Assembly (NCBI RefSeq): GCF_008329435.1
Contig: NZ_NPKN01000001.1
Coordinates: forward strand, 620,001 to 684,000
DNA: 64,000 nucleotides
Origin: Rhodanobacter sp. T12-5
GTDB lineage: Bacteria > Pseudomonadota > Gammaproteobacteria > Xanthomonadales > Rhodanobacteraceae
Reading direction: 5' to 3'
The position numbers were made by a program, and so were the translations under genes. Shown in pieces: positions 1 to 64,000 of this stretch; the first letter of the stretch is position 1; every line of letters starts with the position of its first letter. The notes beneath the pieces are model-generated. The model had not been told where the DNA came from and made no database searches. It saw nothing but the letters and a program-made list of their open reading frames with translations.

Positions 1-373
1 GCAGCCCGAACAGCGAAGCGGTGTAGCTGGCGAAGATCGTCGCCACCGCAGCGCTGGAGCCGGAGTAGATCACCAGCAGCATGGTCCAGCCGAACAGGAA
101 ACCGGCCAGCGGCCCGAATGCCTCGCGCAGGTAGACGTAGGTACCGCCGGCATGCGGCCGGCGCGCGCCGAGTTCGGCGAAGCACAGCGCGCCGATCAAC
201 GTCAGTACCCCGGCGCCGACCCACAGCAACAGCAGCGACAGCCCTGATTCGGTGCGCTGCGCGACGATGCCCGGGTTGAGGAAGATGCCGCCGCCGATGA
301 TCCCGCCCACCACCACCAGCGCGGCATCCCACGGGCGCAGGCTGCGCACATAACCGGACGGATTGTCATTCAT
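1..373 (-). CDS. APC-family amino acid permease, N-terminal part (cut by window edge)
   Basis: The first 124 codons of an inner-membrane amino acid/polyamine/organocation permease are visible. The protein begins MNDNPSGYVRSLRPWDAALV and runs into a glycine-rich first helix with the motif VGGIIGGGIFLNPG, which is the substrate-binding unwound segment of TM1 in this family. A second helix carries ALCFAELGARRPHAGGTYVY, the conserved TM2-loop motif (E-x-G-x-x-P-x-x-G-G-x-Y). The ATG at 373 gives the normal short cytoplasmic tail; a second ATG two codons downstream gives almost the same protein. The C-terminal two thirds lie outside the window, so the substrate cannot be inferred. Confidence 0.9.
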   Translation of the reverse strand, partial: MNDNPSGYVRSLRPWDAALVVVGGIIGGGIFLNPGIVAQRTESGLSLLLLWVGAGVLTLIGALCFAELGARRPHAGGTYVYLREAFGPLAGFLFGWTMLLVIYSGSSAAVATIFASYTASLFGL

Positions 374-442
374 GCGGTGGCTCACCAGTGGCGGGACGCG
401 CAGCATGGCCGTCGGCGTGCGTGCGGGCAAGCCTGGCGTGTA

Positions 443-1321
443 TCAGTCCAGCTGAAGCTCGCCGCGAATGCCCATGGCGCAGGCCCCGCCGATGCTGATG
501 GCGCCGGTTGCGGCATCGCGCGTCACCTCGACGCAGCCGTCGCGACCCACCTCGCGCCCCTGGCTCGCGCGGTAGCGCAGGCCATAGCCGGCAGGGTCGC
601 CGGCATCGGCCAGAAAGGCCATGATCGCGGCGTTGGCGCTGCCGGTGACGGGATCTTCGGGAATGCCATCGGCCGGGCAGAACGCACGCACGGCCATCGC
701 CGCGGCGCCCGCGGGCTCGCGACCGAACACGCTGATGCCGATCGCACCGATGGCCTGGCTGATCGCGGCGATCAGCGTCAGATCGGGTTGCAACTGGCGC
801 ACGTCCGCCGCGTCGTGCAGGTCGCAGACGAGCCAGCGTGGCCCATTGTCGACCAGCCGCATCCGCATCTGCGCCGGATCGACCCGCAAGGCCTGCGCCA
901 CCCGGGCAGCTTCGCTCGCGTCGGGCGTGTGCAGGCGGGCAGGTGGCGCCTGCACATGGATGATCCGTTCACTGCCGCCGCCCTCGATGCGCACGGGCAA
1001 CAGCCCGGCGGCGCACTCCTGCACCAGTTCGCATTTGCCGGATGCCACCAGCGCGGATTCGATCGCCGCATACGCGCTGCCCACGCTGGGGTGGCCGGCG
1101 AAAGGCAGTTCCTGGCGCGGGGTGAAAATGCGCACCCGATAGTCGGCATCGATGCGGGTGGGTGGCAACAGGAAGGTCGTTTCGGAGAGATTGGTCCAGC
1201 GCGCGAACGCCTGCATCGTGAGGTCGTCCAGGCCGTCACCGTCGATCACCACGGCCAGCGGGTTGCCCAGCAGCGGTCGGTCGGAGAACACGTCGAGCTG
1301 CATGAAACGGCGAGTGCGCAT
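443..1321 (-). CDS. PhzF-family isomerase/epimerase
   Basis: A 292-residue cytoplasmic protein of the PhzF family, which shares the diaminopimelate epimerase fold. The hallmarks are all present: the catalytic glutamate in NLSETTFLL (about residue 47), the LPFAGHPSVGSA loop that binds the substrate carboxylate, and the second-half motif EDPVTGSANAAI. Length matches the family (about 280-300). No other phenazine gene is nearby, so this is more likely one of the common stand-alone PhzF paralogues whose physiological substrate is unknown than a phenazine enzyme. An internal ATG at codon 7 (MQLDVFSDRP) is an alternative start and matches the usual beginning of the family. Confidence 0.9.
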   Translation of the reverse strand: MRTRRFMQLDVFSDRPLLGNPLAVVIDGDGLDDLTMQAFARWTNLSETTFLLPPTRIDADYRVRIFTPRQELPFAGHPSVGSAYAAIESALVASGKCELVQECAAGLLPVRIEGGGSERIIHVQAPPARLHTPDASEAARVAQALRVDPAQMRMRLVDNGPRWLVCDLHDAADVRQLQPDLTLIAAISQAIGAIGISVFGREPAGAAAMAVRAFCPADGIPEDPVTGSANAAIMAFLADAGDPAGYGLRYRASQGREVGRDGCVEVTRDAATGAISIGGACAMGIRGELQLD

Positions 1322-1436
1322 GGCGATTCCGGCGGGTCAATTGCTCCACGATGCCAGCCGGCGGCGCGCGTCACAAGCGAAGGCGACCGGGCGGTGCGCG
1401 CACGCCCGGCTGCGGCAAGAGGGGAGCCGGCAAGCA

Positions 1437-1466
1437 GGAAGCCGACACCTTGCGGCGTCGGCTTCC
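1437..1466. terminator. Hairpin downstream of the S53 protease gene
   Basis: A perfect 10-bp stem (GGAAGCCGAC paired with GTCGGCTTCC) around a 10-base loop lies just past the stop codon of the minus-strand protease gene and before the start of the PhzF gene. It lacks a clear T tract on either strand, so it may be a weak terminator or an mRNA 3'-end stabiliser. Confidence 0.4.
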
Positions 1467-1489
1467 ACCTGGCGCACCCGCGCGGGTGG

Positions 1490-3385
1490 TCAGAACACGC
1501 TGAGGAACAGCGCCATGTTGCTCACGTTGAGCGTGCCGATACCTGCGCCAGGCTCGTATCCGGAGCGGCCGTCGTAGAACCAGTTGTCGCCCGCACGTAT
1601 GTCATTGAAGGCGGAGAACGGGCCGTAGCCGAAGATGTTCTGCAGTGCATAGACCTGCGGATTCCAGAGCCCGACGCGTCCGCGTGTCGCCTGCTTCAGC
1701 AAGGCGCTGATGCCATTGAGTTGCGGTGCGACGAAACTGGTGCCGCCGAGGAATGTCTGCAGGCCGGGACCGTCCAGCGACGAGACGTAGCTGTAGCCGG
1801 TCTCCGGGTCCGCGTTCAACGAAATGTCCGGGACGTTGCGGCCGTGATAGTTCGCCCGCAGCGTGTAATTGATGTCGAACGGCGGGAAAAGCAAAGTCTG
1901 ATGCTTCTCGCTCTTGCGCATGCCGGCGGTGAAGTGCTGATAGCGTGGCTCCGGCCAGAACACGCTCACGCCGCCGCCACCGCCGACCGAGAACAAGCCG
2001 AGGTCCACGCCGAAGTTGGTCTGGAAGTAATCGTCGATGTAGTCCCAGCCCCAGACGCTCTCCCGAGTGATCGATTCCGTCGGTCCGCCGCTGAAACTGT
2101 AGGAGTACGGCACGGTGGTGCCGCCAGCGCTGGTGATGAAGGGATCCGAAGCCGGGGCGTCGACGCTGAGCGGCGGCGGCACGGGATCGGTAAGCGAACC
2201 GCCCAGGCCGCGCACGGTGTCATAGGCGCCCGAGTCACCCGAGGCGGCGAACAGCGAGATGCCCTGCGCCGCCGCTTCCAGGAAGACCTGGTGGAAGGCG
2301 CGCAGCTCATCGGTGAAATCCGTGCCGCCGTTGAGTTGCGGGAAGTAGAAGATTTCCGGCGAGCCCCAGCTCACCGACAAGCTGTCGACCTTGTTGTCGG
2401 ACACGGCCTCGTTGAACACGTCGAAGAAGCCGGCGTCGGTGTTCGGCGCGTCGTACACGATGATGTCCGCCCATGGCGCCAGGCCACCGGACTGTTCGAC
2501 ATCGAGCGAGGTCTCGCCCGAACCGGCCGGGCCGCTGAGCGGGCCGCCGCCGTCCACATGCACCTGGGTGATGCGATGGGGCTTCACGTTCAGGCCGATC
2601 GCGCTCCAGTAGGCATAGGCATCGTCCGGCAGGAAGTTGGCCAGCGTGGCGATGCCGATCGTCGAGCCTCGCCCGTTCACGCCGGCGTGATACAGCGGAT
2701 TGATGTTGTAGCGATTGGCCACGTCGCCGACGGTGAATTCGCCGGGTGTGCAGGTCGCCGTGGGATTGCCCTTGCAGGGAGTGGCGGCAGGTGCCGCGCC
2801 CCGGGCCAGCGCATTGGCGCGACCTGGCTGCGGCGGAAGTACCGCGTTGACTCGATGCGAGCGGTAGCGCGCTTCGCTGCTCAGGCCCGAGGCCACCACC
2901 AGCGTTCCGGAAAGTGCAGCAGGCACCGTGGGCGTGACGTTGGGTTGATGGAAAGTCGAGCCGTCGCTGGCGCGGTAATCGTGGATGGCCGTATGGAAGG
3001 CCGTGTTGAATTGTCCGATCGTGCCGCGGACCTTGATCGCCAGGTGGTTGGGCAGAAGCTCGACTTGCGTGAGGCCTTGCTGTTTCACGAAGGCCTGCAC
3101 GCGGCTGATCTGGCTCTTGCTGGCGCCATAGCGATCGGCAAACTCCGCCGTGGTGAGAAAGCGATGGAACGAGCGATTGCCCGGGGTGACCGTGCTGTAG
3201 ACGTAATTCTCGAGCGCGGCCTGATTCTGCAGCCCGAGCACGAGGGTAACGTTCACGGTCTGGGCCGGATTGCTTGCGCCGAGATCGACGGGGCTGCCAT
3301 CAGCAGCGAAACTGACCGTGGCAACTCCGCACAGCAACAGTGCCACGGAAGTCGCGAGTGCCTTGCGATGCAAGTTCTTGAGCAT
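1490..3385 (-). CDS. Secreted S53-family (sedolisin/pseudomonalisin-like) serine-carboxyl protease
   Basis: A 631-residue exported protease. A signal peptide (MLKNLHRKALATSVALLLCG, cleavage near SFA-AD) is followed by an activation prodomain up to about residue 230. The catalytic domain holds Glu and Asp in GETSLDVE (about residues 291 and 295), the oxyanion Asp in ASGDSGA (about 382) and the nucleophile Ser in GGTSFVAPQ (about 550). A C-terminal FNDIRAGDN segment fits the calcium site. Members act on peptides at acidic pH outside the cell. The ATG at 3385 was chosen because a GGAG ribosome site lies upstream and it begins the signal peptide; longer in-frame readings (to 3805) run into the promoter region and the divergent fumarase gene. 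Confidence 0.93.
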   Translation of the reverse strand: MLKNLHRKALATSVALLLCGVATVSFAADGSPVDLGASNPAQTVNVTLVLGLQNQAALENYVYSTVTPGNRSFHRFLTTAEFADRYGASKSQISRVQAFVKQQGLTQVELLPNHLAIKVRGTIGQFNTAFHTAIHDYRASDGSTFHQPNVTPTVPAALSGTLVVASGLSSEARYRSHRVNAVLPPQPGRANALARGAAPAATPCKGNPTATCTPGEFTVGDVANRYNINPLYHAGVNGRGSTIGIATLANFLPDDAYAYWSAIGLNVKPHRITQVHVDGGGPLSGPAGSGETSLDVEQSGGLAPWADIIVYDAPNTDAGFFDVFNEAVSDNKVDSLSVSWGSPEIFYFPQLNGGTDFTDELRAFHQVFLEAAAQGISLFAASGDSGAYDTVRGLGGSLTDPVPPPLSVDAPASDPFITSAGGTTVPYSYSFSGGPTESITRESVWGWDYIDDYFQTNFGVDLGLFSVGGGGGVSVFWPEPRYQHFTAGMRKSEKHQTLLFPPFDINYTLRANYHGRNVPDISLNADPETGYSYVSSLDGPGLQTFLGGTSFVAPQLNGISALLKQATRGRVGLWNPQVYALQNIFGYGPFSAFNDIRAGDNWFYDGRSGYEPGAGIGTLNVSNMALFLSVF

Positions 3386-3746
3386 GTCCGATTCTCCAGG
3401 GTGGAAGCGGCCGCCGTTCGTGCGGCAGGCCATGAGATGAGTCATTAGGTCAAATCGATCCCCGACACCCAGGTGCGGCCCCCTGAAGACACTCCACTCC
3501 TGGTCGGGCCAGACTAGTCCCGTGCAGCGGCGCTTGGAAGCGGGAAAACGTGAAGGTATTGCGAAGCCGCCCGATGCGCGGATAGCCGCGCTGGAATGGC
3601 AATCCGTGCTGGCATGGTCATGGTGGGAACGCAGGGCCAGAGGTCCGGGCGGCCTTCGGCTGCCATCCGGTTTGCGGCACAATAAGAGGGTTGTGCGTCG
3701 CGGACTCGTTTGCGGCGTCGTCATTTCCCCCGAGTCGAAGCCGCCC
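3386..3746. promoter_or_regulatory. Divergent intergenic region between protease and fumarase genes
   Basis: This 361-bp stretch separates two divergently transcribed genes and must hold both promoters. An AT-richer patch, CACAATAAGAGG (near 3678), is a possible -10 region for the fumarase gene, but no convincing -35 box is visible. Nothing coding is supported. Confidence 0.4.
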
Positions 3747-5264
3747 ATGCCCGCCATCAAGCAAGCCGACCTGATCCAGTCCGTCGCCGACGCACTGCAG
3801 TACATCAGCTATTACCACCCGGTCGATTACATCAAGGCCCTCGCCGCCGCGTACGAGCGCGAGGAGTCGCCCGCCGCGAAGGATGCGATGGCGCAGATCC
3901 TGATCAACTCGCGCATGGCCGCCGAAGGCCACCGGCCGCTGTGCCAGGACACCGGCATCGTCACCGTGTTCCTCAAGGTGGGCATGAACGTGCGCTGGGA
4001 CGACGCCACCATGGCTCTGGAAGACATGGCCAACGAAGGCGTGCGCCGCGCGTACATGGACCCGGACAACAAGCTGCGCGCCAGCGTGCTGGCCGACCCG
4101 GCCGGCAAGCGCATCAACACGAAGGACAACACGCCGTCGGTAGTCAACATGTCGATCGTGCCGGGCGACACCGTCGAGGTGATCGTGGCGGCCAAGGGCG
4201 GCGGCTCCGAGGCGAAATCGAAATTCGTCATGCTCAACCCATCCGACTCGATCGTCGACTGGGTGCTCAAGACCGTGCCCACCATGGGCGCCGGCTGGTG
4301 CCCGCCGGGCATGCTCGGCATCGGCATCGGTGGCACCGCCGAGAAGGCGATGCTGATGGCGAAGGAAGCGCTGATGGAGTCGATCGACATCCAGGAACTG
4401 ATCGCGCGTGGCCCATCCAATCGTTGCGAGGAGCTGCGCATCGAGCTGTACGAGAAGGTCAACGCGCTGGGCATCGGCGCGCAGGGGCTGGGCGGGCTGA
4501 CCACCGTGCTCGACGTCAAGGTCAGGGATTTCCCCACCCACGCGGCGAACCTGCCGGTGGCGATGATTCCCAACTGCGCCGCCACCCGCCACGCGCACTT
4601 CGTGCTCGACGGCTCCGGCCCGGTGATGCTCGATCCGCCGTCGCTGGAAGACTGGCCCAAGCTCACCTACGACGCATCGAAGGGCCGCCGGGTGAACCTC
4701 GACACGGTGACGCGCGAGGACGTGGCCAGCTGGAAACCGGGCGAGGTGCTGCTGCTCAACGGCAAGCTGCTCACCGGCCGCGACGCCGCGCACAAGCGCA
4801 TGGTCGGGATGCTCGACAAGGGCGAGCCGTTGCCGGTCGATTTCAACGGCCGCTTCATCTACTACGTCGGGCCGGTCGATCCGGTGCGCGAGGAAGTCGT
4901 CGGCCCCGCCGGCCCCACCACCGCCACCCGCATGGACAAGTTCACCGAACAGGTACTGGCGCAGACCGGCCTGCTCGGCATGGTCGGCAAGGCCGAGCGC
5001 GGTCCCGCCGCGATCGACGCGATCAGGAAGCATCGGTCGGTGTACCTGATGGCCGTGGGCGGCGCGGCGTATCTGGTGTCCAAGGCGATCAGGGCCTCGC
5101 GCGTCGTCGGCTTTGCCGACCTGGGGATGGAAGCGATCTACGAATTCACCGTCGAAGACATGCCGGTGACCGTGGCCGTCGACTCCGGTGGTACCTCGGT
5201 GCACCAGACCGGGCCGCGGGAGTGGCAGGCGAGGATCGGGAAGATACCCGTGGTTATCCAGTGA
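3747..5264 (+). CDS. fumA: Class I (4Fe-4S) fumarate hydratase
   Basis: A 505-residue oxygen-sensitive fumarase that interconverts fumarate and L-malate in the citric acid cycle. It begins MPAIKQADLIQSVADALQYI. The cluster ligands are visible as the cysteines in LCQDTGIVTV, SNRCEELRIELYEK and PNCAATRHAH, the typical three-cysteine pattern of the N-terminal fumarase domain. The C-terminal beta domain ends with the conserved DSGGTSVH motif. Length matches FumA/FumB-type enzymes, not the FumC class. The start at 3747 follows family alignment; an open frame continues upstream but has no family sequence. The gene stands alone, divergent from the protease gene. Confidence 0.93.
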   Translation: MPAIKQADLIQSVADALQYISYYHPVDYIKALAAAYEREESPAAKDAMAQILINSRMAAEGHRPLCQDTGIVTVFLKVGMNVRWDDATMALEDMANEGVRRAYMDPDNKLRASVLADPAGKRINTKDNTPSVVNMSIVPGDTVEVIVAAKGGGSEAKSKFVMLNPSDSIVDWVLKTVPTMGAGWCPPGMLGIGIGGTAEKAMLMAKEALMESIDIQELIARGPSNRCEELRIELYEKVNALGIGAQGLGGLTTVLDVKVRDFPTHAANLPVAMIPNCAATRHAHFVLDGSGPVMLDPPSLEDWPKLTYDASKGRRVNLDTVTREDVASWKPGEVLLLNGKLLTGRDAAHKRMVGMLDKGEPLPVDFNGRFIYYVGPVDPVREEVVGPAGPTTATRMDKFTEQVLAQTGLLGMVGKAERGPAAIDAIRKHRSVYLMAVGGAAYLVSKAIRASRVVGFADLGMEAIYEFTVEDMPVTVAVDSGGTSVHQTGPREWQARIGKIPVVIQ

Positions 5265-5619
5265 AAGCAGTGCGCGCAGCGCACGCCATCGCCCCCTCCC
5301 TTTCCGAGGGGAGGATCGAGGCGGGGTAGTGCAGGATCACCGCAAAGCCCCAAAAGCGCCATGCAAAAGCTCGACAGGCGAGGCAATCTCGCTTGTCACG
5401 GCTGAAGGTCAAGGGCCGCTCCAGCCCTCCCCGTGACCGAAGGAAGTCACTTCGGGACAAGCGGGGGAGGGCCGAATCACCGGCTTCATTTTTTCGCCTG
5501 GATGGTTTCAGCCATTCAGACGTCCATACGTCCAAACGCGATACCGACAGGAACCATTTGCAATTCCAATGCCGCAGCGCAACACTGGCTCGATATCCAT
5601 CCCCTGACAGCGAACCCAC
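5265..5619. other. Non-coding stretch rich in hairpin-forming repeats
   Basis: No gene is supported in this 355-bp gap. It holds three inverted repeats: 5291-5326 (CCCCTCC facing GGGGAGG), about 5370-5391 (GACAGGCGAG facing CTCGCTTGTC, one mismatch) and 5424-5472 (GCCCTCCCCG facing CGGGGGAGGGC, with an inner CCGAAG/CTTCGG stem). The first and third resemble the C/G-rich palindromes inside the hrpA insertion further along the window. The promoter of the following fusion gene must lie in the AT-richer part around 5480-5600. Confidence 0.55.
5424..5472. repeat. Nested GC-rich palindrome
   Basis: The outer stem is GCCCTCCCCG with CGGGGGAGGGC and the inner stem CCGAAG with CTTCGG, giving a two-level hairpin typical of dispersed intergenic palindromes in this lineage. 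There is no T tract, so it is not an obvious intrinsic terminator. Confidence 0.55.
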
Positions 5620-8235
5620 GTGACCTCGCCAATCTCCGCGCCGTTGCCCCCCGACGCTCCCTGGATCGTGATGAAGTTCGGCGGCACCAGCGTCGCCACG
5701 CTGCCGCGCTGGCAGAACATCCGTGAGCTGGTCGCCAGCCGCCGCGCCGAAGGCGCGCGCGTGCTGGTCGTCGTTTCCGCGCTGACCGGCATTACCGATG
5801 CGCTGAAACAACTGTGCGGCGAGGGCGGGCAGGACAAGCGCAGGGCGGCGGCCGGCGCGATCGCGCAACGCCACTACGACTTGCTGGAGCACATGCAGCT
5901 GGCGCTGCCGGATACGCTCGGCGAGCGGCTGGGCGAGCTCGCACGGCTGGCCGAGGACGGCCCCACCGCCCGTGGCGAGCTGGCCTGGCAGGCACAGGTG
6001 CAGGCACAAGGCGAGCTGATGTCGAGCGCGCTTGGCGCGGCGTTCCTCAGCCACAGCGGCCTGCCCACGCAGTGGCTGGATGCGCGCGACTGCCTGGCGG
6101 CGGTGGCGTTGCCGAACCAGAACGAGCGCACCCGGCTGCTGTCGGCGATGGTCGAGGCGAAGCCCGATCCGGCGCTGAACGCACGCCTGGCCGCACTCGG
6201 CGAGGTGTTCATCACGCAGGGCTTCATCGCGCGCGAAACGCATGGCCGCACCGTGCTGCTCGGGCGCGGCGGCTCGGACACCTCGGCCGCGTACTTCGGC
6301 GCGCTGCTGAAGGCGCAGCGGGTGGAGATCTGGACCGACGTGGCCGGCATGTTCACCGCCAACCCGCGCCAGGTGCCGGGTGCGCGCCTGCTGCAGCGGC
6401 TGGATTACGAGGAGGCTCAGGAAATCGCCTCCACCGGTGCCAAGGTGCTGCACCCGCGCTGCCTGTCGCCGCTGCGCGAGCCGCGCGTGCCGTTGCTGAT
6501 CAAGGACACCAACCGCCCCGAACTCGACGGCACCGTGATCGGTCCGGAAGTGCGCGCGCACGCACCCAGCGTCAAGGCGATCAGCGCGCGCAAGGGCATC
6601 ACCCTGGTCTCGATGGAGTCGGTCGGCATGTGGCAGCAGGTCGGCTTCCTCGCCGACGTGTTCGCCCATTTCAAGCAGCACGGCCTGTCGGTGGACCTGA
6701 TCGGTTCGGCCGAGACCAACGTGACCGTGTCGCTCGATCCCACCGAGAACCTGCTCGACTCCGACGCGATCGCCGCGCTGGCCAGCGACCTGGCCAAGGT
6801 GTGCCGGGTGAAGGTGATCGCGCCGTGCGCGGCGATCACCCTGGTCGGCCGCGGCATGCGCTCGCTGCTGCACACGCTGTCCGGCGTGCTGGCCGAGTTC
6901 GGCCAGCTGCGCGTGCACATGATTTCGCAATCGTCGAACAACCTGAACCTCACCTTCGTGGTGGACGAGGAAGTGGTCGACGCGCTGCTGCCGCATCTGC
7001 ACGATCTGCTGATCGCCGCCGGCGCGTTGCGCACCGACGACAGCGCCTTGTTCGGCCCGAGCTGGCAGACGCTGTACGGCAGCGGTGAAACGGTGGGTGC
7101 CGTGCCGGCATGGTGGCGCCAGTCGCAGCGGCAACGCCTGCTGGAACTGGCCACCGAGACGACACCGCGCTACGTCTATCACCTGCCCACGGTGCGCCAG
7201 CAGGCGCGCGAGCTGAAATCGCTGGCGGCAGTGGACCGGCTGCACTACGCGGTGAAGGCAAACACGCATCCGGCGATTCTGCAGGCGCTGGCGGCGGAAG
7301 GTTTCGCATTCGAGTGTGTCTCGCCGGGCGAGCTGGAGGCGGTCAGCGCGATCGTGCCGGAAGCGACGCCGCTGCTGTTCACGCCGAACTTCGCGCCGCG
7401 CGAGGATTACGCGCTCGCGCTGGCCACCCGCGCCACCATCACCCTCGACGCGCTGCATCCGCTGGAGCACTGGGGCGAGCTGTTCCGTGGCCGCGAGATC
7501 GTGCTGCGGGTCGACCTGGGGCGCGGCCTCGGCCATCACGAGAAGGTGCGCACCGGAGGCAGCGCCAGCAAGTTCGGCCTGCCGCTGGATCAACTGGCCG
7601 CTTTCCTGCAACTGGCCGATACGCATGGCGTGATCGTGCGCGGCCTGCATGCGCACCTTGGGTCGGGCGTACTCGATGTCGCGCACTGGGGCGAGGTCTA
7701 CGTGCAGCTGGCCAGCCTGGCCGAGCGCATCGCCAGCGTGGTACTGCTGAACATCGGCGGCGGCCTCGGCGTGCCGGCGCATCCGGGCGAGGCGGCGCTG
7801 GACGTCGCTGAACTCGACCGCGTCCTGAACGAGGTCAAGGCCGTTTATCCGCAGTATCAATTGTGGATGGAGCCGGGCCGTTACCTCGTTGCCGACGCCG
7901 GCGTGCTGCTGGCGCGGGTCACCCAGCAGAAGCACAAGGCCGGTTTCCGCTATCTGGGCATCGACACCGGCATGAACAGCCTGATCCGCCCCGCGCTGTA
8001 CGACGCCTGGCACGAGATCGTGAATCTCGGCCGGCTCGACGAACCGGCCACCGCGCTGTACCAGGTGGTCGGCCCGATCTGCGAAAGCGGCGACGTGCTG
8101 GGCACCGACCGCCGCCTGCCCGAAGCGCAGGAAGGCGACGTGATGCTGATCGCGCAGGCCGGTGCCTACGGCAAGGTGATGTCCTCGCATTACAACCTGC
8201 GCGATGAAGCCGACGAGGTGGTGATCGACGCCTGA
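5620..8235 (+). CDS. Bifunctional aspartokinase / diaminopimelate decarboxylase
   Basis: An 871-residue fusion of the first and last enzymes of lysine biosynthesis. The N-terminal half is an aspartokinase: VMKFGGTSVATLPRW near residue 18, GRGGSDTSAA, and two ACT-type regulatory repeats (about 320-465) with SVDLIGSAETNVT. The C-terminal half (from about 500) is a PLP-dependent, fold III meso-diaminopimelate decarboxylase: the PLP lysine is K546 in YAVKANTHPA, followed by HAHLGSG, LNIGGGLG, EPGRYLVADAG and the CESGDVL active-site cysteine motif. Both halves look catalytically intact. This fusion is known from Xanthomonadales and would let lysine feedback act on one polypeptide. The ATG at 5620 matches the start of the kinase fold. 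Confidence 0.95.
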   Translation: MTSPISAPLPPDAPWIVMKFGGTSVATLPRWQNIRELVASRRAEGARVLVVVSALTGITDALKQLCGEGGQDKRRAAAGAIAQRHYDLLEHMQLALPDTLGERLGELARLAEDGPTARGELAWQAQVQAQGELMSSALGAAFLSHSGLPTQWLDARDCLAAVALPNQNERTRLLSAMVEAKPDPALNARLAALGEVFITQGFIARETHGRTVLLGRGGSDTSAAYFGALLKAQRVEIWTDVAGMFTANPRQVPGARLLQRLDYEEAQEIASTGAKVLHPRCLSPLREPRVPLLIKDTNRPELDGTVIGPEVRAHAPSVKAISARKGITLVSMESVGMWQQVGFLADVFAHFKQHGLSVDLIGSAETNVTVSLDPTENLLDSDAIAALASDLAKVCRVKVIAPCAAITLVGRGMRSLLHTLSGVLAEFGQLRVHMISQSSNNLNLTFVVDEEVVDALLPHLHDLLIAAGALRTDDSALFGPSWQTLYGSGETVGAVPAWWRQSQRQRLLELATETTPRYVYHLPTVRQQARELKSLAAVDRLHYAVKANTHPAILQALAAEGFAFECVSPGELEAVSAIVPEATPLLFTPNFAPREDYALALATRATITLDALHPLEHWGELFRGREIVLRVDLGRGLGHHEKVRTGGSASKFGLPLDQLAAFLQLADTHGVIVRGLHAHLGSGVLDVAHWGEVYVQLASLAERIASVVLLNIGGGLGVPAHPGEAALDVAELDRVLNEVKAVYPQYQLWMEPGRYLVADAGVLLARVTQQKHKAGFRYLGIDTGMNSLIRPALYDAWHEIVNLGRLDEPATALYQVVGPICESGDVLGTDRRLPEAQEGDVMLIAQAGAYGKVMSSHYNLRDEADEVVIDA

Positions 8236-8249
8236 CCTGCAGAGGACCT

Positions 8250-8317
8250 GTGGGAGCGGCTTCAGCCGCGATGCTTTTGACTTCGCCGAAGAGCATCGCG
8301 GCTGAAGCCGCTCCCAC
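8250..8317. repeat. REP-like hairpin, GTGGGAGCGGCTTCAGCCGC type
   Basis: A perfect 26-bp inverted repeat (8250-8275 with 8292-8317) lies between the lysine-fusion gene and murL. Each arm starts GTGGGAGCGGCTTCAGCC and contains a smaller internal palindrome. The same arm pattern recurs at 45912-45985, and a variant (GTAGGAGCCCG) occurs at 9825-9898 and 51624-51722. It is a dispersed repetitive extragenic palindrome family. Confidence 0.85.
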
Positions 8318-8465
8318 AAAACCAGCTACCGCGCGCCTTGTTTCTGGAACAATGGCGTATTCGCAAATATCCAGAGCATGCCCCAAGTGATGCGGTGGCC
8401 ATGGCCAGGCCAGATTCCGCAGCTTTTCCTCCACGGAAAGGCAGCAGGCACCCGGAGAGTGAAGA

Positions 8466-9809
8466 GTGACAACGACAATCCAACCGCGACTCACCAAGGT
8501 TTTCCGCTTCGTGCGATCGAGCTACGCCGACGGCGTGGCCGAGCTGGCGTACGCGTTCGACGACGGCGAGGAACTGGTCGAGCGAATCCGCTTTCCGAAT
8601 GCGCCGGCAGTACCGGCTGGCCGCGCGGCGGCGTTCGATGCCGCGCTGAAACTGCTGCACCTGATCGCCGGCATCAGCTACTACAAGGCCGGCGTGCCGC
8701 CGAAGATCGAGGTGGCCGACGGCCCGCTCGACGATGCCACCGCCGAGTTGCTGGATCAGCTGTATCTGCACGGGCTGGCCGAGTTCGCCTATCGCAATGG
8801 TCTGGATCTGCGCGGGCACATTGCTTTCCCGCGCGGTGGGACCGCGCCTGCCGTTGCTGCACTGGATTTGCCGAAACGCACCCTGGTGCCGATCGGCGGC
8901 GGCAAGGATTCGCTGGTCGCGGTGGAAGCGATCAAGTCGATCGGCGGCGAGCCGACCGCGGTGTGGGTCGGCAATTCCGCCCTGATCGCCGCCTGCGCCG
9001 AACGTACCGGCCTGCCTACGCTGAACATCCAGCGCGAGTTGGCACCGGCCCTGTTCGAACTGAACCGGCTCGGTGCATGGAACGGGCACATCCCGGTGAC
9101 CGCGGTGAATTCGGCGATCCTCGTCGTCGCCGCGATCCTGTACGGTTACGACTCGATCGCGTTCGCCAACGAGCGCTCCGCCTCGGCCGCCACGCTGGAG
9201 TACGACGGCCAGCAGGTGAACCATCAATGGAGCAAGGGCTACGCGTTCGAGCAACTGCTGGGCAACTGGCTGCACACGCACGTGGCCAGCGATCTCGATT
9301 ATTGCTCGCTGCTGCGGCCGTATTCCGAACTGGCGATCACCCGTGCATTCGCGAAGCTGACGCCGTACTTCGACGTGTTCTCCAGCTGCAACCGCAACTT
9401 CAGGTTGCTCGGCCCGAAGCCGGTTGACCGCTGGTGCGGGCAGTGCCCGAAATGCCACTTCGTGTTCCTCGCGCTGGCGCCGTTCCTGCCCAAGCCGCGG
9501 CTGCTGGCGATCTTCGGGCGCAACCTGCTGGACGATGAAGGCCAGGCCGCCGGCTTCGATGCGCTGCTGGAATACCAGGACCACAAGCCGTTCGAGTGCG
9601 TGGGCGAGGGCGCCGAGGCGCGCGCCGCGATGTATGCGCTGAGCCAGCGGCCGGAGTGGCAGGAGGACGCGCTGGTGGCACGCTTCCGCAGCGAGATCCT
9701 GCCGCAGCTCGATGCCTCGCAACTGGCGCTGGAGCCATGGCTGGAGCCGTCGTCCGAACATCGCGTGCCGGCGCGATTGCAGGCTGCGCTGGCGGCGATC
9801 GGCGGATGA
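8466..9809 (+). CDS. murL: UDP-MurNAc-L-Ala-L-Glu epimerase (MurL)
   Basis: A 447-residue cytoplasmic enzyme recognised as MurL, which converts the terminal L-Glu of UDP-MurNAc-L-Ala-L-Glu to D-Glu in an ATP-dependent reaction. This route, described in Xanthomonas, replaces the usual glutamate racemase supply of D-Glu. Visible features are VPIGGGKDSLVAVEAIKS (about residues 139-156, a PP-loop-like phosphate-binding segment), a FANERSASA motif, and a cysteine pair in WCGQCPKCHFVF. The start is GTG at 8466, preceded by GGAG. The immediate downstream partner is murD2, which supports the assignment strongly. Confidence 0.92.
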   Translation: MTTTIQPRLTKVFRFVRSSYADGVAELAYAFDDGEELVERIRFPNAPAVPAGRAAAFDAALKLLHLIAGISYYKAGVPPKIEVADGPLDDATAELLDQLYLHGLAEFAYRNGLDLRGHIAFPRGGTAPAVAALDLPKRTLVPIGGGKDSLVAVEAIKSIGGEPTAVWVGNSALIAACAERTGLPTLNIQRELAPALFELNRLGAWNGHIPVTAVNSAILVVAAILYGYDSIAFANERSASAATLEYDGQQVNHQWSKGYAFEQLLGNWLHTHVASDLDYCSLLRPYSELAITRAFAKLTPYFDVFSSCNRNFRLLGPKPVDRWCGQCPKCHFVFLALAPFLPKPRLLAIFGRNLLDDEGQAAGFDALLEYQDHKPFECVGEGAEARAAMYALSQRPEWQEDALVARFRSEILPQLDASQLALEPWLEPSSEHRVPARLQAALAAIGG

Positions 9810-9824
9810 ATGTCTCCATATCTT

Positions 9825-9898
9825 CCGTAGGAGCCCGTTCGCGGGCGATGCTCTTGCGGGTTGGACCCAAGGCATCGCCCGCGAGCGGGCTCCTACGG
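9825..9898. repeat. REP-like hairpin, GTAGGAGCCCG type
   Basis: A 27-bp inverted repeat with a single mismatch (9825-9851 with 9872-9898) sits between murL and murD2. Arms begin CCGTAGGAGCCCG and end CGATGC. It lies inside a presumed operon, so it may modulate murD2 expression or mRNA stability rather than end transcription. Confidence 0.85.
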
Positions 9899-9914
9899 GA
9901 ATGCGGGATCCGTC

Positions 9915-11273
9915 ATGCGCATCGCTGACCTGACCGATCGTCGCGTCGCGATCTGGGGCTTCGGCCGGGAGGGCCGTACGGCGATCCGTGCGTTGCGCCA
10001 GCGTTGCGGTGCCCAGCACTTCACCTTGTTCTGCAGCGCAGCCGAAGTCGATGCAGCGAGCGTGTTCGATCCCGCATTGGAAGTCATTGCCGGCGAACCG
10101 GACGCCGTCACGCTGGGCCGGTTCGATGTCGTGGTGAAATCGCCCGGCATTTCGGCGTACAAGCCGGCGCTGCTGGAGGCGCAGGCGCAAGGGACACGGT
10201 TTACCTCCGGCACCGCGCTGTGGTTCGGGGAGAATCCCGATGCGCGCGTGATCGCGGTCACCGGGACCAAGGGCAAGAGCACCACCAGCGCGCTGCTCGC
10301 GCATCTGGCGCGCAGCCTCGATGTACGCACCGCCCTGGCCGGCAACATCGGCCTGCCGCTGCTGGAACTGCAGGGCCGACAGGCGGAGCTGTGGGTGATC
10401 GAACTGTCCAGCTTCCAGACCGGCGAGGCCGGGCCGCTGGAGCTGGGCGTGATCACCAGCCTGTACGAAGAACACCTCGACTGGCACGGCTCGCGCGAAC
10501 GCTATGTTGCCGACAAACTGAAGCTGGCCGACGTCTCGCGCCGGCTGCTGGTCAATGCGCTGCAACCTGCGTTGCTCGAACGCACGCGGCAGCATCCGCA
10601 GCGCCTGCAGTTCGGCCAGCCTGATGGCTGGCACGTCACCGACGGTGTCATTTGCCGTGGCACGCGGGAAATTTTCACGGCCGCCCGACTCGCCGCGCCG
10701 GGCCTGCACAACGCACTCAACGCCTGCGCTGCACTCGCCGCACTGGAAGCCATCGGCCTGGACGCGCCGGCCGCCGCGCCCGCGCTGGCCAGCTTCCGCC
10801 CGCTTCCGCATCGCCTGCAACCGCTTGGCGAAAACGGTGGCTGGCACTGGGTCAACGATTCGATCAGCACCACGCCGCTGGCCACCCTGGCCGCGCTGGA
10901 AAGCCTGCACGGCCGTACGGTGACCGTGCTGGTCGGCGGCCATGATCGAGGGCTGGACTGGACGCCGTTCGTGGATGCCATGCGCAGCGCGCCGGCCCAC
11001 GCGATCGTCTGCATGGGCAGCAACGGCGGCCGCATCGAAACTGCCTTGCGCGCCGCCGGCGTGGTCTGCCCGATCGTGCATGTCGCGGACCTGGCCAGCG
11101 CGGTGGCCGAGTCAAAGGTTCACACGCCCGCGGGTGGAGTGATCCTGCTCTCTCCCGGCGCCCCCAGCTTCGACCAGTTCAAGGACTATGCCGAACGCGG
11201 CCGCCGCTTTGCCGAGTTGGCCGGGTTCGATGACGCGTCGATCGCCGGCATCGAAGGCCTGGGTATCGGCTGA
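9915..11273 (+). CDS. murD2: UDP-MurNAc-L-Ala--L-Glu ligase (MurD2)
   Basis: A 452-residue Mur ligase. It begins MRIADLTDRRVAIWGFGREG with a Rossmann-like UDP-binding domain, then the ATP P-loop VTGTKGKSTTSALLAHLA (near residue 117), a YEEHLDWHGS segment of the central domain, and a C-terminal domain with NDSISTTPLA and VLVGGHDRGLDW. It differs from canonical MurD in pairing with MurL: it adds L-Glu, which MurL then inverts. The start at 9915 was chosen because it begins the conserved N-terminus; codons further upstream fall inside the REP hairpin. It lies 105 bp after murL on the same strand. Confidence 0.92.
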   Translation: MRIADLTDRRVAIWGFGREGRTAIRALRQRCGAQHFTLFCSAAEVDAASVFDPALEVIAGEPDAVTLGRFDVVVKSPGISAYKPALLEAQAQGTRFTSGTALWFGENPDARVIAVTGTKGKSTTSALLAHLARSLDVRTALAGNIGLPLLELQGRQAELWVIELSSFQTGEAGPLELGVITSLYEEHLDWHGSRERYVADKLKLADVSRRLLVNALQPALLERTRQHPQRLQFGQPDGWHVTDGVICRGTREIFTAARLAAPGLHNALNACAALAALEAIGLDAPAAAPALASFRPLPHRLQPLGENGGWHWVNDSISTTPLATLAALESLHGRTVTVLVGGHDRGLDWTPFVDAMRSAPAHAIVCMGSNGGRIETALRAAGVVCPIVHVADLASAVAESKVHTPAGGVILLSPGAPSFDQFKDYAERGRRFAELAGFDDASIAGIEGLGIG

Positions 11274-11402
11274 TCTCGCGCGATCGCACGGTGCGTCGAT
11301 CGCCGGTGCAGCAGTGGTGCGCTCGAAGGGTGCCATGCAGTCGTCGATCTGTTTCCGGTGCCGGGAGACAGTCGTCATTGAACAGCGACAATCGAATCGG
11401 CT

Positions 11403-11831
11403 TCAGCGTGCGTAGCGCGCCAGTGGTTCGTTCACGCGTTTTTTGCCATCGATGCTGATGTGCTGGCGCAGCCAGGTGGCGAACTCGGCCTCGGGCAGGC
11501 TGCCTTCGGCGAGGGCGAGATACTGCGGATAGAGGGCGAGGTCATCGGCATCGAGCCTACCGCCATTGAGCACGATGAAAGTTTCGCAGGCCACGGCCGC
11601 CGTGCGTTTGTTGCCGTCGATGAAGGGATGGTTGTGCGCCAGACCGAAAGCCAGGTTGGCGGCGAGGTCGGCAAGATCGGGCGGCGGGTCACCATAGGCG
11701 TACGCCTGTTGCGGACGGGCGAGCGCGGAATCCAGCGGGTTCTCGTCGCGCACGCCGCTGCCGCCGCCGTGCTCGGCCAACTGACGTTCGTGGATGGCGA
11801 TGGTGAGCGGCTTTTCGATCAAGGTGATCAT
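11403..11831 (-). CDS. doc: Doc-type Fic-domain toxin (death-on-curing family)
   Basis: A 142-residue toxin of the Fic/Doc family. The catalytic motif HPFIDGNKRTA occupies residues 68-78. Doc proteins carry this form of the Fic motif and phosphorylate translation factor EF-Tu, arresting translation. The N-terminal E-x-x-L-x-x-H-G segment (ERQLAEHGG) and a C-terminal FATWLRQH complete the usual Doc length. The start codon lies 9 bp past the stop of the upstream antitoxin gene, so the pair is translationally linked. The antitoxin is AbrB-like rather than the classical Phd. Confidence 0.92.
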   Translation of the reverse strand: MITLIEKPLTIAIHERQLAEHGGGSGVRDENPLDSALARPQQAYAYGDPPPDLADLAANLAFGLAHNHPFIDGNKRTAAVACETFIVLNGGRLDADDLALYPQYLALAEGSLPEAEFATWLRQHISIDGKKRVNEPLARYAR

Positions 11832-11840
11832 GGCCGCTAC

Positions 11841-12062
11841 CTACTGTGCCAGCTTGTGCAATAGGGTGCGCCGCTTGCGCATGACTTCCTCAGCTACTTC
11901 CATCTGCTTGGCGAGGGTGGGGTCGTAGGTGGTGAGGCGGATGCCGTCGGGCGTTTCCAGCGCGAACAGTTCGTCGCCCTTTTCCAGGCGCAGGCGGGCC
12001 AGCAGATCGCGCGGCAGGATGACGCCGGCGGAGTTGCCGATGGTGGTGATCTTGAGTTTCAT
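11841..12062 (-). CDS. AbrB/MazE/SpoVT-type antitoxin
   Basis: A 73-residue protein beginning MKLKITTIGNSAGVILPRDL, the swapped-hairpin AbrB DNA-binding domain (residues 1-45), followed by a short charged C-terminal segment (AKQMEVAEEVMRKRRTLL) that would bind and neutralise the Doc toxin. A strong CGGAGG ribosome site lies upstream. A perfect palindrome 17 bases ahead of the start codon is its likely autoregulatory operator. The order antitoxin-toxin with 9 bp between is standard for type II systems. Confidence 0.92.
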   Translation of the reverse strand: MKLKITTIGNSAGVILPRDLLARLRLEKGDELFALETPDGIRLTTYDPTLAKQMEVAEEVMRKRRTLLHKLAQ

Positions 12063-12078
12063 GGCGGCCTCCGGAAGT

Positions 12079-12094
12079 TATAACGTATGTTATA
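12079..12094. promoter_or_regulatory. Palindromic operator/promoter of the AbrB-Doc operon
   Basis: The sequence TATAACGTATGTTATA is a perfect inverted repeat (TATAAC-GTAT-GTTATA) just upstream of the antitoxin start. Its TATAAC halves also resemble a -10 box on either strand, so bound antitoxin would cover the promoter. This is the usual arrangement for antitoxin autorepression. Confidence 0.75.
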
Positions 12095-12268
12095 CTTGGC
12101 AATCTCAGGCATTCAACTCGCCGTTCGCTAGCCGTCGGTGGGCCAGGCAAGTTGAAGGCCGCGAGGAAAACGAAATCCCGAACACGATCCGGGCGGACGC
12201 ACTTCGATGTGCACTTCGAGCGCCAAGTCGCCGCCGCCAACCTGGGCATTCGACAATCATGTCAATTC

Positions 12269-12300
12269 AAAAAAAAGGGCCGCACTCGCGTGCGGCCCTT
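12269..12300 (-). terminator. Rho-independent terminator of the M13 peptidase gene
   Basis: An 11-bp stem (AAGGGCCGCAC with GTGCGGCCCTT) with a 4-base loop is followed on the minus strand by a run of eight T residues. It lies 24 bp past the peptidase stop codon. It is the best intrinsic terminator in this part of the window. Confidence 0.9.
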
Positions 12301-12323
12301 CGCTTTGCCAGCGCCTGCAAGCC

Positions 12324-14375
12324 CTACCAGATCTTCACCCGATCCTTCGGTGCCAGGTACAGCTTCTCGCCCGGCTTCACGTCGAACGCGGGATACCACG
12401 CGTCGAGATTGCGCACGGTCTGGGCGCGGACGCTGGCGGGCGCGTGCACGTCGGTGTTGAGGCGCTGGCGCAGGGCGGCGTCGCGGATCTTGCTGCGCCA
12501 GGCCTGGCCGAAGGCGAGGAAGAAGCGCTGGTCGCCGCTCAAGCCGTCGATTACCGGGGCCGGCTTGTCGCCGAGCGACTTGTGGTAGGCGAGGTAGGCG
12601 ATGGTGAGGCCGGAGACGTCGGCGATGTCCTCGCCGAGGGTCTGCTCGCCGCTGACGTGCAGGCCAGGCAATACCTCGTACTGGTCGAACTGCTTCGCCA
12701 GTTGCTGGCTGGCGGCCTTGAAGTGCGCCAAGTCGTCCGGCGTCCACCAGTTGGCGAGGCGGCCTTCGGCATCGAACTCGGCACCGAGGTTGTCGAAGCT
12801 GTGGCTGATTTCGTGGCCGATGATCGCGCCGATCGAACCGTAGTTGGCGGCCGCGTCCGCGTGCGGATCGAAGAACGGCGGCTGCAGGATCGCGGCGGGG
12901 AAATTGAGCGCGTTCTGCAACGGCAGGTTCACCGCGTTGACAGTTTGCGGAGTCATCCACCACTCGCCCTTGTCCACCGGCTGGCCGAGCTTGGCGCGCT
13001 GATGTTCGTACTCGAACTTTTCGGCACGCAGCCGGTTGCCCAGCGGATCGTCGGCGCGGATGTCCAGCGTGGCGTAGTCGCGCCAGGTTTCCGGATAGCC
13101 GACGCTGACGCGCAACGTGGCCAGCTTGGCCTTGGCTTTCCCGCGGGTGGCGGGGGTCATCCAGGCCAGCGTGTCGATGCGGTCGTTGAACGCGGCGATG
13201 AGGTTCTTCACCAGTTGCTGCACGGCGGCCTTGGACGAGGCCGGGAAATATTTCCGCACGTAGAGCTGGCCCACCGCGTCGCCGAGGCCGACATTGGTGG
13301 CGCCGACGGCACGTTTCCAGCGCGGCTGCTGCTCGGGCGTGCCCTGCAGGGTACGACCATGGAAATCGAAGCTGAGGTCGGCGTAGGCCTTGGGCAGCAG
13401 GTCGGCGCTGTGGTCGATGGTGTGGAAGACGAGCAGGTCCTTCCAGGCCTGCAGCGGCTCGCTGGCGGTCAGCGCGGACAGCCCGGTGACGGCGGAGGGC
13501 TGCCAGACGTCGAATTGCGATTGGCCGTCCAGCCCGGCAGCCTTGAGGTAGGCCGCCCAGTCGAGGCCGGGCGCCTTGTGCGCGAAGTCGGCCATCCGCC
13601 ACAGGTTGTTGGCCTTGTGCACGTCCTGGCTGTCGAGCAGGCTTTCCTGCGCCTTGGCGATCTTCGTCTCCAGGTCGAGGATGGCGCTTGTCTTGCCTGC
13701 GGCATCGGCGATGCCGGCCTGCTTCAGCAGCGCGGTGACGTAGGTCCGGTACTTGGCACGGGCCTCGACCATGTGCGGATCGCTGGACAGGTAATAATCG
13801 CGGCTGGGCATGCCGAGGCCGCCCTGCATCAGGTAGGCGATGTGGTGCGAAGGATCTTCCAGCCCCTGTGTCACGAACAGGCCGAACAGGTGTTCGGTGT
13901 GGAAGTTGGTGGCGTTGATCGGGTCGACGTCGGCGCGCAGGCGGCTGCCCAGCACGCGGGCCAGGTCGTCGCGCGAGGCGATCGCGTCGATCTGCGCCAG
14001 CTGCGGCTTGAGCGGGGCCAGGCCGTGCTGCTCGATCGCGGCGGTGTCCATCCAGGCGGCGTAGTAGTCGGCGATCTTGTGCGCGTTGCTGCCGGCGGCG
14101 GGATGGCTGGCGCCGGCATTGCGGATCAGCTCGGCGGTGTCCTTCTCGGCCTGCTCGAACACCTTGAGGAAGGTGCCGGTGCTGGAGCGGTCGGCGGGGA
14201 TCTGCGCCGTCTTCAGCCAGCTGCCGTTGGCGTAGCGGAAGAAGTCGTCGCCCGGCTTCACGCCGTGGTCGACGCCGGCCAGGTCGATGCCGATCGGCTG
14301 GCTGGTCGGCGTGGCCGCCCAGGCGGCGGGAGTGCACGCCACCATTGCCGTCAGGATCCATCGCATGCGTTGCAT
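12324..14375 (-). CDS. Secreted M13-family (neprilysin/PepO-like) zinc endopeptidase
   Basis: A 683-residue exported metallopeptidase. A signal peptide (MQRMRWILTAMVACTPAAWA) precedes the M13 N-terminal domain with GDDFFRYANGSWL. The zinc motif HEISH is at residues 521-525 in IIGHEISHSFDN, and the third ligand is in GEDIADVSG about 60 residues later. The C-terminal region holds the family motif FLAFGQAWR. It cleaves oligopeptides in the periplasm or outside the cell. The start at 14375 is preceded by GGAGG and begins the signal peptide; a longer frame to 14453 adds 26 residues with no signal character. A strong terminator follows the gene. Confidence 0.94.
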   Translation of the reverse strand: MQRMRWILTAMVACTPAAWAATPTSQPIGIDLAGVDHGVKPGDDFFRYANGSWLKTAQIPADRSSTGTFLKVFEQAEKDTAELIRNAGASHPAAGSNAHKIADYYAAWMDTAAIEQHGLAPLKPQLAQIDAIASRDDLARVLGSRLRADVDPINATNFHTEHLFGLFVTQGLEDPSHHIAYLMQGGLGMPSRDYYLSSDPHMVEARAKYRTYVTALLKQAGIADAAGKTSAILDLETKIAKAQESLLDSQDVHKANNLWRMADFAHKAPGLDWAAYLKAAGLDGQSQFDVWQPSAVTGLSALTASEPLQAWKDLLVFHTIDHSADLLPKAYADLSFDFHGRTLQGTPEQQPRWKRAVGATNVGLGDAVGQLYVRKYFPASSKAAVQQLVKNLIAAFNDRIDTLAWMTPATRGKAKAKLATLRVSVGYPETWRDYATLDIRADDPLGNRLRAEKFEYEHQRAKLGQPVDKGEWWMTPQTVNAVNLPLQNALNFPAAILQPPFFDPHADAAANYGSIGAIIGHEISHSFDNLGAEFDAEGRLANWWTPDDLAHFKAASQQLAKQFDQYEVLPGLHVSGEQTLGEDIADVSGLTIAYLAYHKSLGDKPAPVIDGLSGDQRFFLAFGQAWRSKIRDAALRQRLNTDVHAPASVRAQTVRNLDAWYPAFDVKPGEKLYLAPKDRVKIW

Positions 14376-14466
14376 GATCGTGTCGCCTCCGCTGAAAGGA
14401 ATGTTCCACCATAGCCCGCCGCCCGGCGCTTGAGGGCATGACTTATGGGCCATGCGGGCCAGGCAT

Positions 14467-16086
14467 TCAGTGCGTCTCCACGCTGACCGGCGCGACTTGC
14501 GCCGGCATGCGACAAAACGGCACCAGCAACAGGGCCACGATGAACATCCACGCCATCAACCGAAACACGTCGTCGAATGCCAGCGTCGTCGCGGCACGCG
14601 ATACCAGCTGGCCCAGTTCGCCTTGTGCCATCAGCAACGCGTGTGCGGAATCGCTGGTGAACTGGCCGATCCGCGCAGCCAGCTGCGCCACCACCTCGGG
14701 CGCGTTGCGGCCGGCCTCGCCCAGGCTTTCGCCGAAGCGGGCGGCGTGGATGCGCGTCCCATCCATCAGCCAGGTATTGACCACCGCGATGCCGATTGCG
14801 CCGCCGAGGTTGCGCATCAGGTTGAACAGGCCCGAGGCGTAGCGCAGCTCGGCCGCGGCGAAACCATTCAGCGCCATGTTCACGCTGGGCACGATGCACA
14901 GCATCGTCGCGAAGCCGCGCAGCGCCTGTGGCCAGAACAGCGCGGCGAAACCCCACTGCGGCGTCATCGCCGAGAACAGCCACAGGCTGGCGGCGAACAG
15001 CAGCAGGCCGGCGCTGATCGTCCAGCGCGCGTCGACCCGTTGCGACAGCCGTGCCGCCACCACCGTGCTGAGGATCTGCGCGATGCCGGTGACGAATACC
15101 GTGGTGCCGATCTGCAGGCTGTTGTAGCCGCGCACGCGGCCGAGGAACACCGGTACCAGGTAGGTCGACGCATACAGCCCGAAGCCGATCACCAGGCTGA
15201 AGATGCAGGCGAACACGAAACTGGAATGGCGGAACGGCGACAGCCTGACGATCGGCCCCGCCGAGCGCAGCGAGCGCTCCAGGAACAGCGCGAAGCCGAC
15301 CAGCGACAGCCATGCCGCGGTGGCGATGGTCGGGTCGCCCAGCCATTCGTGGCGCGGGCATTCCTCCAGCACGTATTCCAGGCCACCCAGGAACATCGCC
15401 ATCGCGACCAGATGCACGTAGTCGATCTTCTTCAGCATCGCCAGGTTCGGCCGGTCGACCTTGACCAGCAGGATCGACAGCACGGTCACGGCGATGCCCG
15501 GCACGATGTTGATGTAGAAGATCGAGCGCCAGCCGACCACCTCGGTGAGCCAGCCGCCCACGGTCGGCCCCAGCGTCGGTGCCAGCACCGAGACCATGCC
15601 GAGGATCGCCGGGATCAGCGCGCGCTGCGGGCCGCTGAACAGCGCGAAGCCGGTGGCGAACACGGTCGGCACCATCGCGCCGCCGACGAAGCCCTGGATC
15701 ACCCGGAACAGCGTCATCGAGTGGATGTCCCAGGCCATTCCGCACAGCGCACTGGCCAGGGTGAACAGTCCGGCCGACAGCGCGTACAGCCAGCGCGTCG
15801 ACAGCGCCTGCGCCAGGAACGCGGCGAACGGGATCATCACCAGTTCCGCCATCAGGTAGCCGGTCTGCACCCAGCTGATCTCGTCCGGGCCGGCCGACAG
15901 CCCGGCCTGGATCTCGTTGAGCGAGGCGGCCACGATCTGGATGTCGATCAGCGCCATGAACATGCCGAACGCCATCACGCCGAAGATCAGGAATTTGCGC
16001 GGCAGCGGCAGGTCGGCGGGGGCGATGATGGTGGTTTGCGGGGTGGCGGTAAGGGCGTTCACGGGAGGCTCTTGCATCGTCGGCAA
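14467..16086 (-). CDS. emrB: EmrB-type DHA2 multidrug efflux pump (MFS)
   Basis: A 539-residue inner-membrane transporter with about 14 hydrophobic helices, the DHA2 signature length. The first helix contains FGMFMALIDIQIVAASLNEI, and the family motifs WVQTGYLMAELVMIP and GGWLTEVVGWRSIFYINIVPG (motif C region, split here by one residue in the description) are recognisable. It would expel hydrophobic compounds through a tripartite complex with an EmrA-like adaptor and TolC. The gene faces away from a TetR-type repressor and the emrA-like gene, with a shared palindrome between them, so repression likely covers both directions. MQEPPVNALT at 16077 is an alternative start. Confidence 0.93.
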   Translation of the reverse strand: MPTMQEPPVNALTATPQTTIIAPADLPLPRKFLIFGVMAFGMFMALIDIQIVAASLNEIQAGLSAGPDEISWVQTGYLMAELVMIPFAAFLAQALSTRWLYALSAGLFTLASALCGMAWDIHSMTLFRVIQGFVGGAMVPTVFATGFALFSGPQRALIPAILGMVSVLAPTLGPTVGGWLTEVVGWRSIFYINIVPGIAVTVLSILLVKVDRPNLAMLKKIDYVHLVAMAMFLGGLEYVLEECPRHEWLGDPTIATAAWLSLVGFALFLERSLRSAGPIVRLSPFRHSSFVFACIFSLVIGFGLYASTYLVPVFLGRVRGYNSLQIGTTVFVTGIAQILSTVVAARLSQRVDARWTISAGLLLFAASLWLFSAMTPQWGFAALFWPQALRGFATMLCIVPSVNMALNGFAAAELRYASGLFNLMRNLGGAIGIAVVNTWLMDGTRIHAARFGESLGEAGRNAPEVVAQLAARIGQFTSDSAHALLMAQGELGQLVSRAATTLAFDDVFRLMAWMFIVALLLVPFCRMPAQVAPVSVETH

Positions 16087-16093
16087 ATCATAG

Positions 16094-16109
16094 TATGATG
16101 ATCATCATA
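16094..16109. promoter_or_regulatory. TetR-type operator between emrB and tetR
   Basis: TATGATGATCATCATA is a perfect 16-bp palindrome in the 41-bp gap between divergent start codons. It starts 8 bp from the pump start and 18 bp from the regulator start. Position, length and symmetry fit a TetR dimer site that represses both genes. Confidence 0.8.
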
Positions 16110-16127
16110 TTAAAAAGCGAGACCGTC

Positions 16128-16724
16128 ATGCGCTACGACACCGAGCACAAGCAGAAGACCCGCGCCATGGTGCTGCAGGCTGCGGCGAAGGCGATCCGTG
16201 CCGACGGCCCGGACCGCGTCGCGGTGGCCGGCGTGATGGCCGAGGCGGGGCTCACCCACGGCGGCTTCTACGCCCACTTCAAGTCCAAGGACGAACTGGT
16301 CGCCGCGGCGATCGGGCAGATGTTCGAGGAAGCGCGCGCCCGCTGGGAGCGCGAGACCGCCGAACGCGGCCCGGCCGACGGCCTGGTGGCGTACATCGAC
16401 TTTTACCTGTCGAAGAAGCATCGCGACGCCCGCGGCTTCGGTTGCCCGATGGCAGCGCTGGCCTCGGACCTGCCGCGCCTGTCCGAGCCGGCTCGCGAGC
16501 AGTTCGCCGACGGCGTGCAACGCAGCACCGCGCGGCTGGGCGAGCAGCTCGCCGCGCTGGGTCATGCGGCGGCCGAGGTTGAGGCGCGCTCGATGATCGC
16601 CGAGCTGATCGGCGCGCTCTCGCTGTCGCGCATCGAGCCGGACGCGAAGCGCTCCGACGCAATTCTCGCTGCCTCACGCAAGCAGTTGAAGCAGCGGCTC
16701 GGACTTGAGGCGCGGCAGCCATGA
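16128..16724 (+). CDS. TetR-family transcriptional regulator of the efflux genes
   Basis: A 198-residue repressor. The N-terminal helix-turn-helix spans about residues 10-55 (VLQAAAKAIRADGPDRVAVA, then LTHGGFYAHFKSKDELVAA, the recognition helix). The C-terminal ligand domain contains GCPMAALASDL, seen in a TetR subgroup that controls drug or aldehyde resistance genes. The ATG at 16128 gives the standard N-terminus; an upstream in-frame ATG lies within the operator. The stop codon overlaps the start of the emrA-like gene by four bases (ATGA), so the two are co-translated. Confidence 0.92.
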   Translation: MRYDTEHKQKTRAMVLQAAAKAIRADGPDRVAVAGVMAEAGLTHGGFYAHFKSKDELVAAAIGQMFEEARARWERETAERGPADGLVAYIDFYLSKKHRDARGFGCPMAALASDLPRLSEPAREQFADGVQRSTARLGEQLAALGHAAAEVEARSMIAELIGALSLSRIEPDAKRSDAILAASRKQLKQRLGLEARQP

Positions 16725-17863
16725 GCGCCGACGGTAGCCCGAGCGTTCCCCTCGACGTGCCTGCGGCACCACGTGCATCGTGGTCGCGCCGACCAGTGTT
16801 CGTCGCGGTGGTGGCACTGCTGGTCGCGGTCGGCGGCGCGTTGTGGATCGCCGCGCCCGGGCGCAGCGTGTCCACCGACAATGCCTACCTGCAGGCCGAC
16901 AGTTCGGTGGTGGCGCCGAAGGTGCGCGGCCTGGTGGCCGACGTGCTGGTGCAGCACAACCAGCGCGTGCATCGCGGCGATCCGCTGCTGCGCATCGACG
17001 CGGAAGAGTTTGACGCGCGCGTGGCCTCGGCCATGGCCGGACTGCAGGACGCGCGCTCCAGCGTGGCGGCGGTACAGGCCGCACTCGCTGCGCTGGATGC
17101 GGAAGAGGCGCTGGCCGCCTCCAACGTACACGCGGCGCAGACCTCCATCCGTTCGGCCGATGCGCAGCAGGCCCTGGCCGATGCCGACCGCCGGCGCTTC
17201 GACGCGTTGATCGCCAGCGGTGCGGTGGCGCGCCGCGATGCCGAGCAGTACCGCACCGCCGCCGTCACCGCGCAGGCGAATGCCGAGCACAGCCGCGCCG
17301 AGTTCGCGGTCAGCCGCAATCAGGCCGCGGTGACGCACGCCAAGCGGCTGACCCTGCAGGCCAACCTGGCGCAGGCAGAGGCGACGGTGGCCAGCGCGCA
17401 GGCCGCGCTCGACCTGGCCAGGCAGGATCAGGCCAACACCCTGGTGCGCGCGCCGATCGACGGCGTGGTCGGCGATCGCCAGGTCGAACCGGGCGACTAC
17501 GTGCAACCGGGCACGCGCCTGCTCACCGTGGTGCCGCTGGATGCGCTGTACGTGATCGCCAACTTCAAGGAAACCCAGACCGCGCGCATGGTCGCCGGCC
17601 AGTCCGCCAGCGTCGAGGTGGATGCGCTGCCCGGACAAACCCTGCACGGCCACGTCGAGAGTTTCGCACCCGGTTCCGGCTCGCAGTTCTCGCTGCTGCC
17701 GTTCGAGCCGGGCACCGGCAACTTCACCAAGATCGTGCAGCGGGTGCCGGTACGCATCCGCTTCGACGCCGATCAGGCGGCCTTGGCGCGCTTGCGTCCG
17801 GGGCTTTCCAGCACGGTCACCGTGCAATTGAACACGCCGCCTTCCGCGCAGGCAGCGCGCTGA
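16721..17863 (+). CDS. emrA: EmrA-type HlyD-family membrane fusion protein
   Basis: A 380-residue periplasmic adaptor for the EmrB-like pump. One N-terminal membrane helix (VFVAVVALLVAVGGALWI, about 27-44) precedes the biotinyl-lipoyl half STDNAYLQADSSVVAPKVRG. A long alanine-rich coiled coil (about 100-240) follows, then the second lipoyl half LVRAPIDGVVGDRQVEPGDY and a beta-barrel domain with VIANFKETQ. It joins the inner-membrane pump to an outer-membrane TolC channel. Unusually the pump gene is divergent rather than downstream; the adaptor shares an operon with the repressor through a 4-base overlap. Confidence 0.92.
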   Translation: MSADGSPSVPLDVPAAPRASWSRRPVFVAVVALLVAVGGALWIAAPGRSVSTDNAYLQADSSVVAPKVRGLVADVLVQHNQRVHRGDPLLRIDAEEFDARVASAMAGLQDARSSVAAVQAALAALDAEEALAASNVHAAQTSIRSADAQQALADADRRRFDALIASGAVARRDAEQYRTAAVTAQANAEHSRAEFAVSRNQAAVTHAKRLTLQANLAQAEATVASAQAALDLARQDQANTLVRAPIDGVVGDRQVEPGDYVQPGTRLLTVVPLDALYVIANFKETQTARMVAGQSASVEVDALPGQTLHGHVESFAPGSGSQFSLLPFEPGTGNFTKIVQRVPVRIRFDADQAALARLRPGLSSTVTVQLNTPPSAQAAR

Positions 17864-17964
17864 GCGCAGCACGTCGTCGGCAAGCCGGCATCACGCGCCA
17901 GAAACGGCTTTGCCGGTCGAAGGCACCTTCAGCATCTCCATCCCACTCTCACGAGGTATCAACC

Positions 17965-18675
17965 ATGAAAATCCAGGGCAGCACCGCATTCGTCACCGGT
18001 GCCAACCGCGGTCTCGGTCTCGCCTATGCCAGGGCACTGCTGGCCGCCGGCGCAAGCAAGGTCTATGCGGGCGCACGCGATCCCGCCTCCGTGCCTGTGC
18101 TGAAGGGACTGGTGCCGGTGAAGCTGGACGTCAACGACGCCGGCAACATCGCCGCCGTGGTGGCGCAGTGCGCCGATGTGAATCTGCTGATCAACAACGC
18201 GGGCGTCATCGGCGGCGAGCCGCTGCTTGGCGCACGCGGCGAGGATGCGCTGCGCGAGGTGCTCGACACCAATCTTCATGGCGTGCTCGCGACGAGCCGC
18301 GCCTTCGCACCCGTGCTGGGCGCGAACGGCGGCGGGGCGCTGGTCAACATGCTTTCGGCCCTGAGCTGGGCCAGCCTGCCAGGCAGTTCGGCGTACTCGG
18401 TGTCCAAGGCGGCGGCGTGGGCGTTGACCAACGGCCTGCGCAACGAGTTGCGCGGGCAGGGCACGCTGGTGGTCGGGGTGCACGCCGGCTACATCGACAC
18501 CGACATGGTGAAGGATGTCGAAGGTCCCAAGTCGCGCCCCGAGGACATCGCGCAGGCCGTGCTTGCCGGCATCGAGGCGGGCGCGCCGGAAGTGCTGGCC
18601 GACGACACGGCCCGGTACGTCAAGGCCGGTTTCGGCGCCTCGCCGTCGCTGTACCTGGGCGGCGTGCCGGGTTGA
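17965..18675 (+). CDS. Short-chain dehydrogenase/reductase
   Basis: A 236-residue classical SDR enzyme. The nucleotide-binding motif TGANRGLG (residues 11-18), NNAG (near 76) and the catalytic S-x-x-Y-x-x-x-K (SAYSVSKAAAW) are intact, so it should be an active NAD(P)H-dependent oxidoreductase; the substrate cannot be read from sequence. It follows the efflux adaptor by 101 bp with its own GAGG ribosome site and may be transcribed with it. Related SDRs often sit beside TetR regulators and may act on the same class of toxic compounds. Confidence 0.9.
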   Translation: MKIQGSTAFVTGANRGLGLAYARALLAAGASKVYAGARDPASVPVLKGLVPVKLDVNDAGNIAAVVAQCADVNLLINNAGVIGGEPLLGARGEDALREVLDTNLHGVLATSRAFAPVLGANGGGALVNMLSALSWASLPGSSAYSVSKAAAWALTNGLRNELRGQGTLVVGVHAGYIDTDMVKDVEGPKSRPEDIAQAVLAGIEAGAPEVLADDTARYVKAGFGASPSLYLGGVPG

Positions 18676-18681
18676 ACGGCG

Positions 18682-21600
18682 CTACTTCTCGATGCGGTAG
18701 TTGAGGCTGGCGCGGCTGAAGTCGGTGGCCTGTTGCGCCTCGAAGTTCCAGCGCTTGCTGAGCCGGTAGCGCAGGGTGATCACCTCGCCCGGCTCGAACA
18801 ACCCCACGCCGTAGCTGAGGTACAGCCGCGGCGAGAGGTACTTGCCCACGGTGAACGCGGAGCTGCCGCCGAGCGCCTCGTTGCTGGACACGCCGATGTC
18901 GTCCACGCCCAGCTTCGAACCGATGCTCTTGGCCAGCAGGTCGCCGGCGGCCGAGCCGAGCGCCTGCGCGGCGGCACCGACCATGTCGCCTTCGCCACCC
19001 TTGACCTGCGACAGCGGCTTGCCGGTGACCAGGTAGGACAGCGCGTCGGACTGCTCCATCACCGGGTTGGAAAACACGGTGAGGATCGGTCGCTGCGCGG
19101 TGCCGGAGACCAACAGGCCGACTTCCTGGCCTTCGTCGATGGTGGCATTCGGGTTGAGCTTGCGCACCGCGCGGATGTTCAGCCCCGGGTTGTCGATCGG
19201 CGTGCTGGCGAACAGCAGCTGGCCGCGCTGGATCTGCAGGTTCTGGCCGTAGGCCTTGTAGGTGCCGTCGACGGTGAGCTGGCCCCGGCCGGTGGTGGCG
19301 CGGCCAGGGCGTTCGGTCACCGTCAATAGTCCGCTGACGCGGCCGTCCAGGCCCATGCCGACGACATGCGTCTTGTGTCCGAGATCCACTTTCACCTCGG
19401 CGCTGATCGGCAGTTTCCTGGCGGCTTCCTGCTGCTGCTTCTCGTCGACCACCACCACGTCGGGCGATGCCCGGGTGGCACCGGCGCCGGGCAGCTTCTC
19501 GGCATTCACGTCGGCGGAGTCGATGCTCAGCGCGCCGCCGATGGCGATGCCGCTGGCATCCTGTTTCACGGTCAGGTCGGGCGAGATCACCACCCTGGCG
19601 GCGGGTATGTCGGCGGCGGTGAACTGGCTGCCCTTGAGCGTGAGTTGCGTTTGCGCATCGGCACCGATGTCGGCGTGGCCGCTGATCGCCAGGCTGCCCT
19701 TGCCCGATTGAACGCTGCCCTGGATCAGGAATTGCCGCGCGTCGGTGGTGCTGACCGTGAGCTGGCCCTGGCTCAGCGTGAGTCCGGCCGACGGCACCTC
19801 GGCGGAAAAGCCGCGCACGTCGGCCCGGCCGGTGACGGCTGGCTGTTTCAGTGTGCCGCCGAATCGGAAGCTGCCGTCGACACCGCCTTTGACGCTGGCC
19901 ACCTCACTGCTGAACAGCTCGACGAAGGCCAGATTGTCCAGGCGCAGATCGAGTTGTCCGCCCAGCGTCTGCTGCGCACCGCTGATCGTGACCTGGCCGT
20001 CGATGCGGCCGCTGTCATCGAGCCCGCCATGCGCCACGATGCGCTGGCTGGTCGGCGAGAGGTCGGCGTCCACGCGCAACTGGTCGTAGCGCAGCAGCGG
20101 TTCGTCGGCGTGATCGGTGTAGCTGATCGTGCCTTTCGCGGATTTGATCGAGGCGTTGCCGCTGAGCGCACCTGCGGCGCTGCGGCGGATCTTGCCGCTG
20201 CCTTCGATGACGCCCTCGGCGCGCATCGGCAGGTCGGCATTGCCGGTGGCGTTCAGCAGCAGCGCCAGCGGCAGCGCCTTCAGCCGGTAGCTGGCGTCGA
20301 GGTTGCCCGGCTTGTCCTGTTTCGCGGCCACGCACAGTTGCGGCTCGCCGGCGCTCAGGCACAGCTCGGACAGGCTCATCGCGCCGTCGTTGTAGCTCAG
20401 CTGCGCAGGCTGCAGCAGGCGCCAGCCGGGCATGCCCTGCGGCTCCAGGTTGAGCGTGGACAGCGTGCCGTTCCACGTCGATCCCTTCAACGCACCGTGC
20501 AGGGCGAGTTCGCCGGAGAGCTGGCTGCCACGGGCATCCACGCGCACCTGATGGTCGCCCTGGCTGCCTTCTGCCAACAGGTTGATGTGCTGGAACAGCA
20601 AGCCCTGCAGATACACGTTGCCAGTCTGCAGATCCAGCTTGCCGGCCGGGTGGCTGATGTCGGGGATGCCGACGATCAGCCGCAGCGTATCGGCCTTCTG
20701 CTGCTGCCAGGCCAATGCCTGTCCGTGCAACTGGCCGTTGACGCTGAGCTTCGGCTGCCTGCCGCGGATATTGAAATGGCCGTCCAGACGGCCACTCGCA
20801 TCCGGTAGCCAGTCGCCCAGGGACGCGATGGCCAATTGCAGGTCGGCATCGTTGCTGCTGCCGGGGCGGGCCACCAGCTTCACCGTGCTGCCGCCCGAGG
20901 CGAGATCGAGCTTGCCATCGACCACTTCATTGGATGACAGGTGCAACTTGCCGCTGCCGCTGACCGCACGATCGCGCAGCTTGCCCGCCAGCTGGCGGAT
21001 TTCCAGGGTGGCATCCGGGCCGTTCCGCGGCAGGCTGCCCTGGCTTGCGATGTCGAAATCCAGCGCGCCATTCCAGCCGGCGAACAACTGGCCGGGATCG
21101 AACTTGCGGGCCTTGGCCTCGGCCTGCCAGGCCAGGTCCGGTGCAAAGGTCAGCGTACCGTTGGCCTGCAGGCCGCCTTGCGGCTGCTTCAGCGCGAGCG
21201 TGTGCAGGATGAGCTGTCGCGGCGTGCCGTCGAGGTTCAGCGCCAGTTTCGCCAGCTTGCCGGGTGGGCCGATGTCGATGTCACCTTCGGCGTGGTAGGC
21301 ATCGACGCTGCCGCTGGCCTTGAGCTGACCGTGGCTGGCCAGGTCCTGGCCGGCCAGGTCCGCCGGCAGCAGCAGATCGTTCCAGCGGATATCCAGTGCG
21401 GCGCTGAACGGCCTGGCGGCGAGCTGCACGGTGCCGCTGGCGACTACGCTGCCCTTGATCTGCGTCGAGCTCAGCTTGAGCTGCTGCAGGTCGAGCGTGG
21501 CGTAGTCGTGGCTGAACCGCGCGCGCAGCGGCTGCAGCAGCAAGTGGTAATCGTTGAGGTCGAGCCGGCCGTCGAGCGTGCCGCCGTAGCGGTCGCCGTG

Positions 21601-22431
21601 GCCCCGCACGGCGATCGCCAGGGCTTTCAGCGAGCTGCCGCCGAGGAGGGGCCTGGGGTCGAAGCGCGGCGTGTCGAGCTTGCCGGTCCAGGCGTAGTCG
21701 CCGCGCGGGGTCAGATCCAACTGCAGTTGCATCGGTGCCGGCGCGGTGAGCTTGAGGTCGAGGTGCGCCGTGCTGCCGTCGCTGTGCGCGGCGAGGTCGC
21801 CGGCATAGTCGGTGTCGCCGACCTTCCAGGCGAAGACCGCCTTGCCGTTGCCCCGGTAGGGCGTGCCCAGCGCCAGTTTGCCGGCGAGCTCGGCGTGGCC
21901 ATCGGGCGCCTGCAGGTCGAGCTGGCGCAGTTCGATGCCGCGGCGGGTCCAGCTGCCGGCCAGGTCGAGCCGGCTTGAGGCGAACAGCGGCTGGCTGTCC
22001 CGGGTCACTTTCACCGTGCCCACGTGCACGCGATCGAGGATCAGCTCGACCGGCGGCTGCAGCGAGAAGTTGCCGTGGCCGGAGGAGGCCGTCTCGTCCG
22101 TTTTCGGCAGGGCCACCTGGACGCCGTCCACGTTCAGCGCGAGCACGTGCACGCGTTTGGCCAGCAGCGGCCAGAAGCGCAGGTCCAGTTGCGCCGTCGC
22201 CACGGTGGCCACGATACCCTTGCCGTCGTCGTAGCGAATACCGGCCAGTTGCAGCGGGCCGATCAGCCGGCCGCGCGCCTGCTGCACGTGCAACGCGCCA
22301 TCGGTGGCGGCTTGCGCCCGCGCCAGCGCGAACCGCAGGCCGGCACCGGTACCAAGCAGCCACCACAGCAGCGCCGCCGCGATCAGCAGCAGCGCGGCGA
22401 ATGCGATGGCGATGCGCTTGAACCACTTCAT
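18682..22431 (-). CDS. tamB: Translocation and assembly module protein TamB
   Basis: A 1249-residue protein with an N-terminal signal-anchor (FKRIAIAFAALLLIAAALLW) and a long body of repeated beta-strand segments, ending in the conserved DUF490/TamB C-terminal domain with YLSYGVGLFEPGEVITLRYR. TamB proteins form a hydrophobic groove spanning the periplasm and are linked to outer-membrane protein assembly and phospholipid transport. Length is typical. It follows tamA by 90 bp on the same strand, the conserved tamAB order. It is convergent with the SDR gene, whose stop lies only 6 bp away, with no obvious terminator between. Confidence 0.94.
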   Translation of the reverse strand: MKWFKRIAIAFAALLLIAAALLWWLLGTGAGLRFALARAQAATDGALHVQQARGRLIGPLQLAGIRYDDGKGIVATVATAQLDLRFWPLLAKRVHVLALNVDGVQVALPKTDETASSGHGNFSLQPPVELILDRVHVGTVKVTRDSQPLFASSRLDLAGSWTRRGIELRQLDLQAPDGHAELAGKLALGTPYRGNGKAVFAWKVGDTDYAGDLAAHSDGSTAHLDLKLTAPAPMQLQLDLTPRGDYAWTGKLDTPRFDPRPLLGGSSLKALAIAVRGHGDRYGGTLDGRLDLNDYHLLLQPLRARFSHDYATLDLQQLKLSSTQIKGSVVASGTVQLAARPFSAALDIRWNDLLLPADLAGQDLASHGQLKASGSVDAYHAEGDIDIGPPGKLAKLALNLDGTPRQLILHTLALKQPQGGLQANGTLTFAPDLAWQAEAKARKFDPGQLFAGWNGALDFDIASQGSLPRNGPDATLEIRQLAGKLRDRAVSGSGKLHLSSNEVVDGKLDLASGGSTVKLVARPGSSNDADLQLAIASLGDWLPDASGRLDGHFNIRGRQPKLSVNGQLHGQALAWQQQKADTLRLIVGIPDISHPAGKLDLQTGNVYLQGLLFQHINLLAEGSQGDHQVRVDARGSQLSGELALHGALKGSTWNGTLSTLNLEPQGMPGWRLLQPAQLSYNDGAMSLSELCLSAGEPQLCVAAKQDKPGNLDASYRLKALPLALLLNATGNADLPMRAEGVIEGSGKIRRSAAGALSGNASIKSAKGTISYTDHADEPLLRYDQLRVDADLSPTSQRIVAHGGLDDSGRIDGQVTISGAQQTLGGQLDLRLDNLAFVELFSSEVASVKGGVDGSFRFGGTLKQPAVTGRADVRGFSAEVPSAGLTLSQGQLTVSTTDARQFLIQGSVQSGKGSLAISGHADIGADAQTQLTLKGSQFTAADIPAARVVISPDLTVKQDASGIAIGGALSIDSADVNAEKLPGAGATRASPDVVVVDEKQQQEAARKLPISAEVKVDLGHKTHVVGMGLDGRVSGLLTVTERPGRATTGRGQLTVDGTYKAYGQNLQIQRGQLLFASTPIDNPGLNIRAVRKLNPNATIDEGQEVGLLVSGTAQRPILTVFSNPVMEQSDALSYLVTGKPLSQVKGGEGDMVGAAAQALGSAAGDLLAKSIGSKLGVDDIGVSSNEALGGSSAFTVGKYLSPRLYLSYGVGLFEPGEVITLRYRLSKRWNFEAQQATDFSRASLNYRIEK

Positions 22432-22521
22432 GCTGTCAGCTTGCTCCGCTTGCGTTTGCGTCGGCCAGGATGGTTCTCCCGAGCAACGCCGAATCCCTGC
22501 AGCCGGTCATGCAGATTTCCA

Positions 22522-24294
22522 TCACAGATCCGGCCCGATCACGAGGTGCAGCTGGATGCCATGCGCGCGGTCGTCGTGGATCGGCGTGCCCAGGTCGACG
22601 CGGATCATGCCCACCGGCGAACGCCAGCGCAGGCCGAGGCCGGCGCCGATCGTCGGGCGGTAGTCGGTGCCGCTGAATGCGTTGCCGGCATCGACGAAAG
22701 CGGCCATGCCCCAGTTGCGGGTGAAGTAATGCTCGACCTCGGTGCTGGCGACCAGCAGGTTCTTGCCGCCGATCACGCGATCGTCGCTGTTGCGCGGCCC
22801 GATCGACTGGTAGCCGTAGCCGCGCACCGAGCGGTCGCCGCCGGCAAAGAAGCGCAGTTGCGGCGGCAATGCGGCGAAGTCGTTGGTCCAGGTGATGCCA
22901 GCGCTGCCGCGCAGGATCAGCCGGTTGCGGTTGTGCGCGCCAAACGCACGGATCCACTTCGCGTCGGCGGTCATCTGGCTGAAGCTGGCATCGGACAGCA
23001 GATTGCCGGCGGTGCTGCGGGCGGCCAAGGTGATCGACCAGCCGCGACCCACGAAGTCGGGGTTGTCGGCCTTCTTGCGCGTGAGCGCGGCCTCGCCGAA
23101 CACCAGCGTGCTGCGGCCGTGCTCGATGCCGGGCGTGTTGTCCGGCTCGTTGCCGCGCTTGCCGACGGTGAAGGTGCCGGACAGCGCGTGCACGCCCAGC
23201 GCGCGGGTCCAGCCGTGCCACTGGCGCGTTTCGTTGCCGACCAGTTCCAGCGTGCGCGATTGCGAAGTGGCGGTGTCGGCGTCGCGGAAGTTCGCGCCCG
23301 CGTTGTAGCTGCGCTGGTTGTCGCCGGGCATCGGGATCGAGTACAGCGTGGACAGCGTCTTCAGCTTCTGCGCCACCACCAGCTCGTTCTTCCACTTGTG
23401 CCCGCGCCGGTTCACCCAGCGCCGCTCCATCCCGCCGCGCACGCCGAAACCGGTGTCGGTGCCGATGAACGGCCCGCCGGTGTAGATCGTGCGCTTGGCC
23501 GGCGCCAGCTGCACGGTGACGTCGACCACGCCGTCCTTCGCCTTGTCCACGTCCGGCATCACGTTGACCACCGCGAAATAATCCGCGCCGTTCAATGCCT
23601 GCTGCAGTTCCAGCAACTGCTCCTGCGAGAAGTAGTCGCCGGACTTGAACGGCACGTAGCGATCGAGGAAGCCCTCGTTGAACTGCGAACCGTCGAAGTG
23701 AACCTGGCCGTAGCGGTAGCGCGGGCCGGCCTGCCAGGCCAGCTTGATCGCCGCGCTGTGGTTGGCGCGGGTCACTTCGACCCGGTGGGTGACCAGCCGC
23801 GCATCAAGGAAGCCGTTGGCGGTGAGCTGGGCGCTCAACGCGTCGCGCGCGGCGTCGTAGGCGCCATGATCGAGCGTCTTTCCCTTCATCCGGGTGATCG
23901 CGCGTTCGGCGCGGCGAACCGGGGCGAGCGCGTCGGCCGCCTCGTCCAGTTGGACGTCGACGGCGGTGACCTTGATCGGCTCACCGGGCGTGACGTGCAG
24001 CGTTACCCTCCAGTCCTTGCCGACCTTCTGCAGGTCGCCGGTGACCGTGGCGTCGTAGTAGCCATACGGTTGCAGCGCCGTTTTCACCTGCGCGGGCGCG
24101 CGCTCATACAGCCGGCGCATCTGTGCGTCGCTGACTTCGCGCTTCGCGTATTGCGACAGTTCGGCCGCGGAAACCACGGCGCTCTTCAGTGGATCCCCGA
24201 CTCCATCCACCGCCAGTTGCACGCCGGCATGGGCCGGCGATGCCAGCAGCACGACTAAAGGCAACAGGCTCAGGCGTCGGGGGATTCGGCGCAT
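22522..24294 (-). CDS. tamA: Outer-membrane assembly protein TamA (Omp85 family)
   Basis: A 590-residue Omp85-family protein. A signal peptide (MRRIPRRLSLLPLVVLLASP, cleaved after AHA) is followed by three POTRA domains (to about residue 260) and a 16-strand barrel with GAGLGLRWRSPVGMIRVDLG. It ends HLVIGPDL, the usual TamA terminus. It works with TamB in inserting some outer-membrane proteins. The start at 24294 was chosen for the signal peptide; an upstream ATG adds nine unrelated residues. Confidence 0.94.
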   Translation of the reverse strand: MRRIPRRLSLLPLVVLLASPAHAGVQLAVDGVGDPLKSAVVSAAELSQYAKREVSDAQMRRLYERAPAQVKTALQPYGYYDATVTGDLQKVGKDWRVTLHVTPGEPIKVTAVDVQLDEAADALAPVRRAERAITRMKGKTLDHGAYDAARDALSAQLTANGFLDARLVTHRVEVTRANHSAAIKLAWQAGPRYRYGQVHFDGSQFNEGFLDRYVPFKSGDYFSQEQLLELQQALNGADYFAVVNVMPDVDKAKDGVVDVTVQLAPAKRTIYTGGPFIGTDTGFGVRGGMERRWVNRRGHKWKNELVVAQKLKTLSTLYSIPMPGDNQRSYNAGANFRDADTATSQSRTLELVGNETRQWHGWTRALGVHALSGTFTVGKRGNEPDNTPGIEHGRSTLVFGEAALTRKKADNPDFVGRGWSITLAARSTAGNLLSDASFSQMTADAKWIRAFGAHNRNRLILRGSAGITWTNDFAALPPQLRFFAGGDRSVRGYGYQSIGPRNSDDRVIGGKNLLVASTEVEHYFTRNWGMAAFVDAGNAFSGTDYRPTIGAGLGLRWRSPVGMIRVDLGTPIHDDRAHGIQLHLVIGPDL

Positions 24295-24404
24295 GCTTCG
24301 GTTTTGTCCTTGGCCGACCACTCAGGGGGAGTGGGGGAGCTTACCCAAGTCGAAGTTCGCTTCGCATGAATTCCCGGGATCCGGCCGAAAGAAGCAACGC
24401 CGCA

Positions 24405-27008
24405 TCAGCCCGCCTTGTCACCCGCCGTGTGCGCAATCCACGCGCCGATCACCGCCGACACGTACGGGATCGACTGCGCGGCGAGGATGAAAATCCACAG
24501 GGTGCCTTCGATGTATCGCGTGCCGAAGAATTCGGCCATGCCGAAGATGCACAGTGCCAGCGCGATCGCCATCAGCCCTTCCTCGCGCACCGGCGCGAAG
24601 GCGGCGAAGTTGCTGCCGCCCAGGCGCCGGCTCTTGGCGGTGACCACGAACGAGGTCTTCTCGCGGGTCAGGCCGTGCAGGATGCCGCGGGCGATCGCAT
24701 GCGACAGGCCCATGCTGGCGAGCGATGCCATCAGCGTGTCGCGCCAGCTGCACGGCACGCGGGCGCGATACAGCACGATGCCGAAGATCGCCTTGGCGAA
24801 GAAGAAGCCGATCACGGGGATCAGGAACAGCTGCATCGGCAGGCTGAAATACTGCGGATACGCGACCATGCCGGCGGTCCAGAAGATCGCCATCAGGGTG
24901 AAGATCAGGTGCAGCGCATCGGCAAACCAGCTGAACCAGCCAGTGAGGAAGTGGAAGCGCTGGCCGGCCGACAGCGGCCCGGCCTTGGTCATCCAGTCCC
25001 AGCGACCCTTGAGGATCTGCATCGCGCCGAACGCCCAGCGATAGCGCTGGCTCTTGTACGCCTTGAAGTCGGCCGGGGTCAGGCCCTTGCCCATCAGCTC
25101 GTCGACATAGACCAGGTCGTAGCCGGAGTGCATCAGGCGCAGGCCGAGCTCGGCGTCCTCGCAGATCGTCCACTCGGACCAGCCGCCGGTGCCTTCCAGT
25201 GCGGTGCGCCGTACCATGGTCATGGTGCCGTGCTGGATGATCGCGTTGCGCTCGTTGCGGTGATGCATGCCGATGCGGAAGAAGCCGTCGTATTCCCACG
25301 CGGTCATCCGCCGGAACGCGTTGTGCTCGAACTCGCGATGCGCCTGCGGGCACTGCACCACGGCCACCTTCGGGTCATGGAAATAGCCGGTGAGCGTGGC
25401 CAGCCAGTCCGAACGCACCTCGTAGTCGGCGTCGATCACCGCCACCACATCGGCCTGCGGGTCGGTTTCCTTCAGGCCGAAGTTCAGCGCGCCGGCCTTG
25501 TAGCCGGGCCACGGCTCCAGATGGAAGAAGCGGAAGCGCTTGCCGAGCTTCTCGCAGTATTCCTGCACCGGCTGCCACACGGCCGGGTCCTTCGTGTTGT
25601 TGTCGATCACCAGCACTTCGTAGTTGGCGTAGTCCAGTGCCGCCAGCGAATCGAGCGTGATGATCACCATCTCCGGCGGCTCGTTGTAGCAGGCCAGATG
25701 GATCGACACGAACGGCTGCCGGTCCGGCGGATCGGGCGTCAACATGCTCGCGTGGCGTCTCCACTCGCGCCGCCACAGCACCTCGGTGAACTCGAAGCCG
25801 TTGATCAGCAGGATCGCCAGGATCGCGATCTGCGCCGGGAACAGCAGCGTGAGCATGGTCCAGTCGATCCAGCTCAGGTAGAAGTTGAACGGCAACGTGG
25901 CCGACCACGTCAGCAGGCCGCAGGCGAGCTGGATCAGCATGCAGAAGAACAGCCGCCCCATCAGCTTGAAACGGCTGAAACGCCGTGCGAACAGGATCAT
26001 CGGCAACAGCGCCAGCAGGCTCGCCGCCAGCGCCTTCCACGGCCAGCCGGTGTCCTCGGTCACCGGCCCGGTGAACGGGAACTTCAGCTGGCGATCGGCG
26101 TTGAAGATGCCCCAGTACGCCTCGGTGCGACCCGACAGCTGTTCCTTCCACGGCTGGTCGAACGCTTCCATCAGGTAGTAGTCGATGTGGCGCTGCTTCG
26201 CTGCCAGCAACCATTCGCGGATGAAGATCGCCTCGTTCGAAATGGACGGATCGGCGTGCTCATGACGATCGCCATTTGACGGCCAGCCGATTTCGCCGAC
26301 CACGACGTGTTTGTACGGAAAACGCTGCTGCAGCTGCTGGTACGAGCCCAGCGCCGCGTCCAGCGCCACCCCGTTGGCGACCGGTATGCCGTTCCAGAAC
26401 GGGAAGATGTGGATCGTGATGAAGTCGACGTGATCGGCCAGTTCGGGATATTTCAGCCAGATGTATTCCGGCTCGGCGATCGACACCGGCTGGTGCACGG
26501 CGGCACGCACGCGGTCGAGGTAGGCCATCATCTGCTGCGGCGTGAGGTCGTTGCGGAACAGCACCTCGTTGCCGACGATGACGCGGGTGATGGTGTCGGG
26601 GTACTCGCGCGCCTTGGCGATCAGCGCCTCGATCTCCTTCTCGTTGTTCTCCATGCGCCGCCCGATCTCGGCGCCAGCCATCACCTTCAGGCCGTCCTTC
26701 GCGGCCAGCCGGTAGGTTTGCGGGTTGACCAGCATCGAATACGTGCGGATGCGGTCGGAATAGCGCGCGACCAGCTTGAGATCGCGGTCGATCTCGGCGT
26801 CGCTGGGGTAATCCTGCTTGATCGGGTCCTGATAGCGCTGGAACGAGGAAAACGCGAAGCCGCCGATCTTGCCGTGCCAGTCATCCGGGCCATGCGGCAG
26901 GTTGCCCCACCACCACAGCCCGATATTCATCGCCGCCACGACCAGCGCAAGCACGATGGCGGTGAGCAAGGGGAATCGGCTGTCGTGATTTGCTGCAGTG
27001 GCGCTCAA
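24405..27008 (-). CDS. GH17-like glycosidase domain fused to processive GT2 glycosyltransferase
   Basis: An 867-residue inner-membrane fusion. After one membrane helix (about 14-32) comes a GH17-like domain (40-320) with both expected catalytic glutamates: E148 in VIVGNEVLF and E239 in VVGEIGWPSNG. A membrane bundle (about 325-410) leads to a family 2 glycosyltransferase domain with DAD (526-528), ED (617-618) and QRYRW (654-658), the signature of processive synthases, and further helices to the C-terminus. The architecture resembles NdvB/NdvC-type beta-1,3/1,6-glucan synthases, in which GH17 trims or cyclises the product. The likely start is TTG at 27008 (NFLSATAANHDS region) after a GGGGAA site; an ATG at 27266 would add 86 unconserved-looking residues. 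Confidence 0.88.
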   Translation of the reverse strand: MSATAANHDSRFPLLTAIVLALVVAAMNIGLWWWGNLPHGPDDWHGKIGGFAFSSFQRYQDPIKQDYPSDAEIDRDLKLVARYSDRIRTYSMLVNPQTYRLAAKDGLKVMAGAEIGRRMENNEKEIEALIAKAREYPDTITRVIVGNEVLFRNDLTPQQMMAYLDRVRAAVHQPVSIAEPEYIWLKYPELADHVDFITIHIFPFWNGIPVANGVALDAALGSYQQLQQRFPYKHVVVGEIGWPSNGDRHEHADPSISNEAIFIREWLLAAKQRHIDYYLMEAFDQPWKEQLSGRTEAYWGIFNADRQLKFPFTGPVTEDTGWPWKALAASLLALLPMILFARRFSRFKLMGRLFFCMLIQLACGLLTWSATLPFNFYLSWIDWTMLTLLFPAQIAILAILLINGFEFTEVLWRREWRRHASMLTPDPPDRQPFVSIHLACYNEPPEMVIITLDSLAALDYANYEVLVIDNNTKDPAVWQPVQEYCEKLGKRFRFFHLEPWPGYKAGALNFGLKETDPQADVVAVIDADYEVRSDWLATLTGYFHDPKVAVVQCPQAHREFEHNAFRRMTAWEYDGFFRIGMHHRNERNAIIQHGTMTMVRRTALEGTGGWSEWTICEDAELGLRLMHSGYDLVYVDELMGKGLTPADFKAYKSQRYRWAFGAMQILKGRWDWMTKAGPLSAGQRFHFLTGWFSWFADALHLIFTLMAIFWTAGMVAYPQYFSLPMQLFLIPVIGFFFAKAIFGIVLYRARVPCSWRDTLMASLASMGLSHAIARGILHGLTREKTSFVVTAKSRRLGGSNFAAFAPVREEGLMAIALALCIFGMAEFFGTRYIEGTLWIFILAAQSIPYVSAVIGAWIAHTAGDKAG

Positions 27009-27568
27009 AAAATTCCCCGGCGGAAGCCTGCGCAACAGGCGGTAAAGCCGCAGAAGCTTAACGAATGTGAGGCCAACGGCCAATAAATCCCCTTCCGGTG
27101 GGTGGGATGCCGAGCCAGAGGCCCCCTCGATGCCGGGGTGGCAGCCGCGCAGCGGGCATGACGGCAAGTCGCCGAGGCCTCGACTCGCCAGGGCACTTTT
27201 GAGGGGGAGAGCCAGGTCAGGGCGTGCGGCGGCCCGCTGCCTTTGGCCCGGTGCATTTTTCGACATGCCGGATCTTGCGGGTCGTCCGGCGCAGGAACTG
27301 AAGCGTGTGTCAGCAGCCGTTCTTCCCGGAAAGTTCTGGTGGAGCCGATGCGTGTTCGTCTGGCCATATATCGCGAATCGGCGAGTGCATGTCGCCGTTT
27401 GATTGTGGCGCTGGCCGCATATTCCACAAACAAGTTCTTGCGGATGGTCGCCAATTACGAAAATGTCCTATGGACTCACGGCAGCTCAGTCCGGATAGTG
27501 CCGCCGGTCTTCTATCGGGACGATGAGCGCATCGCAGTCCTCCGGTAGCGCAGTCGATTTGCCCAGGG
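27009..27568. other. Long intergenic region before the bacteriocin export operon
   Basis: This 560-bp stretch separates divergent genes and holds the promoters of both the glucan-synthase gene and the export operon. It becomes AT-richer toward 27360-27500, the likely control region of the operon. I found no convincing promoter pair, no double-glycine peptide and no supported gene; short open frames here lack ribosome sites. Confidence 0.4.
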
Positions 27569-28861
27569 ATGGATTACGTTTTGTCGCAAGGTTTGTTTCG
27601 TCAGGAAGTCATCGACGCGAAGCGCGGTGAATGGTTGGGTTCGATCATCGTGGCCGCACCGCTGTCGCGCTGGCTGCTGACGGCGCTGACACTCGCACTG
27701 GCCGCCACCATCCTGCTGTTCCTCTTCTTTGGTCACTACACCCGTCGTGAAACCGTATTTGGGCAGCTGGTGCCAAGCGCCGGTCTGCTCAATCTCGCCG
27801 CGCCCAGCGCGGGCACCATCACTGGTCTTCACGTGCGCGATGGTCAGGCCGTCAAGGCCGGCGATGTATTGCTCGAGCTTTCGAGCGAACAGGACAGTGC
27901 GGCACTGGGCGACACCCACGCGCTGGTCGGGCAGCAACTGGATATCCAGCGATCCCGCCTGCAGGCCGACCTGCTCAACCAGAAAAAATTGTCGAAGCAG
28001 CAAGCCGACGCGCTCCAGGGCAAAATCGTACTGCTGCGTTCGCAGCTCACCCAGATCGCCGGCCAGCTGGCGATCCAGCAGCAGCAGGTCACCAGCAACC
28101 AGCAGATGCTGGAAAAAATCAGGCCGCTGGCCGCCAAGGGTTTTGTCTCGGCGGTGCAGATCCAGCAGCAGGAAGCGGCCGTGCTGGACGCGCAGGCACA
28201 GTACAAGACCCTGGTTCGCCAGCAACTCGATACCCGTCAGCAACTCGATGCCACCGAACAACAACTGGCGCAACTGCCGCTGGACGACGCCGGCAAGCGC
28301 AACGATACCGAGCGCCAGCTCGCCTCGCTGACCCAATCGATGGCGCAGAACGAAATGCAGCGCGCCGTGGTGTTGCGTGCACCGCGTGACGGTGTGGTTT
28401 CCACCGTGTTGCTGAAAGAAGGTCAGATGGTCGGTGCAGGCCAGCCGTTGCTGTCGATCCTGCCCGCCGGGTCGATTTTGCAGGCGCAGCTGCTGGTACC
28501 CAGCCGGGCCATCGGTTTCATCGAGCCGGGCAGCCGGGTGGTGCTTCGCTATCAGGCGTTTCCGTACCAGAAATTCGGGCAGCAGTACGGCGAGGTCACG
28601 GAGATCTCGCGCAGTGCGCTCAGGCCACCGGACATCGCGGCGTTGATGGGACAGCAATCACAGCAGCAGGAGCCGCTGTACCGCGTCCAGGTGAAACTGG
28701 ACAGCCAGCACGTGCTGGCCTACGGCAAACCCGAGTCGGTGAAACCCGGCATGGCGCTGGAAGCCGACATCCTGATGGAAAGGCGACGCTTGATCGAATG
28801 GGTGTTCGAGCCGTTGTACGGCATGGCCCACCACCTGGCGGGAGAGGCGGCGCATGGCTGA
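27569..28861 (+). CDS. HlyD/CvaA-like bacteriocin export adaptor
   Basis: A 430-residue membrane fusion protein. One membrane helix (LLTALTLALAATILLFLFFG, about 35-54) is followed by HYTRRETVFGQLVPSAGLLN and a lipoyl half-motif, a long glutamine-rich coiled coil (about 105-245), and the second half APRDGVVSTVLLKEGQ. This is the CvaA class that pairs with peptidase-containing ABC exporters in colicin V and class II microcin systems. Its end overlaps the exporter start by 8 bp, so the two are translated together. A TolC partner is not encoded in the window and would be supplied from elsewhere. Confidence 0.92.
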   Translation: MDYVLSQGLFRQEVIDAKRGEWLGSIIVAAPLSRWLLTALTLALAATILLFLFFGHYTRRETVFGQLVPSAGLLNLAAPSAGTITGLHVRDGQAVKAGDVLLELSSEQDSAALGDTHALVGQQLDIQRSRLQADLLNQKKLSKQQADALQGKIVLLRSQLTQIAGQLAIQQQQVTSNQQMLEKIRPLAAKGFVSAVQIQQQEAAVLDAQAQYKTLVRQQLDTRQQLDATEQQLAQLPLDDAGKRNDTERQLASLTQSMAQNEMQRAVVLRAPRDGVVSTVLLKEGQMVGAGQPLLSILPAGSILQAQLLVPSRAIGFIEPGSRVVLRYQAFPYQKFGQQYGEVTEISRSALRPPDIAALMGQQSQQQEPLYRVQVKLDSQHVLAYGKPESVKPGMALEADILMERRRLIEWVFEPLYGMAHHLAGEAAHG

Positions 28862-30995
28862 CGGAACACCGATCAAGCAGGGCGCCAGGCCCATGCGTGG
28901 CCATCACGTTGCGCTCCAGTTCGGCTGGTCGCGCAGCCTGCCGATGATGCTGCAGACCGAGGCCGCCGAGTGTGGTCTGGCATGCCTGGCGATGGTCGCG
29001 AGCTATCACGGTCACGATGTCGACCTGGCCGGTTTGCGCCGCAAATTTTCCACCTCGTTGAAGGGCGTCACCCTGGCACGGGTGATGGCGATGGCGGGCC
29101 AGCTCGGCTTCACCTGTCGCCCACTCAAGCTGGACATGGACAACTTGCGCCAGCTCAAGACGCCGTGCCTGCTGCACTGGGATCTCAATCATTTCGTGGT
29201 GCTCAAACGGGTCGGCAAGCGGCGCATCGTTGTCCACGATCCTGCGTACGGCATACGCAAGCTGAGTTGGAAGGAAGTTTCCGAGCATTTCACCGGTGTG
29301 GCGCTGGAGCTCTCTCCGTCGGCGGATTTTGCTCCGGTGAGCGAACGCCAGGCGGTGTCGCTGCGTGCGCTTACCGGCCGCGTGCGTGGCTTGGTGCCAG
29401 CGCTGGCACAGATCCTGTTGCTCGCCTTGGCGCTGGAAGTCTTTGCGCTGGCCGCACCGTTCTACCTGCAATGGGTGCTTGACCAGGTGATGGTCTCGGC
29501 CGATCACGACCTGCTGAGTTTGCTCGGCTTGGGCTTCATCGGCATCGCGGTGTTCTCCGCGCTGGTCACGGCGGCGCGTTCGTGGGCGGTCACCTGGCTG
29601 GGCGCCACCCTCAATGTGCAATGGGCCAGCAACCTGTTCGGCCACCTGATGCAACTGCCGCTGGACTGGTTCGAAAAGCGACACGTGGGTGATGTGGTGT
29701 CGCGCTTCGGCTCCATCCATACCATCCAGCAAACCCTCACCACACAGTTCATCGGCTCGCTACTCGATGGCCTGATGTCACTGGTGACTTTAGTGGTGAT
29801 GGGCTTCTACAGCCTTTGGCTCACCGCGCTGGTCGTCGGCCTGTTCTTGGCCTACGGACTGATTCGCTGGGCATTCTTCAATCCGCTGCGCCAGGCGAAC
29901 GAGGAACAGATCGTCTGTGGTGCGCGCCAGCAAAGCGAACTCCTGGAATCCATCCGTGGCGCCATGCCAATCAAGCTGGCCAACAAGCAAGACGAGCGGC
30001 TGTCCCGCTACGCAAATGCGACTGTCTCCACCATCAATCGCGGGATCGGCATCCAGCGTTTGAGCATAGCTTTCACGCTTAGCAATCAGTTGCTGTTCGG
30101 TATCGGCCGGGTGGTGATGATCTGGATTGCCGCCACGCTGGCACTCGAGAACAGATTCACGGCCGGTGCGCTGATCGCCTTCATCGCTTACGCCGATCAA
30201 TTTATCAGTCGCGCCGCTGCATTGATCGATAAGTGGGTGGACTTCAGCATGCTGAAGCTGCATGCGGAGCGAGTGGCGGATATCGCGCTGACCTCGCCGG
30301 AACAACGTGCGGAAACGGCGTGGAACGGCCCGATTCCCGAAGCTAGCATCGAACTGTGCAACGTCAGCTTCCGTTACGCGGAGAACGAGCCTTGGATACT
30401 CAAAAACTGCAATCTTAAGGTCGAAGCCGGGGAGTCAGTCGCAATCACTGGGCCTAGCGGTTGCGGCAAGAGCACGCTGGCAAAGATCGCCCTGGGTTTG
30501 CTCGAGCCCACCGAGGGCGTGGTGAAGTTCGGCGGAATCGACATCCGAAAGTTGGGTTTGGATTATTACCGCCAGCTTGTCGCGTCGGTAATGCAGAGCG
30601 ACCAGCTTTTCGCAGGGACGATCGCAGACAACATCAGTTTTTTCGATACCGCTCAGGATTTGGAGCGGATGCTGGTTGTCTCTCAACTGGCACAAATACA
30701 CGCGGACATCATGGCGATGCCGATGGGTTATCAAAGTTTGGTGGGCGACATGGGATCCAGTCTATCCGGCGGACAAAAGCAACGGGTGATTCTCGCGAGG
30801 GCACTATATCGGAAGCCTTTGCTATTGCTGCTTGACGAGGCAACTAGTCACTTGGACATGGCAAAAGAGCGTGAGGTAAACCTAGCCATAGGAGGTTTAA
30901 ATCTTACCAGAGTCGTGATCGCGCATCGCTCGGAAACGATAGATTCTGCGGGCAGGACTATCTGCCTCGACGAAGTCGCTCGCGGGTCGCTATAG
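28854..30995 (+). CDS. C39-peptidase ABC transporter (CvaB-like bacteriocin processing/export)
   Basis: A 713-residue exporter. The N-terminal C39 protease (residues 25-160) has catalytic Cys40 in EAAECGLACLAM, His113 in DLNHFVVL and Asp129 in VHDPAYG, so it should cut substrates after a Gly-Gly leader. Six membrane helices (about 170-460) and an ATPase domain follow: Walker A GPSGCGKST at 533-541, signature LSGGQKQR, Walker B LLLLDEATSHLD and the switch His in VIAHRSE. The reading frame is intact, but base composition drops strongly in the last third (27 G+C of 60 bases at 30841-30900), suggesting a recombination junction. Small peptide genes begin 56 bp downstream. Confidence 0.94.
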   Translation: MADGTPIKQGARPMRGHHVALQFGWSRSLPMMLQTEAAECGLACLAMVASYHGHDVDLAGLRRKFSTSLKGVTLARVMAMAGQLGFTCRPLKLDMDNLRQLKTPCLLHWDLNHFVVLKRVGKRRIVVHDPAYGIRKLSWKEVSEHFTGVALELSPSADFAPVSERQAVSLRALTGRVRGLVPALAQILLLALALEVFALAAPFYLQWVLDQVMVSADHDLLSLLGLGFIGIAVFSALVTAARSWAVTWLGATLNVQWASNLFGHLMQLPLDWFEKRHVGDVVSRFGSIHTIQQTLTTQFIGSLLDGLMSLVTLVVMGFYSLWLTALVVGLFLAYGLIRWAFFNPLRQANEEQIVCGARQQSELLESIRGAMPIKLANKQDERLSRYANATVSTINRGIGIQRLSIAFTLSNQLLFGIGRVVMIWIAATLALENRFTAGALIAFIAYADQFISRAAALIDKWVDFSMLKLHAERVADIALTSPEQRAETAWNGPIPEASIELCNVSFRYAENEPWILKNCNLKVEAGESVAITGPSGCGKSTLAKIALGLLEPTEGVVKFGGIDIRKLGLDYYRQLVASVMQSDQLFAGTIADNISFFDTAQDLERMLVVSQLAQIHADIMAMPMGYQSLVGDMGSSLSGGQKQRVILARALYRKPLLLLLDEATSHLDMAKEREVNLAIGGLNLTRVVIAHRSETIDSAGRTICLDEVARGSL

Positions 30996-31051
30996 GTGCG
31001 CTTTGTTCCACCTGATGCGGTTATTTTCTCTGAGAACTACAAGGAGCTGTA

Positions 31052-31204
31052 ATGAAAGCCTTGGCTTGTGTTGAAAGCGCGCTGGCAAATAGCCCGTTTG
31101 CCGTTCGCGTGGCAGTGATCGTGCTTGCTTCGTTGGTTGTGTTTGCCATGGCCGCGTACGCAGGAACGAGTATTGGGCGAGCGTTGTATTACTTATCTCA
31201 TTAA
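31052..31204 (+). CDS. Small hydrophobic peptide, leaderless relative of the third peptide
   Basis: A 50-residue peptide with an excellent AAGGAG ribosome site. It begins MKALACVESALANSPFAV, has no Gly-Gly leader, then a hydrophobic stretch (VAVIVLASLVVFAMAAY) and ends AGTSIGRALYYLSH. Aligned without gaps from the C-terminus, its last 33 residues match the third peptide of this cluster (31417-31617) at 13 positions, including A-G-x-S-I-G-R/K and the final H. I infer a paralogue that stays in the cell membrane, for example as an immunity or antidote peptide; a leaderless bacteriocin is the other option. No known family is recognised. Confidence 0.75.
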   Translation: MKALACVESALANSPFAVRVAVIVLASLVVFAMAAYAGTSIGRALYYLSH

Positions 31205-31216
31205 AAGGAGCTCGAA

Positions 31217-31375
31217 ATGCAAGTCCTTCAGGAACGCGAACTGGAAGAGGTTAATGGCGGTATTGCTGGTTTGGTTGTCGCTGGCATTATTGTTGGTGGA
31301 ATTGCACTTGTCGGATTGGCCGTGGGCATCTACAACGGCTATAAAGCAGCCGAGCACGATGCGGCGAAAAAGTAA
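31217..31375 (+). CDS. Class II bacteriocin-like precursor with double-glycine leader (peptide A)
   Basis: A 52-residue precursor, ribosome site AAAGGAG. The first 15 residues (MQVLQERELEEVNGG) form a textbook double-glycine leader with acidic and hydrophobic residues at the usual spacing. The predicted mature peptide has 37 residues: a hydrophobic Gly/Val/Ile helix with a GIIVGG (GxxxG) motif, then a polar tail KAAEHDAAKK. This shape fits one half of a two-peptide, membrane-inserting bacteriocin. It lies 12 bp after the leaderless gene and 41 bp before the next precursor, downstream of the matching C39 exporter. Confidence 0.85.
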   Translation: MQVLQERELEEVNGGIAGLVVAGIIVGGIALVGLAVGIYNGYKAAEHDAAKK

Positions 31376-31416
31376 GTAATGCTCACTATTGCTGAACAAA
31401 CTAAAAAGGGGGTTTC

Positions 31417-31617
31417 ATGAGCGCAGGAATTGTGCTGGCAAATCATGGTTCGCTTATTGAATTGAACGACGGCGAAATTCAAGAGGTTTCCGGAGGGGTC
31501 ATTGGGGCGGTTTTCCTGGGGGTAGCTGCTGTGGCCATTGCAGGCCTCACGGTATACACCTTGGCCGAAAGTGCGGGTGAGTCAATCGGCAAGTTCGCCT
31601 ATAATGTGACGCACTGA
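31417..31617 (+). CDS. Class II bacteriocin-like precursor with double-glycine leader (peptide B)
   Basis: A 66-residue precursor with ribosome site AAGGGGG. Its 27-residue leader ends IELNDGEIQEVSGG, very close to the consensus L-x-x-x-E-I-x-x-V-S-G-G. The predicted mature peptide has 39 residues: a hydrophobic helix (VIGAVFLGVAAVAIAGL) and an amphipathic end ESAGESIGKFAYNVTH with a GESIG (GxxxG) motif. With peptide A it makes a plausible two-component bacteriocin. The 50-residue leaderless peptide upstream resembles its mature part. A strong hairpin terminator follows 46 bp after the stop. Confidence 0.87.
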   Translation: MSAGIVLANHGSLIELNDGEIQEVSGGVIGAVFLGVAAVAIAGLTVYTLAESAGESIGKFAYNVTH

Positions 31618-31663
31618 CTTTTCCGGTCGCTCTAGGAGCACCGGTAGCCGTTGACTAAGGCCG

Positions 31664-31706
31664 CTGGCGTGGTTCATAGATGCACCACGCCAGTTGGTTT
31701 GGTTTT
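31664..31706 (+). terminator. Intrinsic terminator of the bacteriocin operon
   Basis: A perfect 10-bp stem (CTGGCGTGGT with ACCACGCCAG) around a 10-base loop is followed by the T-rich tract TTGGTTTGGTTTT. It lies after peptide B and should end the export/peptide operon, leaving the fourth candidate downstream in a separate unit or as read-through. Confidence 0.8.
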
Positions 31707-32082
31707 CACCACGGTTTTTTGTTGGCGTCAGCGCGCAGCCAAGCGACCACCACGGTGCGGTGGATCTGCGATCGTTTCAGCTACCAATGATCGGTTGCGG
31801 GCACATTGATGCTCGGCAGCTCCCCGTGCTGCAGTCGAACGAGCTGCCACCCATGGCCGGTCCTGATTAGTGACGACGCTCAGCCAAAAAAATTGTTGAC
31901 TGGAAATCGGGGTCGGAGTATCGCTGTTGGACGGTCCTCTGTTTTTGCGTATGAACGCATCGGGAATCGTGTTTTGCAGCCTGTTTTGCGTGTTATTTAT
32001 AGGGCGAGCCGTAATTAATTGTTCGACTGGGTCGTGCCGTTGTTGAGGCGGTCTTTCCTCGCCTTTGCAGAAGTAGCAGGTA
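31707..32082. other. AT-enriched stretch between the bacteriocin operon and the fourth candidate
   Basis: No gene is supported over these 376 bp. G+C content is lower than in the core genome parts of the window, with patches such as GTGTTATTTATAGGG and CCGTAATTAATTGT (31990-32025) that could hold a promoter for the following small ORF. Two short open frames here lack ribosome sites and leader motifs. The stretch may be debris of transferred DNA. Confidence 0.4.
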
Positions 32083-32316
32083 GTGAAAATCATCAATGCG
32101 GATGACGTGAAGGCCGTTGCTGGTGGCGCGTCAGGCACCTCCAACGAAGGGTTGCCTTGGTGGGTTCCTGTGTTGGGTAATCCCGACCACCTTCCTCCAG
32201 GCTTCCCCGGCACCCCGGGCGGCCCCGTCCTTCCTCCCAGCACTTTCTGCACGATTTTGCTGAATACCCGAGGAAATCCCCTGGCTCTGCCAGGGATACT
32301 TGTTTTTGCCATATGA
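32083..32316 (+). CDS. Candidate Pro/Gly-rich secreted peptide with double-glycine leader
   Basis: A 77-residue ORF starting at GTG, with a stop codon three codons upstream so no longer form exists. The first 15 residues, MKIINADDVKAVAGG, look like a short double-glycine leader (D-D-V-x-x-V-A-G-G). The 62-residue remainder is unlike peptides A and B: it is rich in Pro and Gly (LPPGFPGTPGGPVLPP), has a Trp pair (GLPWWVPVLG), one Cys and a hydrophobic end. The ribosome site is weak (GCAGG close to the start). It could be a second substrate of the C39 exporter or a chance ORF; no family is recognised. Confidence 0.55.
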   Translation: MKIINADDVKAVAGGASGTSNEGLPWWVPVLGNPDHLPPGFPGTPGGPVLPPSTFCTILLNTRGNPLALPGILVFAI

Positions 32317-32412
32317 ATCAGACAACCAGGAAACTACGCACGCCGTCGGCTGTTTCACCGTGGACGTGAGTTTCCGCTCTCTTTCCCGCAAGACCGGACA
32401 TGGACAACGCTG

Positions 32413-35079
32413 ATGAAGCAACGAGTAGTACAACTGACCGCGGCGATCTCCCTGGCCCTGATGGCTTCTGTCGCGATAGCAAAGGCCCGCGACGCCGATG
32501 TCACCCGCGCCACCCTCGACAACGGCCTGCGCGTGGTGATCGTGCGCGACGCGCTGGCCCCCGTGGTCACCACGGAGATGAACTATCTGGCCGGGTCCGA
32601 TGAAGTGCCGGCGGCGTTTCCGGGTACTGCGCATGCGGTGGAGCACATGATGTTTCGCGGCAGCCCGGGGCTGTCGAAGGATCAGCTGGCGGCGATCGCG
32701 GCCAACATGGGCGGCGCGTTCAATGCCGATACCACGCAGGGCGTGACCCAGTATTACTTCGTCGCGCCGTCGCAGGATCTGGACGTGGCGCTGCATGTAC
32801 AAAGCCTGCGCATGCGCGGCGTGAACATGGACGAGGCGGCGTGGGCGAAGGAGCGTGGCGCGATCGAGCAGGAGGTGTCGCGCGACCTGTCCAATCCGTC
32901 CTACAAGTTCTACGAGCAGTTGCAGGCACAGCTGTTCGAGGGCACGCCCTATGCGCACACGGCGCTGGGCACACGCGCCTCGTTCGACAAGACCACGGCG
33001 ACGATGCTGAAGTCGTTCCACGACACCTGGTATGCGCCGAACAACGCGATCCTGGTGATTGCCGGCGACGTCGATCCGGCCGCCACGCTGGCGAAGGTGA
33101 AGAGCGAATTCGGCGACATCGCGCGCGCGACGTTGCCGCCGCGACCGGCGTTTGCGTTCAAGCCGGTGCAGGCGAAGACGATCAAGCTGCCCACCGACAG
33201 CCCGTATGGTTCGGTCTATCTGGGCTACCGCATGCCGGGAACACAGTCGAAGGATTATGCCGCCGGGCTGGTGCTGGGCAGTGCGCTGGCCTCGCAGCGG
33301 GCGGCCTTGTTCGGCATGGGCATGGACGGTACCGCGCTGTTCGGCACGTTCGGCGCCAACCTGATGCCGCAGGCGGGTTTCGGCATGGCCGTGGGCATTT
33401 TCCCGAAGGGCGGCGACCCGCAGCCGGTTCTGGCGAAGATGCAGTCGATCCTGGCCGAAGCGGCCAGCAAGGGTATCGACCCGGCGCTGGTGGAAGCGGC
33501 CAAGCGCAAGGCGATCGCCGAACTGGAGTTCAAGAAAAACTCGGTCGACGGGCTGGCCAACGCATGGTCGCAGGCGTTGGCGTTCCAGGGGCTGGACTCG
33601 CCCGATGCGATGAAACAGGCGATCGAGGCGGTGACACCGGCAGCGGTCAATGCGTTGGCCAGGGCCACGTTCGATCCGGCACACGCGGTGACCGCGATCC
33701 TCACCCCGGAGAGTTCGGGCAAGCCGGTGGCCGGCAAGGGTTTCGGTGGTGCCGAGAGTTTTGCCTCCAGCCCGGACAAGCCGGTGACATTGCCGGCGTG
33801 GGCCGAGCAGGCGTTCGCCAAGCTCGAGGTGCCGCGGTCCACGCTGAAGCCGGTGTCGTACACCTTGTCCAACGGCATCACCTTGATCGTGCAGCCGGAG
33901 TCGATCAGCGACACGGTGGAAGTGTTCGGCAAGATCAAGACCAACCAGGACTTGCAGGCGGCCAAGGGCGAAGAAGGTGTGGCCGACGTGCTCGACGGCC
34001 TGTTTCCGTTCGGCACCGCCAGCCTCAACCGGCTGCAACTGCAGCAGGCGCTGGATGCGATCAGCGCGCAGGAATCGGCCGGTTCCCGCTTCTCGCTGTC
34101 GGTGCCGGCCGCTCATTTTGCCGATGGCATCGCCCTGCTGGCCGACAACGAGTTGCATCCGGCGTTACCGGCGCGGGCGTTCGCGGTGGTGCAGCACCAG
34201 ATGGCCGGCATCGTGGCCGGCCAACTGCAATCGCCCGGGTTCCTCACCGAGCTGGGCCTGGAAAAGGCGCTGCTGCCGGCGAATGACCCGGAACTGCGTC
34301 ATGCCACACCGCAAGGCGTGAACGCGCTGACGCTGGACAAGGTGAAGGGCTATTACGCGCAGGCGTTCCGCCCCGACATGACCGCCATCGTCATCGTCGG
34401 CAAGGTGGATCCGGCGCAGGCAAGGCAGGTGGTGGAGCAGGCGTTCGGCGGGTGGAAGGCGACAGGCGCGAAGCCCGACGTCGATTACGCCGCGGTGCCG
34501 CCGAACAAGTCCGGCCAGTTCAACGTGCCCGATGCCAGCGCCAGCCAGGACAGCGTGCAGATGTCGCAGACCATCGACGTCACCCGCAACGATCCGGCGC
34601 GTTATGCGCTCTATCTCGGCGATCAGGTACTCGGCGGCGGCTTCTACGCATCGCGCCTGTACCACGACCTGCGCGACACCCGCGGGCTGGTCTACAACGT
34701 CGGCACCAAGTTCGATCTGGACAAGCATCGCGGCACGTATACGGTGTCGTTCGGCTCGGACCCGGACAAGGTCGCCGCGGCCAGCGCCATCGTGGTGCAG
34801 GACCTGAAGCAGATGCAGCGCGCACCGGTGTCCGACAGCGACCTCAAGCGCGCCAAGGGCATCCTGTTGCGCCAGATCCCGCTCGGCGAATCCAGCTTCC
34901 GCGCGATCGGCGGGCAACTGTTGAGCCTGTCGATGGAAGGCAAGCCGCTGGATGCGATGACCATTGCCGGCCAGCACTATCTCAAGCTCGGCGCGAAGGA
35001 CGTGCAGCAGGCGTATGCGAAACACATCCGGCCGGATGCGTTCGTCACGGCAGTGAAGGGGCCGGCACCGAAGGGATGA
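32413..35079 (+). CDS. Periplasmic M16-family (insulinase-like) zinc protease
   Basis: An 888-residue exported peptidase with a signal peptide (QLTAAISLALMASVAIAKA). The inverted zinc motif H-x-x-E-H is in AHAVEHMMFRG (about residues 74-83), with the distal glutamate about 75 residues later (ERGAIEQEVSRDL). Two M16 domain pairs follow, the second half lacking the zinc motif as is normal for single-chain pitrilysin-like enzymes. Such enzymes degrade small peptides in a closed chamber. It has its own terminator. It lies directly after the bacteriocin region, but similar genes are common in this lineage, so a functional link is unproven. Confidence 0.93.
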   Translation: MKQRVVQLTAAISLALMASVAIAKARDADVTRATLDNGLRVVIVRDALAPVVTTEMNYLAGSDEVPAAFPGTAHAVEHMMFRGSPGLSKDQLAAIAANMGGAFNADTTQGVTQYYFVAPSQDLDVALHVQSLRMRGVNMDEAAWAKERGAIEQEVSRDLSNPSYKFYEQLQAQLFEGTPYAHTALGTRASFDKTTATMLKSFHDTWYAPNNAILVIAGDVDPAATLAKVKSEFGDIARATLPPRPAFAFKPVQAKTIKLPTDSPYGSVYLGYRMPGTQSKDYAAGLVLGSALASQRAALFGMGMDGTALFGTFGANLMPQAGFGMAVGIFPKGGDPQPVLAKMQSILAEAASKGIDPALVEAAKRKAIAELEFKKNSVDGLANAWSQALAFQGLDSPDAMKQAIEAVTPAAVNALARATFDPAHAVTAILTPESSGKPVAGKGFGGAESFASSPDKPVTLPAWAEQAFAKLEVPRSTLKPVSYTLSNGITLIVQPESISDTVEVFGKIKTNQDLQAAKGEEGVADVLDGLFPFGTASLNRLQLQQALDAISAQESAGSRFSLSVPAAHFADGIALLADNELHPALPARAFAVVQHQMAGIVAGQLQSPGFLTELGLEKALLPANDPELRHATPQGVNALTLDKVKGYYAQAFRPDMTAIVIVGKVDPAQARQVVEQAFGGWKATGAKPDVDYAAVPPNKSGQFNVPDASASQDSVQMSQTIDVTRNDPARYALYLGDQVLGGGFYASRLYHDLRDTRGLVYNVGTKFDLDKHRGTYTVSFGSDPDKVAAASAIVVQDLKQMQRAPVSDSDLKRAKGILLRQIPLGESSFRAIGGQLLSLSMEGKPLDAMTIAGQHYLKLGAKDVQQAYAKHIRPDAFVTAVKGPAPKG

Positions 35080-35087
35080 TGGAACAG

Positions 35088-35121
35088 AAAAGGCTGCACG
35101 GTTCCGCCGTGCAGCCTTTTC
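35088..35121 (+). terminator. Rho-independent terminator after the M16 protease
   Basis: A perfect 14-bp stem (AAAAGGCTGCACGG with CCGTGCAGCCTTTT) with a 5-base loop starts 9 bp after the stop codon. The trailing TTTTC and leading AAAA make it potentially active in both directions. Confidence 0.88.
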
Positions 35122-35197
35122 ATCGCGCGAGGTCAGGTTTTCCGCCTATGCCTGCGAGAACGGTCAGGGCGGGCCTGGACATGGGACGAAGGTTGGC

Positions 35198-35518
35198 ATG
35201 GAATACATTACCGTCAAGAAACTCCAAAAGCAGTACGGCCTGCCGTGGCGCGTTGCCGAACGCATCATTTCCGAGCAAACCCGTGAGACGTATTTCAGGC
35301 ATTGGCTGCCGGCATCGTGTTGGTTTGCAGCCTTGCTGTTGCCGGCCTTGCTGCAGTTCGCGCATCGGTGGGAACGTGTTGTGGTGCACGTGGCTTGCCT
35401 GGTTCTGATCGTTGCCGGGATCGTCTCGGTGAGATTCCTGAAGCACGGCACCATCGTCGCATCGGCAAGGGAGCATGCCGCGAAACCTGTGCCTGACGCA
35501 GAACAATCAGAGGCCTGA
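35198..35518 (+). CDS. Small two-helix membrane protein of unknown function
   Basis: A 106-residue protein with a basic N-terminal segment (MEYITVKKLQKQYGLPWRVA), two hydrophobic helices (about 40-55 and 62-79) separated by HRWERV, and a charged C-terminal tail. This fits a small inner-membrane protein. No family is recognised. The ribosome site is poor (GAAGG nine bases upstream). It lies between two strong terminators, so it would be transcribed alone. An overlapping minus-strand frame exists but is less protein-like. Confidence 0.55.
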   Translation: MEYITVKKLQKQYGLPWRVAERIISEQTRETYFRHWLPASCWFAALLLPALLQFAHRWERVVVHVACLVLIVAGIVSVRFLKHGTIVASAREHAAKPVPDAEQSEA

Positions 35519-35551
35519 CCTTCGCGACAGCCTCGTATGTCGCAACCTTCA

Positions 35552-35587
35552 ACGAAGAAGGCCCGCCGAATGGCGGGCCTTCTTCGT
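35552..35587. terminator. Bidirectional terminator between convergent genes
   Basis: A perfect 16-bp stem (ACGAAGAAGGCCCGCC with its complement) with loop GAAT lies between the small membrane protein gene (plus) and dps (minus). It would terminate both; the T tract is short, within the stem base. Confidence 0.85.
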
Positions 35588-35601
35588 CATGTGGTTCGCG
35601 C

Positions 35602-36069
35602 TCACTTGAGCAACGAACGCAACATCCAAGCCGTCTTCTCGTGCGCCATCAGCCGGCCGGTGACCATGTCGGCGGTGCCGTCGTCGCCAGCCCCATTGGC
35701 GGCCTTGAGCACGTCGCGGGCGGTGGCGGCGGCGACCTCGTGGCCTTCGACCAGCTGGCCCACCATGTCCTTCCATTCCGGAACGCCGGATTCTTCCTTG
35801 ATCGAGCTGAGCTTGGCGAACTGACTGTAGGAGCCGGGCGCGAACACGTCCAGGGTGCGGATGCGCTCGGCCACTTCGTCGGCGGCCAGCCACAGCTCGT
35901 TGTACTGGGTCTCGAACATCAGGTGCAGGCTGTTGAACTGCGGGCCGGTGACGTTCCAGTGGAAGCTGTGGGTCTTCAGGTACAGCGAATAGGTGTCGGC
36001 CAGCAGCTTGGACAGGTGCTTGGCGACCGCTTCGCGGTCCTTCTTGGCGATGCCGATGGAAATGGCCAT
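35602..36069 (-). CDS. dps: Dps-family DNA-binding ferritin-like protein
   Basis: A 155-residue four-helix protein. The intersubunit ferroxidase ligands are present in [14 protein letters not shown] (His) and [20 protein letters not shown] (Asp/Glu), the Dps signature. Members form 12-subunit shells that oxidise iron with hydrogen peroxide and protect DNA. The start at 36069 follows a strong GGAGGAG site; an upstream ATG adds 12 residues and is less likely. The gene is divergent from hrpA and ends at a bidirectional terminator. Confidence 0.94.
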
Positions 36070-36209
36070 GTGCTGCTCCTCCGGGTGGTGAATGCGATGG
36101 GTCAACAGTAACGGGTCGATGGGCGGCGGTGAAATGAAACCTTCGTATGCCGCCGATAGGTCGCGGCTATCAAGTCGGCGGTCCGCCAGCAGCTATCATG
36201 TGCGGTCCG

Positions 36210-39200
36210 ATGAACGATGCCCACCCACCAACAGCCGATTCCTCCGCCGATCCCGGCCTGCGCGAATTGCGCCGTTTGCTGGATGCGGTGTCCAGCCGCG
36301 ACTTCGGTCGCCTGCTGGGGCGCTGGCGCACGTTGTCGCGTCGGCCCGACGAAAACAAGCTGGCGGCATTGCGCGCGGATATGGAGCGCTCCGCAGCCAG
36401 GCGCCGCGCCCGTGTGGCGGCGAAGCCCGGGATCCGCCTGGATGAATCGCTGCCGATCAGCGCGCGCGGCGAGGACATCGTCAAGCTGATCCGCGAGCAC
36501 CAGGTGGTGGTGATCGCCGGCGAGACCGGCTCGGGCAAGACCACCCAGCTGCCCAAGCTGTGTCTGGCCGCCGGCCGTGGCGAGGCCGGCATGATCGGTT
36601 GCACCCAGCCGCGCCGGCTGGCGGCGCGCTCGGTGGCGCGCCGGGTGGCCGAGGAGCTGGGTACGCCGCTGGGCGAGGTGGTGGGTTTCCAGGTGCGCTT
36701 CAACGACCAGGTCTCCGAACGCAGCCTGGTCAAGTTCATGACCGACGGCATCCTGCTCGCCGAGACCCAGGGCGATCCGTGGCTCAGTGCGTATGACACC
36801 ATCATCATCGACGAGGCGCACGAGCGCAGCCTCAACATCGACTTCCTGCTCGGCTACCTGAAGCGGCTGGCGGTGAAGCGGCCCGAGCTGAAGATCATCG
36901 TCACCTCGGCGACGATCGACACCGCGCGTTTCGCCGAGCATTTCGGCGGTGCGCCGGTGGTCGAGGTGGAGGGGCGCGCATACCCGGTCGAACTGCGCTG
37001 GCGTTCGCTGGACGAGATTGCCGCGCGGCAGGGCCGCAGCAAGGACATGCAGCAGGGCAGCGCCGAACACATCGCTGCGGTGCTCGACGAAATCACGCAC
37101 GACGATCCGCGCGGCGACGTGCTGATCTTCCTGCCCGGCGAGCGCGAGATCCGCGACGCGCACCAGCTGCTGTCGCGCCGGCAATACCGCGAGACCGAGA
37201 TCATGCCGCTGTACGCGCGGCTTTCCGCCGGCGACCAGGACCGCGTGTTCAAGCCCGGCGTGAAGCGCCGCGTGGTGCTGGCCACCAACGTGGCCGAAAC
37301 CTCGCTGACCGTGCCGCGCATCCGCTACGTGATCGATACCGGCACGGCGCGGGTGAAGCGCTACAGCCAGCGCAGCCAGCTCGAGCGGCTGCACGTGGAG
37401 CCGATCTCGCAGGCGGCGGCCGACCAGCGCAAGGGTCGCTGCGGCCGCGTGGGGCCGGGCGTCTGCTACCGGCTGTACGACGAAGCCGATTTCGCCGGCC
37501 GCGCCACGTTCACCGATCCGGAATTGCTGCGCTCGTCGCTGGCCAACGTGATCCTGCGCATGCTGGCGCTGAAGCTGGGCGAGGTCGATGACTTCCCGTT
37601 CCTGGAAGCGCCCGACCCGCGCGTGATCGCCGACGGCTTCCGCCGGCTCACCGAGATTTCCGCGATCGACGGTACGCGCAAGCTTACTGCGATCGGCCAA
37701 ACCCTGGCGCGGCTGCCGATCGACGTGCAGCTGGCGCGCATGCTGGTCGAGGGCGAGAAACTGCACGCACTACGCGAGCTGCTCACCATCGTTTCGTTCC
37801 TCAGCATCCAGGATCCGCGCGAGCGCCCGGGCGACGCGCGCCAGCAGGCCGACGCCGCGCACGCCGTGTTCGCCGATCCGAAGTCCGACTTCATGGGCGT
37901 GCTGAACCTGTGGCGCGATTATCACGATGCGCACGAGGAACTGACCCAGTCGAAGCTGCGCGACTGGTGCTCGCGCCATTTCCTCAGCTTCATGCGCATG
38001 CGCGAATGGCGCGAACTGCATCGGCAGTTGCTGCTCGTGGTGGGGGAGCTGGGGTGGCAATTGGCTCCCTCAACCGTGCGGGGGGAGGGTAGGGGTGATG
38101 GGGTGGTTCTGCATCAAACTCCACGCGCTGGCGTCGCGGCGGCTCAGAAAAAGAGCGGGAGCAGGAGAGTTTCCCGCGAGCACCGGCCCCTCGCCTCAAT
38201 CCTCTCTCCCGAGCGGAGAGGAGGCGAACGCGAAGATCCCGTGATTGATCAACAGCGATCGATGGACCGCCTCTTCGAGGCAGTCCATCGATCGCTGTTG
38301 GCCGGCCTGCCCACCCAGGTCGGCCGCAAGGACGAGAAGGGTATCTACCAGAGCACGCGCGAGCGCAAGTTTCAGGTTTTCCCCGGTTCGGCCTTGGCGA
38401 AGTCGCCGCCGAACTGGATCTTCTCCGCGCAGATCCTCGACGTGGGTGGCCGCGTGTGGGGCATGGCGAATGCGCGGGTCGAACCGCTTTGGATCGAGCA
38501 GCAGGCGGCGCATCTGCTGCGCGTGCACTGCCGCGACGCGCACTGGTCGAAGAAGCGCGGCTGCGTGGTGGCCTACGAGCAGGTCAGCCTGTTCGGGCTG
38601 GTGCTGGTGGAGAAGCGGCCGGTGACGTTCCAGCAGCAGGATCCGGCGCTGGCGCACGCGATCTTCCTGCGCGAGGGGCTGACCCGCGGCGACATCGACA
38701 GTCGTGCGGATTTCGTGCGCGCGAATCAGCGTGTGCTCGAAGAGGCGCTCGGCATCGAGGCAAAGCAGCGCCGCGAAGGTCTGATCCGTCACGAGGACGA
38801 TCTGGTCGTGTTCTTCGAGGGCAAGCTGCCGGGAGACATCGCCAGCTCGCGCGCGCTGGATGCGTGGTACCGCAAGGCGCGTCCCGCCGAACAGGCCGCG
38901 CTGCGCTGGTCGCTGGATGACGTGATGGTCGGAGGTGCGGGGCTGGATGCGAAGGCGTTTCCTGCCGCGCTCGAAATCCCGCCGCAAAGGTACAAGCTGG
39001 AATACCGCTTCGTCCCCGGCGACGAAGCCGACGGTGTCACCCTGCACCTGCCGCTGGAGATGCTGAACGCGTTGCCGCCCGCCCGCTGCGAATGGCTGGT
39101 ACCCGGCCTGCTGGCCGAGAAGGTGGCCGAGCTGATCCGCGGCCTGCCCAAGGCGCAGCGCCGCAACTTCGTGCCGGCGCCGGATTTCGCGCGTGCCTTC

Positions 39201-40295
39201 GTCGAGGCCGAGTCGCCGCGCGACGAACCGCTGGCGAAAGCACTGGCGACATTTCTAAAGCGCGCCACCGGCGTCGACATTGCAGCGGCGGAATTTTCTG
39301 CCGTCGAACTGTCGCCGCACTTCCTGATGCGCTACCGCCTGCACGACGAGCGCGGCAAGACGCTGGCCGGCGGCCGCGACCTCGCCGCGCTGCGCGGCCA
39401 GTGGGAAAGCCGGGCACGCGAGGCGTTCTCGCGCAAGACCGACATCGAGTTGACCCGCGAGGACGTGGCCAGCTGGGATTTCGAGGAGATCCCCGCGCAG
39501 GTGCGTTCCGACGGCGACCTCGCCGCGTTCCCGGCGTTGGTCGACCTCGGCGAGACAGTGGCACTGCGCGTGTTCGAGCGCAGCGACGAGGCGCGCGCCG
39601 CGCACGTCCAGGGCGTGGTGCGGTTGCTGCGCAACGCCCTGGCCAGCGAGGCGAAGCAGGCGCGACGGCGGCTGCCGATCGGCAACGCGCTGGCCCTGAA
39701 ATACGCACCGCTCGGCGGTGTCGACGGCTTGCGTGAAGACCTGCTCGAAGGCGGCTTCACCGACTTGATCGAGCGCCATGACCTGGACGTGCGCACCGCC
39801 GGTGCGTTCGAGGTGTTGCGCACGCAGTGTTCGCGCGAACTGTTTGGTGCCGGCGTCGAGCGGCTGAAACTTGCCGAGCCGATCATCGAGGCGCAAGCCG
39901 AGATGAAACCGTGGCTGCAACCGCCACTGCTGGGTTTTGCTCGCGCCAGCTACGACGACCTGCGCGAACAGTTCGACGCACTGCTCGTCCCCGGCTTCCT
40001 GCGGGAGTTGCCGACCGCGCGGCTGGCACATTACCCGCGCTATTTGAAGGCCATGCGCCTGCGTGGCGAACGGTTGCGCCAGGACCCGGCGAAAGACCAG
40101 CAGCGCATGTTGCAGGTACTGCCGTACTGGCGCGCGTATCTGCAACATCGAGCCGCCGGTGCCGAGCCCGCCGCGCTGGCCGAGCTGCGCTGGCTGATCG
40201 AGGAATGGCGTGTGTCGCTGTTCGCGCAGGAACTGAAGACCGCCGAGCCGGTCTCGGCCAAGCGGCTGGCGAAGGCGCTCGCCGCGCTGGGCTGA
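36210..40295 (+). CDS. hrpA: DEAH-box RNA helicase HrpA, carrying an internal insertion
   Basis: A roughly 1361-residue ATP-dependent RNA helicase. Helicase motifs are intact: GETGSGKTTQLPK (near residue 103), IIIDEAHERSLNID, TSATID and QAAADQRKGRCGRVGPG, followed by the helicase-associated and long C-terminal HrpA domain (FVPAPDFARAF, LPKAQRRNF). E. coli HrpA participates in rescuing stalled ribosomes. Between W616 and H693 the protein has about 60 residues more than E. coli HrpA, of low-complexity Arg/Gly/Ser composition, encoded by repeat-like DNA. The frame stays open, so the helicase is probably still made. The start at 36210 is provisional; ATG 36198 is an alternative. Confidence 0.93.
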   Translation: MNDAHPPTADSSADPGLRELRRLLDAVSSRDFGRLLGRWRTLSRRPDENKLAALRADMERSAARRRARVAAKPGIRLDESLPISARGEDIVKLIREHQVVVIAGETGSGKTTQLPKLCLAAGRGEAGMIGCTQPRRLAARSVARRVAEELGTPLGEVVGFQVRFNDQVSERSLVKFMTDGILLAETQGDPWLSAYDTIIIDEAHERSLNIDFLLGYLKRLAVKRPELKIIVTSATIDTARFAEHFGGAPVVEVEGRAYPVELRWRSLDEIAARQGRSKDMQQGSAEHIAAVLDEITHDDPRGDVLIFLPGEREIRDAHQLLSRRQYRETEIMPLYARLSAGDQDRVFKPGVKRRVVLATNVAETSLTVPRIRYVIDTGTARVKRYSQRSQLERLHVEPISQAAADQRKGRCGRVGPGVCYRLYDEADFAGRATFTDPELLRSSLANVILRMLALKLGEVDDFPFLEAPDPRVIADGFRRLTEISAIDGTRKLTAIGQTLARLPIDVQLARMLVEGEKLHALRELLTIVSFLSIQDPRERPGDARQQADAAHAVFADPKSDFMGVLNLWRDYHDAHEELTQSKLRDWCSRHFLSFMRMREWRELHRQLLLVVGELGWQLAPSTVRGEGRGDGVVLHQTPRAGVAAAQKKSGSRRVSREHRPLASILSPERRGGEREDPVIDQQRSMDRLFEAVHRSLLAGLPTQVGRKDEKGIYQSTRERKFQVFPGSALAKSPPNWIFSAQILDVGGRVWGMANARVEPLWIEQQAAHLLRVHCRDAHWSKKRGCVVAYEQVSLFGLVLVEKRPVTFQQQDPALAHAIFLREGLTRGDIDSRADFVRANQRVLEEALGIEAKQRREGLIRHEDDLVVFFEGKLPGDIASSRALDAWYRKARPAEQAALRWSLDDVMVGGAGLDAKAFPAALEIPPQRYKLEYRFVPGDEADGVTLHLPLEMLNALPPARCEWLVPGLLAEKVAELIRGLPKAQRRNFVPAPDFARAFVEAESPRDEPLAKALATFLKRATGVDIAAAEFSAVELSPHFLMRYRLHDERGKTLAGGRDLAALRGQWESRAREAFSRKTDIELTREDVASWDFEEIPAQVRSDGDLAAFPALVDLGETVALRVFERSDEARAAHVQGVVRLLRNALASEAKQARRRLPIGNALALKYAPLGGVDGLREDLLEGGFTDLIERHDLDVRTAGAFEVLRTQCSRELFGAGVERLKLAEPIIEAQAEMKPWLQPPLLGFARASYDDLREQFDALLVPGFLRELPTARLAHYPRYLKAMRLRGERLRQDPAKDQQRMLQVLPYWRAYLQHRAAGAEPAALAELRWLIEEWRVSLFAQELKTAEPVSAKRLAKALAALG
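38058..38300. repeat. In-frame repeat insertion in hrpA with an 18-bp inverted repeat
   Basis: This part of hrpA has no counterpart in the remembered E. coli protein. Its first part is G/C-skewed like the intergenic palindromes near 5.3 kb (CTCCC...GGGGGAGGG, then CCTCTCTCCCGAGCGGAGAG). Its end is a perfect 18-bp inverted repeat: CAACAGCGATCGATGGAC at 38250-38267 and its complement at 38283-38300, enclosing GCCTC-TTC-GAGGC. The right arm encodes the conserved VHRSLL segment of HrpA, so the left arm is an inverted copy of hrpA sequence itself. Confidence 0.75.
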
Positions 40296-40384
40296 AGCGC
40301 GCCGTCAGGGTCTGTGAAGAAAGCCGCTTCCTGTGGTTTTCTTCTGTCGCCAGTCAGGCACTTGCGCGCCAGATCCACGACCTG

Positions 40385-40505
40385 GCATCGGGCAACCGCT
40401 CCTGCGTTGCCTCAATTCGGGCATCGGGCAACCGCTCCTGCGTTGCCTCAACTCGGGCATCCATGCCCTCGCCATGCCCTCGCCATGCCCTCGCCATGCC
40501 CTCGC
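40385..40505. repeat. Two adjacent tandem repeat blocks after hrpA
   Basis: Block one is a 36-bp unit present twice (40385-40420 and 40421-40456) with one base difference; each copy contains a hairpin GGCAAC...GTTGCC. Block two is the 11-bp unit CATGCCCTCGC four times (40462-40505), followed by degenerate CATGCCC copies to about 40521. The blocks lie in the 254-bp gap between convergent hrpA and the following minus-strand gene. Copy number here should vary by slippage. Confidence 0.9.
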
Positions 40506-40549
40506 CATGCCCCATGCCATGCCCGGCCTCAGGCCAGAAATTCACAACT

Positions 40550-41029
40550 TCAGCGCACGCGTTTGACGTGCGCGTTCTCGTAGCACGAGGGCACGTACAT
40601 CAGCCATGAACCCAGCAGCGACGGCTTGATCTTCACCTCGGTGTTTTCGGAGGGCTGGCAGGAGTGCGGCTCCGGATCGATCACCCGCCATTGCTGCCCG
40701 TTGGCCATGGTGAACTCGAGGTTCTTGTTCCAGCCGTCGAAGTGCCCGACGATGTGCGTATCGATGGTGTGGCGCTTCTGGTCGCCAGAGTAGAACACCG
40801 GCTTGCCGCTGGAGTTGACGACCTTCGTGGTCACCACGGCATGCCCGTTCAGCCAGTTGTCGAGATTCTGCAGTTCCTGCGGCGACAGCTTGTCCAGTCC
40901 GGCGGCCTTGAATTCGGTGCTGCTCATGCGCTGCTGCAGGCTTTTGGTTTGCTGGGCATGCACGGACAGGCAGCACAGCGGCAAGACCAGCAACATCGAC
41001 AAGGTCAGGTGGCGGGAGCGCAGCATCAT
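40550..41029 (-). CDS. Secreted or periplasmic protein of unknown function
   Basis: A 159-residue protein with a clear signal peptide (RSRHLTLSMLLVLPLCCLSV, cleaved near VHA-QQ). The mature part starts with a helix containing LSPQELQNLDNWLNGH, a short motif seen in other exported proteins of this lineage, then a beta-rich region (GKPVFYSGDQKRHTID, TMANGQQWRVID) with two late cysteines (HSCQPS, PSCYENAH) that could pair. I do not recognise a defined family. Start at 41029 (MMLRS) is preceded by AGAGGA. It is divergent from relA. Confidence 0.75.
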   Translation of the reverse strand: MMLRSRHLTLSMLLVLPLCCLSVHAQQTKSLQQRMSSTEFKAAGLDKLSPQELQNLDNWLNGHAVVTTKVVNSSGKPVFYSGDQKRHTIDTHIVGHFDGWNKNLEFTMANGQQWRVIDPEPHSCQPSENTEVKIKPSLLGSWLMYVPSCYENAHVKRVR

Positions 41030-41142
41030 GGGTGATTCCTCTGGGGATGGCGAAGCGGCAGCGGCAATTCTGCGCGGTAAACCGCCTCCAGGCCAAGCGC
41101 CGCTGCGCATATCCAGGCTGGCGAGGTCGCCCTGCGGCTAAC

Positions 41143-43290
41143 ATGGACGTCCGTACCGGATTCCCCGCCATGCCGCCGATCGTCAAATCCACCAGCCTAC
41201 TGCACTGGCGCGAGCGCGCCGGCACGCTGCCGCCGGTGCTGGCCGAAGCATTGCACGCGTGCGAAACGCAGCCGGTGGCGCAGGCCGAATGCTGCGACGT
41301 GCTGGATCTGCTCGGCATGCTCGGCTGCGATGCGCAGACCCAGGCGGCGGCGTTGTGGTTCGAGCTGGCGCGGGTCGATCCGGCGCTGTGGAAAACGCAG
41401 GGCGCGAAGTTGCCGGCGGAGTTGCAGCGACTGGTAGGCGGCCAGCAGGCCGCCGAGCAGGTATGGGCGCTGCACGCGCAACGCGCGCCCGAAGGCGCTG
41501 CCGAAGGTTTGCGCCGTCTGCTGCTGGCGATCGTGCGCGACCTGCGCGTGGTGTTCGTGCTGCTGGCGCGACAGCTGGCGCGGATGCGCGCTGCCGCGAC
41601 CTTGCCCCCCGAGCAGGCCGCCGCGCTGGCACGGTTGACCCGCGACATCCACGCGCCGCTGGCGAACCGTCTGGGCATCTGGCAGTTGAAGTGGGAGCTG
41701 GAGGATCTGGCGTTCCGCTTCCTGCAGCCGGAGACCTATCGGCGTATCGCCAAGCTGCTCGACGAGCGGCGCACCGACCGCGAGAGCTTCATCCGCGAAT
41801 CGCTGGACGAGTTGCAGCGTGCACTGGAGGCCGCCGGCATCCATGCCGAGCTGGCCGGGCGGCCCAAGCACATCTATTCGATCTGGAAAAAGATGCAGCG
41901 CAAGTCGCTGGATTTTTCCGATCTGTACGACATCCGCGCGGTGCGCGTGCTGGTCGACACCATCACCGATTGCTACGCCGCGCTGGGCGTGGTGCACGCG
42001 CGCTGGCCACATCTGCCGGGCGAGTTCGACGATTACATCGCGCGGCCCAAGGCAAACGGCTACCAGTCGCTGCACACCGCCGTGCTGGGGCCGGAAGGCA
42101 AGACCCTGGAAGTGCAGATCCGCACCCACGAGATGCATCGCGCGAACGAACTCGGCGTGGCCGCGCACTGGCGCTACAAGGAGGGCGGCAGCAGCGATGC
42201 CGAGTTCGAGGCGAAGATCGCCTGGATGCGCAAGCTGCTGGAGCCGCGCGGCGAGGACGACAGCGCGCTGGCCGCCGAACTGCATACCGAGCTGCTGGAA
42301 GACCGCGTCTACCTGTTGACCCCCAAGGGCGAGGTGTTCGACCTGGCACGCGGCGCGACCGTGCTGGATTTCGCCTACCTGGTGCATACCGAAGTCGGCC
42401 ACCGCTGCCGCGGCGCCAAGGTCAACGGCCGCATCGTGCCGCTGACCTTCCAGCCGCAGAGCGGCGATCGGGTCGAGATCCTCACCGCGAAGGTGGCCGA
42501 GCCCAGTCGCGACTGGCTGTCGCCGCATCACGGCTACCTCAACACGGCGCGGGCGAAGGACAAGGTACGCGCGTGGTTCCGCCGGATCGCCCACGATGCG
42601 AACCTCGCCGTCGGCCGCAGCATGTTCGAGCGCGAATTGAAAAGGCTGGCACTGTCGGGCGCAGACGTGAGCAAGCTGCCCGCGCATTTCCACCTGCAAA
42701 CCCATGACGAACTGCTGATTGCGCTGGCCCTGGGCGAAGTCACGCCGGGCCAGATCGCGCGCGTGGTGCAGGAATCCGCGCAGCCGCCGGCGCCGCCCCC
42801 GCCACCCGTGAGCGCGCGGCCGGTCACGCTCGATCACAGCGCGCTCAGCATCGAAGGCATCGGCAACCTGCTGACCACGCTGGCGCGCTGCTGCCAGCCG
42901 CTGCCGGGCGATCCGGTGCGCGGCTTCATCACCAAGGGTCGCGGCGTGTCGGTGCATCGTGCCGATTGCGGCAGCCTGGCACGGCTGGCCCGACGCGATC
43001 CGGATCGGGTGATCGAGGTGAGCTGGGGCAGCGCCGCAGCGCAAGCCTACGAGGTCGACATCGAGCTGCGCGGCTACGACCGCAAGGGCCTGCAGAAGGA
43101 TGTCACCGGCGTGGTCAGCAACGCCGGCACCTACATCATTGCCTCGTCCAGCCGCTTGATCGCCCATGCCGGCGAAGTGGAGATGCGCTTCACCCTGCGC
43201 GTGCGCGATTTCGAGCAGTTGTCGACCCTGCTCGGCAAGCTGCTGGCCTTGCCGAACGTGGTCGACGTGCGCCGGGTCGGCGTCGGCTGA
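41143..43290 (+). CDS. relA: GTP pyrophosphokinase RelA ((p)ppGpp synthetase)
   Basis: A 715-residue stringent-response enzyme. The N-terminal domain corresponds to the hydrolase fold but lacks an HDxxED motif, as in synthetase-only RelA. The synthetase domain is intact (FSDLYDIRAVRVLV, RPKANGYQSLHTAVLG, VQIRTHEMHRANELG). A TGS domain (VYLLTPKGEVFDLARGATVL), a zinc-finger-like segment with ARCCQPLPGDP, and a C-terminal ACT domain follow. It makes ppGpp on starved ribosomes. Two starts are possible, ATG 41143 and ATG 41170 (MPPIVKST); neither has a clear ribosome site. Confidence 0.93.
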   Translation: MDVRTGFPAMPPIVKSTSLLHWRERAGTLPPVLAEALHACETQPVAQAECCDVLDLLGMLGCDAQTQAAALWFELARVDPALWKTQGAKLPAELQRLVGGQQAAEQVWALHAQRAPEGAAEGLRRLLLAIVRDLRVVFVLLARQLARMRAAATLPPEQAAALARLTRDIHAPLANRLGIWQLKWELEDLAFRFLQPETYRRIAKLLDERRTDRESFIRESLDELQRALEAAGIHAELAGRPKHIYSIWKKMQRKSLDFSDLYDIRAVRVLVDTITDCYAALGVVHARWPHLPGEFDDYIARPKANGYQSLHTAVLGPEGKTLEVQIRTHEMHRANELGVAAHWRYKEGGSSDAEFEAKIAWMRKLLEPRGEDDSALAAELHTELLEDRVYLLTPKGEVFDLARGATVLDFAYLVHTEVGHRCRGAKVNGRIVPLTFQPQSGDRVEILTAKVAEPSRDWLSPHHGYLNTARAKDKVRAWFRRIAHDANLAVGRSMFERELKRLALSGADVSKLPAHFHLQTHDELLIALALGEVTPGQIARVVQESAQPPAPPPPPVSARPVTLDHSALSIEGIGNLLTTLARCCQPLPGDPVRGFITKGRGVSVHRADCGSLARLARRDPDRVIEVSWGSAAAQAYEVDIELRGYDRKGLQKDVTGVVSNAGTYIIASSSRLIAHAGEVEMRFTLRVRDFEQLSTLLGKLLALPNVVDVRRVGVG

Positions 43291-43367
43291 ATGACCGCGC
43301 AATGCCGGAACGTCGACCGAACCGACCCGATGTTAAGCTGCGCGGACGACCTTCACAGCCACGGATC

Positions 43368-45050
43368 ATGAGCGGACGCCGAGACCAGCAAGACACACAT
43401 CCACCCATCCGCACCGAGCCCACCCTGGGTGAGTTCGATCTGGAAGATGTGCGTCCGGCCTCCAGCGACGGATTGCCGAATGTGTCGGTCGAACCGCGCC
43501 ATCCGCGGGATCGGACACCCTCGCCATCGCATCGCCAGCATCGCCGGCGCCGATGGCTGCTGCCGCTGCTGCTGTTGCTCATCGTGTTGCTCGGGGCACT
43601 CTGGCTCGGCCAGAACCGGCTGCGCGGCATGCTGCCGCGTACCGACTTCAACAGCGTGCTGGTTCAGGCACAGCAGGCATTGCAGGATGGCCATCTGGAT
43701 GGCTATAACGGGACCAGCGCACGCGAACTGTTCCAGCGGGCGGTAGCGCTGGAACCGGACAACGACCGCGCCCGCGATGGCCTGCGCCAGGTCGGCCAGG
43801 CCGAACTGGCGCAGGCCGATGCCGCACTGCAGGCCGGCCACCTGGCCCAGGCCACGCAGCAGGCCGCGGTTGCCCGCGAGCTGCTCGGTGGCGGCAGCGA
43901 TATCGACCGTCTCGACCAGGCTATCAACAGCGCTCGTGCCGCGCAGGTAAAGACGATCGATCTGATCGATCAGGCGCAACAGGCACTCGCCGCCGGCAAG
44001 CTGGACGATGCCGGCTTGCTGTACCAGCGCGTATTGCGTGCCGACCCCGACAATGCGGTGGCCGCCCACGGTCTCGATCAGGTCGGCTATGCGCTGGCGG
44101 TGCAGGCACGCAAGGCGCTGGACGCGAAGGACACGGCGGTGGCAAACGCCAGCATCGAGCAGCTGGCTGCGTTGCAGCCGGACAACGGCACCCTGCCGGC
44201 GTTGCGCGCACTGCAGTCGCAGACGCGCAAACAGGACAACAGCGCGTTGGACGCCGAGCTCGCACAGGGCCAGGAGGCCTTGCGTGCCGGCCACATCGAC
44301 GGCCCCGGCAGCGACACCGCGCTGGCGCATTTTCAGGCCGCGCTCAAGCTCGATCCGGAGAGCACGCAGGCCCAGGCCGGCCTCGGCAAGGTGGCGCAGG
44401 CGATGACCGTGCAGGCAAGGGCGGCGATGGACGCCGGCGATCTGGTGCAAGCGTCCATGCTGCTCGACCGGGCGACCGAGCTGGCGCCGAAGTCGGCTGA
44501 CCTCGCCGCTGCGCGCGCACGCCTGCAGAGTGCGCAAGCAAAGCCGGCCGCGACGCCGGCATCGCATGGCGACGACATCGCGCCGCCCGCGCCACCCGCG
44601 TTGTCGCCGCAGCAAAGTGCGGCGGTGGCGCAACTGGTGCAACGTGCGCTGGCCGCCGCCGACAGCGGCAACATCATGATGCCCCCCGGCGACAGCGCGT
44701 ACGACCTGTACCGCAGTGCGCTGGCGATCGACGGCAACAGCGCGCCGGCGCTGAGCGGGCTGCAAGGCTTGCCCCGCCTCGTCGAGCAACAGTTCAACCA
44801 GGCGCTGGCCGCCGGCAAGCTGGCGCAGGCCGACGACATGCTGGTCGATCTGGCCCAGTTGTCGCCCGGCGACGCAGCGCAAGGCGCACTGCGTGAACGG
44901 CTGACCGCAGCCTGGCTCGATCAGGCCGAACAGCAACTCGCACGCGGAGATCGCATCGGCGCCAGCCAATCGCTCGAACACGCGCGCAAGCTGGCGCCGA
45001 ATCATCCGCGGGTGATCGACCTGACCGCTCGCCTGCAGGGCGAGAGGTGA
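43368..45050 (+). CDS. Membrane-anchored TPR-repeat protein
   Basis: A 560-residue protein with a polar, Arg/Pro-rich cytoplasmic N-terminus (about 65 residues), one membrane helix (WLLPLLLLLIVLLGALWLG) and a large Ala/Gln-rich domain made of TPR-like helical pairs, for example LFQRAVALEPDNDRA and YQRVLRADPDNAVAAHGL. It would hold a protein-binding scaffold in the periplasm. The specific partner is unknown. It begins 77 bp after relA and ends 7 bp before the epimerase-like gene. ATG 43302 is an in-frame alternative start. Confidence 0.85.
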   Translation: MSGRRDQQDTHPPIRTEPTLGEFDLEDVRPASSDGLPNVSVEPRHPRDRTPSPSHRQHRRRRWLLPLLLLLIVLLGALWLGQNRLRGMLPRTDFNSVLVQAQQALQDGHLDGYNGTSARELFQRAVALEPDNDRARDGLRQVGQAELAQADAALQAGHLAQATQQAAVARELLGGGSDIDRLDQAINSARAAQVKTIDLIDQAQQALAAGKLDDAGLLYQRVLRADPDNAVAAHGLDQVGYALAVQARKALDAKDTAVANASIEQLAALQPDNGTLPALRALQSQTRKQDNSALDAELAQGQEALRAGHIDGPGSDTALAHFQAALKLDPESTQAQAGLGKVAQAMTVQARAAMDAGDLVQASMLLDRATELAPKSADLAAARARLQSAQAKPAATPASHGDDIAPPAPPALSPQQSAAVAQLVQRALAAADSGNIMMPPGDSAYDLYRSALAIDGNSAPALSGLQGLPRLVEQQFNQALAAGKLAQADDMLVDLAQLSPGDAAQGALRERLTAAWLDQAEQQLARGDRIGASQSLEHARKLAPNHPRVIDLTARLQGER

Positions 45051-45057
45051 TCGCTGC

Positions 45058-45897
45058 ATGACTGTCCTGGTTGTGGGCGGCAGTTGCCAGGTCGGCCATT
45101 TCCTGTTGCCGCGGCTGCTGGCCAGCGGCGAATCGGTGCTCGCGCTGAGTCGTCAGGCGCGGCCGGACCGGCCCGGTGTGGAATGGTTGCGAGGTGCGCT
45201 GCCTGACGAAGTGCCCGTGCTGCCGCCGTTGTCGGCGATCATCAGCTTCGGCCCGTTGCAGGCGCTGGCCGACTGGATGGCGCAAGTGCGCCTGGCGGGG
45301 GCGCCGCGGGTGGTCGCCACCAGCTCGATGAGCGCCGAGACCAAGCAGGATTCCGCCGTGCCGGCCGAGCGCGAAGTGGCGCGGCAGTTGCGTGATGGCG
45401 AGGTCGCCTTGGCCGCTGCCTGCGCCCTGCATGGCTGCGCCTGGACGGTGCTGCGGCCGACTTTGGTCTACGGTGCCGGCCTGGACAAGAGCCTGACGCC
45501 GATCGCCCGTCGCGCGATGCGGCTGCGGTTGTTTCCGCTGCCGTCCGGCCGCGGACTGCGTCAGCCGGTGCACGCGGACGACATCGCGCAGGCGGTGATG
45601 GCCGCGTTGGAAAATCCTGCCGCGGCGGGGCGGATTCTGCCGATCGGCGGCGGCGAACGGCTTTCGTCCGGCGAAATGTTCGTACGGGTTCGCCGCAGCC
45701 TGTCGAGCAGCACGCTGCCGCTGCCGATACCGGCCTGGCTGCTGCGAATGGGCCAGCGCGCACTGCCGCCACTGCGCGGCCCGCTCAGCCGGCTCGACAG
45801 CGACCTGATCGCCGACAATGGCGAGTTGCAGCAGCTGCTCGGCATTCGTCCGCGACCTTTCCACTTGGATGCTTCGATGTGGTTTGCGTCCGATTGA
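45058..45897 (+). CDS. NAD(P)-binding epimerase/dehydratase-like protein
   Basis: A 279-residue extended-SDR-like protein with a Rossmann start VLVVGGSCQVGHFLLPRLL (GGxxxxG form), a TSSMSAETKQDS stretch at the active-site position and LRPTLVYGAGLDKSLTP after it. The classical Y-x-x-x-K is not evident, so catalysis is uncertain and it may act as a binding or electron-transfer subunit, like atypical SDRs. It starts 7 bp after the TPR gene, which suggests co-translation. A REP-like hairpin follows. Confidence 0.8.
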   Translation: MTVLVVGGSCQVGHFLLPRLLASGESVLALSRQARPDRPGVEWLRGALPDEVPVLPPLSAIISFGPLQALADWMAQVRLAGAPRVVATSSMSAETKQDSAVPAEREVARQLRDGEVALAAACALHGCAWTVLRPTLVYGAGLDKSLTPIARRAMRLRLFPLPSGRGLRQPVHADDIAQAVMAALENPAAAGRILPIGGGERLSSGEMFVRVRRSLSSSTLPLPIPAWLLRMGQRALPPLRGPLSRLDSDLIADNGELQQLLGIRPRPFHLDASMWFASD

Positions 45898-45911
45898 TCG
45901 CGCCAGGCGCT

Positions 45912-45985
45912 GTGGGAGCGACTTCAGTCGCGATGCTCTTGTCACGTTTGGCCATATCGGGTGTCGCGACTGAAGTCGCTCCCAC
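45912..45985. repeat. REP-like hairpin, GTGGGAGCGACTTCAGTCGC type
   Basis: A perfect 22-bp inverted repeat (45912-45933 with 45964-45985). It is the same family as 8250-8317, with compensating changes in both arms (ACTTCAGT instead of GCTTCAGC), which shows that pairing has been conserved. Confidence 0.85.
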
Positions 45986-46102
45986 CGGCGCGCGGTCGAC
46001 TGCGGGACGGCAACGGGCTGTTTGCCCGCGTTCTGCCACAAAACCGGCCGCCGCGTTCATATGCGCGCCGGGTAGCAGGCCCTATCATCGTCGGACCACC
46101 GA

Positions 46103-48463
46103 TTGCCGGATTCCCCCACGTTGGCCTTTCTGACTCGTATTCGTTCGCTGGCGCACCGTAGCTGGCCATGGCTGCGCATTCCGTTCTGGATCGGCATGGG
46201 CCTGTTGGTCGGTTTCGTGCTGCCCTACACGCTGGTGTTGAACAAGCGCGTGCAGGATCGCTTCAACGACCTGGTCTTCGCGGTGCCGACCCGGGTGTAC
46301 GCGCGGCCGTTGCCGTTGGCGGCCGGCATGCCGATGACGCCGGCGGCGCTGGAACTGGAATTGACCTTCGCCGGCTACAGCGCCGACGGTCACGGCCAGG
46401 TTGCCGGCAGCTGGGTGAAGCAGGGCGGGCGCTACACCATTTCCTCGAGCGGCTACGCCGGCCCGGATGGCGGCGAGCTGCCCAAGCGCATCCGCGTCAC
46501 CTTGGGCAAGGGCGTGGTGCAGTCGGTGCAGGACGCGACCGGCGGCAAGAACATCGCCCTGACCCATCTGGATCCGGCGCGCATCGCCACGCTCTACGGT
46601 GCCAGCCAGGAAGAACGACGCTTCGTGCACCTGGCCGACGTGCCGCCGCTGCTGTTGAGCGGGCTGCAGGCGGTCGAGGATCGCGACTTCAAGCACCACA
46701 TCGGGATCGACTTCGGCGCCATCGTGCGCGCCGCCTATGCCAACCTGCGCGCCGGCCATACCGTGCAGGGCGGCTCCACGCTGACCCAGCAACTGGTGCG
46801 CAACCTGTTCCTGAGCCGCGACCAGACCCTCGCGCGCAAGGTCAACGAGGCATTGATGTCGCTGCTGCTGGAGGCGCATTACAGCAAGGGGCGGATCCTC
46901 GAGGCCTACGTCAACGACGTTTTCCTTGGCCAGCAGGGCGGGCAGGCCGTGCACGGTTTCGGAGCCGCGTCGGAGTTCTATTTCGGCCGACGACTGCAGG
47001 ATCTGCGTCCGCAGGAGATCGCGCTGCTGGTGGGCATGGTGAAGGGTCCCAGTTACTACGATCCGCGCCGCGCGCCCAAGCGCGCGATGACCCGGCGCAA
47101 CCTGGTGCTGCAGGAATTCTTCGATACCGGCCTGATCACCGCCGGGCAACTCAATGCCGCGCAGGCCGCGCCGCTGGACATCGTCAAGAACGGCCAGCTG
47201 CCGCACAACCGCTTCCCCGCGTTCATGGATCTGGTGCGTTCGCAGATCACCGCCGATTTCGACGAGCAGGCGCTGCGCGACGGCAACCTGTCGATCTTCA
47301 CCACGCTCGATCCGGCCGCCCAGTTGTACACCGAGCAGGCGATCACCGGCACGCTCAAGGGCCTGGGCAAACGCGGCGATGGCGTGCAGGCCGCGGCGGT
47401 GGTGACCGATGCGCACAGCGGCAGCGTGCTGGCCGTGGTCGGCAGCAGGACGCCAGGCGACCCCGGCTTCAACCGGGCGCTGGATGCGCGCCGGCCGATC
47501 GGTTCCACGATCAAGCCGTTCGTCTACCTGGTGGCGTTGACCCAGCCGCAGCGCTGGAACCTGGCCAGCCTGATGGACGACAGCCCGGTCAGCATGCGCC
47601 AGCCCGACGGCAGCATGTGGACGCCGCAGAATGATGACCACCGCAGTCACGATCCTTTGACCATGGTCGATGCGCTGGCGCATTCGTGGAACCTGGCGAC
47701 CATCCATCTCGGGCTCGCGGTGGGTCTGCCGCGGATCCGGGCCTTCCTGGAGTCGTTCGGTCTGACCGACGTCAATCCCAGTCCCTCGCTGCTGATCGGC
47801 GCGATCGACCTGGCACCCTTGCAGGTGGCGCATCTTTATCAGTACCTGGCCGCCGATGGACACGCGATGCCGCTGGTGGCGGTGCGCGGCGTACTCGACG
47901 GCAATGGCCGCACGATCAAGCGCTACCAGGTGCAGGGCGGCAAGGGCGAGTACCAGGAGGCCGTCCGTCTGACCACATGGGCGATGCAGCAGGTGGCCGA
48001 ATACGGCACGGCCAGCGCGATCGGAAATTCCGGACTGGCATGGCTGCACGCCGCCGGCAAGACCGGCACCAGCAACGACATGCGCGACAGCTGGTTTGCC
48101 GGCTTCACCGGCGAGCACCTGGCGGTGTTCTGGATGGGGCGCGACGACAACAAGCCGACCACCCTGTTCGGTGCCAGCGGTGGCCTGCGCGCGTGGCGCG
48201 ATCTGTTCGCCAGGTTGCCGACCCGGCCCCTGTCCGCCGCGCCGGGCGAAGGGTTGGAGATGGCCTGGGTCGACCCGACCAACGGCAAGCGCACCGAGTC
48301 GCAATGCCAAGGGGCGCAGCAGGTGCCGGTTGTCGCCGGCAGCTTGCCGGCCGACACCGAAGGCTGCTTCTGGCAGGGCATCCAGAGCCTGTTCGGTGGT
48401 GGCGACCAACCTCCCGCGGCCGGCAGCGTGCCGCCCGCCGACGGCACTCCACAGCGGAATTGA
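46103..48463 (+). CDS. mrcB: Penicillin-binding protein 1B (bifunctional peptidoglycan synthase)
   Basis: A 786-residue class A PBP anchored by one helix (IPFWIGMGLLVGFVLPYTLV). A UB2H-like region precedes the glycosyltransferase domain, with the catalytic Glu near residue 192 in VEDRDFKHHIGID and GGSTLTQQLVRNLFL. The transpeptidase domain has S468-x-x-K in GSTIKPF, S528-x-N in HSWNLATI and K653-T-G in KTGTSND. It polymerises and crosslinks peptidoglycan at the inner membrane. The likely start is TTG 46103; TTG 46121 and later codons are possible, and no ATG precedes the helix. A lipoprotein gene follows by 2 bp. Confidence 0.93.
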   Translation: MPDSPTLAFLTRIRSLAHRSWPWLRIPFWIGMGLLVGFVLPYTLVLNKRVQDRFNDLVFAVPTRVYARPLPLAAGMPMTPAALELELTFAGYSADGHGQVAGSWVKQGGRYTISSSGYAGPDGGELPKRIRVTLGKGVVQSVQDATGGKNIALTHLDPARIATLYGASQEERRFVHLADVPPLLLSGLQAVEDRDFKHHIGIDFGAIVRAAYANLRAGHTVQGGSTLTQQLVRNLFLSRDQTLARKVNEALMSLLLEAHYSKGRILEAYVNDVFLGQQGGQAVHGFGAASEFYFGRRLQDLRPQEIALLVGMVKGPSYYDPRRAPKRAMTRRNLVLQEFFDTGLITAGQLNAAQAAPLDIVKNGQLPHNRFPAFMDLVRSQITADFDEQALRDGNLSIFTTLDPAAQLYTEQAITGTLKGLGKRGDGVQAAAVVTDAHSGSVLAVVGSRTPGDPGFNRALDARRPIGSTIKPFVYLVALTQPQRWNLASLMDDSPVSMRQPDGSMWTPQNDDHRSHDPLTMVDALAHSWNLATIHLGLAVGLPRIRAFLESFGLTDVNPSPSLLIGAIDLAPLQVAHLYQYLAADGHAMPLVAVRGVLDGNGRTIKRYQVQGGKGEYQEAVRLTTWAMQQVAEYGTASAIGNSGLAWLHAAGKTGTSNDMRDSWFAGFTGEHLAVFWMGRDDNKPTTLFGASGGLRAWRDLFARLPTRPLSAAPGEGLEMAWVDPTNGKRTESQCQGAQQVPVVAGSLPADTEGCFWQGIQSLFGGGDQPPAAGSVPPADGTPQRN

Positions 48464-48465
48464 TC

Positions 48466-48999
48466 ATGCCGACCTCATCCCGATATTTTGGTCTGCTGCC
48501 TTTGCTGCTTGCCGCAGGCATGTTGGCCGGCTGCGGCATGTTCGCGACGGCACCATCGCCGCCCGCGCCGGCGGCGACGCCAAGCTACGACCTGGTTGCG
48601 GCGATCCGCGCCGCTGGCGATCGCGAGAAGTCCATCATCGACGTCAACCCGCTGCGCGATCCTGGCGTCGCTGCGCTGCAGGAAGCCGCGCAAAGCGACG
48701 AACGTGCCGGCAAGTATGCCGAGGCTGCCGCAAAGCTCGACCAGGCACTCAAGCTCGGCCCGGACTCGCCGGACCTGCTGCAGGATCGCGCCGAGATCGC
48801 CGTGCGCCTGCACCAGTTCGCCGAGGCCGAAAAGCTTGCGCACCAGTCATGGTCGCTCGGTCCGAAGCTCGGGGCGCTATGTGCGCGCAACTGGCAGACC
48901 ATCGTCGAGATGCGCCTGCAGGCACATGACGCGGCCGGCGCGGCAACGGCGCGCAAGTGGGTGCAGCAATGCCACAAGGCGGGCATTCCGCGTTACTGA
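48466..48999 (+). CDS. TPR-containing lipoprotein
   Basis: A 177-residue lipoprotein with the lipobox LAGC (Cys23) after a short signal sequence (LLPLLLAAGM), a proline-rich linker and TPR-like helices (AGKYAEAAAKLDQALKLGPD, LHQFAEAEKLAHQSW). It begins 2 bp after the PBP1B stop codon, so it is in the same operon and probably translationally coupled. By position it may be an outer-membrane activator or partner of PBP1B, in the manner of LpoB, although it does not resemble LpoB in sequence; this is inference. Confidence 0.85.
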   Translation: MPTSSRYFGLLPLLLAAGMLAGCGMFATAPSPPAPAATPSYDLVAAIRAAGDREKSIIDVNPLRDPGVAALQEAAQSDERAGKYAEAAAKLDQALKLGPDSPDLLQDRAEIAVRLHQFAEAEKLAHQSWSLGPKLGALCARNWQTIVEMRLQAHDAAGAATARKWVQQCHKAGIPRY

Positions 49000-49011
49000 G
49001 CGCGAGCGTCG

Positions 49012-49560
49012 CTAGGCGGCGCGACGGAGTTGACCGCGATCGAGGAACCGCTCGACCCGCGCGATCGGAATGCGGTCACCCGCGTCGCGGCCGTACCAGC
49101 TCTCGACGATGCAGCCGTTCTCGTCGATCAGGAAATCCGCCGGCATCAAGTTGCCGGTGTCGAGGCCGGCAAGCCCCACCAGGCGCATGCCCCTGAGCAG
49201 GGTCGGCACGCGCGTCAGCACGGCTTTCCACTTGCGCCAGAACGATCGCTCGATGCCGTAGATCTCGTGTGCCCGCGACGTCGGATCGGCCGCAATGCTG
49301 AAAGGACGCGGACGCTGTCCGGCGAAACGCAGCACCTCGGCCTGCGATGCGCTGAACACGGCGACGATATCGAGCCCCCGTGTCGAAAGGGTCGGGTACA
49401 AGCTGGTCAGTTCGTAGATGCGAAAATTGCAGAAAGGACAGGCCGCATCCCGGAAAAAGGACAGCAACGTGCGACGGCCATGGCCGCCGATCGCGATCGG
49501 CTCGCCGCGAATGTCCACGAGATCGAGGACGGGCGCGGGTGATGGGGCGGACAGTCGCAT
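49012..49560 (-). CDS. AhpC/TSA-like redoxin with CPFC motif
   Basis: A 182-residue thioredoxin-fold protein. The active-site motif is C41-P-F-C44 in FFRDAACPFCNFRIYELTS, and the later cis-proline loop region MPADFLIDENGCIVESWYG is typical of the AhpC/TSA and redoxin families. No signal peptide is present, so it should act in the cytoplasm as a thiol peroxidase or reductase; its electron donor is unknown. The start at 49560 follows AAGGAG; a longer frame to 49671 runs into the promoter of the divergent helicase gene. Confidence 0.88.
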   Translation of the reverse strand: MRLSAPSPAPVLDLVDIRGEPIAIGGHGRRTLLSFFRDAACPFCNFRIYELTSLYPTLSTRGLDIVAVFSASQAEVLRFAGQRPRPFSIAADPTSRAHEIYGIERSFWRKWKAVLTRVPTLLRGMRLVGLAGLDTGNLMPADFLIDENGCIVESWYGRDAGDRIPIARVERFLDRGQLRRAA

Positions 49561-49680
49561 GTCGATTCTCCTTCGCGAGCTGATGCGGCGATGTCCAGTG
49601 GATGCGGTGACCAGAGGCGGGGTTCCCGCGACCTGGTCGCGATGGTTTGCCGCGATCACCCGCTCCGCCATACTTGGCCG

Positions 49681-51627
49681 ATGACTGCACTGGACGACAC
49701 CGAGTCAGACGATATCGGCGCCCTGCTCGGTGCCGACGGCCCGTTCGCGCGCGAGCTGCCGAATTTCGCGCCACGGCTCGCCCAGCAGGCAATGGCGCGC
49801 GCGGTGCAGCAGGCCATCGCCGGGCGCGACACGCTGGTCGCCGAGGCCGGCACCGGCACCGGCAAGACCTACGCCTACCTGGTGCCGGCGCTGCTGTCGG
49901 GCGAGCGGGTGATCATCTCCACCGGCACCAAGGCGCTGCAGGATCAGCTGTACTTTCGCGACCTGCCGAAGGTGCGCTCGGTCCTCGGTGCGCGGCTGAA
50001 GACGGCGCTGCTGAAAGGCCGCGCGAATTACCTGTGCCTGTACCGGCTGGACCAGACCGTGCGCGAGGGCGCCACTTTCGAACGCGCGCAGGCCGCGCAA
50101 CTGGCGACGATCCGGGCGTGGTCCGCGCGCACCCGCCGCGGTGACCGCATGGAACTGGCCGAGGTGCCGGAGGAATCGCCGCTGTGGCCGCGGGTCACCT
50201 CCACGCCGGAAAACTGCCTCGGCGTGGAGTGCCCGTTCTACGAAGACTGCCACGTGTTCAAGGCACGCCGCGAGGCGATGGAGGCGGACGTGGTGGTGGT
50301 CAACCACCACCTGCTGTTCGCCGACCTCGCGCTGAAGCAGGAAGGCTTCGGCGAGATCCTTCCCGGCGCGGTCGCCTTCATCCTCGACGAAGCGCACCAG
50401 ATTCCCGAGCTCGCCGGCCAGTTCTTTTCGCAGAGCGTCAGCGCGCGCCAGCTCACCGAGATGGCGCAGGACACGCTGACCGAATGCAGTGGCGTCACCG
50501 GCGCGATCGGCCTGCTGCTGGAGCCGGTGGAAGCTTTGCAGGGCGCGCTGCGCAAGCTGCGCCTGGCGATGGATGCGTTGCCGTCGCGCGGTGCGTTCCA
50601 GCAACTGGAGGATCGCGCCGGCGTGCGCGAGGGGCTGCACGACCTGCGCGAACTGCTGGCCACGCTGGCGGAACTGCTCGCCTCGCAGGCCGAGCGCTCG
50701 CGCGGCTTCGCCAACCTGCACGAGCGCGCCGAACTGTTCGCCGAACGGCTCGACCGCATCATCGAATCGCACGGCGACCAGGACGTACGCTGGTACGAAA
50801 CTTTCCCGCGCGGTTTCGCGCTGTACGCCACACCGCTGGACCTGGCGCTGCCGATGCGCGGCCTGCGCGAGCGCACCCAGGCGGCGTGGATCCACACCTC
50901 GGCCACGCTGTCGGTGGCCGGCAACTTCGACCACTTCGCGCGCCAGCTCGGGTTGGACGAGCCGCAGACGCTGAGCCTGGAAAGCCCGTTCGACTACGCG
51001 CGCCAGGCCTTGTGCTACCTGCCGCCGGGCCTGCCCGACCCGAACGCGCGCGACTACACCGAGCAGGTGATCGAGGCGGTGCTGCCGGTGCTGCACGCCT
51101 CCCACGGCCGCGCCTTCCTGCTGTTCACCTCGCATCGCGCGTTGCGCCGTGCCGCCGAGCTGTTGCAGGACAAGGTGCCGTGGCCGCTGTTCGTGCAGGG
51201 CACCGCGCCGCGCCCGCGGCTGCTGGAAGAGTTCCGCGCCAGCGGCCACGGCGTGCTGCTCGGCGCAGCCAGTTTCTGGGAAGGCGTCGACGTGGTCGGC
51301 GAGGCGCTCAGCGTGGTGGTGATCGACAAGCTGCCGTTCGCCGCGCCCGACGATCCGGTGCTCATGGCCCGCCTCGCCGCACTCGAACAGTCCGGCATCA
51401 ACCCGTTCATGGGCTGGCAGGTGCCCAGCGCGGTGATCGCGCTGAAGCAGGGTGCCGGCCGCCTGATTCGCGACGTGCACGACCGCGGCGTGCTGGTGCT
51501 GTGCGACCCGCGCCTCACCGGCAAGGGTTATGGCAAGCTGTTCCTCGCCAGCCTGCCGCCGATGCCGCGCACCCGCGAGCTGGCCGATGTGCAGGCATTC
51601 TTTGTCGACGTAGAGACAACCCCGTAG
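49681..51627 (+). CDS. yoaA: ATP-dependent DNA helicase of the DinG/YoaA family
   Basis: A 648-residue superfamily 2 helicase of the XPD class. Walker A GTGTGKT is at residues 57-63, DEAH at 236-239. Four cysteines expected to bind a 4Fe-4S cluster are at 119, 179, 184 and 190 (NYLCLY, ENCLGVECPFYEDC). The C-terminal motor has FASFWEG-like AASFWEGVDVVGE and GAGRLIRDVHDRG. YoaA unwinds DNA with a free 5' end and aids repair of stalled forks. The stop codon TAG is the first part of a REP hairpin (GTAGGAGCC), so the repeat forms the gene end. Confidence 0.93.
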   Translation: MTALDDTESDDIGALLGADGPFARELPNFAPRLAQQAMARAVQQAIAGRDTLVAEAGTGTGKTYAYLVPALLSGERVIISTGTKALQDQLYFRDLPKVRSVLGARLKTALLKGRANYLCLYRLDQTVREGATFERAQAAQLATIRAWSARTRRGDRMELAEVPEESPLWPRVTSTPENCLGVECPFYEDCHVFKARREAMEADVVVVNHHLLFADLALKQEGFGEILPGAVAFILDEAHQIPELAGQFFSQSVSARQLTEMAQDTLTECSGVTGAIGLLLEPVEALQGALRKLRLAMDALPSRGAFQQLEDRAGVREGLHDLRELLATLAELLASQAERSRGFANLHERAELFAERLDRIIESHGDQDVRWYETFPRGFALYATPLDLALPMRGLRERTQAAWIHTSATLSVAGNFDHFARQLGLDEPQTLSLESPFDYARQALCYLPPGLPDPNARDYTEQVIEAVLPVLHASHGRAFLLFTSHRALRRAAELLQDKVPWPLFVQGTAPRPRLLEEFRASGHGVLLGAASFWEGVDVVGEALSVVVIDKLPFAAPDDPVLMARLAALEQSGINPFMGWQVPSAVIALKQGAGRLIRDVHDRGVLVLCDPRLTGKGYGKLFLASLPPMPRTRELADVQAFFVDVETTP

Positions 51628-51722
51628 GAGCCCGCTCGCGGGCGATGCTTTTGCGATTCCCGATTCCCGATTCCCGATTCCCGATTCCCGCAGAAAAGCA
51701 TCGCCCGCGAGCGGGCTCCTAC
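51624..51722. repeat. REP-like hairpin with a GATTCCC tandem array in the loop
   Basis: A perfect 29-bp inverted repeat (51624-51652 with 51694-51722), arms starting GTAGGAGCCCGCTCGCGG. The 41-base loop contains five exact copies of the 7-bp unit GATTCCC (51655-51689). The left arm supplies the stop codon of the helicase gene. It is related to the copy at 9825-9898. Confidence 0.9.
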
Positions 51723-51759
51723 ACGACAACATGGCAGACACAACGCGAGAAACTCCACC

Positions 51760-52155
51760 ATGGCCAAGGTCACCGGACTCGGCGGTATCTTCTTCAAATC
51801 GCGCGACCCCGCGGCGTTGTCGGCGTGGTACGCAAAACATCTTGGACTGACCGTCGAGGACTGGGGCGGCGTGCGCTTCAACGAAGACGAACAACACCCC
51901 GGTTACACCTTGTGGTCGCCGTTCGCCGCCGACACCGACTACTTCGGCCCCGGCCCGCAACCGTACATGATCAATTTCCGCGTCGACGACCTCGACGCAC
52001 TGCTGGCGCAACTGCGCGCCGATGGCGTCGACGTGGACGAACGCGTCGACCAGAGCGAGTTCGGCCGCTTCGGCTGGATCACCGACCCCGAAGGCACCCG
52101 CATCGAGTTGTGGCAGTCACCGGAGCAATCAACATGGAAGGCTGCTGGACCGTGA
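51760..52155 (+). CDS. VOC (glyoxalase/bleomycin-resistance) superfamily protein
   Basis: A 131-residue vicinal-oxygen-chelate protein made of two beta-alpha-beta-beta-beta units: GLGGIFFKSRDPAALSAWYA in the first and YMINFRVDDLDALLAQLRAD in the second, ending with DPEGTRIELWQ, whose Glu is a usual metal ligand. The first-half ligand is not a clear His, so metal binding is uncertain. Substrate unknown. A GAGAAACTCCACC leader precedes the start. The following gene overlaps its end, which suggests a two-gene operon. Confidence 0.88.
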   Translation: MAKVTGLGGIFFKSRDPAALSAWYAKHLGLTVEDWGGVRFNEDEQHPGYTLWSPFAADTDYFGPGPQPYMINFRVDDLDALLAQLRADGVDVDERVDQSEFGRFGWITDPEGTRIELWQSPEQSTWKAAGP

Positions 52156-52571
52156 AACTGGATGCGATGAAGGCCGCGATGGAACCCGATCTTGCCACCC
52201 CACCCGAACTGGCCGGCGTACTCGATGAACTGCGCCGCCGCGAGCCGATCTTCCACCGCCCCGAATTCGGCAGCACCCGCGCCGACTTCGAGCGCATGGC
52301 CGCTGCGGACTTCTGGGAGATCGGTGCCTCCGGCCAGCGCTACAGCCGTGCCCACGTGCTCGACATACTCGAACACCGCGCGCCCGACCCCGCCGAACAC
52401 ACCTGGAAAACCCGCGACTTCCACTGTCGCGAACTCGGACCGGAAACGTATCTGCTCACGTACACCCTGGAGCAGGGCGAGCGGGTGAGCCGCCGCAGCA
52501 CGGTCTGGCGGCGCAACGGCGAGGAGTGGCAGATCGTGTTCCACCAGGGGACCCTGGTGGAGGTGCCATGA
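52134..52571 (+). CDS. NTF2-like (DUF4440-type) small protein
   Basis: A 145-residue protein with the cone-shaped NTF2-like fold pattern: an N-terminal helix LDELRRREPIFHRPEFG, a middle segment DFWEIGASGQRYSRAHVLDI, and C-terminal strands STVWRRNGEEWQIVFHQGT. Such proteins bind or isomerise small molecules; function unknown here. ATG 52134 has a GGAG site at good spacing and overlaps the VOC gene by 22 bp. GTG 52152, overlapping the VOC stop by four bases (GTGA), is a serious alternative. Confidence 0.82.
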   Translation: MEGCWTVKLDAMKAAMEPDLATPPELAGVLDELRRREPIFHRPEFGSTRADFERMAAADFWEIGASGQRYSRAHVLDILEHRAPDPAEHTWKTRDFHCRELGPETYLLTYTLEQGERVSRRSTVWRRNGEEWQIVFHQGTLVEVP

Positions 52572-52717
52572 GTAGCTGACGGGCGGCTTTCGATCCGACA
52601 ACCATCGCCTGACGGATATCAACGCAACGTAGCGGTGGTGAGTACCGTGCCGCCGGCTTCACCCAGTCACGTCAGACTTCAGGACATACAACTCAACTCG
52701 AACAGGCGCTCCAGGAT

Positions 52718-53275
52718 ATGGCCGAGTCCGCATTCATCATCCGCGTGCCCGAGGCAGAACACTGCGTCGGCAGCCTGCGCGAACGCTTCGATGCTTCGGC
52801 GCGGCTCGGCGTGCCCGCCCACATCACCGTGCTTTTCCCGTTCATGCCGCCGGAACGCATCACGGATGCGGTGCTCCGGCGTGCGCAAGCGGTGTTTGAT
52901 GGGATGCCATCGTTCCCGTTCACGCTGTCCCGGATCGCCCGCTTTCCGGCTGTGACGTATCTGGCCCCCGAGCCCGCCGAACCATTCATCGCACTCACGC
53001 AGAAACTGGCGCAACGCTTTCCCGAATATCCGCCGTTCCGTGGCGAGCACGAGGCCATCATCCCGCACCTCACGGTCGCGCACGGCAGCCCGACCGAAAC
53101 GGACCTCGCGGAGCGGGAGCTTGCCGCTGCGATGCAGGCCCACGGCCCGATTCATGGCAACTGTCGCGCGATCACGCTGCTGGAGAACTCGTCGGGCCGG
53201 TGGAGGGAAATGCATGCCTTCGTTCTGCCGGATGTCGCCCTGGGGCCGGATCTCCGCCGACCGAATACCGACTGA
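52718..53275 (+). CDS. 2'-5' RNA ligase/phosphodiesterase-like (2H superfamily) protein
   Basis: A 185-residue 2H phosphoesterase-type protein. The two H-x-T motifs are His35 in PAHITVLFPF and His117 in IPHLTVAHG, the catalytic pair that cleaves or joins 2'-5' or cyclic phosphodiester bonds. Members include LigT/ThpR; the physiological RNA or nucleotide target is unknown. The gene lies 146 bp after the NTF2-like gene. The start ATG 52718 follows CAGGAT, a weak ribosome site. Confidence 0.87.
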   Translation: MAESAFIIRVPEAEHCVGSLRERFDASARLGVPAHITVLFPFMPPERITDAVLRRAQAVFDGMPSFPFTLSRIARFPAVTYLAPEPAEPFIALTQKLAQRFPEYPPFRGEHEAIIPHLTVAHGSPTETDLAERELAAAMQAHGPIHGNCRAITLLENSSGRWREMHAFVLPDVALGPDLRRPNTD

Positions 53276-53306
53276 CTCGGTTTTGGCCGATGGTGGGCAT
53301 CCCGCG

Positions 53307-53516
53307 AAGCCGAAGGTCGGCGCCGATCCGCTTGTTCAGAGGGCCGGCCACGACCTTCGCCAGCACTTGCTGTTCGCGCGGCGTGAGCGACGCGTAAGCC
53401 CTCTGCAGCACTTGCAGGTTTTCTTCCTGGCCCAGCGCGTCGCGGGTTCAGTTCGATGGCATGGCCGATCGTCTGCAGGGCAACACATCGACGACGCGGC
53501 TGAGTTCATTCTCCAT
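53307..53516 (-). pseudogene. Remnant of a PAS sensor kinase joined to a FixJ/NarL-type regulator C-terminus
   Basis: On the minus strand an ATG with an AAGAGGA ribosome site starts MENELSRVVDVLP, which looks like the first residues of a PAS-domain sensor kinase. After eight more codons it meets a stop. The same frame then encodes RDALGQEENLQVLQRAYASL followed by TPREQQVLAKVVAGPLNKRI, the start of a LuxR/FixJ-type DNA-binding helix-turn-helix. The homology breaks at GADL before the recognition helix. I infer that a large deletion fused the ends of a two-component kinase-regulator gene pair. Confidence 0.6.
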
Positions 53517-53659
53517 ACCGGTCCTCTTTCGGCAGTCGCCGTGCTGGCGAAGCGAGCTGGTTGGCAAGCATGTATCGCTGGCCTGCCCGGAATTGTTGCG
53601 ATGAAGTATATGTCGCGATGAATTTCTCCGGGCCAAAGGAAAAATTGCCTTCACATCAA

Positions 53660-53722
53660 ATGTTTAAACATAGTCATGTCGATCATGACGTTTGCCGCGT
53701 TGCAAGTTGACACCGGTGACAA
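53660..53722. promoter_or_regulatory. Palindromic control region upstream of the glucokinase operon
   Basis: Three inverted repeats lie close together: ATGTTTAAACAT (53660-53671, perfect), GTCATG-TCGAT-CATGAC (53673-53689) and TTGACACCGGTGACAA (53707-53722, 7 of 8 pairs). The last has the central-CG symmetry and length of LacI-family operators, and contains TTGACA, a consensus -35 box. It is the best candidate target of the LacI-type regulator encoded at the end of the locus. No clear -10 box follows at the right distance. Confidence 0.6.
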
Positions 53723-53763
53723 TGACTCGCACTCTGATACCCGTTCCGGTGCGGGGAGGCACA

Positions 53764-54792
53764 GTGAACGCAGCGATCACCCATCCGGATCCATCAGTGA
53801 GCGTCCAGGCCATGCCGTTCCTGGCGGCCGACGTTGGCGGAACGTTTGCCCGCGTCGCCTTGATGCGGATGTCGCATGACGCCGAGTGCGGGGTCGAGGT
53901 GCTTGCCTATCGCAAGCTGGCATGCGCGGCATTCGAGGGGCTGGCGGAACTGTTGCGATCGTTCGTCGACAGCGTTGCGCAAACTCCCGTGCGGCATTGC
54001 GTGCTCGCCTGTGCCGGCCACGTAAAGGGCGATGAAGTGTTGAACGACAACTCCCCCTGGCCGATCCGCCTGGCGCCGTTGCGCCAGGCGTTGATGCTGG
54101 AAGACGTTGCCGTCCTCAATGACTTCGAGGCGTTGGGTTATGCCTTCGACAACCGCTCTGCCAGCAGCTCGCGGCTCTTGTGCGGGCCGGATATCCGGCC
54201 CGATGGTTCGATCCTGGTGATCGGGCCGGGCACCGGCCTGGGCGCGGCGGTGCGCTTGCCCGCCTCTGCCGGCGGTGGCGTGCTGGCGACGGAAGCCGGC
54301 CAGATGGATTTCGCACCCCATTCGATTCGCGAACGCGAGGTGCTCGCACACCTGATGCCCGAGGGCGGCTATCTCGCCTATGAGCGCATCGTGTCGGGCC
54401 CCGGCCTGCTGACCTTGTATGGCGTCCTGTGCGCATTGCGCGGGGAAACGCCGCGGCTCGCAACGCCCGAGGAAGTCACCGCGGCGGCCGCTGCATGGCG
54501 TGACGGACAGGCGGTGGAAGCCGTGCAGCTCTTTTGTGCGTCGCTGGGAAGTTTCGCCGGAAGCCTGGCCATGACCTTCATGAGCACCGGCGGCGTGCAT
54601 CTGGCCGGTGGCTTCCTGCATTCGATGTTCACGTCGCTCCAGCGCAGTGCGTTCGAAGAGCGTTTCCTGCACGGACGCAGCGTGCGTGCACTCCTGTCGC
54701 GGATTCCGGTGTGGGTCACGGAACACGGGCGCCAGGGCGTGCTCGGTGCAGCCAGGTGGTATCTCGCGGGCGCAGCCCGGCGGGCGAGTTGA
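53764..54792 (+). CDS. glk: Glucokinase-family sugar kinase
   Basis: A 342-residue ROK-unlike, Glk-type kinase. The phosphate-binding start FLAADVGGTFARVALMR is followed by the sugar-binding LNDFEALGYAF and the adenosine-loop motif VIGPGTGLGAAVRLP, then EAGQMDFAPHS. It phosphorylates glucose, and some family members accept glucosamine. The GTG start at 53764 has a strong GGGGAGG site four bases upstream; ATG 53722 is in frame but overlaps the operator-like palindrome. As first gene of the locus it would trap the sugar released by the downstream glycosidase. Confidence 0.9.
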   Translation: MNAAITHPDPSVSVQAMPFLAADVGGTFARVALMRMSHDAECGVEVLAYRKLACAAFEGLAELLRSFVDSVAQTPVRHCVLACAGHVKGDEVLNDNSPWPIRLAPLRQALMLEDVAVLNDFEALGYAFDNRSASSSRLLCGPDIRPDGSILVIGPGTGLGAAVRLPASAGGGVLATEAGQMDFAPHSIREREVLAHLMPEGGYLAYERIVSGPGLLTLYGVLCALRGETPRLATPEEVTAAAAAWRDGQAVEAVQLFCASLGSFAGSLAMTFMSTGGVHLAGGFLHSMFTSLQRSAFEERFLHGRSVRALLSRIPVWVTEHGRQGVLGAARWYLAGAARRAS

Positions 54793-54863
54793 CCGGATAA
54801 GCAAATCACGGGGCTTCGTGGAGCACCAGGGCTCGGCAGGCATCAACCAAGAGGTAAAAGCTC

Positions 54864-57800
54864 ATGTCCACCAAACATCGCAGGCATCCCTTGTCATTGG
54901 CCATATCGATGTCCTTGCTCGCGGCCGTGGCGACATCAGCCATGGCGTCGTCGCCTACCGGCGCCGCCCAGGTGGACACCTCGGGTCGGCAAGCTACCGC
55001 GCCCCAGGACGCATCGGCGCCGCCGTCCAAGGCGGAACAGGACAAGGACGCCAGGAAAGCCGTCACCCTGTCCTCCGTCACCGTCGTCGGCGTACGCGCC
55101 TCGCAGATGCGCGCGATCGAGCTGAAGCGTCTGGCACCGAACATCCAGGACAGCATCACCGCCGAGAGCATCGGCCAGTTGCCCGACGTGACCATCACCG
55201 ATGCGTTGCAGCGCGTGACCGGCGTGCAGGTCAACCGCGACGCCGGCGTGGGCACCACGGTGGACGTGCGCGGCCTGCCCGAGGTGGGCACCATGCTGAA
55301 CGGCGAAGCGTTCATCACGGCCGATCAGATCGACTCGCAACAACCCGACTTCACCATGTTGCCGGCCACGTTGTTCCACGGCGTGGACGTGATCAAGTCG
55401 CCCACCGCCAGCACCACCGACGGCGGCATCAGCGGCGCGCTCGACCTGCATACGTATCGGCCGTGGGATCTGCCCAGCGGCTTCACCTACAGCTACTCCG
55501 CCAACGGGGAGCGCGGGCGCAGCAGCAGCAAGTGGGGGCCGGAAGCGAACGGGCTCATTTCGTACAACGACGGCGGCCGCTGGGGCCTGCTGGTTTCCGC
55601 CGACTATTCCGACACCACGCGCTCCAACTCGAACGAGGGGCTGGACCAGTACGGCGTGGTGCTGAACGGTGAAAACGCGGCCAGCGCGGGCGGCTACAAC
55701 GGCTTCCTGACGCCGTGGAACGGCGCGCCGATTCCTTCGCAGATCGTGCAGAACCCCGACGGCAGCGTCGACGTCAACGGCGACGGCAAATCCAATGGCG
55801 TGTTCATGGGCAGCCAGAACATCGGCCTGTACGACATCACCACCCAGCGCAAGCGCAAGTCGGGCAGCGCCTCGTTCCAGATGGACCTGGGCAGCGGCTT
55901 CACCTTCACCAGCGACTACTTCTACGCGCAACAGAAACAGTTCGACCGCAACGTCGGCATCCAGATCAACTCCACCAACTGGCAGGGCGCGACCTACGTG
56001 CCGCTGCAGTCGCGCGACACCGGCAGCCCGGTGGCCGGTTCCTACGGCACGCCCGAGCCGGGCTGGGACGGCACGCACCTGTACACCACCCAGGTCTACG
56101 AGAAGTGGCCGGGCGACGTGGAATCGTTCTCGCAGGTCACCCGGAAGGACTCCACCGCGAGAAACTTCAATGCCCAGCTGGATTTCGACAACGGCGGTCC
56201 CTTCACGGCAAGCCTGCGCGGCATCCACGACACCGCGCGCCAGTCGAACGTCGAGACCGACATTAACATCTCCAATTCCGATGGCGGCCTGTGGTCCAAC
56301 GTGCTGATGGATGGCGTACCCGATAACGCCGTGCCGCCCGGCACCTACATCTTTCCCGACCAGCTCGGCGGCAACCGCGTCTTCAACGCCAACGGCATGC
56401 CGCAGAACACGGTTCCGGTCACCGCCGACCTGCGTGGCCGCAACATCACGATTGGCATGCCCTCGTCGCTGTCCAACCAGTTCGCCGACCCCAACGGCTG
56501 GACGATGAAGACGCTGGAGTCTGCCGGCGACTACGACCGCAAGGTCGCTCTGAACGCGCTGCGGTTCGATGGGCACTACGACTTCGACAGCGGCTTCAAG
56601 CTGGATTTCGGCGTGCGCAACAGCATCCGCCATGCCGACAACATCGGGTACACCCTGGTCACGCCGGTGTATGCCGGCATGGGTGCCAGTGATCCGAACG
56701 GATGCCTGGTGCGTTACGTGGGCGCGGATGTGGTGTTGAACAGCGGCGCGTGTACCGCGGGCAATGCACAGGGGTATTTCCGCGCCGGCCCCATTTCGGC
56801 GCTGCAGATTCCGAACACGCCCGGGCCGCTGGCCAACAACTGGAAGCAGTACAGCAACCTGCTCGGTTCGGGGATCACCTTCTGGGCGATCGACCCGCAT
56901 GCCATGGACAACCCCGAGGCGTACTGGAAATCGCTCTATCCCCAGACCGTGCGGCAGGGAGAACCCGGAACCACCTGGGCCGTGGGCATCAAGGAAACCT
57001 CCGCCTACCTGCAGGCCGACTTCGCCGGCAACATCGGAAACATGCCGTACAGCGCCAACGTGGGCATGCGTGTGGTCCGCACCAATCTTGACGTTACCCA
57101 GCGCCTCAGCGGCGATCCCGGCGCCTACGGCACCGAGCCTGCCGACGTCGGTGCCCAGCTCACGCAGCGCAGCTACAAGGACTACCTGCCGGCCGCCAAC
57201 TTCGCGCTGGACGTCACCGACGACCTGAAGTTTCGCCTGGCCTACTCCAAGAACATGATGCCGCTCGATCTCAGCACCTGGGGCGGCGGCCTGGAGCTCA
57301 ACTATTCGCTGGTGGAAACCCCGCAGGGCCCGCTGTTCCGCGTGGCGGCGGGCAATTCCAACGGCAACCCCCACCTCGACCCGTGGCGCTCCAAGAACTA
57401 CAACGCCTCGCTCGAGTACTACATCAACCCCACCAGCATGATCAGCCTGGCGCTGTTCCGCATCAACGTGCAGAGCTTCATCAAGAGCGGCAGCGTCACC
57501 GATTGCACGCTGCCCGACGAGGATGGTGTGGTGCGCAATCACTGCGTCACCATCACCGAACCCATCCAGGGCACCGGCAACAGCATCAAGGGCGCGGAGT
57601 TCGACTACCGCCAGGGGTTCACCTTCCTGCCCGGCATCCTGTCCAAGACCGGCATGGAGATCAACGCGACGTACGCGCCGAGCGACTCGGGAGCCACCGA
57701 TCTGGCCGGCCACAAGATCCCGTTCCAGGACAATTCGACCAAGTCCGGCAACTTCATCCTGTGGTACCAGGACGACCGCTTCCAGGCCCGCGTTGCGTAC

Positions 57801-58049
57801 AACTACCGGTCGCGGCGCGCGGTGTCGGAGGACGTCGGCGGCATCACCGGCATGGAGATGTACGAGGCACCGCAGAAGTACCTCGATGCGTCGGTCTCGT
57901 ACAAGATCGCCAATTCCGCCGAAGTGTTCGTGGACGGCACCAACCTCACCAACGAGTACCAGCGCTACTACCTGGTGTGGCCTGATCAGCCGGCGCACTC
58001 GAACTTTTCGGAGCGCATGTTCATGGTCGGCATTCGCGGTCAGTGGTGA
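54864..58049 (+). CDS. TonB-dependent outer-membrane receptor (sugar-uptake type)
   Basis: A 1061-residue receptor of the large Xanthomonas/Caulobacter class. A signal peptide (PLSLAISMSLLAAVATSAMA) is followed by the plug domain with VTVVGVRASQ, AESIGQLPDVTITDALQRVT and VDVIKSPTAS, then a long barrel ending in FSERMFMVGIRGQW with the expected terminal aromatic residue. Such receptors import oligosaccharides using TonB energy. It lies 71 bp after the glucokinase gene with an AAGAGG site, and precedes a permease and a glycosidase, so the substrate is most likely a glycoside. Confidence 0.94.
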   Translation: MSTKHRRHPLSLAISMSLLAAVATSAMASSPTGAAQVDTSGRQATAPQDASAPPSKAEQDKDARKAVTLSSVTVVGVRASQMRAIELKRLAPNIQDSITAESIGQLPDVTITDALQRVTGVQVNRDAGVGTTVDVRGLPEVGTMLNGEAFITADQIDSQQPDFTMLPATLFHGVDVIKSPTASTTDGGISGALDLHTYRPWDLPSGFTYSYSANGERGRSSSKWGPEANGLISYNDGGRWGLLVSADYSDTTRSNSNEGLDQYGVVLNGENAASAGGYNGFLTPWNGAPIPSQIVQNPDGSVDVNGDGKSNGVFMGSQNIGLYDITTQRKRKSGSASFQMDLGSGFTFTSDYFYAQQKQFDRNVGIQINSTNWQGATYVPLQSRDTGSPVAGSYGTPEPGWDGTHLYTTQVYEKWPGDVESFSQVTRKDSTARNFNAQLDFDNGGPFTASLRGIHDTARQSNVETDINISNSDGGLWSNVLMDGVPDNAVPPGTYIFPDQLGGNRVFNANGMPQNTVPVTADLRGRNITIGMPSSLSNQFADPNGWTMKTLESAGDYDRKVALNALRFDGHYDFDSGFKLDFGVRNSIRHADNIGYTLVTPVYAGMGASDPNGCLVRYVGADVVLNSGACTAGNAQGYFRAGPISALQIPNTPGPLANNWKQYSNLLGSGITFWAIDPHAMDNPEAYWKSLYPQTVRQGEPGTTWAVGIKETSAYLQADFAGNIGNMPYSANVGMRVVRTNLDVTQRLSGDPGAYGTEPADVGAQLTQRSYKDYLPAANFALDVTDDLKFRLAYSKNMMPLDLSTWGGGLELNYSLVETPQGPLFRVAAGNSNGNPHLDPWRSKNYNASLEYYINPTSMISLALFRINVQSFIKSGSVTDCTLPDEDGVVRNHCVTITEPIQGTGNSIKGAEFDYRQGFTFLPGILSKTGMEINATYAPSDSGATDLAGHKIPFQDNSTKSGNFILWYQDDRFQARVAYNYRSRRAVSEDVGGITGMEMYEAPQKYLDASVSYKIANSAEVFVDGTNLTNEYQRYYLVWPDQPAHSNFSERMFMVGIRGQW

Positions 58050-58075
58050 TCGGGGCCGGACATCCGGCAATACAC

Positions 58076-58181
58076 CCCGTTCGCGCTGAGCGTAGCTTGC
58101 GCTAGCAAGCGGAGTCGAAGCGGCCGTGGCATGACGGCCCTTCGACTTCGGCCCTTCGGGCCTACGCTCGGCGCGAACGGG
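58076..58181. repeat. Large composite palindrome between receptor and permease genes
   Basis: The outer arms are 20 bp each (58076-58095, beginning CCCGTTCGCGCTGAGCG, and 58162-58181), with one mismatch. Inside are further stems: GTCGAAG with CTTCGAC and GGCCGT with ACGGCC. It is a different repeat type from the GTGGGAGC/GTAGGAGC hairpins. Being within the operon, it could lower expression of the downstream genes relative to the receptor. Confidence 0.8.
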
Positions 58182-58219
58182 TCGGATTTCGAGCGAGCAA
58201 CCAGCGCGACAAGGCAATC

Positions 58220-59605
58220 ATGCACTCCAACGCGACCCAACCCACCCGCGGCAGCAGCTTCCATCGCTCCATCGGCCTGTTTTCCGGCACCGCGATCAAC
58301 ATGACCCAGATGTGCGGCATAGGGCCGTTCATCACCATCCCGATCATGGTCGCCACCATGGGCGGGCCGCAGGCGGTGATCGGCTGGATCGTGGGCGCCA
58401 TCCTCGCGGTGGCCGACGGCATGGTCTGGGCGGAACTGGGCGCGGCGATGCCGGGCTCCGGCGGCACCTACGTCTACCTGCGCGAAGCCTTCCAGTACCG
58501 CACCGGCAAGCTGATGCCGTTCCTGTTCATCTGGACGGTGCTGCTGACGATCCCGTTGCTGATGTCCACCGGCATCATCGGCATGGTCGAGTACCTGGGC
58601 TTCTTCTTCCCGCACCTGGGCTGGTGGGAGGTGCACCTGATCAGCCTGGCGGCGACCGCCCTGGTCACCTTGCTGCTGTACCGGCGGATCGAGTCGATCC
58701 GCGTGATCACCATCGCGCTGTGGGTGATCATGTTGCTCTCCGTCATCGGGGTATCGGCGGCGGGCTTCTCGGATTTTCACCCGGCCTACGCCTTCACCTA
58801 TCCGCAAGGCATGTTCGGTGGAAAGTTCTTCGTGGGCCTCGGCGCGGGGCTGATCATCGGCATCTACGATTACCTCGGCTACTTCACCACCGCCTACATG
58901 GGCGACGAGCTGCGCGACCCGGGCCGGACCATGCCCGGCTCCATCATCATCTCGGTGATCGCGATGATGTTCGTCTACCTCATCCTCAACATCAGCGTGC
59001 TCGGCGTGGCGCCGTGGCAGGAGATCGCGCAATCCAAATCCATTGCGTCGCTGGTGGTGGAGCACAGCTGGGGCCACACGGCGGCCGCGGTGATGACCGT
59101 CCTGATCATCGTGACCGCGTTCGCCTCGGTGTTCGCCGGCCTGCTCGGCGGCTCGCGCGTGCCGTTCCAGGCGGCGCACGAAAAGGTGTTCCTGTCCGTG
59201 TTCGGCAAGCTGCACGCCAGGCACGGCTTTCCGCACGTGGCCCTGCTCACGATGGGCGTGATCACGGCCATCGGCACGTTCTTCGATCTGGCCGAAGTCA
59301 TCAACATGCTGCTGGCCGCCACCATCATCGTGCAGTTCATCGCGCAGATCGCCGCACTGGTGGTGCTGCGCAAGCGCCAGCCGGAACTGCATCGGCCGTA
59401 TCGGCAATGGCTGTACCCGGTGCCGTGCGTGATCGCGCTGGTCGGCTGGATCTACGTCTACGTGTCGGCGTCCACCTTGTCGCTGATCCTGTCCGGCATC
59501 TGGATCGTGGCCGGGCTGGTGGTGTTCGCGATATGGGCCAGGGTGAATCGCTCCTGGCCGTTCGCACCCGTGGAAATCCGCGAAGCCTATCTTGAGAAGG
59601 ACTGA
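58220..59605 (+). CDS. APC-superfamily permease of the sugar-utilisation locus
   Basis: A 461-residue inner-membrane protein with about 12 helices. The first helices carry LFSGTAINMTQMCGIGPFIT and VWAELGAAMPGSGGTYVYLR, the APC signature (E-L-G-x-x-x-P-x-x-G-G-x-Y). A later helix has GIYDYLGYFTTAYMGDELRD, close to amino acid/polyamine permeases. An amino-acid-type permease in a glycoside locus is unusual; import of an amino sugar such as glucosamine would explain it (inference). The glycosidase gene begins 4 bp after its stop. Confidence 0.9.
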   Translation: MHSNATQPTRGSSFHRSIGLFSGTAINMTQMCGIGPFITIPIMVATMGGPQAVIGWIVGAILAVADGMVWAELGAAMPGSGGTYVYLREAFQYRTGKLMPFLFIWTVLLTIPLLMSTGIIGMVEYLGFFFPHLGWWEVHLISLAATALVTLLLYRRIESIRVITIALWVIMLLSVIGVSAAGFSDFHPAYAFTYPQGMFGGKFFVGLGAGLIIGIYDYLGYFTTAYMGDELRDPGRTMPGSIIISVIAMMFVYLILNISVLGVAPWQEIAQSKSIASLVVEHSWGHTAAAVMTVLIIVTAFASVFAGLLGGSRVPFQAAHEKVFLSVFGKLHARHGFPHVALLTMGVITAIGTFFDLAEVINMLLAATIIVQFIAQIAALVVLRKRQPELHRPYRQWLYPVPCVIALVGWIYVYVSASTLSLILSGIWIVAGLVVFAIWARVNRSWPFAPVEIREAYLEKD

Positions 59606-59609
59606 CGCC

Positions 59610-62336
59610 ATGCGCCTCCTGGCCACCTCCCTGTTCCTTTCGATGATCGCGCTGGCGGCCTCGGCGGCCGTGCCGACTGCGCGCAGCGCAACCTTCGCGC
59701 CCACGCGGGTGGACGGCAGCGGCGGCTCCACCACCGCCGTGGCCGGCTGGCAGATCCAGGCCAGCGACAAGGCGCAGGAAAGCGGCGCCGAGATTTCCAC
59801 CGCCGGATATTCCACCGAAGGCTGGTACCCGGTCAGCGGCCGCGCCACGGTGATGGCGGGCTTGCTGGAAAACGACGCGTACAAGGACGTGTTCTACAGC
59901 GACAACCTGCGCGCGGTGCAGGCACCCGATGCCAGCGGCAGCCTGTTCGTGAACCCGTGGTGGTATCGCACCGAGTTCATTCTGCCTGCGGCGAAGCATG
60001 GGCGGCACACCCTGCTGCGCACCAACGGCATGATCGCCAGCGCCGATGTGTGGGTGAACGGGCATCTGGTCGCCGACCAGGCCAGCGTCGCCGGCGCCTA
60101 TCCCGTGCACGAGCTCGACGTGACGCCGTGGGTGCAAGCGGGCAGCAACATCCTCGCGCTGCGCGTGCATCCGGCCGACCCGCGGCGGAGCCTGTCGATC
60201 GGCTGGGTCGACTGGAACCCGACGCCGCCGGACAACAACATGGGCCCGTGGCGCGGCGTGGACATCGTGCAGAGCGGACCGGTGCAGCTGCGCTTTGCGC
60301 ACGTGACGCCGGCGCTGTCGTTGCCCGATCTCGCGCACGCCGCGCTGACCGTGAAGGTGGAGGCACGCAACCTCGACGTGGTGGCGCACGAGGCAACGAT
60401 CACGGGCGAAGTGGCCGGCGTTTCGCTGCAGCGGACGATCCATCTCGCCGCCGGTAAAACGCAGACAGTATCGTTCACCGCCAAGACCGATCCCGGCCTC
60501 GACCTCAGCCATCCGAAAATCTGGTGGCCCACCGGCATGGGCGCCCACCCGCTGTACTCGCTGCAGTTGGCCGCCAGCGTCGATGGCGCCACCTCCGACA
60601 AGACCAGCGCGACGTTCGGCATACGCAGCGTCAGCTCCAGGCTGACGAAGCAGGGCTATCGCCAGTTCCTCGTCAACGGCAAGCCGATCCTGATCCGCGG
60701 CGCGGGCTGGGCGCCGGACATGTTCCTGCGCGACGATCCCGCACGGATGGAGGCCGAGTTCAGCTACGTCCGCAACCTCGGGCTCAACACCATCCGCAGC
60801 GAAGGCAAGCTGGAGAACGCGCGCTTCTACGAGCTCGCCGACCGCGACGGCATCATGATCCTGGCCGGCTGGGAATGCTGCGACAAATGGGAGTCGGCGG
60901 CCAAGACCGGCGGCGCGCCGTGGGACGCGGCGGACCTGAAAGTGGCGCAAGCCTCGATGGCCAGCGAAGCGCGCCTGCTGCGCAACCATCCGTCGGTGAT
61001 CGGCTTCCTGATCGGCAGCGACAATGCGCCGCCGCCGGCAATCGCGAAGATGTACGTCGACACCTTGCAGGCCGAGGACTGGCCTGCGCCGATCATCGCG
61101 GCGGCCGTCGCCCAGGCCACCGCCGAGACCGGACCGTCCGGCATGAAGATGACCGGGCCGTACGCCTGGGTGCCGCCTTCCTACTGGTACGCCGACAAGC
61201 TGGGCGGCGCGTTCGGCTTCAATTCCGAAACCAGCGCGGGCGCCGACATCCCGCGCCTGGAAGACCTTACCCGCATGCTGTCGCCGCAGGAACAGGACGC
61301 ATTGTGGAAGCATCCCGAGCTGCGCCAGTATCACGCCGCCGCGGACTGGTCGACGTTCTCGAGCATCGCGCCGTTCGCCACGGCGCTGGCCAAACGCTAC
61401 GGCGCGCCGAAGAGCCTCGCCGACTACGTGGCCAAGGCGCAGCTCGACAACTACGACAACACCCGCGCCCAGTTCGAGGCGTACAACGCGCACATGGACG
61501 CGGCCAACCCCTCGACCGGCGTCATCTACTGGATGCTCAACAACGCCTGGCCGTCGCTGCACTGGCATCTGTACGACTACTACATGAATCCGGCCGGCGC
61601 CTACTTCGGCGCCAGGAAGGCCAACGAGCCGGTGCACATCCAGTACTCGTACGACACGCACGACGTGGTGCTGGTCAACCAGACGCTCACCGACCGGCAT
61701 GGCCTGCAGGCGCGCATCCGCGTGCGCAACCTGGACGGCAGCGTGCGTGACGAGCGGCGCGTGCAGAACATCGACCTGCCGGGCAACGGCACGCGGCAAG
61801 TGGCGACACTGCCGGCGCCGGCCGGCCTGTCGCCGACGTACTTCGTCGAGCTGGAGCTTGCCTCCGCCGATGGCCATCCGGTCAGCCGCAACGTGTACTG
61901 GCTTTCCACGCAAGCGGACACGCTCGACTGGGCGCATTCGAACTGGTACCTCACGCCGGTGACGCACTACGCGGACCTGACCGCGTTGCAGTCCCTGCCG
62001 GCGGTGACCAGCGAGGTGCGCGCGTCGATGCAGCATGTGGGAGCGGAAGAAACGGTCAGCGTGACCCTGACGATGCCTGCGTCGGCCAGGGGCGTGGCGT
62101 TGTTCCAGCACCTGTCGATCCGCCAGGCCGCTGGTGGCAAACTGGTGCTTCCGATCCTGTGGAGCGACAACGACGTGACGCTGTGGCCGGGCGAATCGCT
62201 GACCGTGACGGCGCGCCATGCAGGGCAGGGGAGCGCGGCGCCTGTCGTCGAGGTCAGTGGGTGGAACGCGCCCACGCGCAGCTTCCCGATTGTCGTGGAA
62301 AAAGGCCTGACTGCTGCGCAAGGAACGAAGCATTGA
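59610..62336 (+). CDS. Secreted GH2 glycosidase, exo-beta-D-glucosaminidase-like
   Basis: A 908-residue exported glycoside hydrolase with signal peptide LLATSLFLSMIALAASAA. A jelly-roll domain with WWYRTEFILPA and ADVWVNGHLVADQ is followed by an Ig-like domain and the TIM barrel (VNGKPILIRGAGWAPDMF). The acid/base position is Asp471 in FLIGSDNAPP, not the Asn-Glu of ordinary GH2 enzymes, and the nucleophile is Glu540 in GFNSETSAGADIP. This Ser-Asp/Ser-Glu pattern is that of exo-chitosanases such as CsxA. It would release glucosamine from chitosan oligosaccharides in the periplasm. Beta-mannosidase-type activity is the main alternative. Confidence 0.88.
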   Translation: MRLLATSLFLSMIALAASAAVPTARSATFAPTRVDGSGGSTTAVAGWQIQASDKAQESGAEISTAGYSTEGWYPVSGRATVMAGLLENDAYKDVFYSDNLRAVQAPDASGSLFVNPWWYRTEFILPAAKHGRHTLLRTNGMIASADVWVNGHLVADQASVAGAYPVHELDVTPWVQAGSNILALRVHPADPRRSLSIGWVDWNPTPPDNNMGPWRGVDIVQSGPVQLRFAHVTPALSLPDLAHAALTVKVEARNLDVVAHEATITGEVAGVSLQRTIHLAAGKTQTVSFTAKTDPGLDLSHPKIWWPTGMGAHPLYSLQLAASVDGATSDKTSATFGIRSVSSRLTKQGYRQFLVNGKPILIRGAGWAPDMFLRDDPARMEAEFSYVRNLGLNTIRSEGKLENARFYELADRDGIMILAGWECCDKWESAAKTGGAPWDAADLKVAQASMASEARLLRNHPSVIGFLIGSDNAPPPAIAKMYVDTLQAEDWPAPIIAAAVAQATAETGPSGMKMTGPYAWVPPSYWYADKLGGAFGFNSETSAGADIPRLEDLTRMLSPQEQDALWKHPELRQYHAAADWSTFSSIAPFATALAKRYGAPKSLADYVAKAQLDNYDNTRAQFEAYNAHMDAANPSTGVIYWMLNNAWPSLHWHLYDYYMNPAGAYFGARKANEPVHIQYSYDTHDVVLVNQTLTDRHGLQARIRVRNLDGSVRDERRVQNIDLPGNGTRQVATLPAPAGLSPTYFVELELASADGHPVSRNVYWLSTQADTLDWAHSNWYLTPVTHYADLTALQSLPAVTSEVRASMQHVGAEETVSVTLTMPASARGVALFQHLSIRQAAGGKLVLPILWSDNDVTLWPGESLTVTARHAGQGSAAPVVEVSGWNAPTRSFPIVVEKGLTAAQGTKH

Positions 62337-62352
62337 ACAAGGACAGACCCGC

Positions 62353-63360
62353 ATGGCGCGCGTGACCATCACCGACGTCGCCCGTGCCGTCGGCACCTCG
62401 AAGAAGACCATCTCGCGGGTGCTCAATAACGATCCGAACGTGAGCGCCGCCATGCGCCAGAGCGTGCTGGCTGCCATCGCGGAGCTCAACTACCGGCCGC
62501 TCACCTCGGCGCGCAGCCTGGCCACCAATCGCTCCTTCATGATCGGCCTGCTGTACGACAACCGCTCGCCCAGCTACATCATGGAAGTGCAGGCCGGCGT
62601 GCTGGAGGCGTGCGAGGCGCAGCACTACAGCATGATGGTGCAGCCGCTGGTGTCCACCACGGCGGACTTCGTCGAGCGCGTCGAGGACATCCTGTCGCGA
62701 CAACGGCCCGACGGGCTGATCCTCACGCCGCCGCTCACCGACCACCCGCAGTTGCTCGATTGCCTGCACCGGAACGGCGTGCCGTTCGCCTCGATCGCGC
62801 CGCGCCACCCCGAAGGTTGCATCGGCGTGATGCTGCGCGAGCGCGAAGCCGCCGCGGCGATGGTGGAACACCTGGTGTCGCTGGGCCATCGACGCATCGC
62901 GCACATTCTCGGCGATCCCGAACACGGCGCCGGCATCTGGCGCCTGGCCGGCTACCGCGACGGCCTCGCGCACGCGGGATTGAAGGAAGACCCGGCGTAC
63001 ATGGTGCAGGGCCGGTTCTCCTTCGAATCCGGCGTGGCGGCCATGCGCCAGCTGCTGGCCCTGCCGCTGCGGCCGACCGCCGTGTTCGCCGGCGACGACG
63101 ACATGGCCGTCGGTGCGATCTGGGCGGCCGCGGAGGCGGGTGTGTCGATCCCGCGCGAGATATCCATCTGCGGCTTCGACGACACGACCATCGCGACGCA
63201 GGTGTGGCCGCCGCTCACCACCGTCCATCAGCCCGTGCGCGAGATGGGCCGCCGCGCGACCCAGGAGCTGCTTCTGCGCGTACTGAACAAGGGCGAGGCC
63301 AGGATGGTCGAGGTCGATTACCAGATGCGCATCCGCGCCTCGACGGCGCCCACCCCGTAG
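62353..63360 (+). CDS. LacI-family transcriptional regulator of the locus
   Basis: A 335-residue regulator. The N-terminal helix-turn-helix ITDVARAVGTSKKTISRVLN and hinge helix (PLTSARSLATNRS) are canonical; the periplasmic-binding-protein-like domain follows with VFAGDDDMAVGAI and ISICGFDDTTIA. It would bind operators with a central CG and be released by a sugar. It begins 16 bp after the glycosidase and is probably in the same operon, which makes the locus self-regulated. The near-palindrome before the glucokinase gene is a likely target. Confidence 0.93.
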   Translation: MARVTITDVARAVGTSKKTISRVLNNDPNVSAAMRQSVLAAIAELNYRPLTSARSLATNRSFMIGLLYDNRSPSYIMEVQAGVLEACEAQHYSMMVQPLVSTTADFVERVEDILSRQRPDGLILTPPLTDHPQLLDCLHRNGVPFASIAPRHPEGCIGVMLREREAAAAMVEHLVSLGHRRIAHILGDPEHGAGIWRLAGYRDGLAHAGLKEDPAYMVQGRFSFESGVAAMRQLLALPLRPTAVFAGDDDMAVGAIWAAAEAGVSIPREISICGFDDTTIATQVWPPLTTVHQPVREMGRRATQELLLRVLNKGEARMVEVDYQMRIRASTAPTP

Positions 63361-63441
63361 CCTGCTCGCCCTGGCATCCGTGAGGTTCCGCCCGGGTATG
63401 CTTCTGCCACACCCCTCACCGATCCACAGGAGAGTGCCCGC

Positions 63442-64000
63442 ATGCCCGCCGCCCACGACGCCGCCACGCCGGCCCGGAAGTTCCACTTCATTTCCGGGCT
63501 GCCACGCTCGGGCAGCACCCTGCTGGCCGCCATCCTCAACCAGAACCCGCGTTTCCGCGCCGGCATGACCAGCCCGCTGGCCGACATCATGGGCATGGTG
63601 ATCGCCGAAGCCAGCAGCAAGAACGATTTCTCGTTCGACGTCTCCGACGAGCAGCGCGTCGCGATGCTGCGCGGCCTGGTCGAGAACTTCCATGCGGGGC
63701 ACGCGGACTCAGTCGTGTTCGACACCAGCCGGCTGTGGTGCAGCCGCATGCCCTTGCTCGACGTGCTGTTCCCGCAAGCGAAGGTCATCGCGTGCGTGCG
63801 CCAGTTGTCCTGGGTGCTGGACAGCATGGAGCGGCTGGTGCGCCGGCAACCGGTCGGCGTCAGCAAGGTGTTCCGCTTCGACACCAACACCACGGTGTAC
63901 TCGCGCGTCGAGGCGCTCACCGATCCGCGCGGCATGGTCGGCTTCGCCTTCCAGGCGACCAAGGACGCGTTCTACGGCCAATACGCCCCGGGCCATTTGC
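63442..64000 (+). CDS. Sulfotransferase-family protein, N-terminal part (cut by window edge)
   Basis: The first 186 codons of a sulfotransferase-like protein. The 5'-phosphosulfate-binding motif FISGLPRSGSTLLAAILNQN (residues 15-34) is clear, and KVIACVRQLSWVLDSMERL matches the 3'-phosphate-binding region, although the usual RDP is replaced by RQL. A CAGGAG ribosome site precedes the start. Related bacterial proteins often have unknown acceptors. It lies 81 bp after the LacI-type gene, and its membership in the sugar locus is uncertain. Confidence 0.88.
   Translation, partial: MPAAHDAATPARKFHFISGLPRSGSTLLAAILNQNPRFRAGMTSPLADIMGMVIAEASSKNDFSFDVSDEQRVAMLRGLVENFHAGHADSVVFDTSRLWCSRMPLLDVLFPQAKVIACVRQLSWVLDSMERLVRRQPVGVSKVFRFDTNTTVYSRVEALTDPRGMVGFAFQATKDAFYGQYAPGHL

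What the first reader, a model, noticed from the sequence alone, without database searches (positions are those of the whole stretch)
27569..31706. Probable two-peptide class II bacteriocin/microcin locus in a high-GC gammaproteobacterium
A CvaA-like adaptor and C39 exporter with full catalytic triad are followed by two precursors with excellent double-glycine leaders. Both predicted mature peptides (37 and 39 residues) are hydrophobic helices with GxxxG motifs, as in two-peptide bacteriocins, and a terminator closes the unit. Such systems are well known in Firmicutes but little studied in this lineage. I do not recognise these peptides.
Basis: partly seen in the sequence, partly recalled or inferred. 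Interest (0 to 1): 0.85.

Follow-up and report, generated by a model that had tools for sequence, protein, structure and literature searches.

The report
Two-peptide bacteriocin with leaderless toxin twin
A Rhodanobacter-like bacterium carries a small export cassette for two bacteriocin-like peptides, and beside them a tiny gene whose product looks like one of the two peptides without its export tag, which may be how the cell protects itself from its own weapon.

Summary
The reported genes are real: a CvaA/HlyD adaptor, a C39-peptidase ABC exporter with intact triad and two double-glycine precursors (ORF2, 52 aa; ORF3, 66 aa), closed by a strong hairpin. ORF2 passes NCBI's lactobin A/cerein 7B model; ORF3 does not. 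The exporter family is common; its cargo differs between strains.

Its last 31 residues match mature ORF3 (42% identity; 0 of 5000 shuffles). The trio leaderless/B/A recurs in two genomes of the Massilia group, and each leaderless protein scores best with its own A peptide. Lone ORF1 relatives, with neither peptide intact beside them, occur in five further genomes; two of these, near-complete, also lack a close exporter. ORF1 against one of them shows purifying selection (dN 0.18, dS 0.77).

Best reading: a two-peptide bacteriocin whose immunity protein is an unexported relative of one toxin subunit, acting as a decoy subunit in the inner membrane. Genes, leaders and kinship are shown by sequence; killing, immunity and the decoy step are inferred. 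New variant of a known kind.

The parts
27569..28861 (+). HlyD/CvaA-like periplasmic adaptor of a type I exporter
   Evidence: Pfam HlyD_3, E 1.6e-19; overlaps the exporter gene by 8 bases
28854..30995 (+). C39-peptidase ABC exporter (PCAT), expected to cleave double-glycine leaders
   Evidence: Peptidase_C39 E 3.3e-36, ABC_membrane, ABC_tran; Cys/His/Asp motifs in place
31052..31204 (+).
   Evidence: Score 68 to mature ORF3, next best of 951 frames in the window 37; profile of six leaderless proteins finds ORF3 at E 1.7e-5; dN 0.18, dS 0.77 against the G061 copy; ribosome site AAGGAG
31217..31375 (+). ORF2, peptide B precursor, 15-aa leader ending GG, mature 37 aa
   Evidence: TIGR03949 34.4 bits, cut-off 21.5; relatives in the L123 and L101 modules
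31417..31617 (+). ORF3, peptide A precursor, 27-aa leader ending GG, mature 39 aa
   Evidence: TIGR03949 16.6 bits, below cut-off; relatives in the L123 and L101 modules
31658..31700 (+). Hairpin with partly U-rich tail, probable terminator
   Evidence: -27.6 kcal/mol, z -4.5
27089..32412 (.). Block present here and absent between the same two flanking genes (glycosyltransferase, M16 peptidase) in three relatives
   Evidence: Empty sites in L134, L137, L139; homology stops at about 27088-27102 and resumes at the M16 gene

Best explanation
The unit is a two-peptide double-glycine bacteriocin cassette. The C39 exporter with its HlyD adaptor (and presumably a TolC encoded elsewhere) cuts the leaders of ORF2 and ORF3 and exports peptide B (37 aa) and peptide A (39 aa), which insert together into the membrane of competing, probably related, cells. 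ORF1 is the immunity protein. It is a relative of peptide A that has the helix and the C-terminal AGxSIGxxxY tail but a short cytoplasmic-type N-terminus in place of a leader, so it stays in the producer's inner membrane. There it most likely acts as a decoy subunit: same helix and tail as inserted peptide A, pairing with peptide B, peptide A or their receptor without making a working pore. Shown by sequence: the genes, the leaders, the exporter, the ORF1/ORF3 kinship, recurrence of the trio, selection on ORF1, lone ORF1 copies. Inferred: export itself, killing, immunity, topology, the decoy step.
For: Exporter and leaders. ORF1 matches mature ORF3 over 31 residues at 42%; score 68 against a shuffle mean of 25, 0 of 1000, 0 of 5000 when helix and tail are shuffled apart, best of 951 other frames in the window with 37 next. 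A profile of six leaderless proteins, ORF3 left out, finds ORF3 at E 1.7e-5. The trio recurs in L123 (same order) and L101 (order A, leaderless, B); peptide B was not used to find them. In 3 of 3 modules the leaderless protein scores highest with its own A peptide (68, 51, 52; with the others 20-51) and low with B peptides (17-29). Lone relatives: G061 (79% identity over 47 aa) and G239 (52% over 44), genomes 100% and 99% complete with no exporter match at E 1e-80 or better, no convincing B and no A reported; G650 and G796 (scores to ORF1 81 and 73, 0 of 1000 shuffles each), with no A, B, adaptor or exporter seen in the 12.0 and 17.5 kb around them; and L110, followed by a closed 12-codon piece ALGRAVYLMTHK like the A tail. 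ORF1 against the G061 copy: dN 0.184, dS 0.769, Fisher p 1.9e-4. A proven two-peptide immunity protein, CbnZ, has 42 aa and one helix; others of 52-55 aa are named (PMC6957408, passages).
Against: No activity data of any kind. Three complete modules only, two of them reached through ORF1/A similarity. Lone copies (five) outnumber modules (three), which also fits a small membrane protein with a life of its own. Cognate preference is weak in one module: L123's leaderless protein scores 51 with its own A and 49 with ORF3, and ORF1 ties it on L123's A at 51. A toxin-like leaderless neighbour is not general: among 58 hydrophobic double-glycine candidates in 40 of 98 loci only these three have one. 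In the passages I read on immunity proteins of microcins and two-peptide bacteriocins, resemblance to the toxin is not mentioned. Five of the six leaderless proteins aligned have an N-terminal stretch that mature A lacks, so a decoy role is not the only way to read them. L123 has no adaptor or exporter in the 17 kb around it; the only strong match in its genome is partial and far away. L110's genome has adaptor and exporter about 5 kb off, so that copy is lone only as to the peptides. Whole-genome absence of A, B and exporter was not tested in G650 and G796.
Confidence: 0.55

Rival explanations
1. ORF1 is a small inner-membrane protein with a function of its own, and peptide A arose from it by gaining a leader. 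Its immunity role, if any, is a by-product.
For: Lone relatives outnumber the modules (five to three) and lie among unrelated genes, for example between kup and ruvB in G061; G061 and G239 have no close exporter; ORF1 and the G061 copy are under purifying selection.
Against: Relatives are rare and patchy: 3 of 233 genomes in the family, own included, 5 of 392 around the Massilia genome, none but the own one among 369 of the class. Each leaderless protein in a module scores best with its own A peptide.
Confidence: 0.2
2. ORF1 is a third, leaderless toxin subunit that leaves the cell by another route, so the weapon has three parts.
For: It shares helix and tail with peptide A and sits first in the peptide unit.
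Against: No leader for the C39 exporter; it occurs without A and B, and in G061 and G239 without a close exporter, which suits a protector better than a toxin part.
Confidence: 0.1
3. ORF2 and ORF3 are not bacteriocins but signals or other peptides sent out by a general exporter.
For: Cargo candidates at related loci include threonine-rich and polar peptides. TIGR03949 is met by ORF2 only.
Against: Two hydrophobic glycine-rich peptides in one unit with a single-helix protein fit bacteriocins; change of cargo from strain to strain fits competition.
Confidence: 0.13
4. The peptides kill by contact, as Caulobacter CdzC/D do, from aggregates on the producer surface. This can be true together with the best explanation.
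For: Same architecture (exporter, adaptor, two small leader peptides, small membrane protein) and leader end; Cdz-like systems are reported as widespread in gammaproteobacteria (PMC5380434).
Against: ORF2 is shorter than the 60-151 residues of that published set; ORF1 has one hydrophobic helix, CdzI three; ORF3 has no zipper in its helix.
Confidence: 0.2
5. ORF1 is a decayed copy of the A gene with no function.
For: It lacks a leader and lies near the A gene.
Against: Good ribosome site, intact frame in eight genomes, dN well below dS.
Confidence: 0.03

Closest known systems
Class IIb two-peptide bacteriocins, lactobin A/cerein 7B family (NCBIfam TIGR03949)
   Same: Double-glycine leaders, two small hydrophobic glycine-rich peptides in one unit, C39 exporter; ORF2 over the curated cut-off.
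   Different: ORF3 under the cut-off; export with an HlyD adaptor; a leaderless relative of one peptide in the unit.
Caulobacter CdzABCDI (PMC5380434; abstract, passages and sections 12-13 read)
   Same: Type I exporter and adaptor, two small leader peptides, small membrane immunity protein.
   Different: CdzC/D are 86 and 84 aa with extended glycine zippers, and CdzI has three predicted helices and no obvious homologues; here 52 and 66 aa, and ORF1 has one helix and resembles ORF3.
Carnobacteriocin XY with CbnZ (PMC6957408; abstract and passages read)
   Same: Two-peptide bacteriocin with a proven 42-aa, single-helix immunity protein, the nearest in size and shape to ORF1.
   Different: Gram-positive; the passages I saw do not speak of likeness between CbnZ and CbnX or CbnY; I did not test it.
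Class II microcins such as MccV (PMC9746304, PMC10233263; passages read)
   Same: C39 exporter with triad, adaptor, double-glycine precursor, small membrane immunity protein.
   Different: A pair of short mature peptides (37 and 39 aa); no serine-rich siderophore end of the class IIb microcins (read from the sequence); immunity candidate is toxin-like.
Moraxella mcbABCI (PMC2761928; abstract and passages read)
   Same: Adaptor, exporter, short double-glycine peptide, very short immunity gene in one operon.
   Different: One peptide, precursor of 101 aa; McbI 74 aa without similarity to other proteins.

Membership tests
Class IIb two-peptide bacteriocin | Two adjacent precursors with double-glycine leaders | tested here: met
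   ORF2 and ORF3
[quoted passage not shown]
   Three GxxxG in mature ORF2; in mature ORF3 only in the C-terminal tail (read from the sequence)
Class IIb two-peptide bacteriocin | NCBIfam TIGR03949 curated cut-off (lactobin A/cerein 7B) | tested here: inconclusive
   ORF2 34.4 bits met, ORF3 16.6 not met, cut-off 21.5
Class IIb two-peptide bacteriocin | Both peptides needed for full killing | not testable with these tools
   needs purified peptides
Class IIb two-peptide bacteriocin | Dedicated membrane immunity protein in the cluster | tested here: inconclusive
   ORF1 is a candidate by place, helix and lone copies; function untested
Class II microcin | C39 ABC exporter with catalytic triad and HlyD adaptor | tested here: met
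Class II microcin | TolC-type outer membrane partner in the genome | not tested
   no search made
Class II microcin | Antibacterial activity | not testable with these tools
   bench work
Cdz-like contact-dependent system | Toxins of 60-151 residues (published screen) | tested here: not met
   ORF2 has 52 residues, ORF3 66 (criterion)
Cdz-like contact-dependent system | Leader ending G[G/A/S] | tested here: met
   both end GG
Cdz-like contact-dependent system | Killing by contact through surface aggregates | not testable with these tools
   bench work

The most novel reading that the evidence does not exclude
Immunity by subunit mimicry: a bacteriocin cassette whose self-protection is an unexported relative of one toxin peptide, held in the inner membrane, changing together with its own toxin, and kept as a lone resistance gene by bacteria that do not make the toxin.
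Probability: 0.35. Interest if true: 0.8.

Novelty: new variant of a known kind. Interest (0 to 1): 0.6.

Why it matters
A review states that the mode of action of immunity proteins of two-peptide bacteriocins is unknown (PMC8538875, passages), and another that microcin immunity proteins cannot at present be located by conserved sequence features (PMC10233263, passages). If ORF1 is an immunity protein, then in this family the immunity gene can be found by its likeness to the toxin, the mechanism becomes testable with three short genes, and lone ORF1 copies mark strains expected to resist.

Tried and rejected
Single-sequence search for ORF2 in 398 genomes of the order, own included: own match plus one weak match at the end of a 410-aa frame, rejected. 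ORF3 in the same 398: own match only. ORF1 and ORF3 against 72,556 plasmid records: chance-level matches only, E 5 to 7; the L123 and L110 leaderless proteins likewise, E 2 to 8.

re-read every one. Of the 10 genomes with a match at E 0.01 among 392 around the Massilia genome, 5 are real (G417, G418, G431, and the lone copies G650 and G796 that I had first rejected); the other 5 (L125, L127, L128, L129, L130) are not. Of the 20 genomes at E 0.05 among 233 of the family, own, G061 and G239 are real; the 18 other loci from 17 genomes (L156-L172, L174) are not, by eye. Of the 11 genomes among 369 of the class, only the own one is real; 7 of the other 10 matches look like CrcB (name by recall). 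The added lone copies fit both the immunity reading and its first rival; I kept the first at 0.55 and raised the rival from 0.17 to 0.2.

A general rule that such loci carry a leaderless toxin twin was tested and rejected (an earlier run, missed the window's own pair because its leader pattern was too narrow). Literature searches: for toxin-like or orphan immunity, for this lineage or two-peptide microcins, for known systems; two returned no paper, and no listing that I saw names a toxin-like immunity protein. The library lacks most subscription journals.
Full report
What is there. The window lies in a contig of a 3.98 Mb genome; the closest public relatives of the exporter are in Rhodanobacter, Dyella and other Rhodanobacteraceae. 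The C39 motifs with Cys, His and Asp are in place. Mature lengths are 37 and 39 aa. A hairpin after ORF3 is far more stable than shuffles.

What was missed. Between exporter and ORF2 lies ORF1 (31052-31204), 50 aa, with a good ribosome site, one hydrophobic helix and no leader. ORF1 and mature ORF3 align over 31 residues at 42% identity. The match beats all of 1000 plain shuffles and all of 5000 shuffles that keep helix and tail composition apart; the tail alone was matched by 0 of 5000 shuffles; and among 951 stop-to-stop frames of at least 28 aa in the window ORF1 is by far the best match to mature ORF3 after ORF3 itself (68, next 37).

Relatives of the trio. A translated search of the fetched loci pointed to two Massilia loci. 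In Massilia atriviolacea (L101) an A-like precursor, a 34-aa leaderless protein and a B-like precursor stand in a row, with adaptor and exporter starting about 5 kb downstream. A third complete module in L123 (genome G431, drawn by the tool from the genus of that Massilia genome) has the order leaderless, B, A, as in the window. The leaders of A in L123 and ORF3 are also alike. These modules were reached through ORF1/A likeness, so that likeness is not independent evidence; the presence of peptide B beside them is. Each of the three leaderless proteins scores highest with its own A peptide: 68 against 51 and 30; 51 against 49 and 21; 52 against 31 and 20; with B peptides 17 to 29. The L123 margin is thin, and ORF1 scores the same 51 with L123's A.

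Lone copies. A family-wide search of 233 genomes found clear ORF1 relatives in two other genera: G061 (79% over 47 aa, between a kup-type K+ transporter and ruvB) and G239 (52% over 44 aa). Neither genome has an exporter match at E 1e-80 or better; the B profile finds nothing in G061 and one poor match (E 0.028) in a 311-aa frame in G239; no A peptide was reported in either. Around the Massilia genome, 5 of 392 genomes have real relatives: the two complete modules, L110, and lone copies in G650 (45 aa from its ATG) and G796 (a frame that starts at a GTG behind AAAAGGAG, 55 aa). These last two score 81 and 73 with ORF1 and 66 and 48 with mature ORF3, each with 0 of 1000 shuffles as high; for G796 only the last 31 residues were scored. 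In Massilia aquatica (L110) a leaderless protein is followed by a closed 12-codon piece, ALGRAVYLMTHK, like the end of peptide A; the B profile finds nothing in that genome, but adaptor and exporter lie about 4 to 5 kb off. It sits between creC and creD. The window's ORF1 against the G061 copy gives dN 0.184 and dS 0.769 (19 changes at 39.5 synonymous, 18 at 110.5 non-synonymous sites; Fisher p 1.9e-4). A profile of six leaderless proteins, with ORF3 not included, finds ORF3 in the own genome at E 1.7e-5.

The exporter and its changing cargo. In 60 genomes (36 of the genus, own included) the exporter has a match at E 1e-100 in 15, 11 of them in the genus. The adaptor lies within 0.8 kb of the glycosyltransferase gene in 4 and within 2.8 kb in 1 of 16 fetched loci, but the leader peptides that follow the exporter differ from locus to locus; this was looked at in the window and the first 42 oriented loci, some of which are the same place fetched twice. 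ORF2 and ORF3 were not found in the 397 other genomes searched in the order (the one weak ORF2 match is rejected). In 3 of 22 glycosyltransferase loci the M16 gene follows directly without the cassette, and homology to these stops at about 27088-27102 and resumes at the M16 gene. So the cassette is a gained or lost block at a variable site.

Is the toxin twin general? No. In 98 loci I found 58 distinct hydrophobic double-glycine candidates in 40 loci; a leaderless neighbour with significant likeness occurs only in the three modules above. Some other loci have other small hydrophobic proteins near the cargo.

How it most likely works. Export and processing follow from the known work of C39 exporters. 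Two hydrophobic peptides that come together in all three complete modules fit a two-peptide bacteriocin. ORF1 as immunity protein rests on place, helix, lack of leader, selection, and above all lone copies without toxin. Lone copies alone would also fit an ordinary small membrane protein; that is the main rival. The decoy step is inference: an inner-membrane helix entering from inside with its tail outside would lie as peptide A does after entering from outside; this orientation was not tested. Among immunity proteins of two-peptide bacteriocins CbnZ (42 aa, one helix) is proven and others of 52-55 aa are named (PMC6957408, abstract and passages), so the size is no obstacle; the published lower bound for microcin immunity is 51 aa (PMC9746304, passages).

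Known or new. The cassette type is known: class IIb bacteriocins, class II microcins and Cdz. I saw no report of an immunity protein that resembles its toxin in the papers and listings that I opened; the searches aimed at it were made, in an open-access library that lacks most subscription journals. I rate it a new variant of a known kind.

Noticed in passing
window 32083-32316 (+): A 77-aa frame starts VKIINADDVKAVAGG, like a double-glycine leader, with a proline/glycine-rich rest; GTG start, weak ribosome site, no convincing relative in the fetched loci. Possibly a further cargo gene or a relic.
   Followed up: partly
L023 (+148 and +1310 after the exporter match), L044 (+235): Non-hydrophobic, threonine-rich cargo with two cysteines (KTEAGCSTTTTTT...ECHIS) behind the same kind of leader, in two copies in one genome and a similar one in Dyella choica; a different kind of product from the bacteriocin-like ones.
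   Followed up: no
L043 (+116), L048 (+107): Nearly identical cargo VAKNTF(V/I)VKGTTGP(N/Q)GNDGEVQYDREW behind the exporter in Fulvimonas and Frateuria, unlike the otherwise fast-changing cargo.
   Followed up: no
L002 (G000:C15:286038-286442): The genome's second C39 domain (69.4 bits) lies in a 260-aa frame of its own, without ABC parts, beside repeat-rich proteins; it may serve another export route.
   Followed up: no
L110 3484-4473 and 2402-2875; L123 144-668: Two Massilia-group copies sit by cre genes (CreC 413.7 bits, over its cut-off; partial pieces of CreD and CreB under theirs), a two-component locus; possible shared regulation.
   Followed up: partly
window 24405-27266 (-): The glycosyltransferase frame is probably about 80 codons too long as listed: most relatives align only from about residue 80.
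   Followed up: partly
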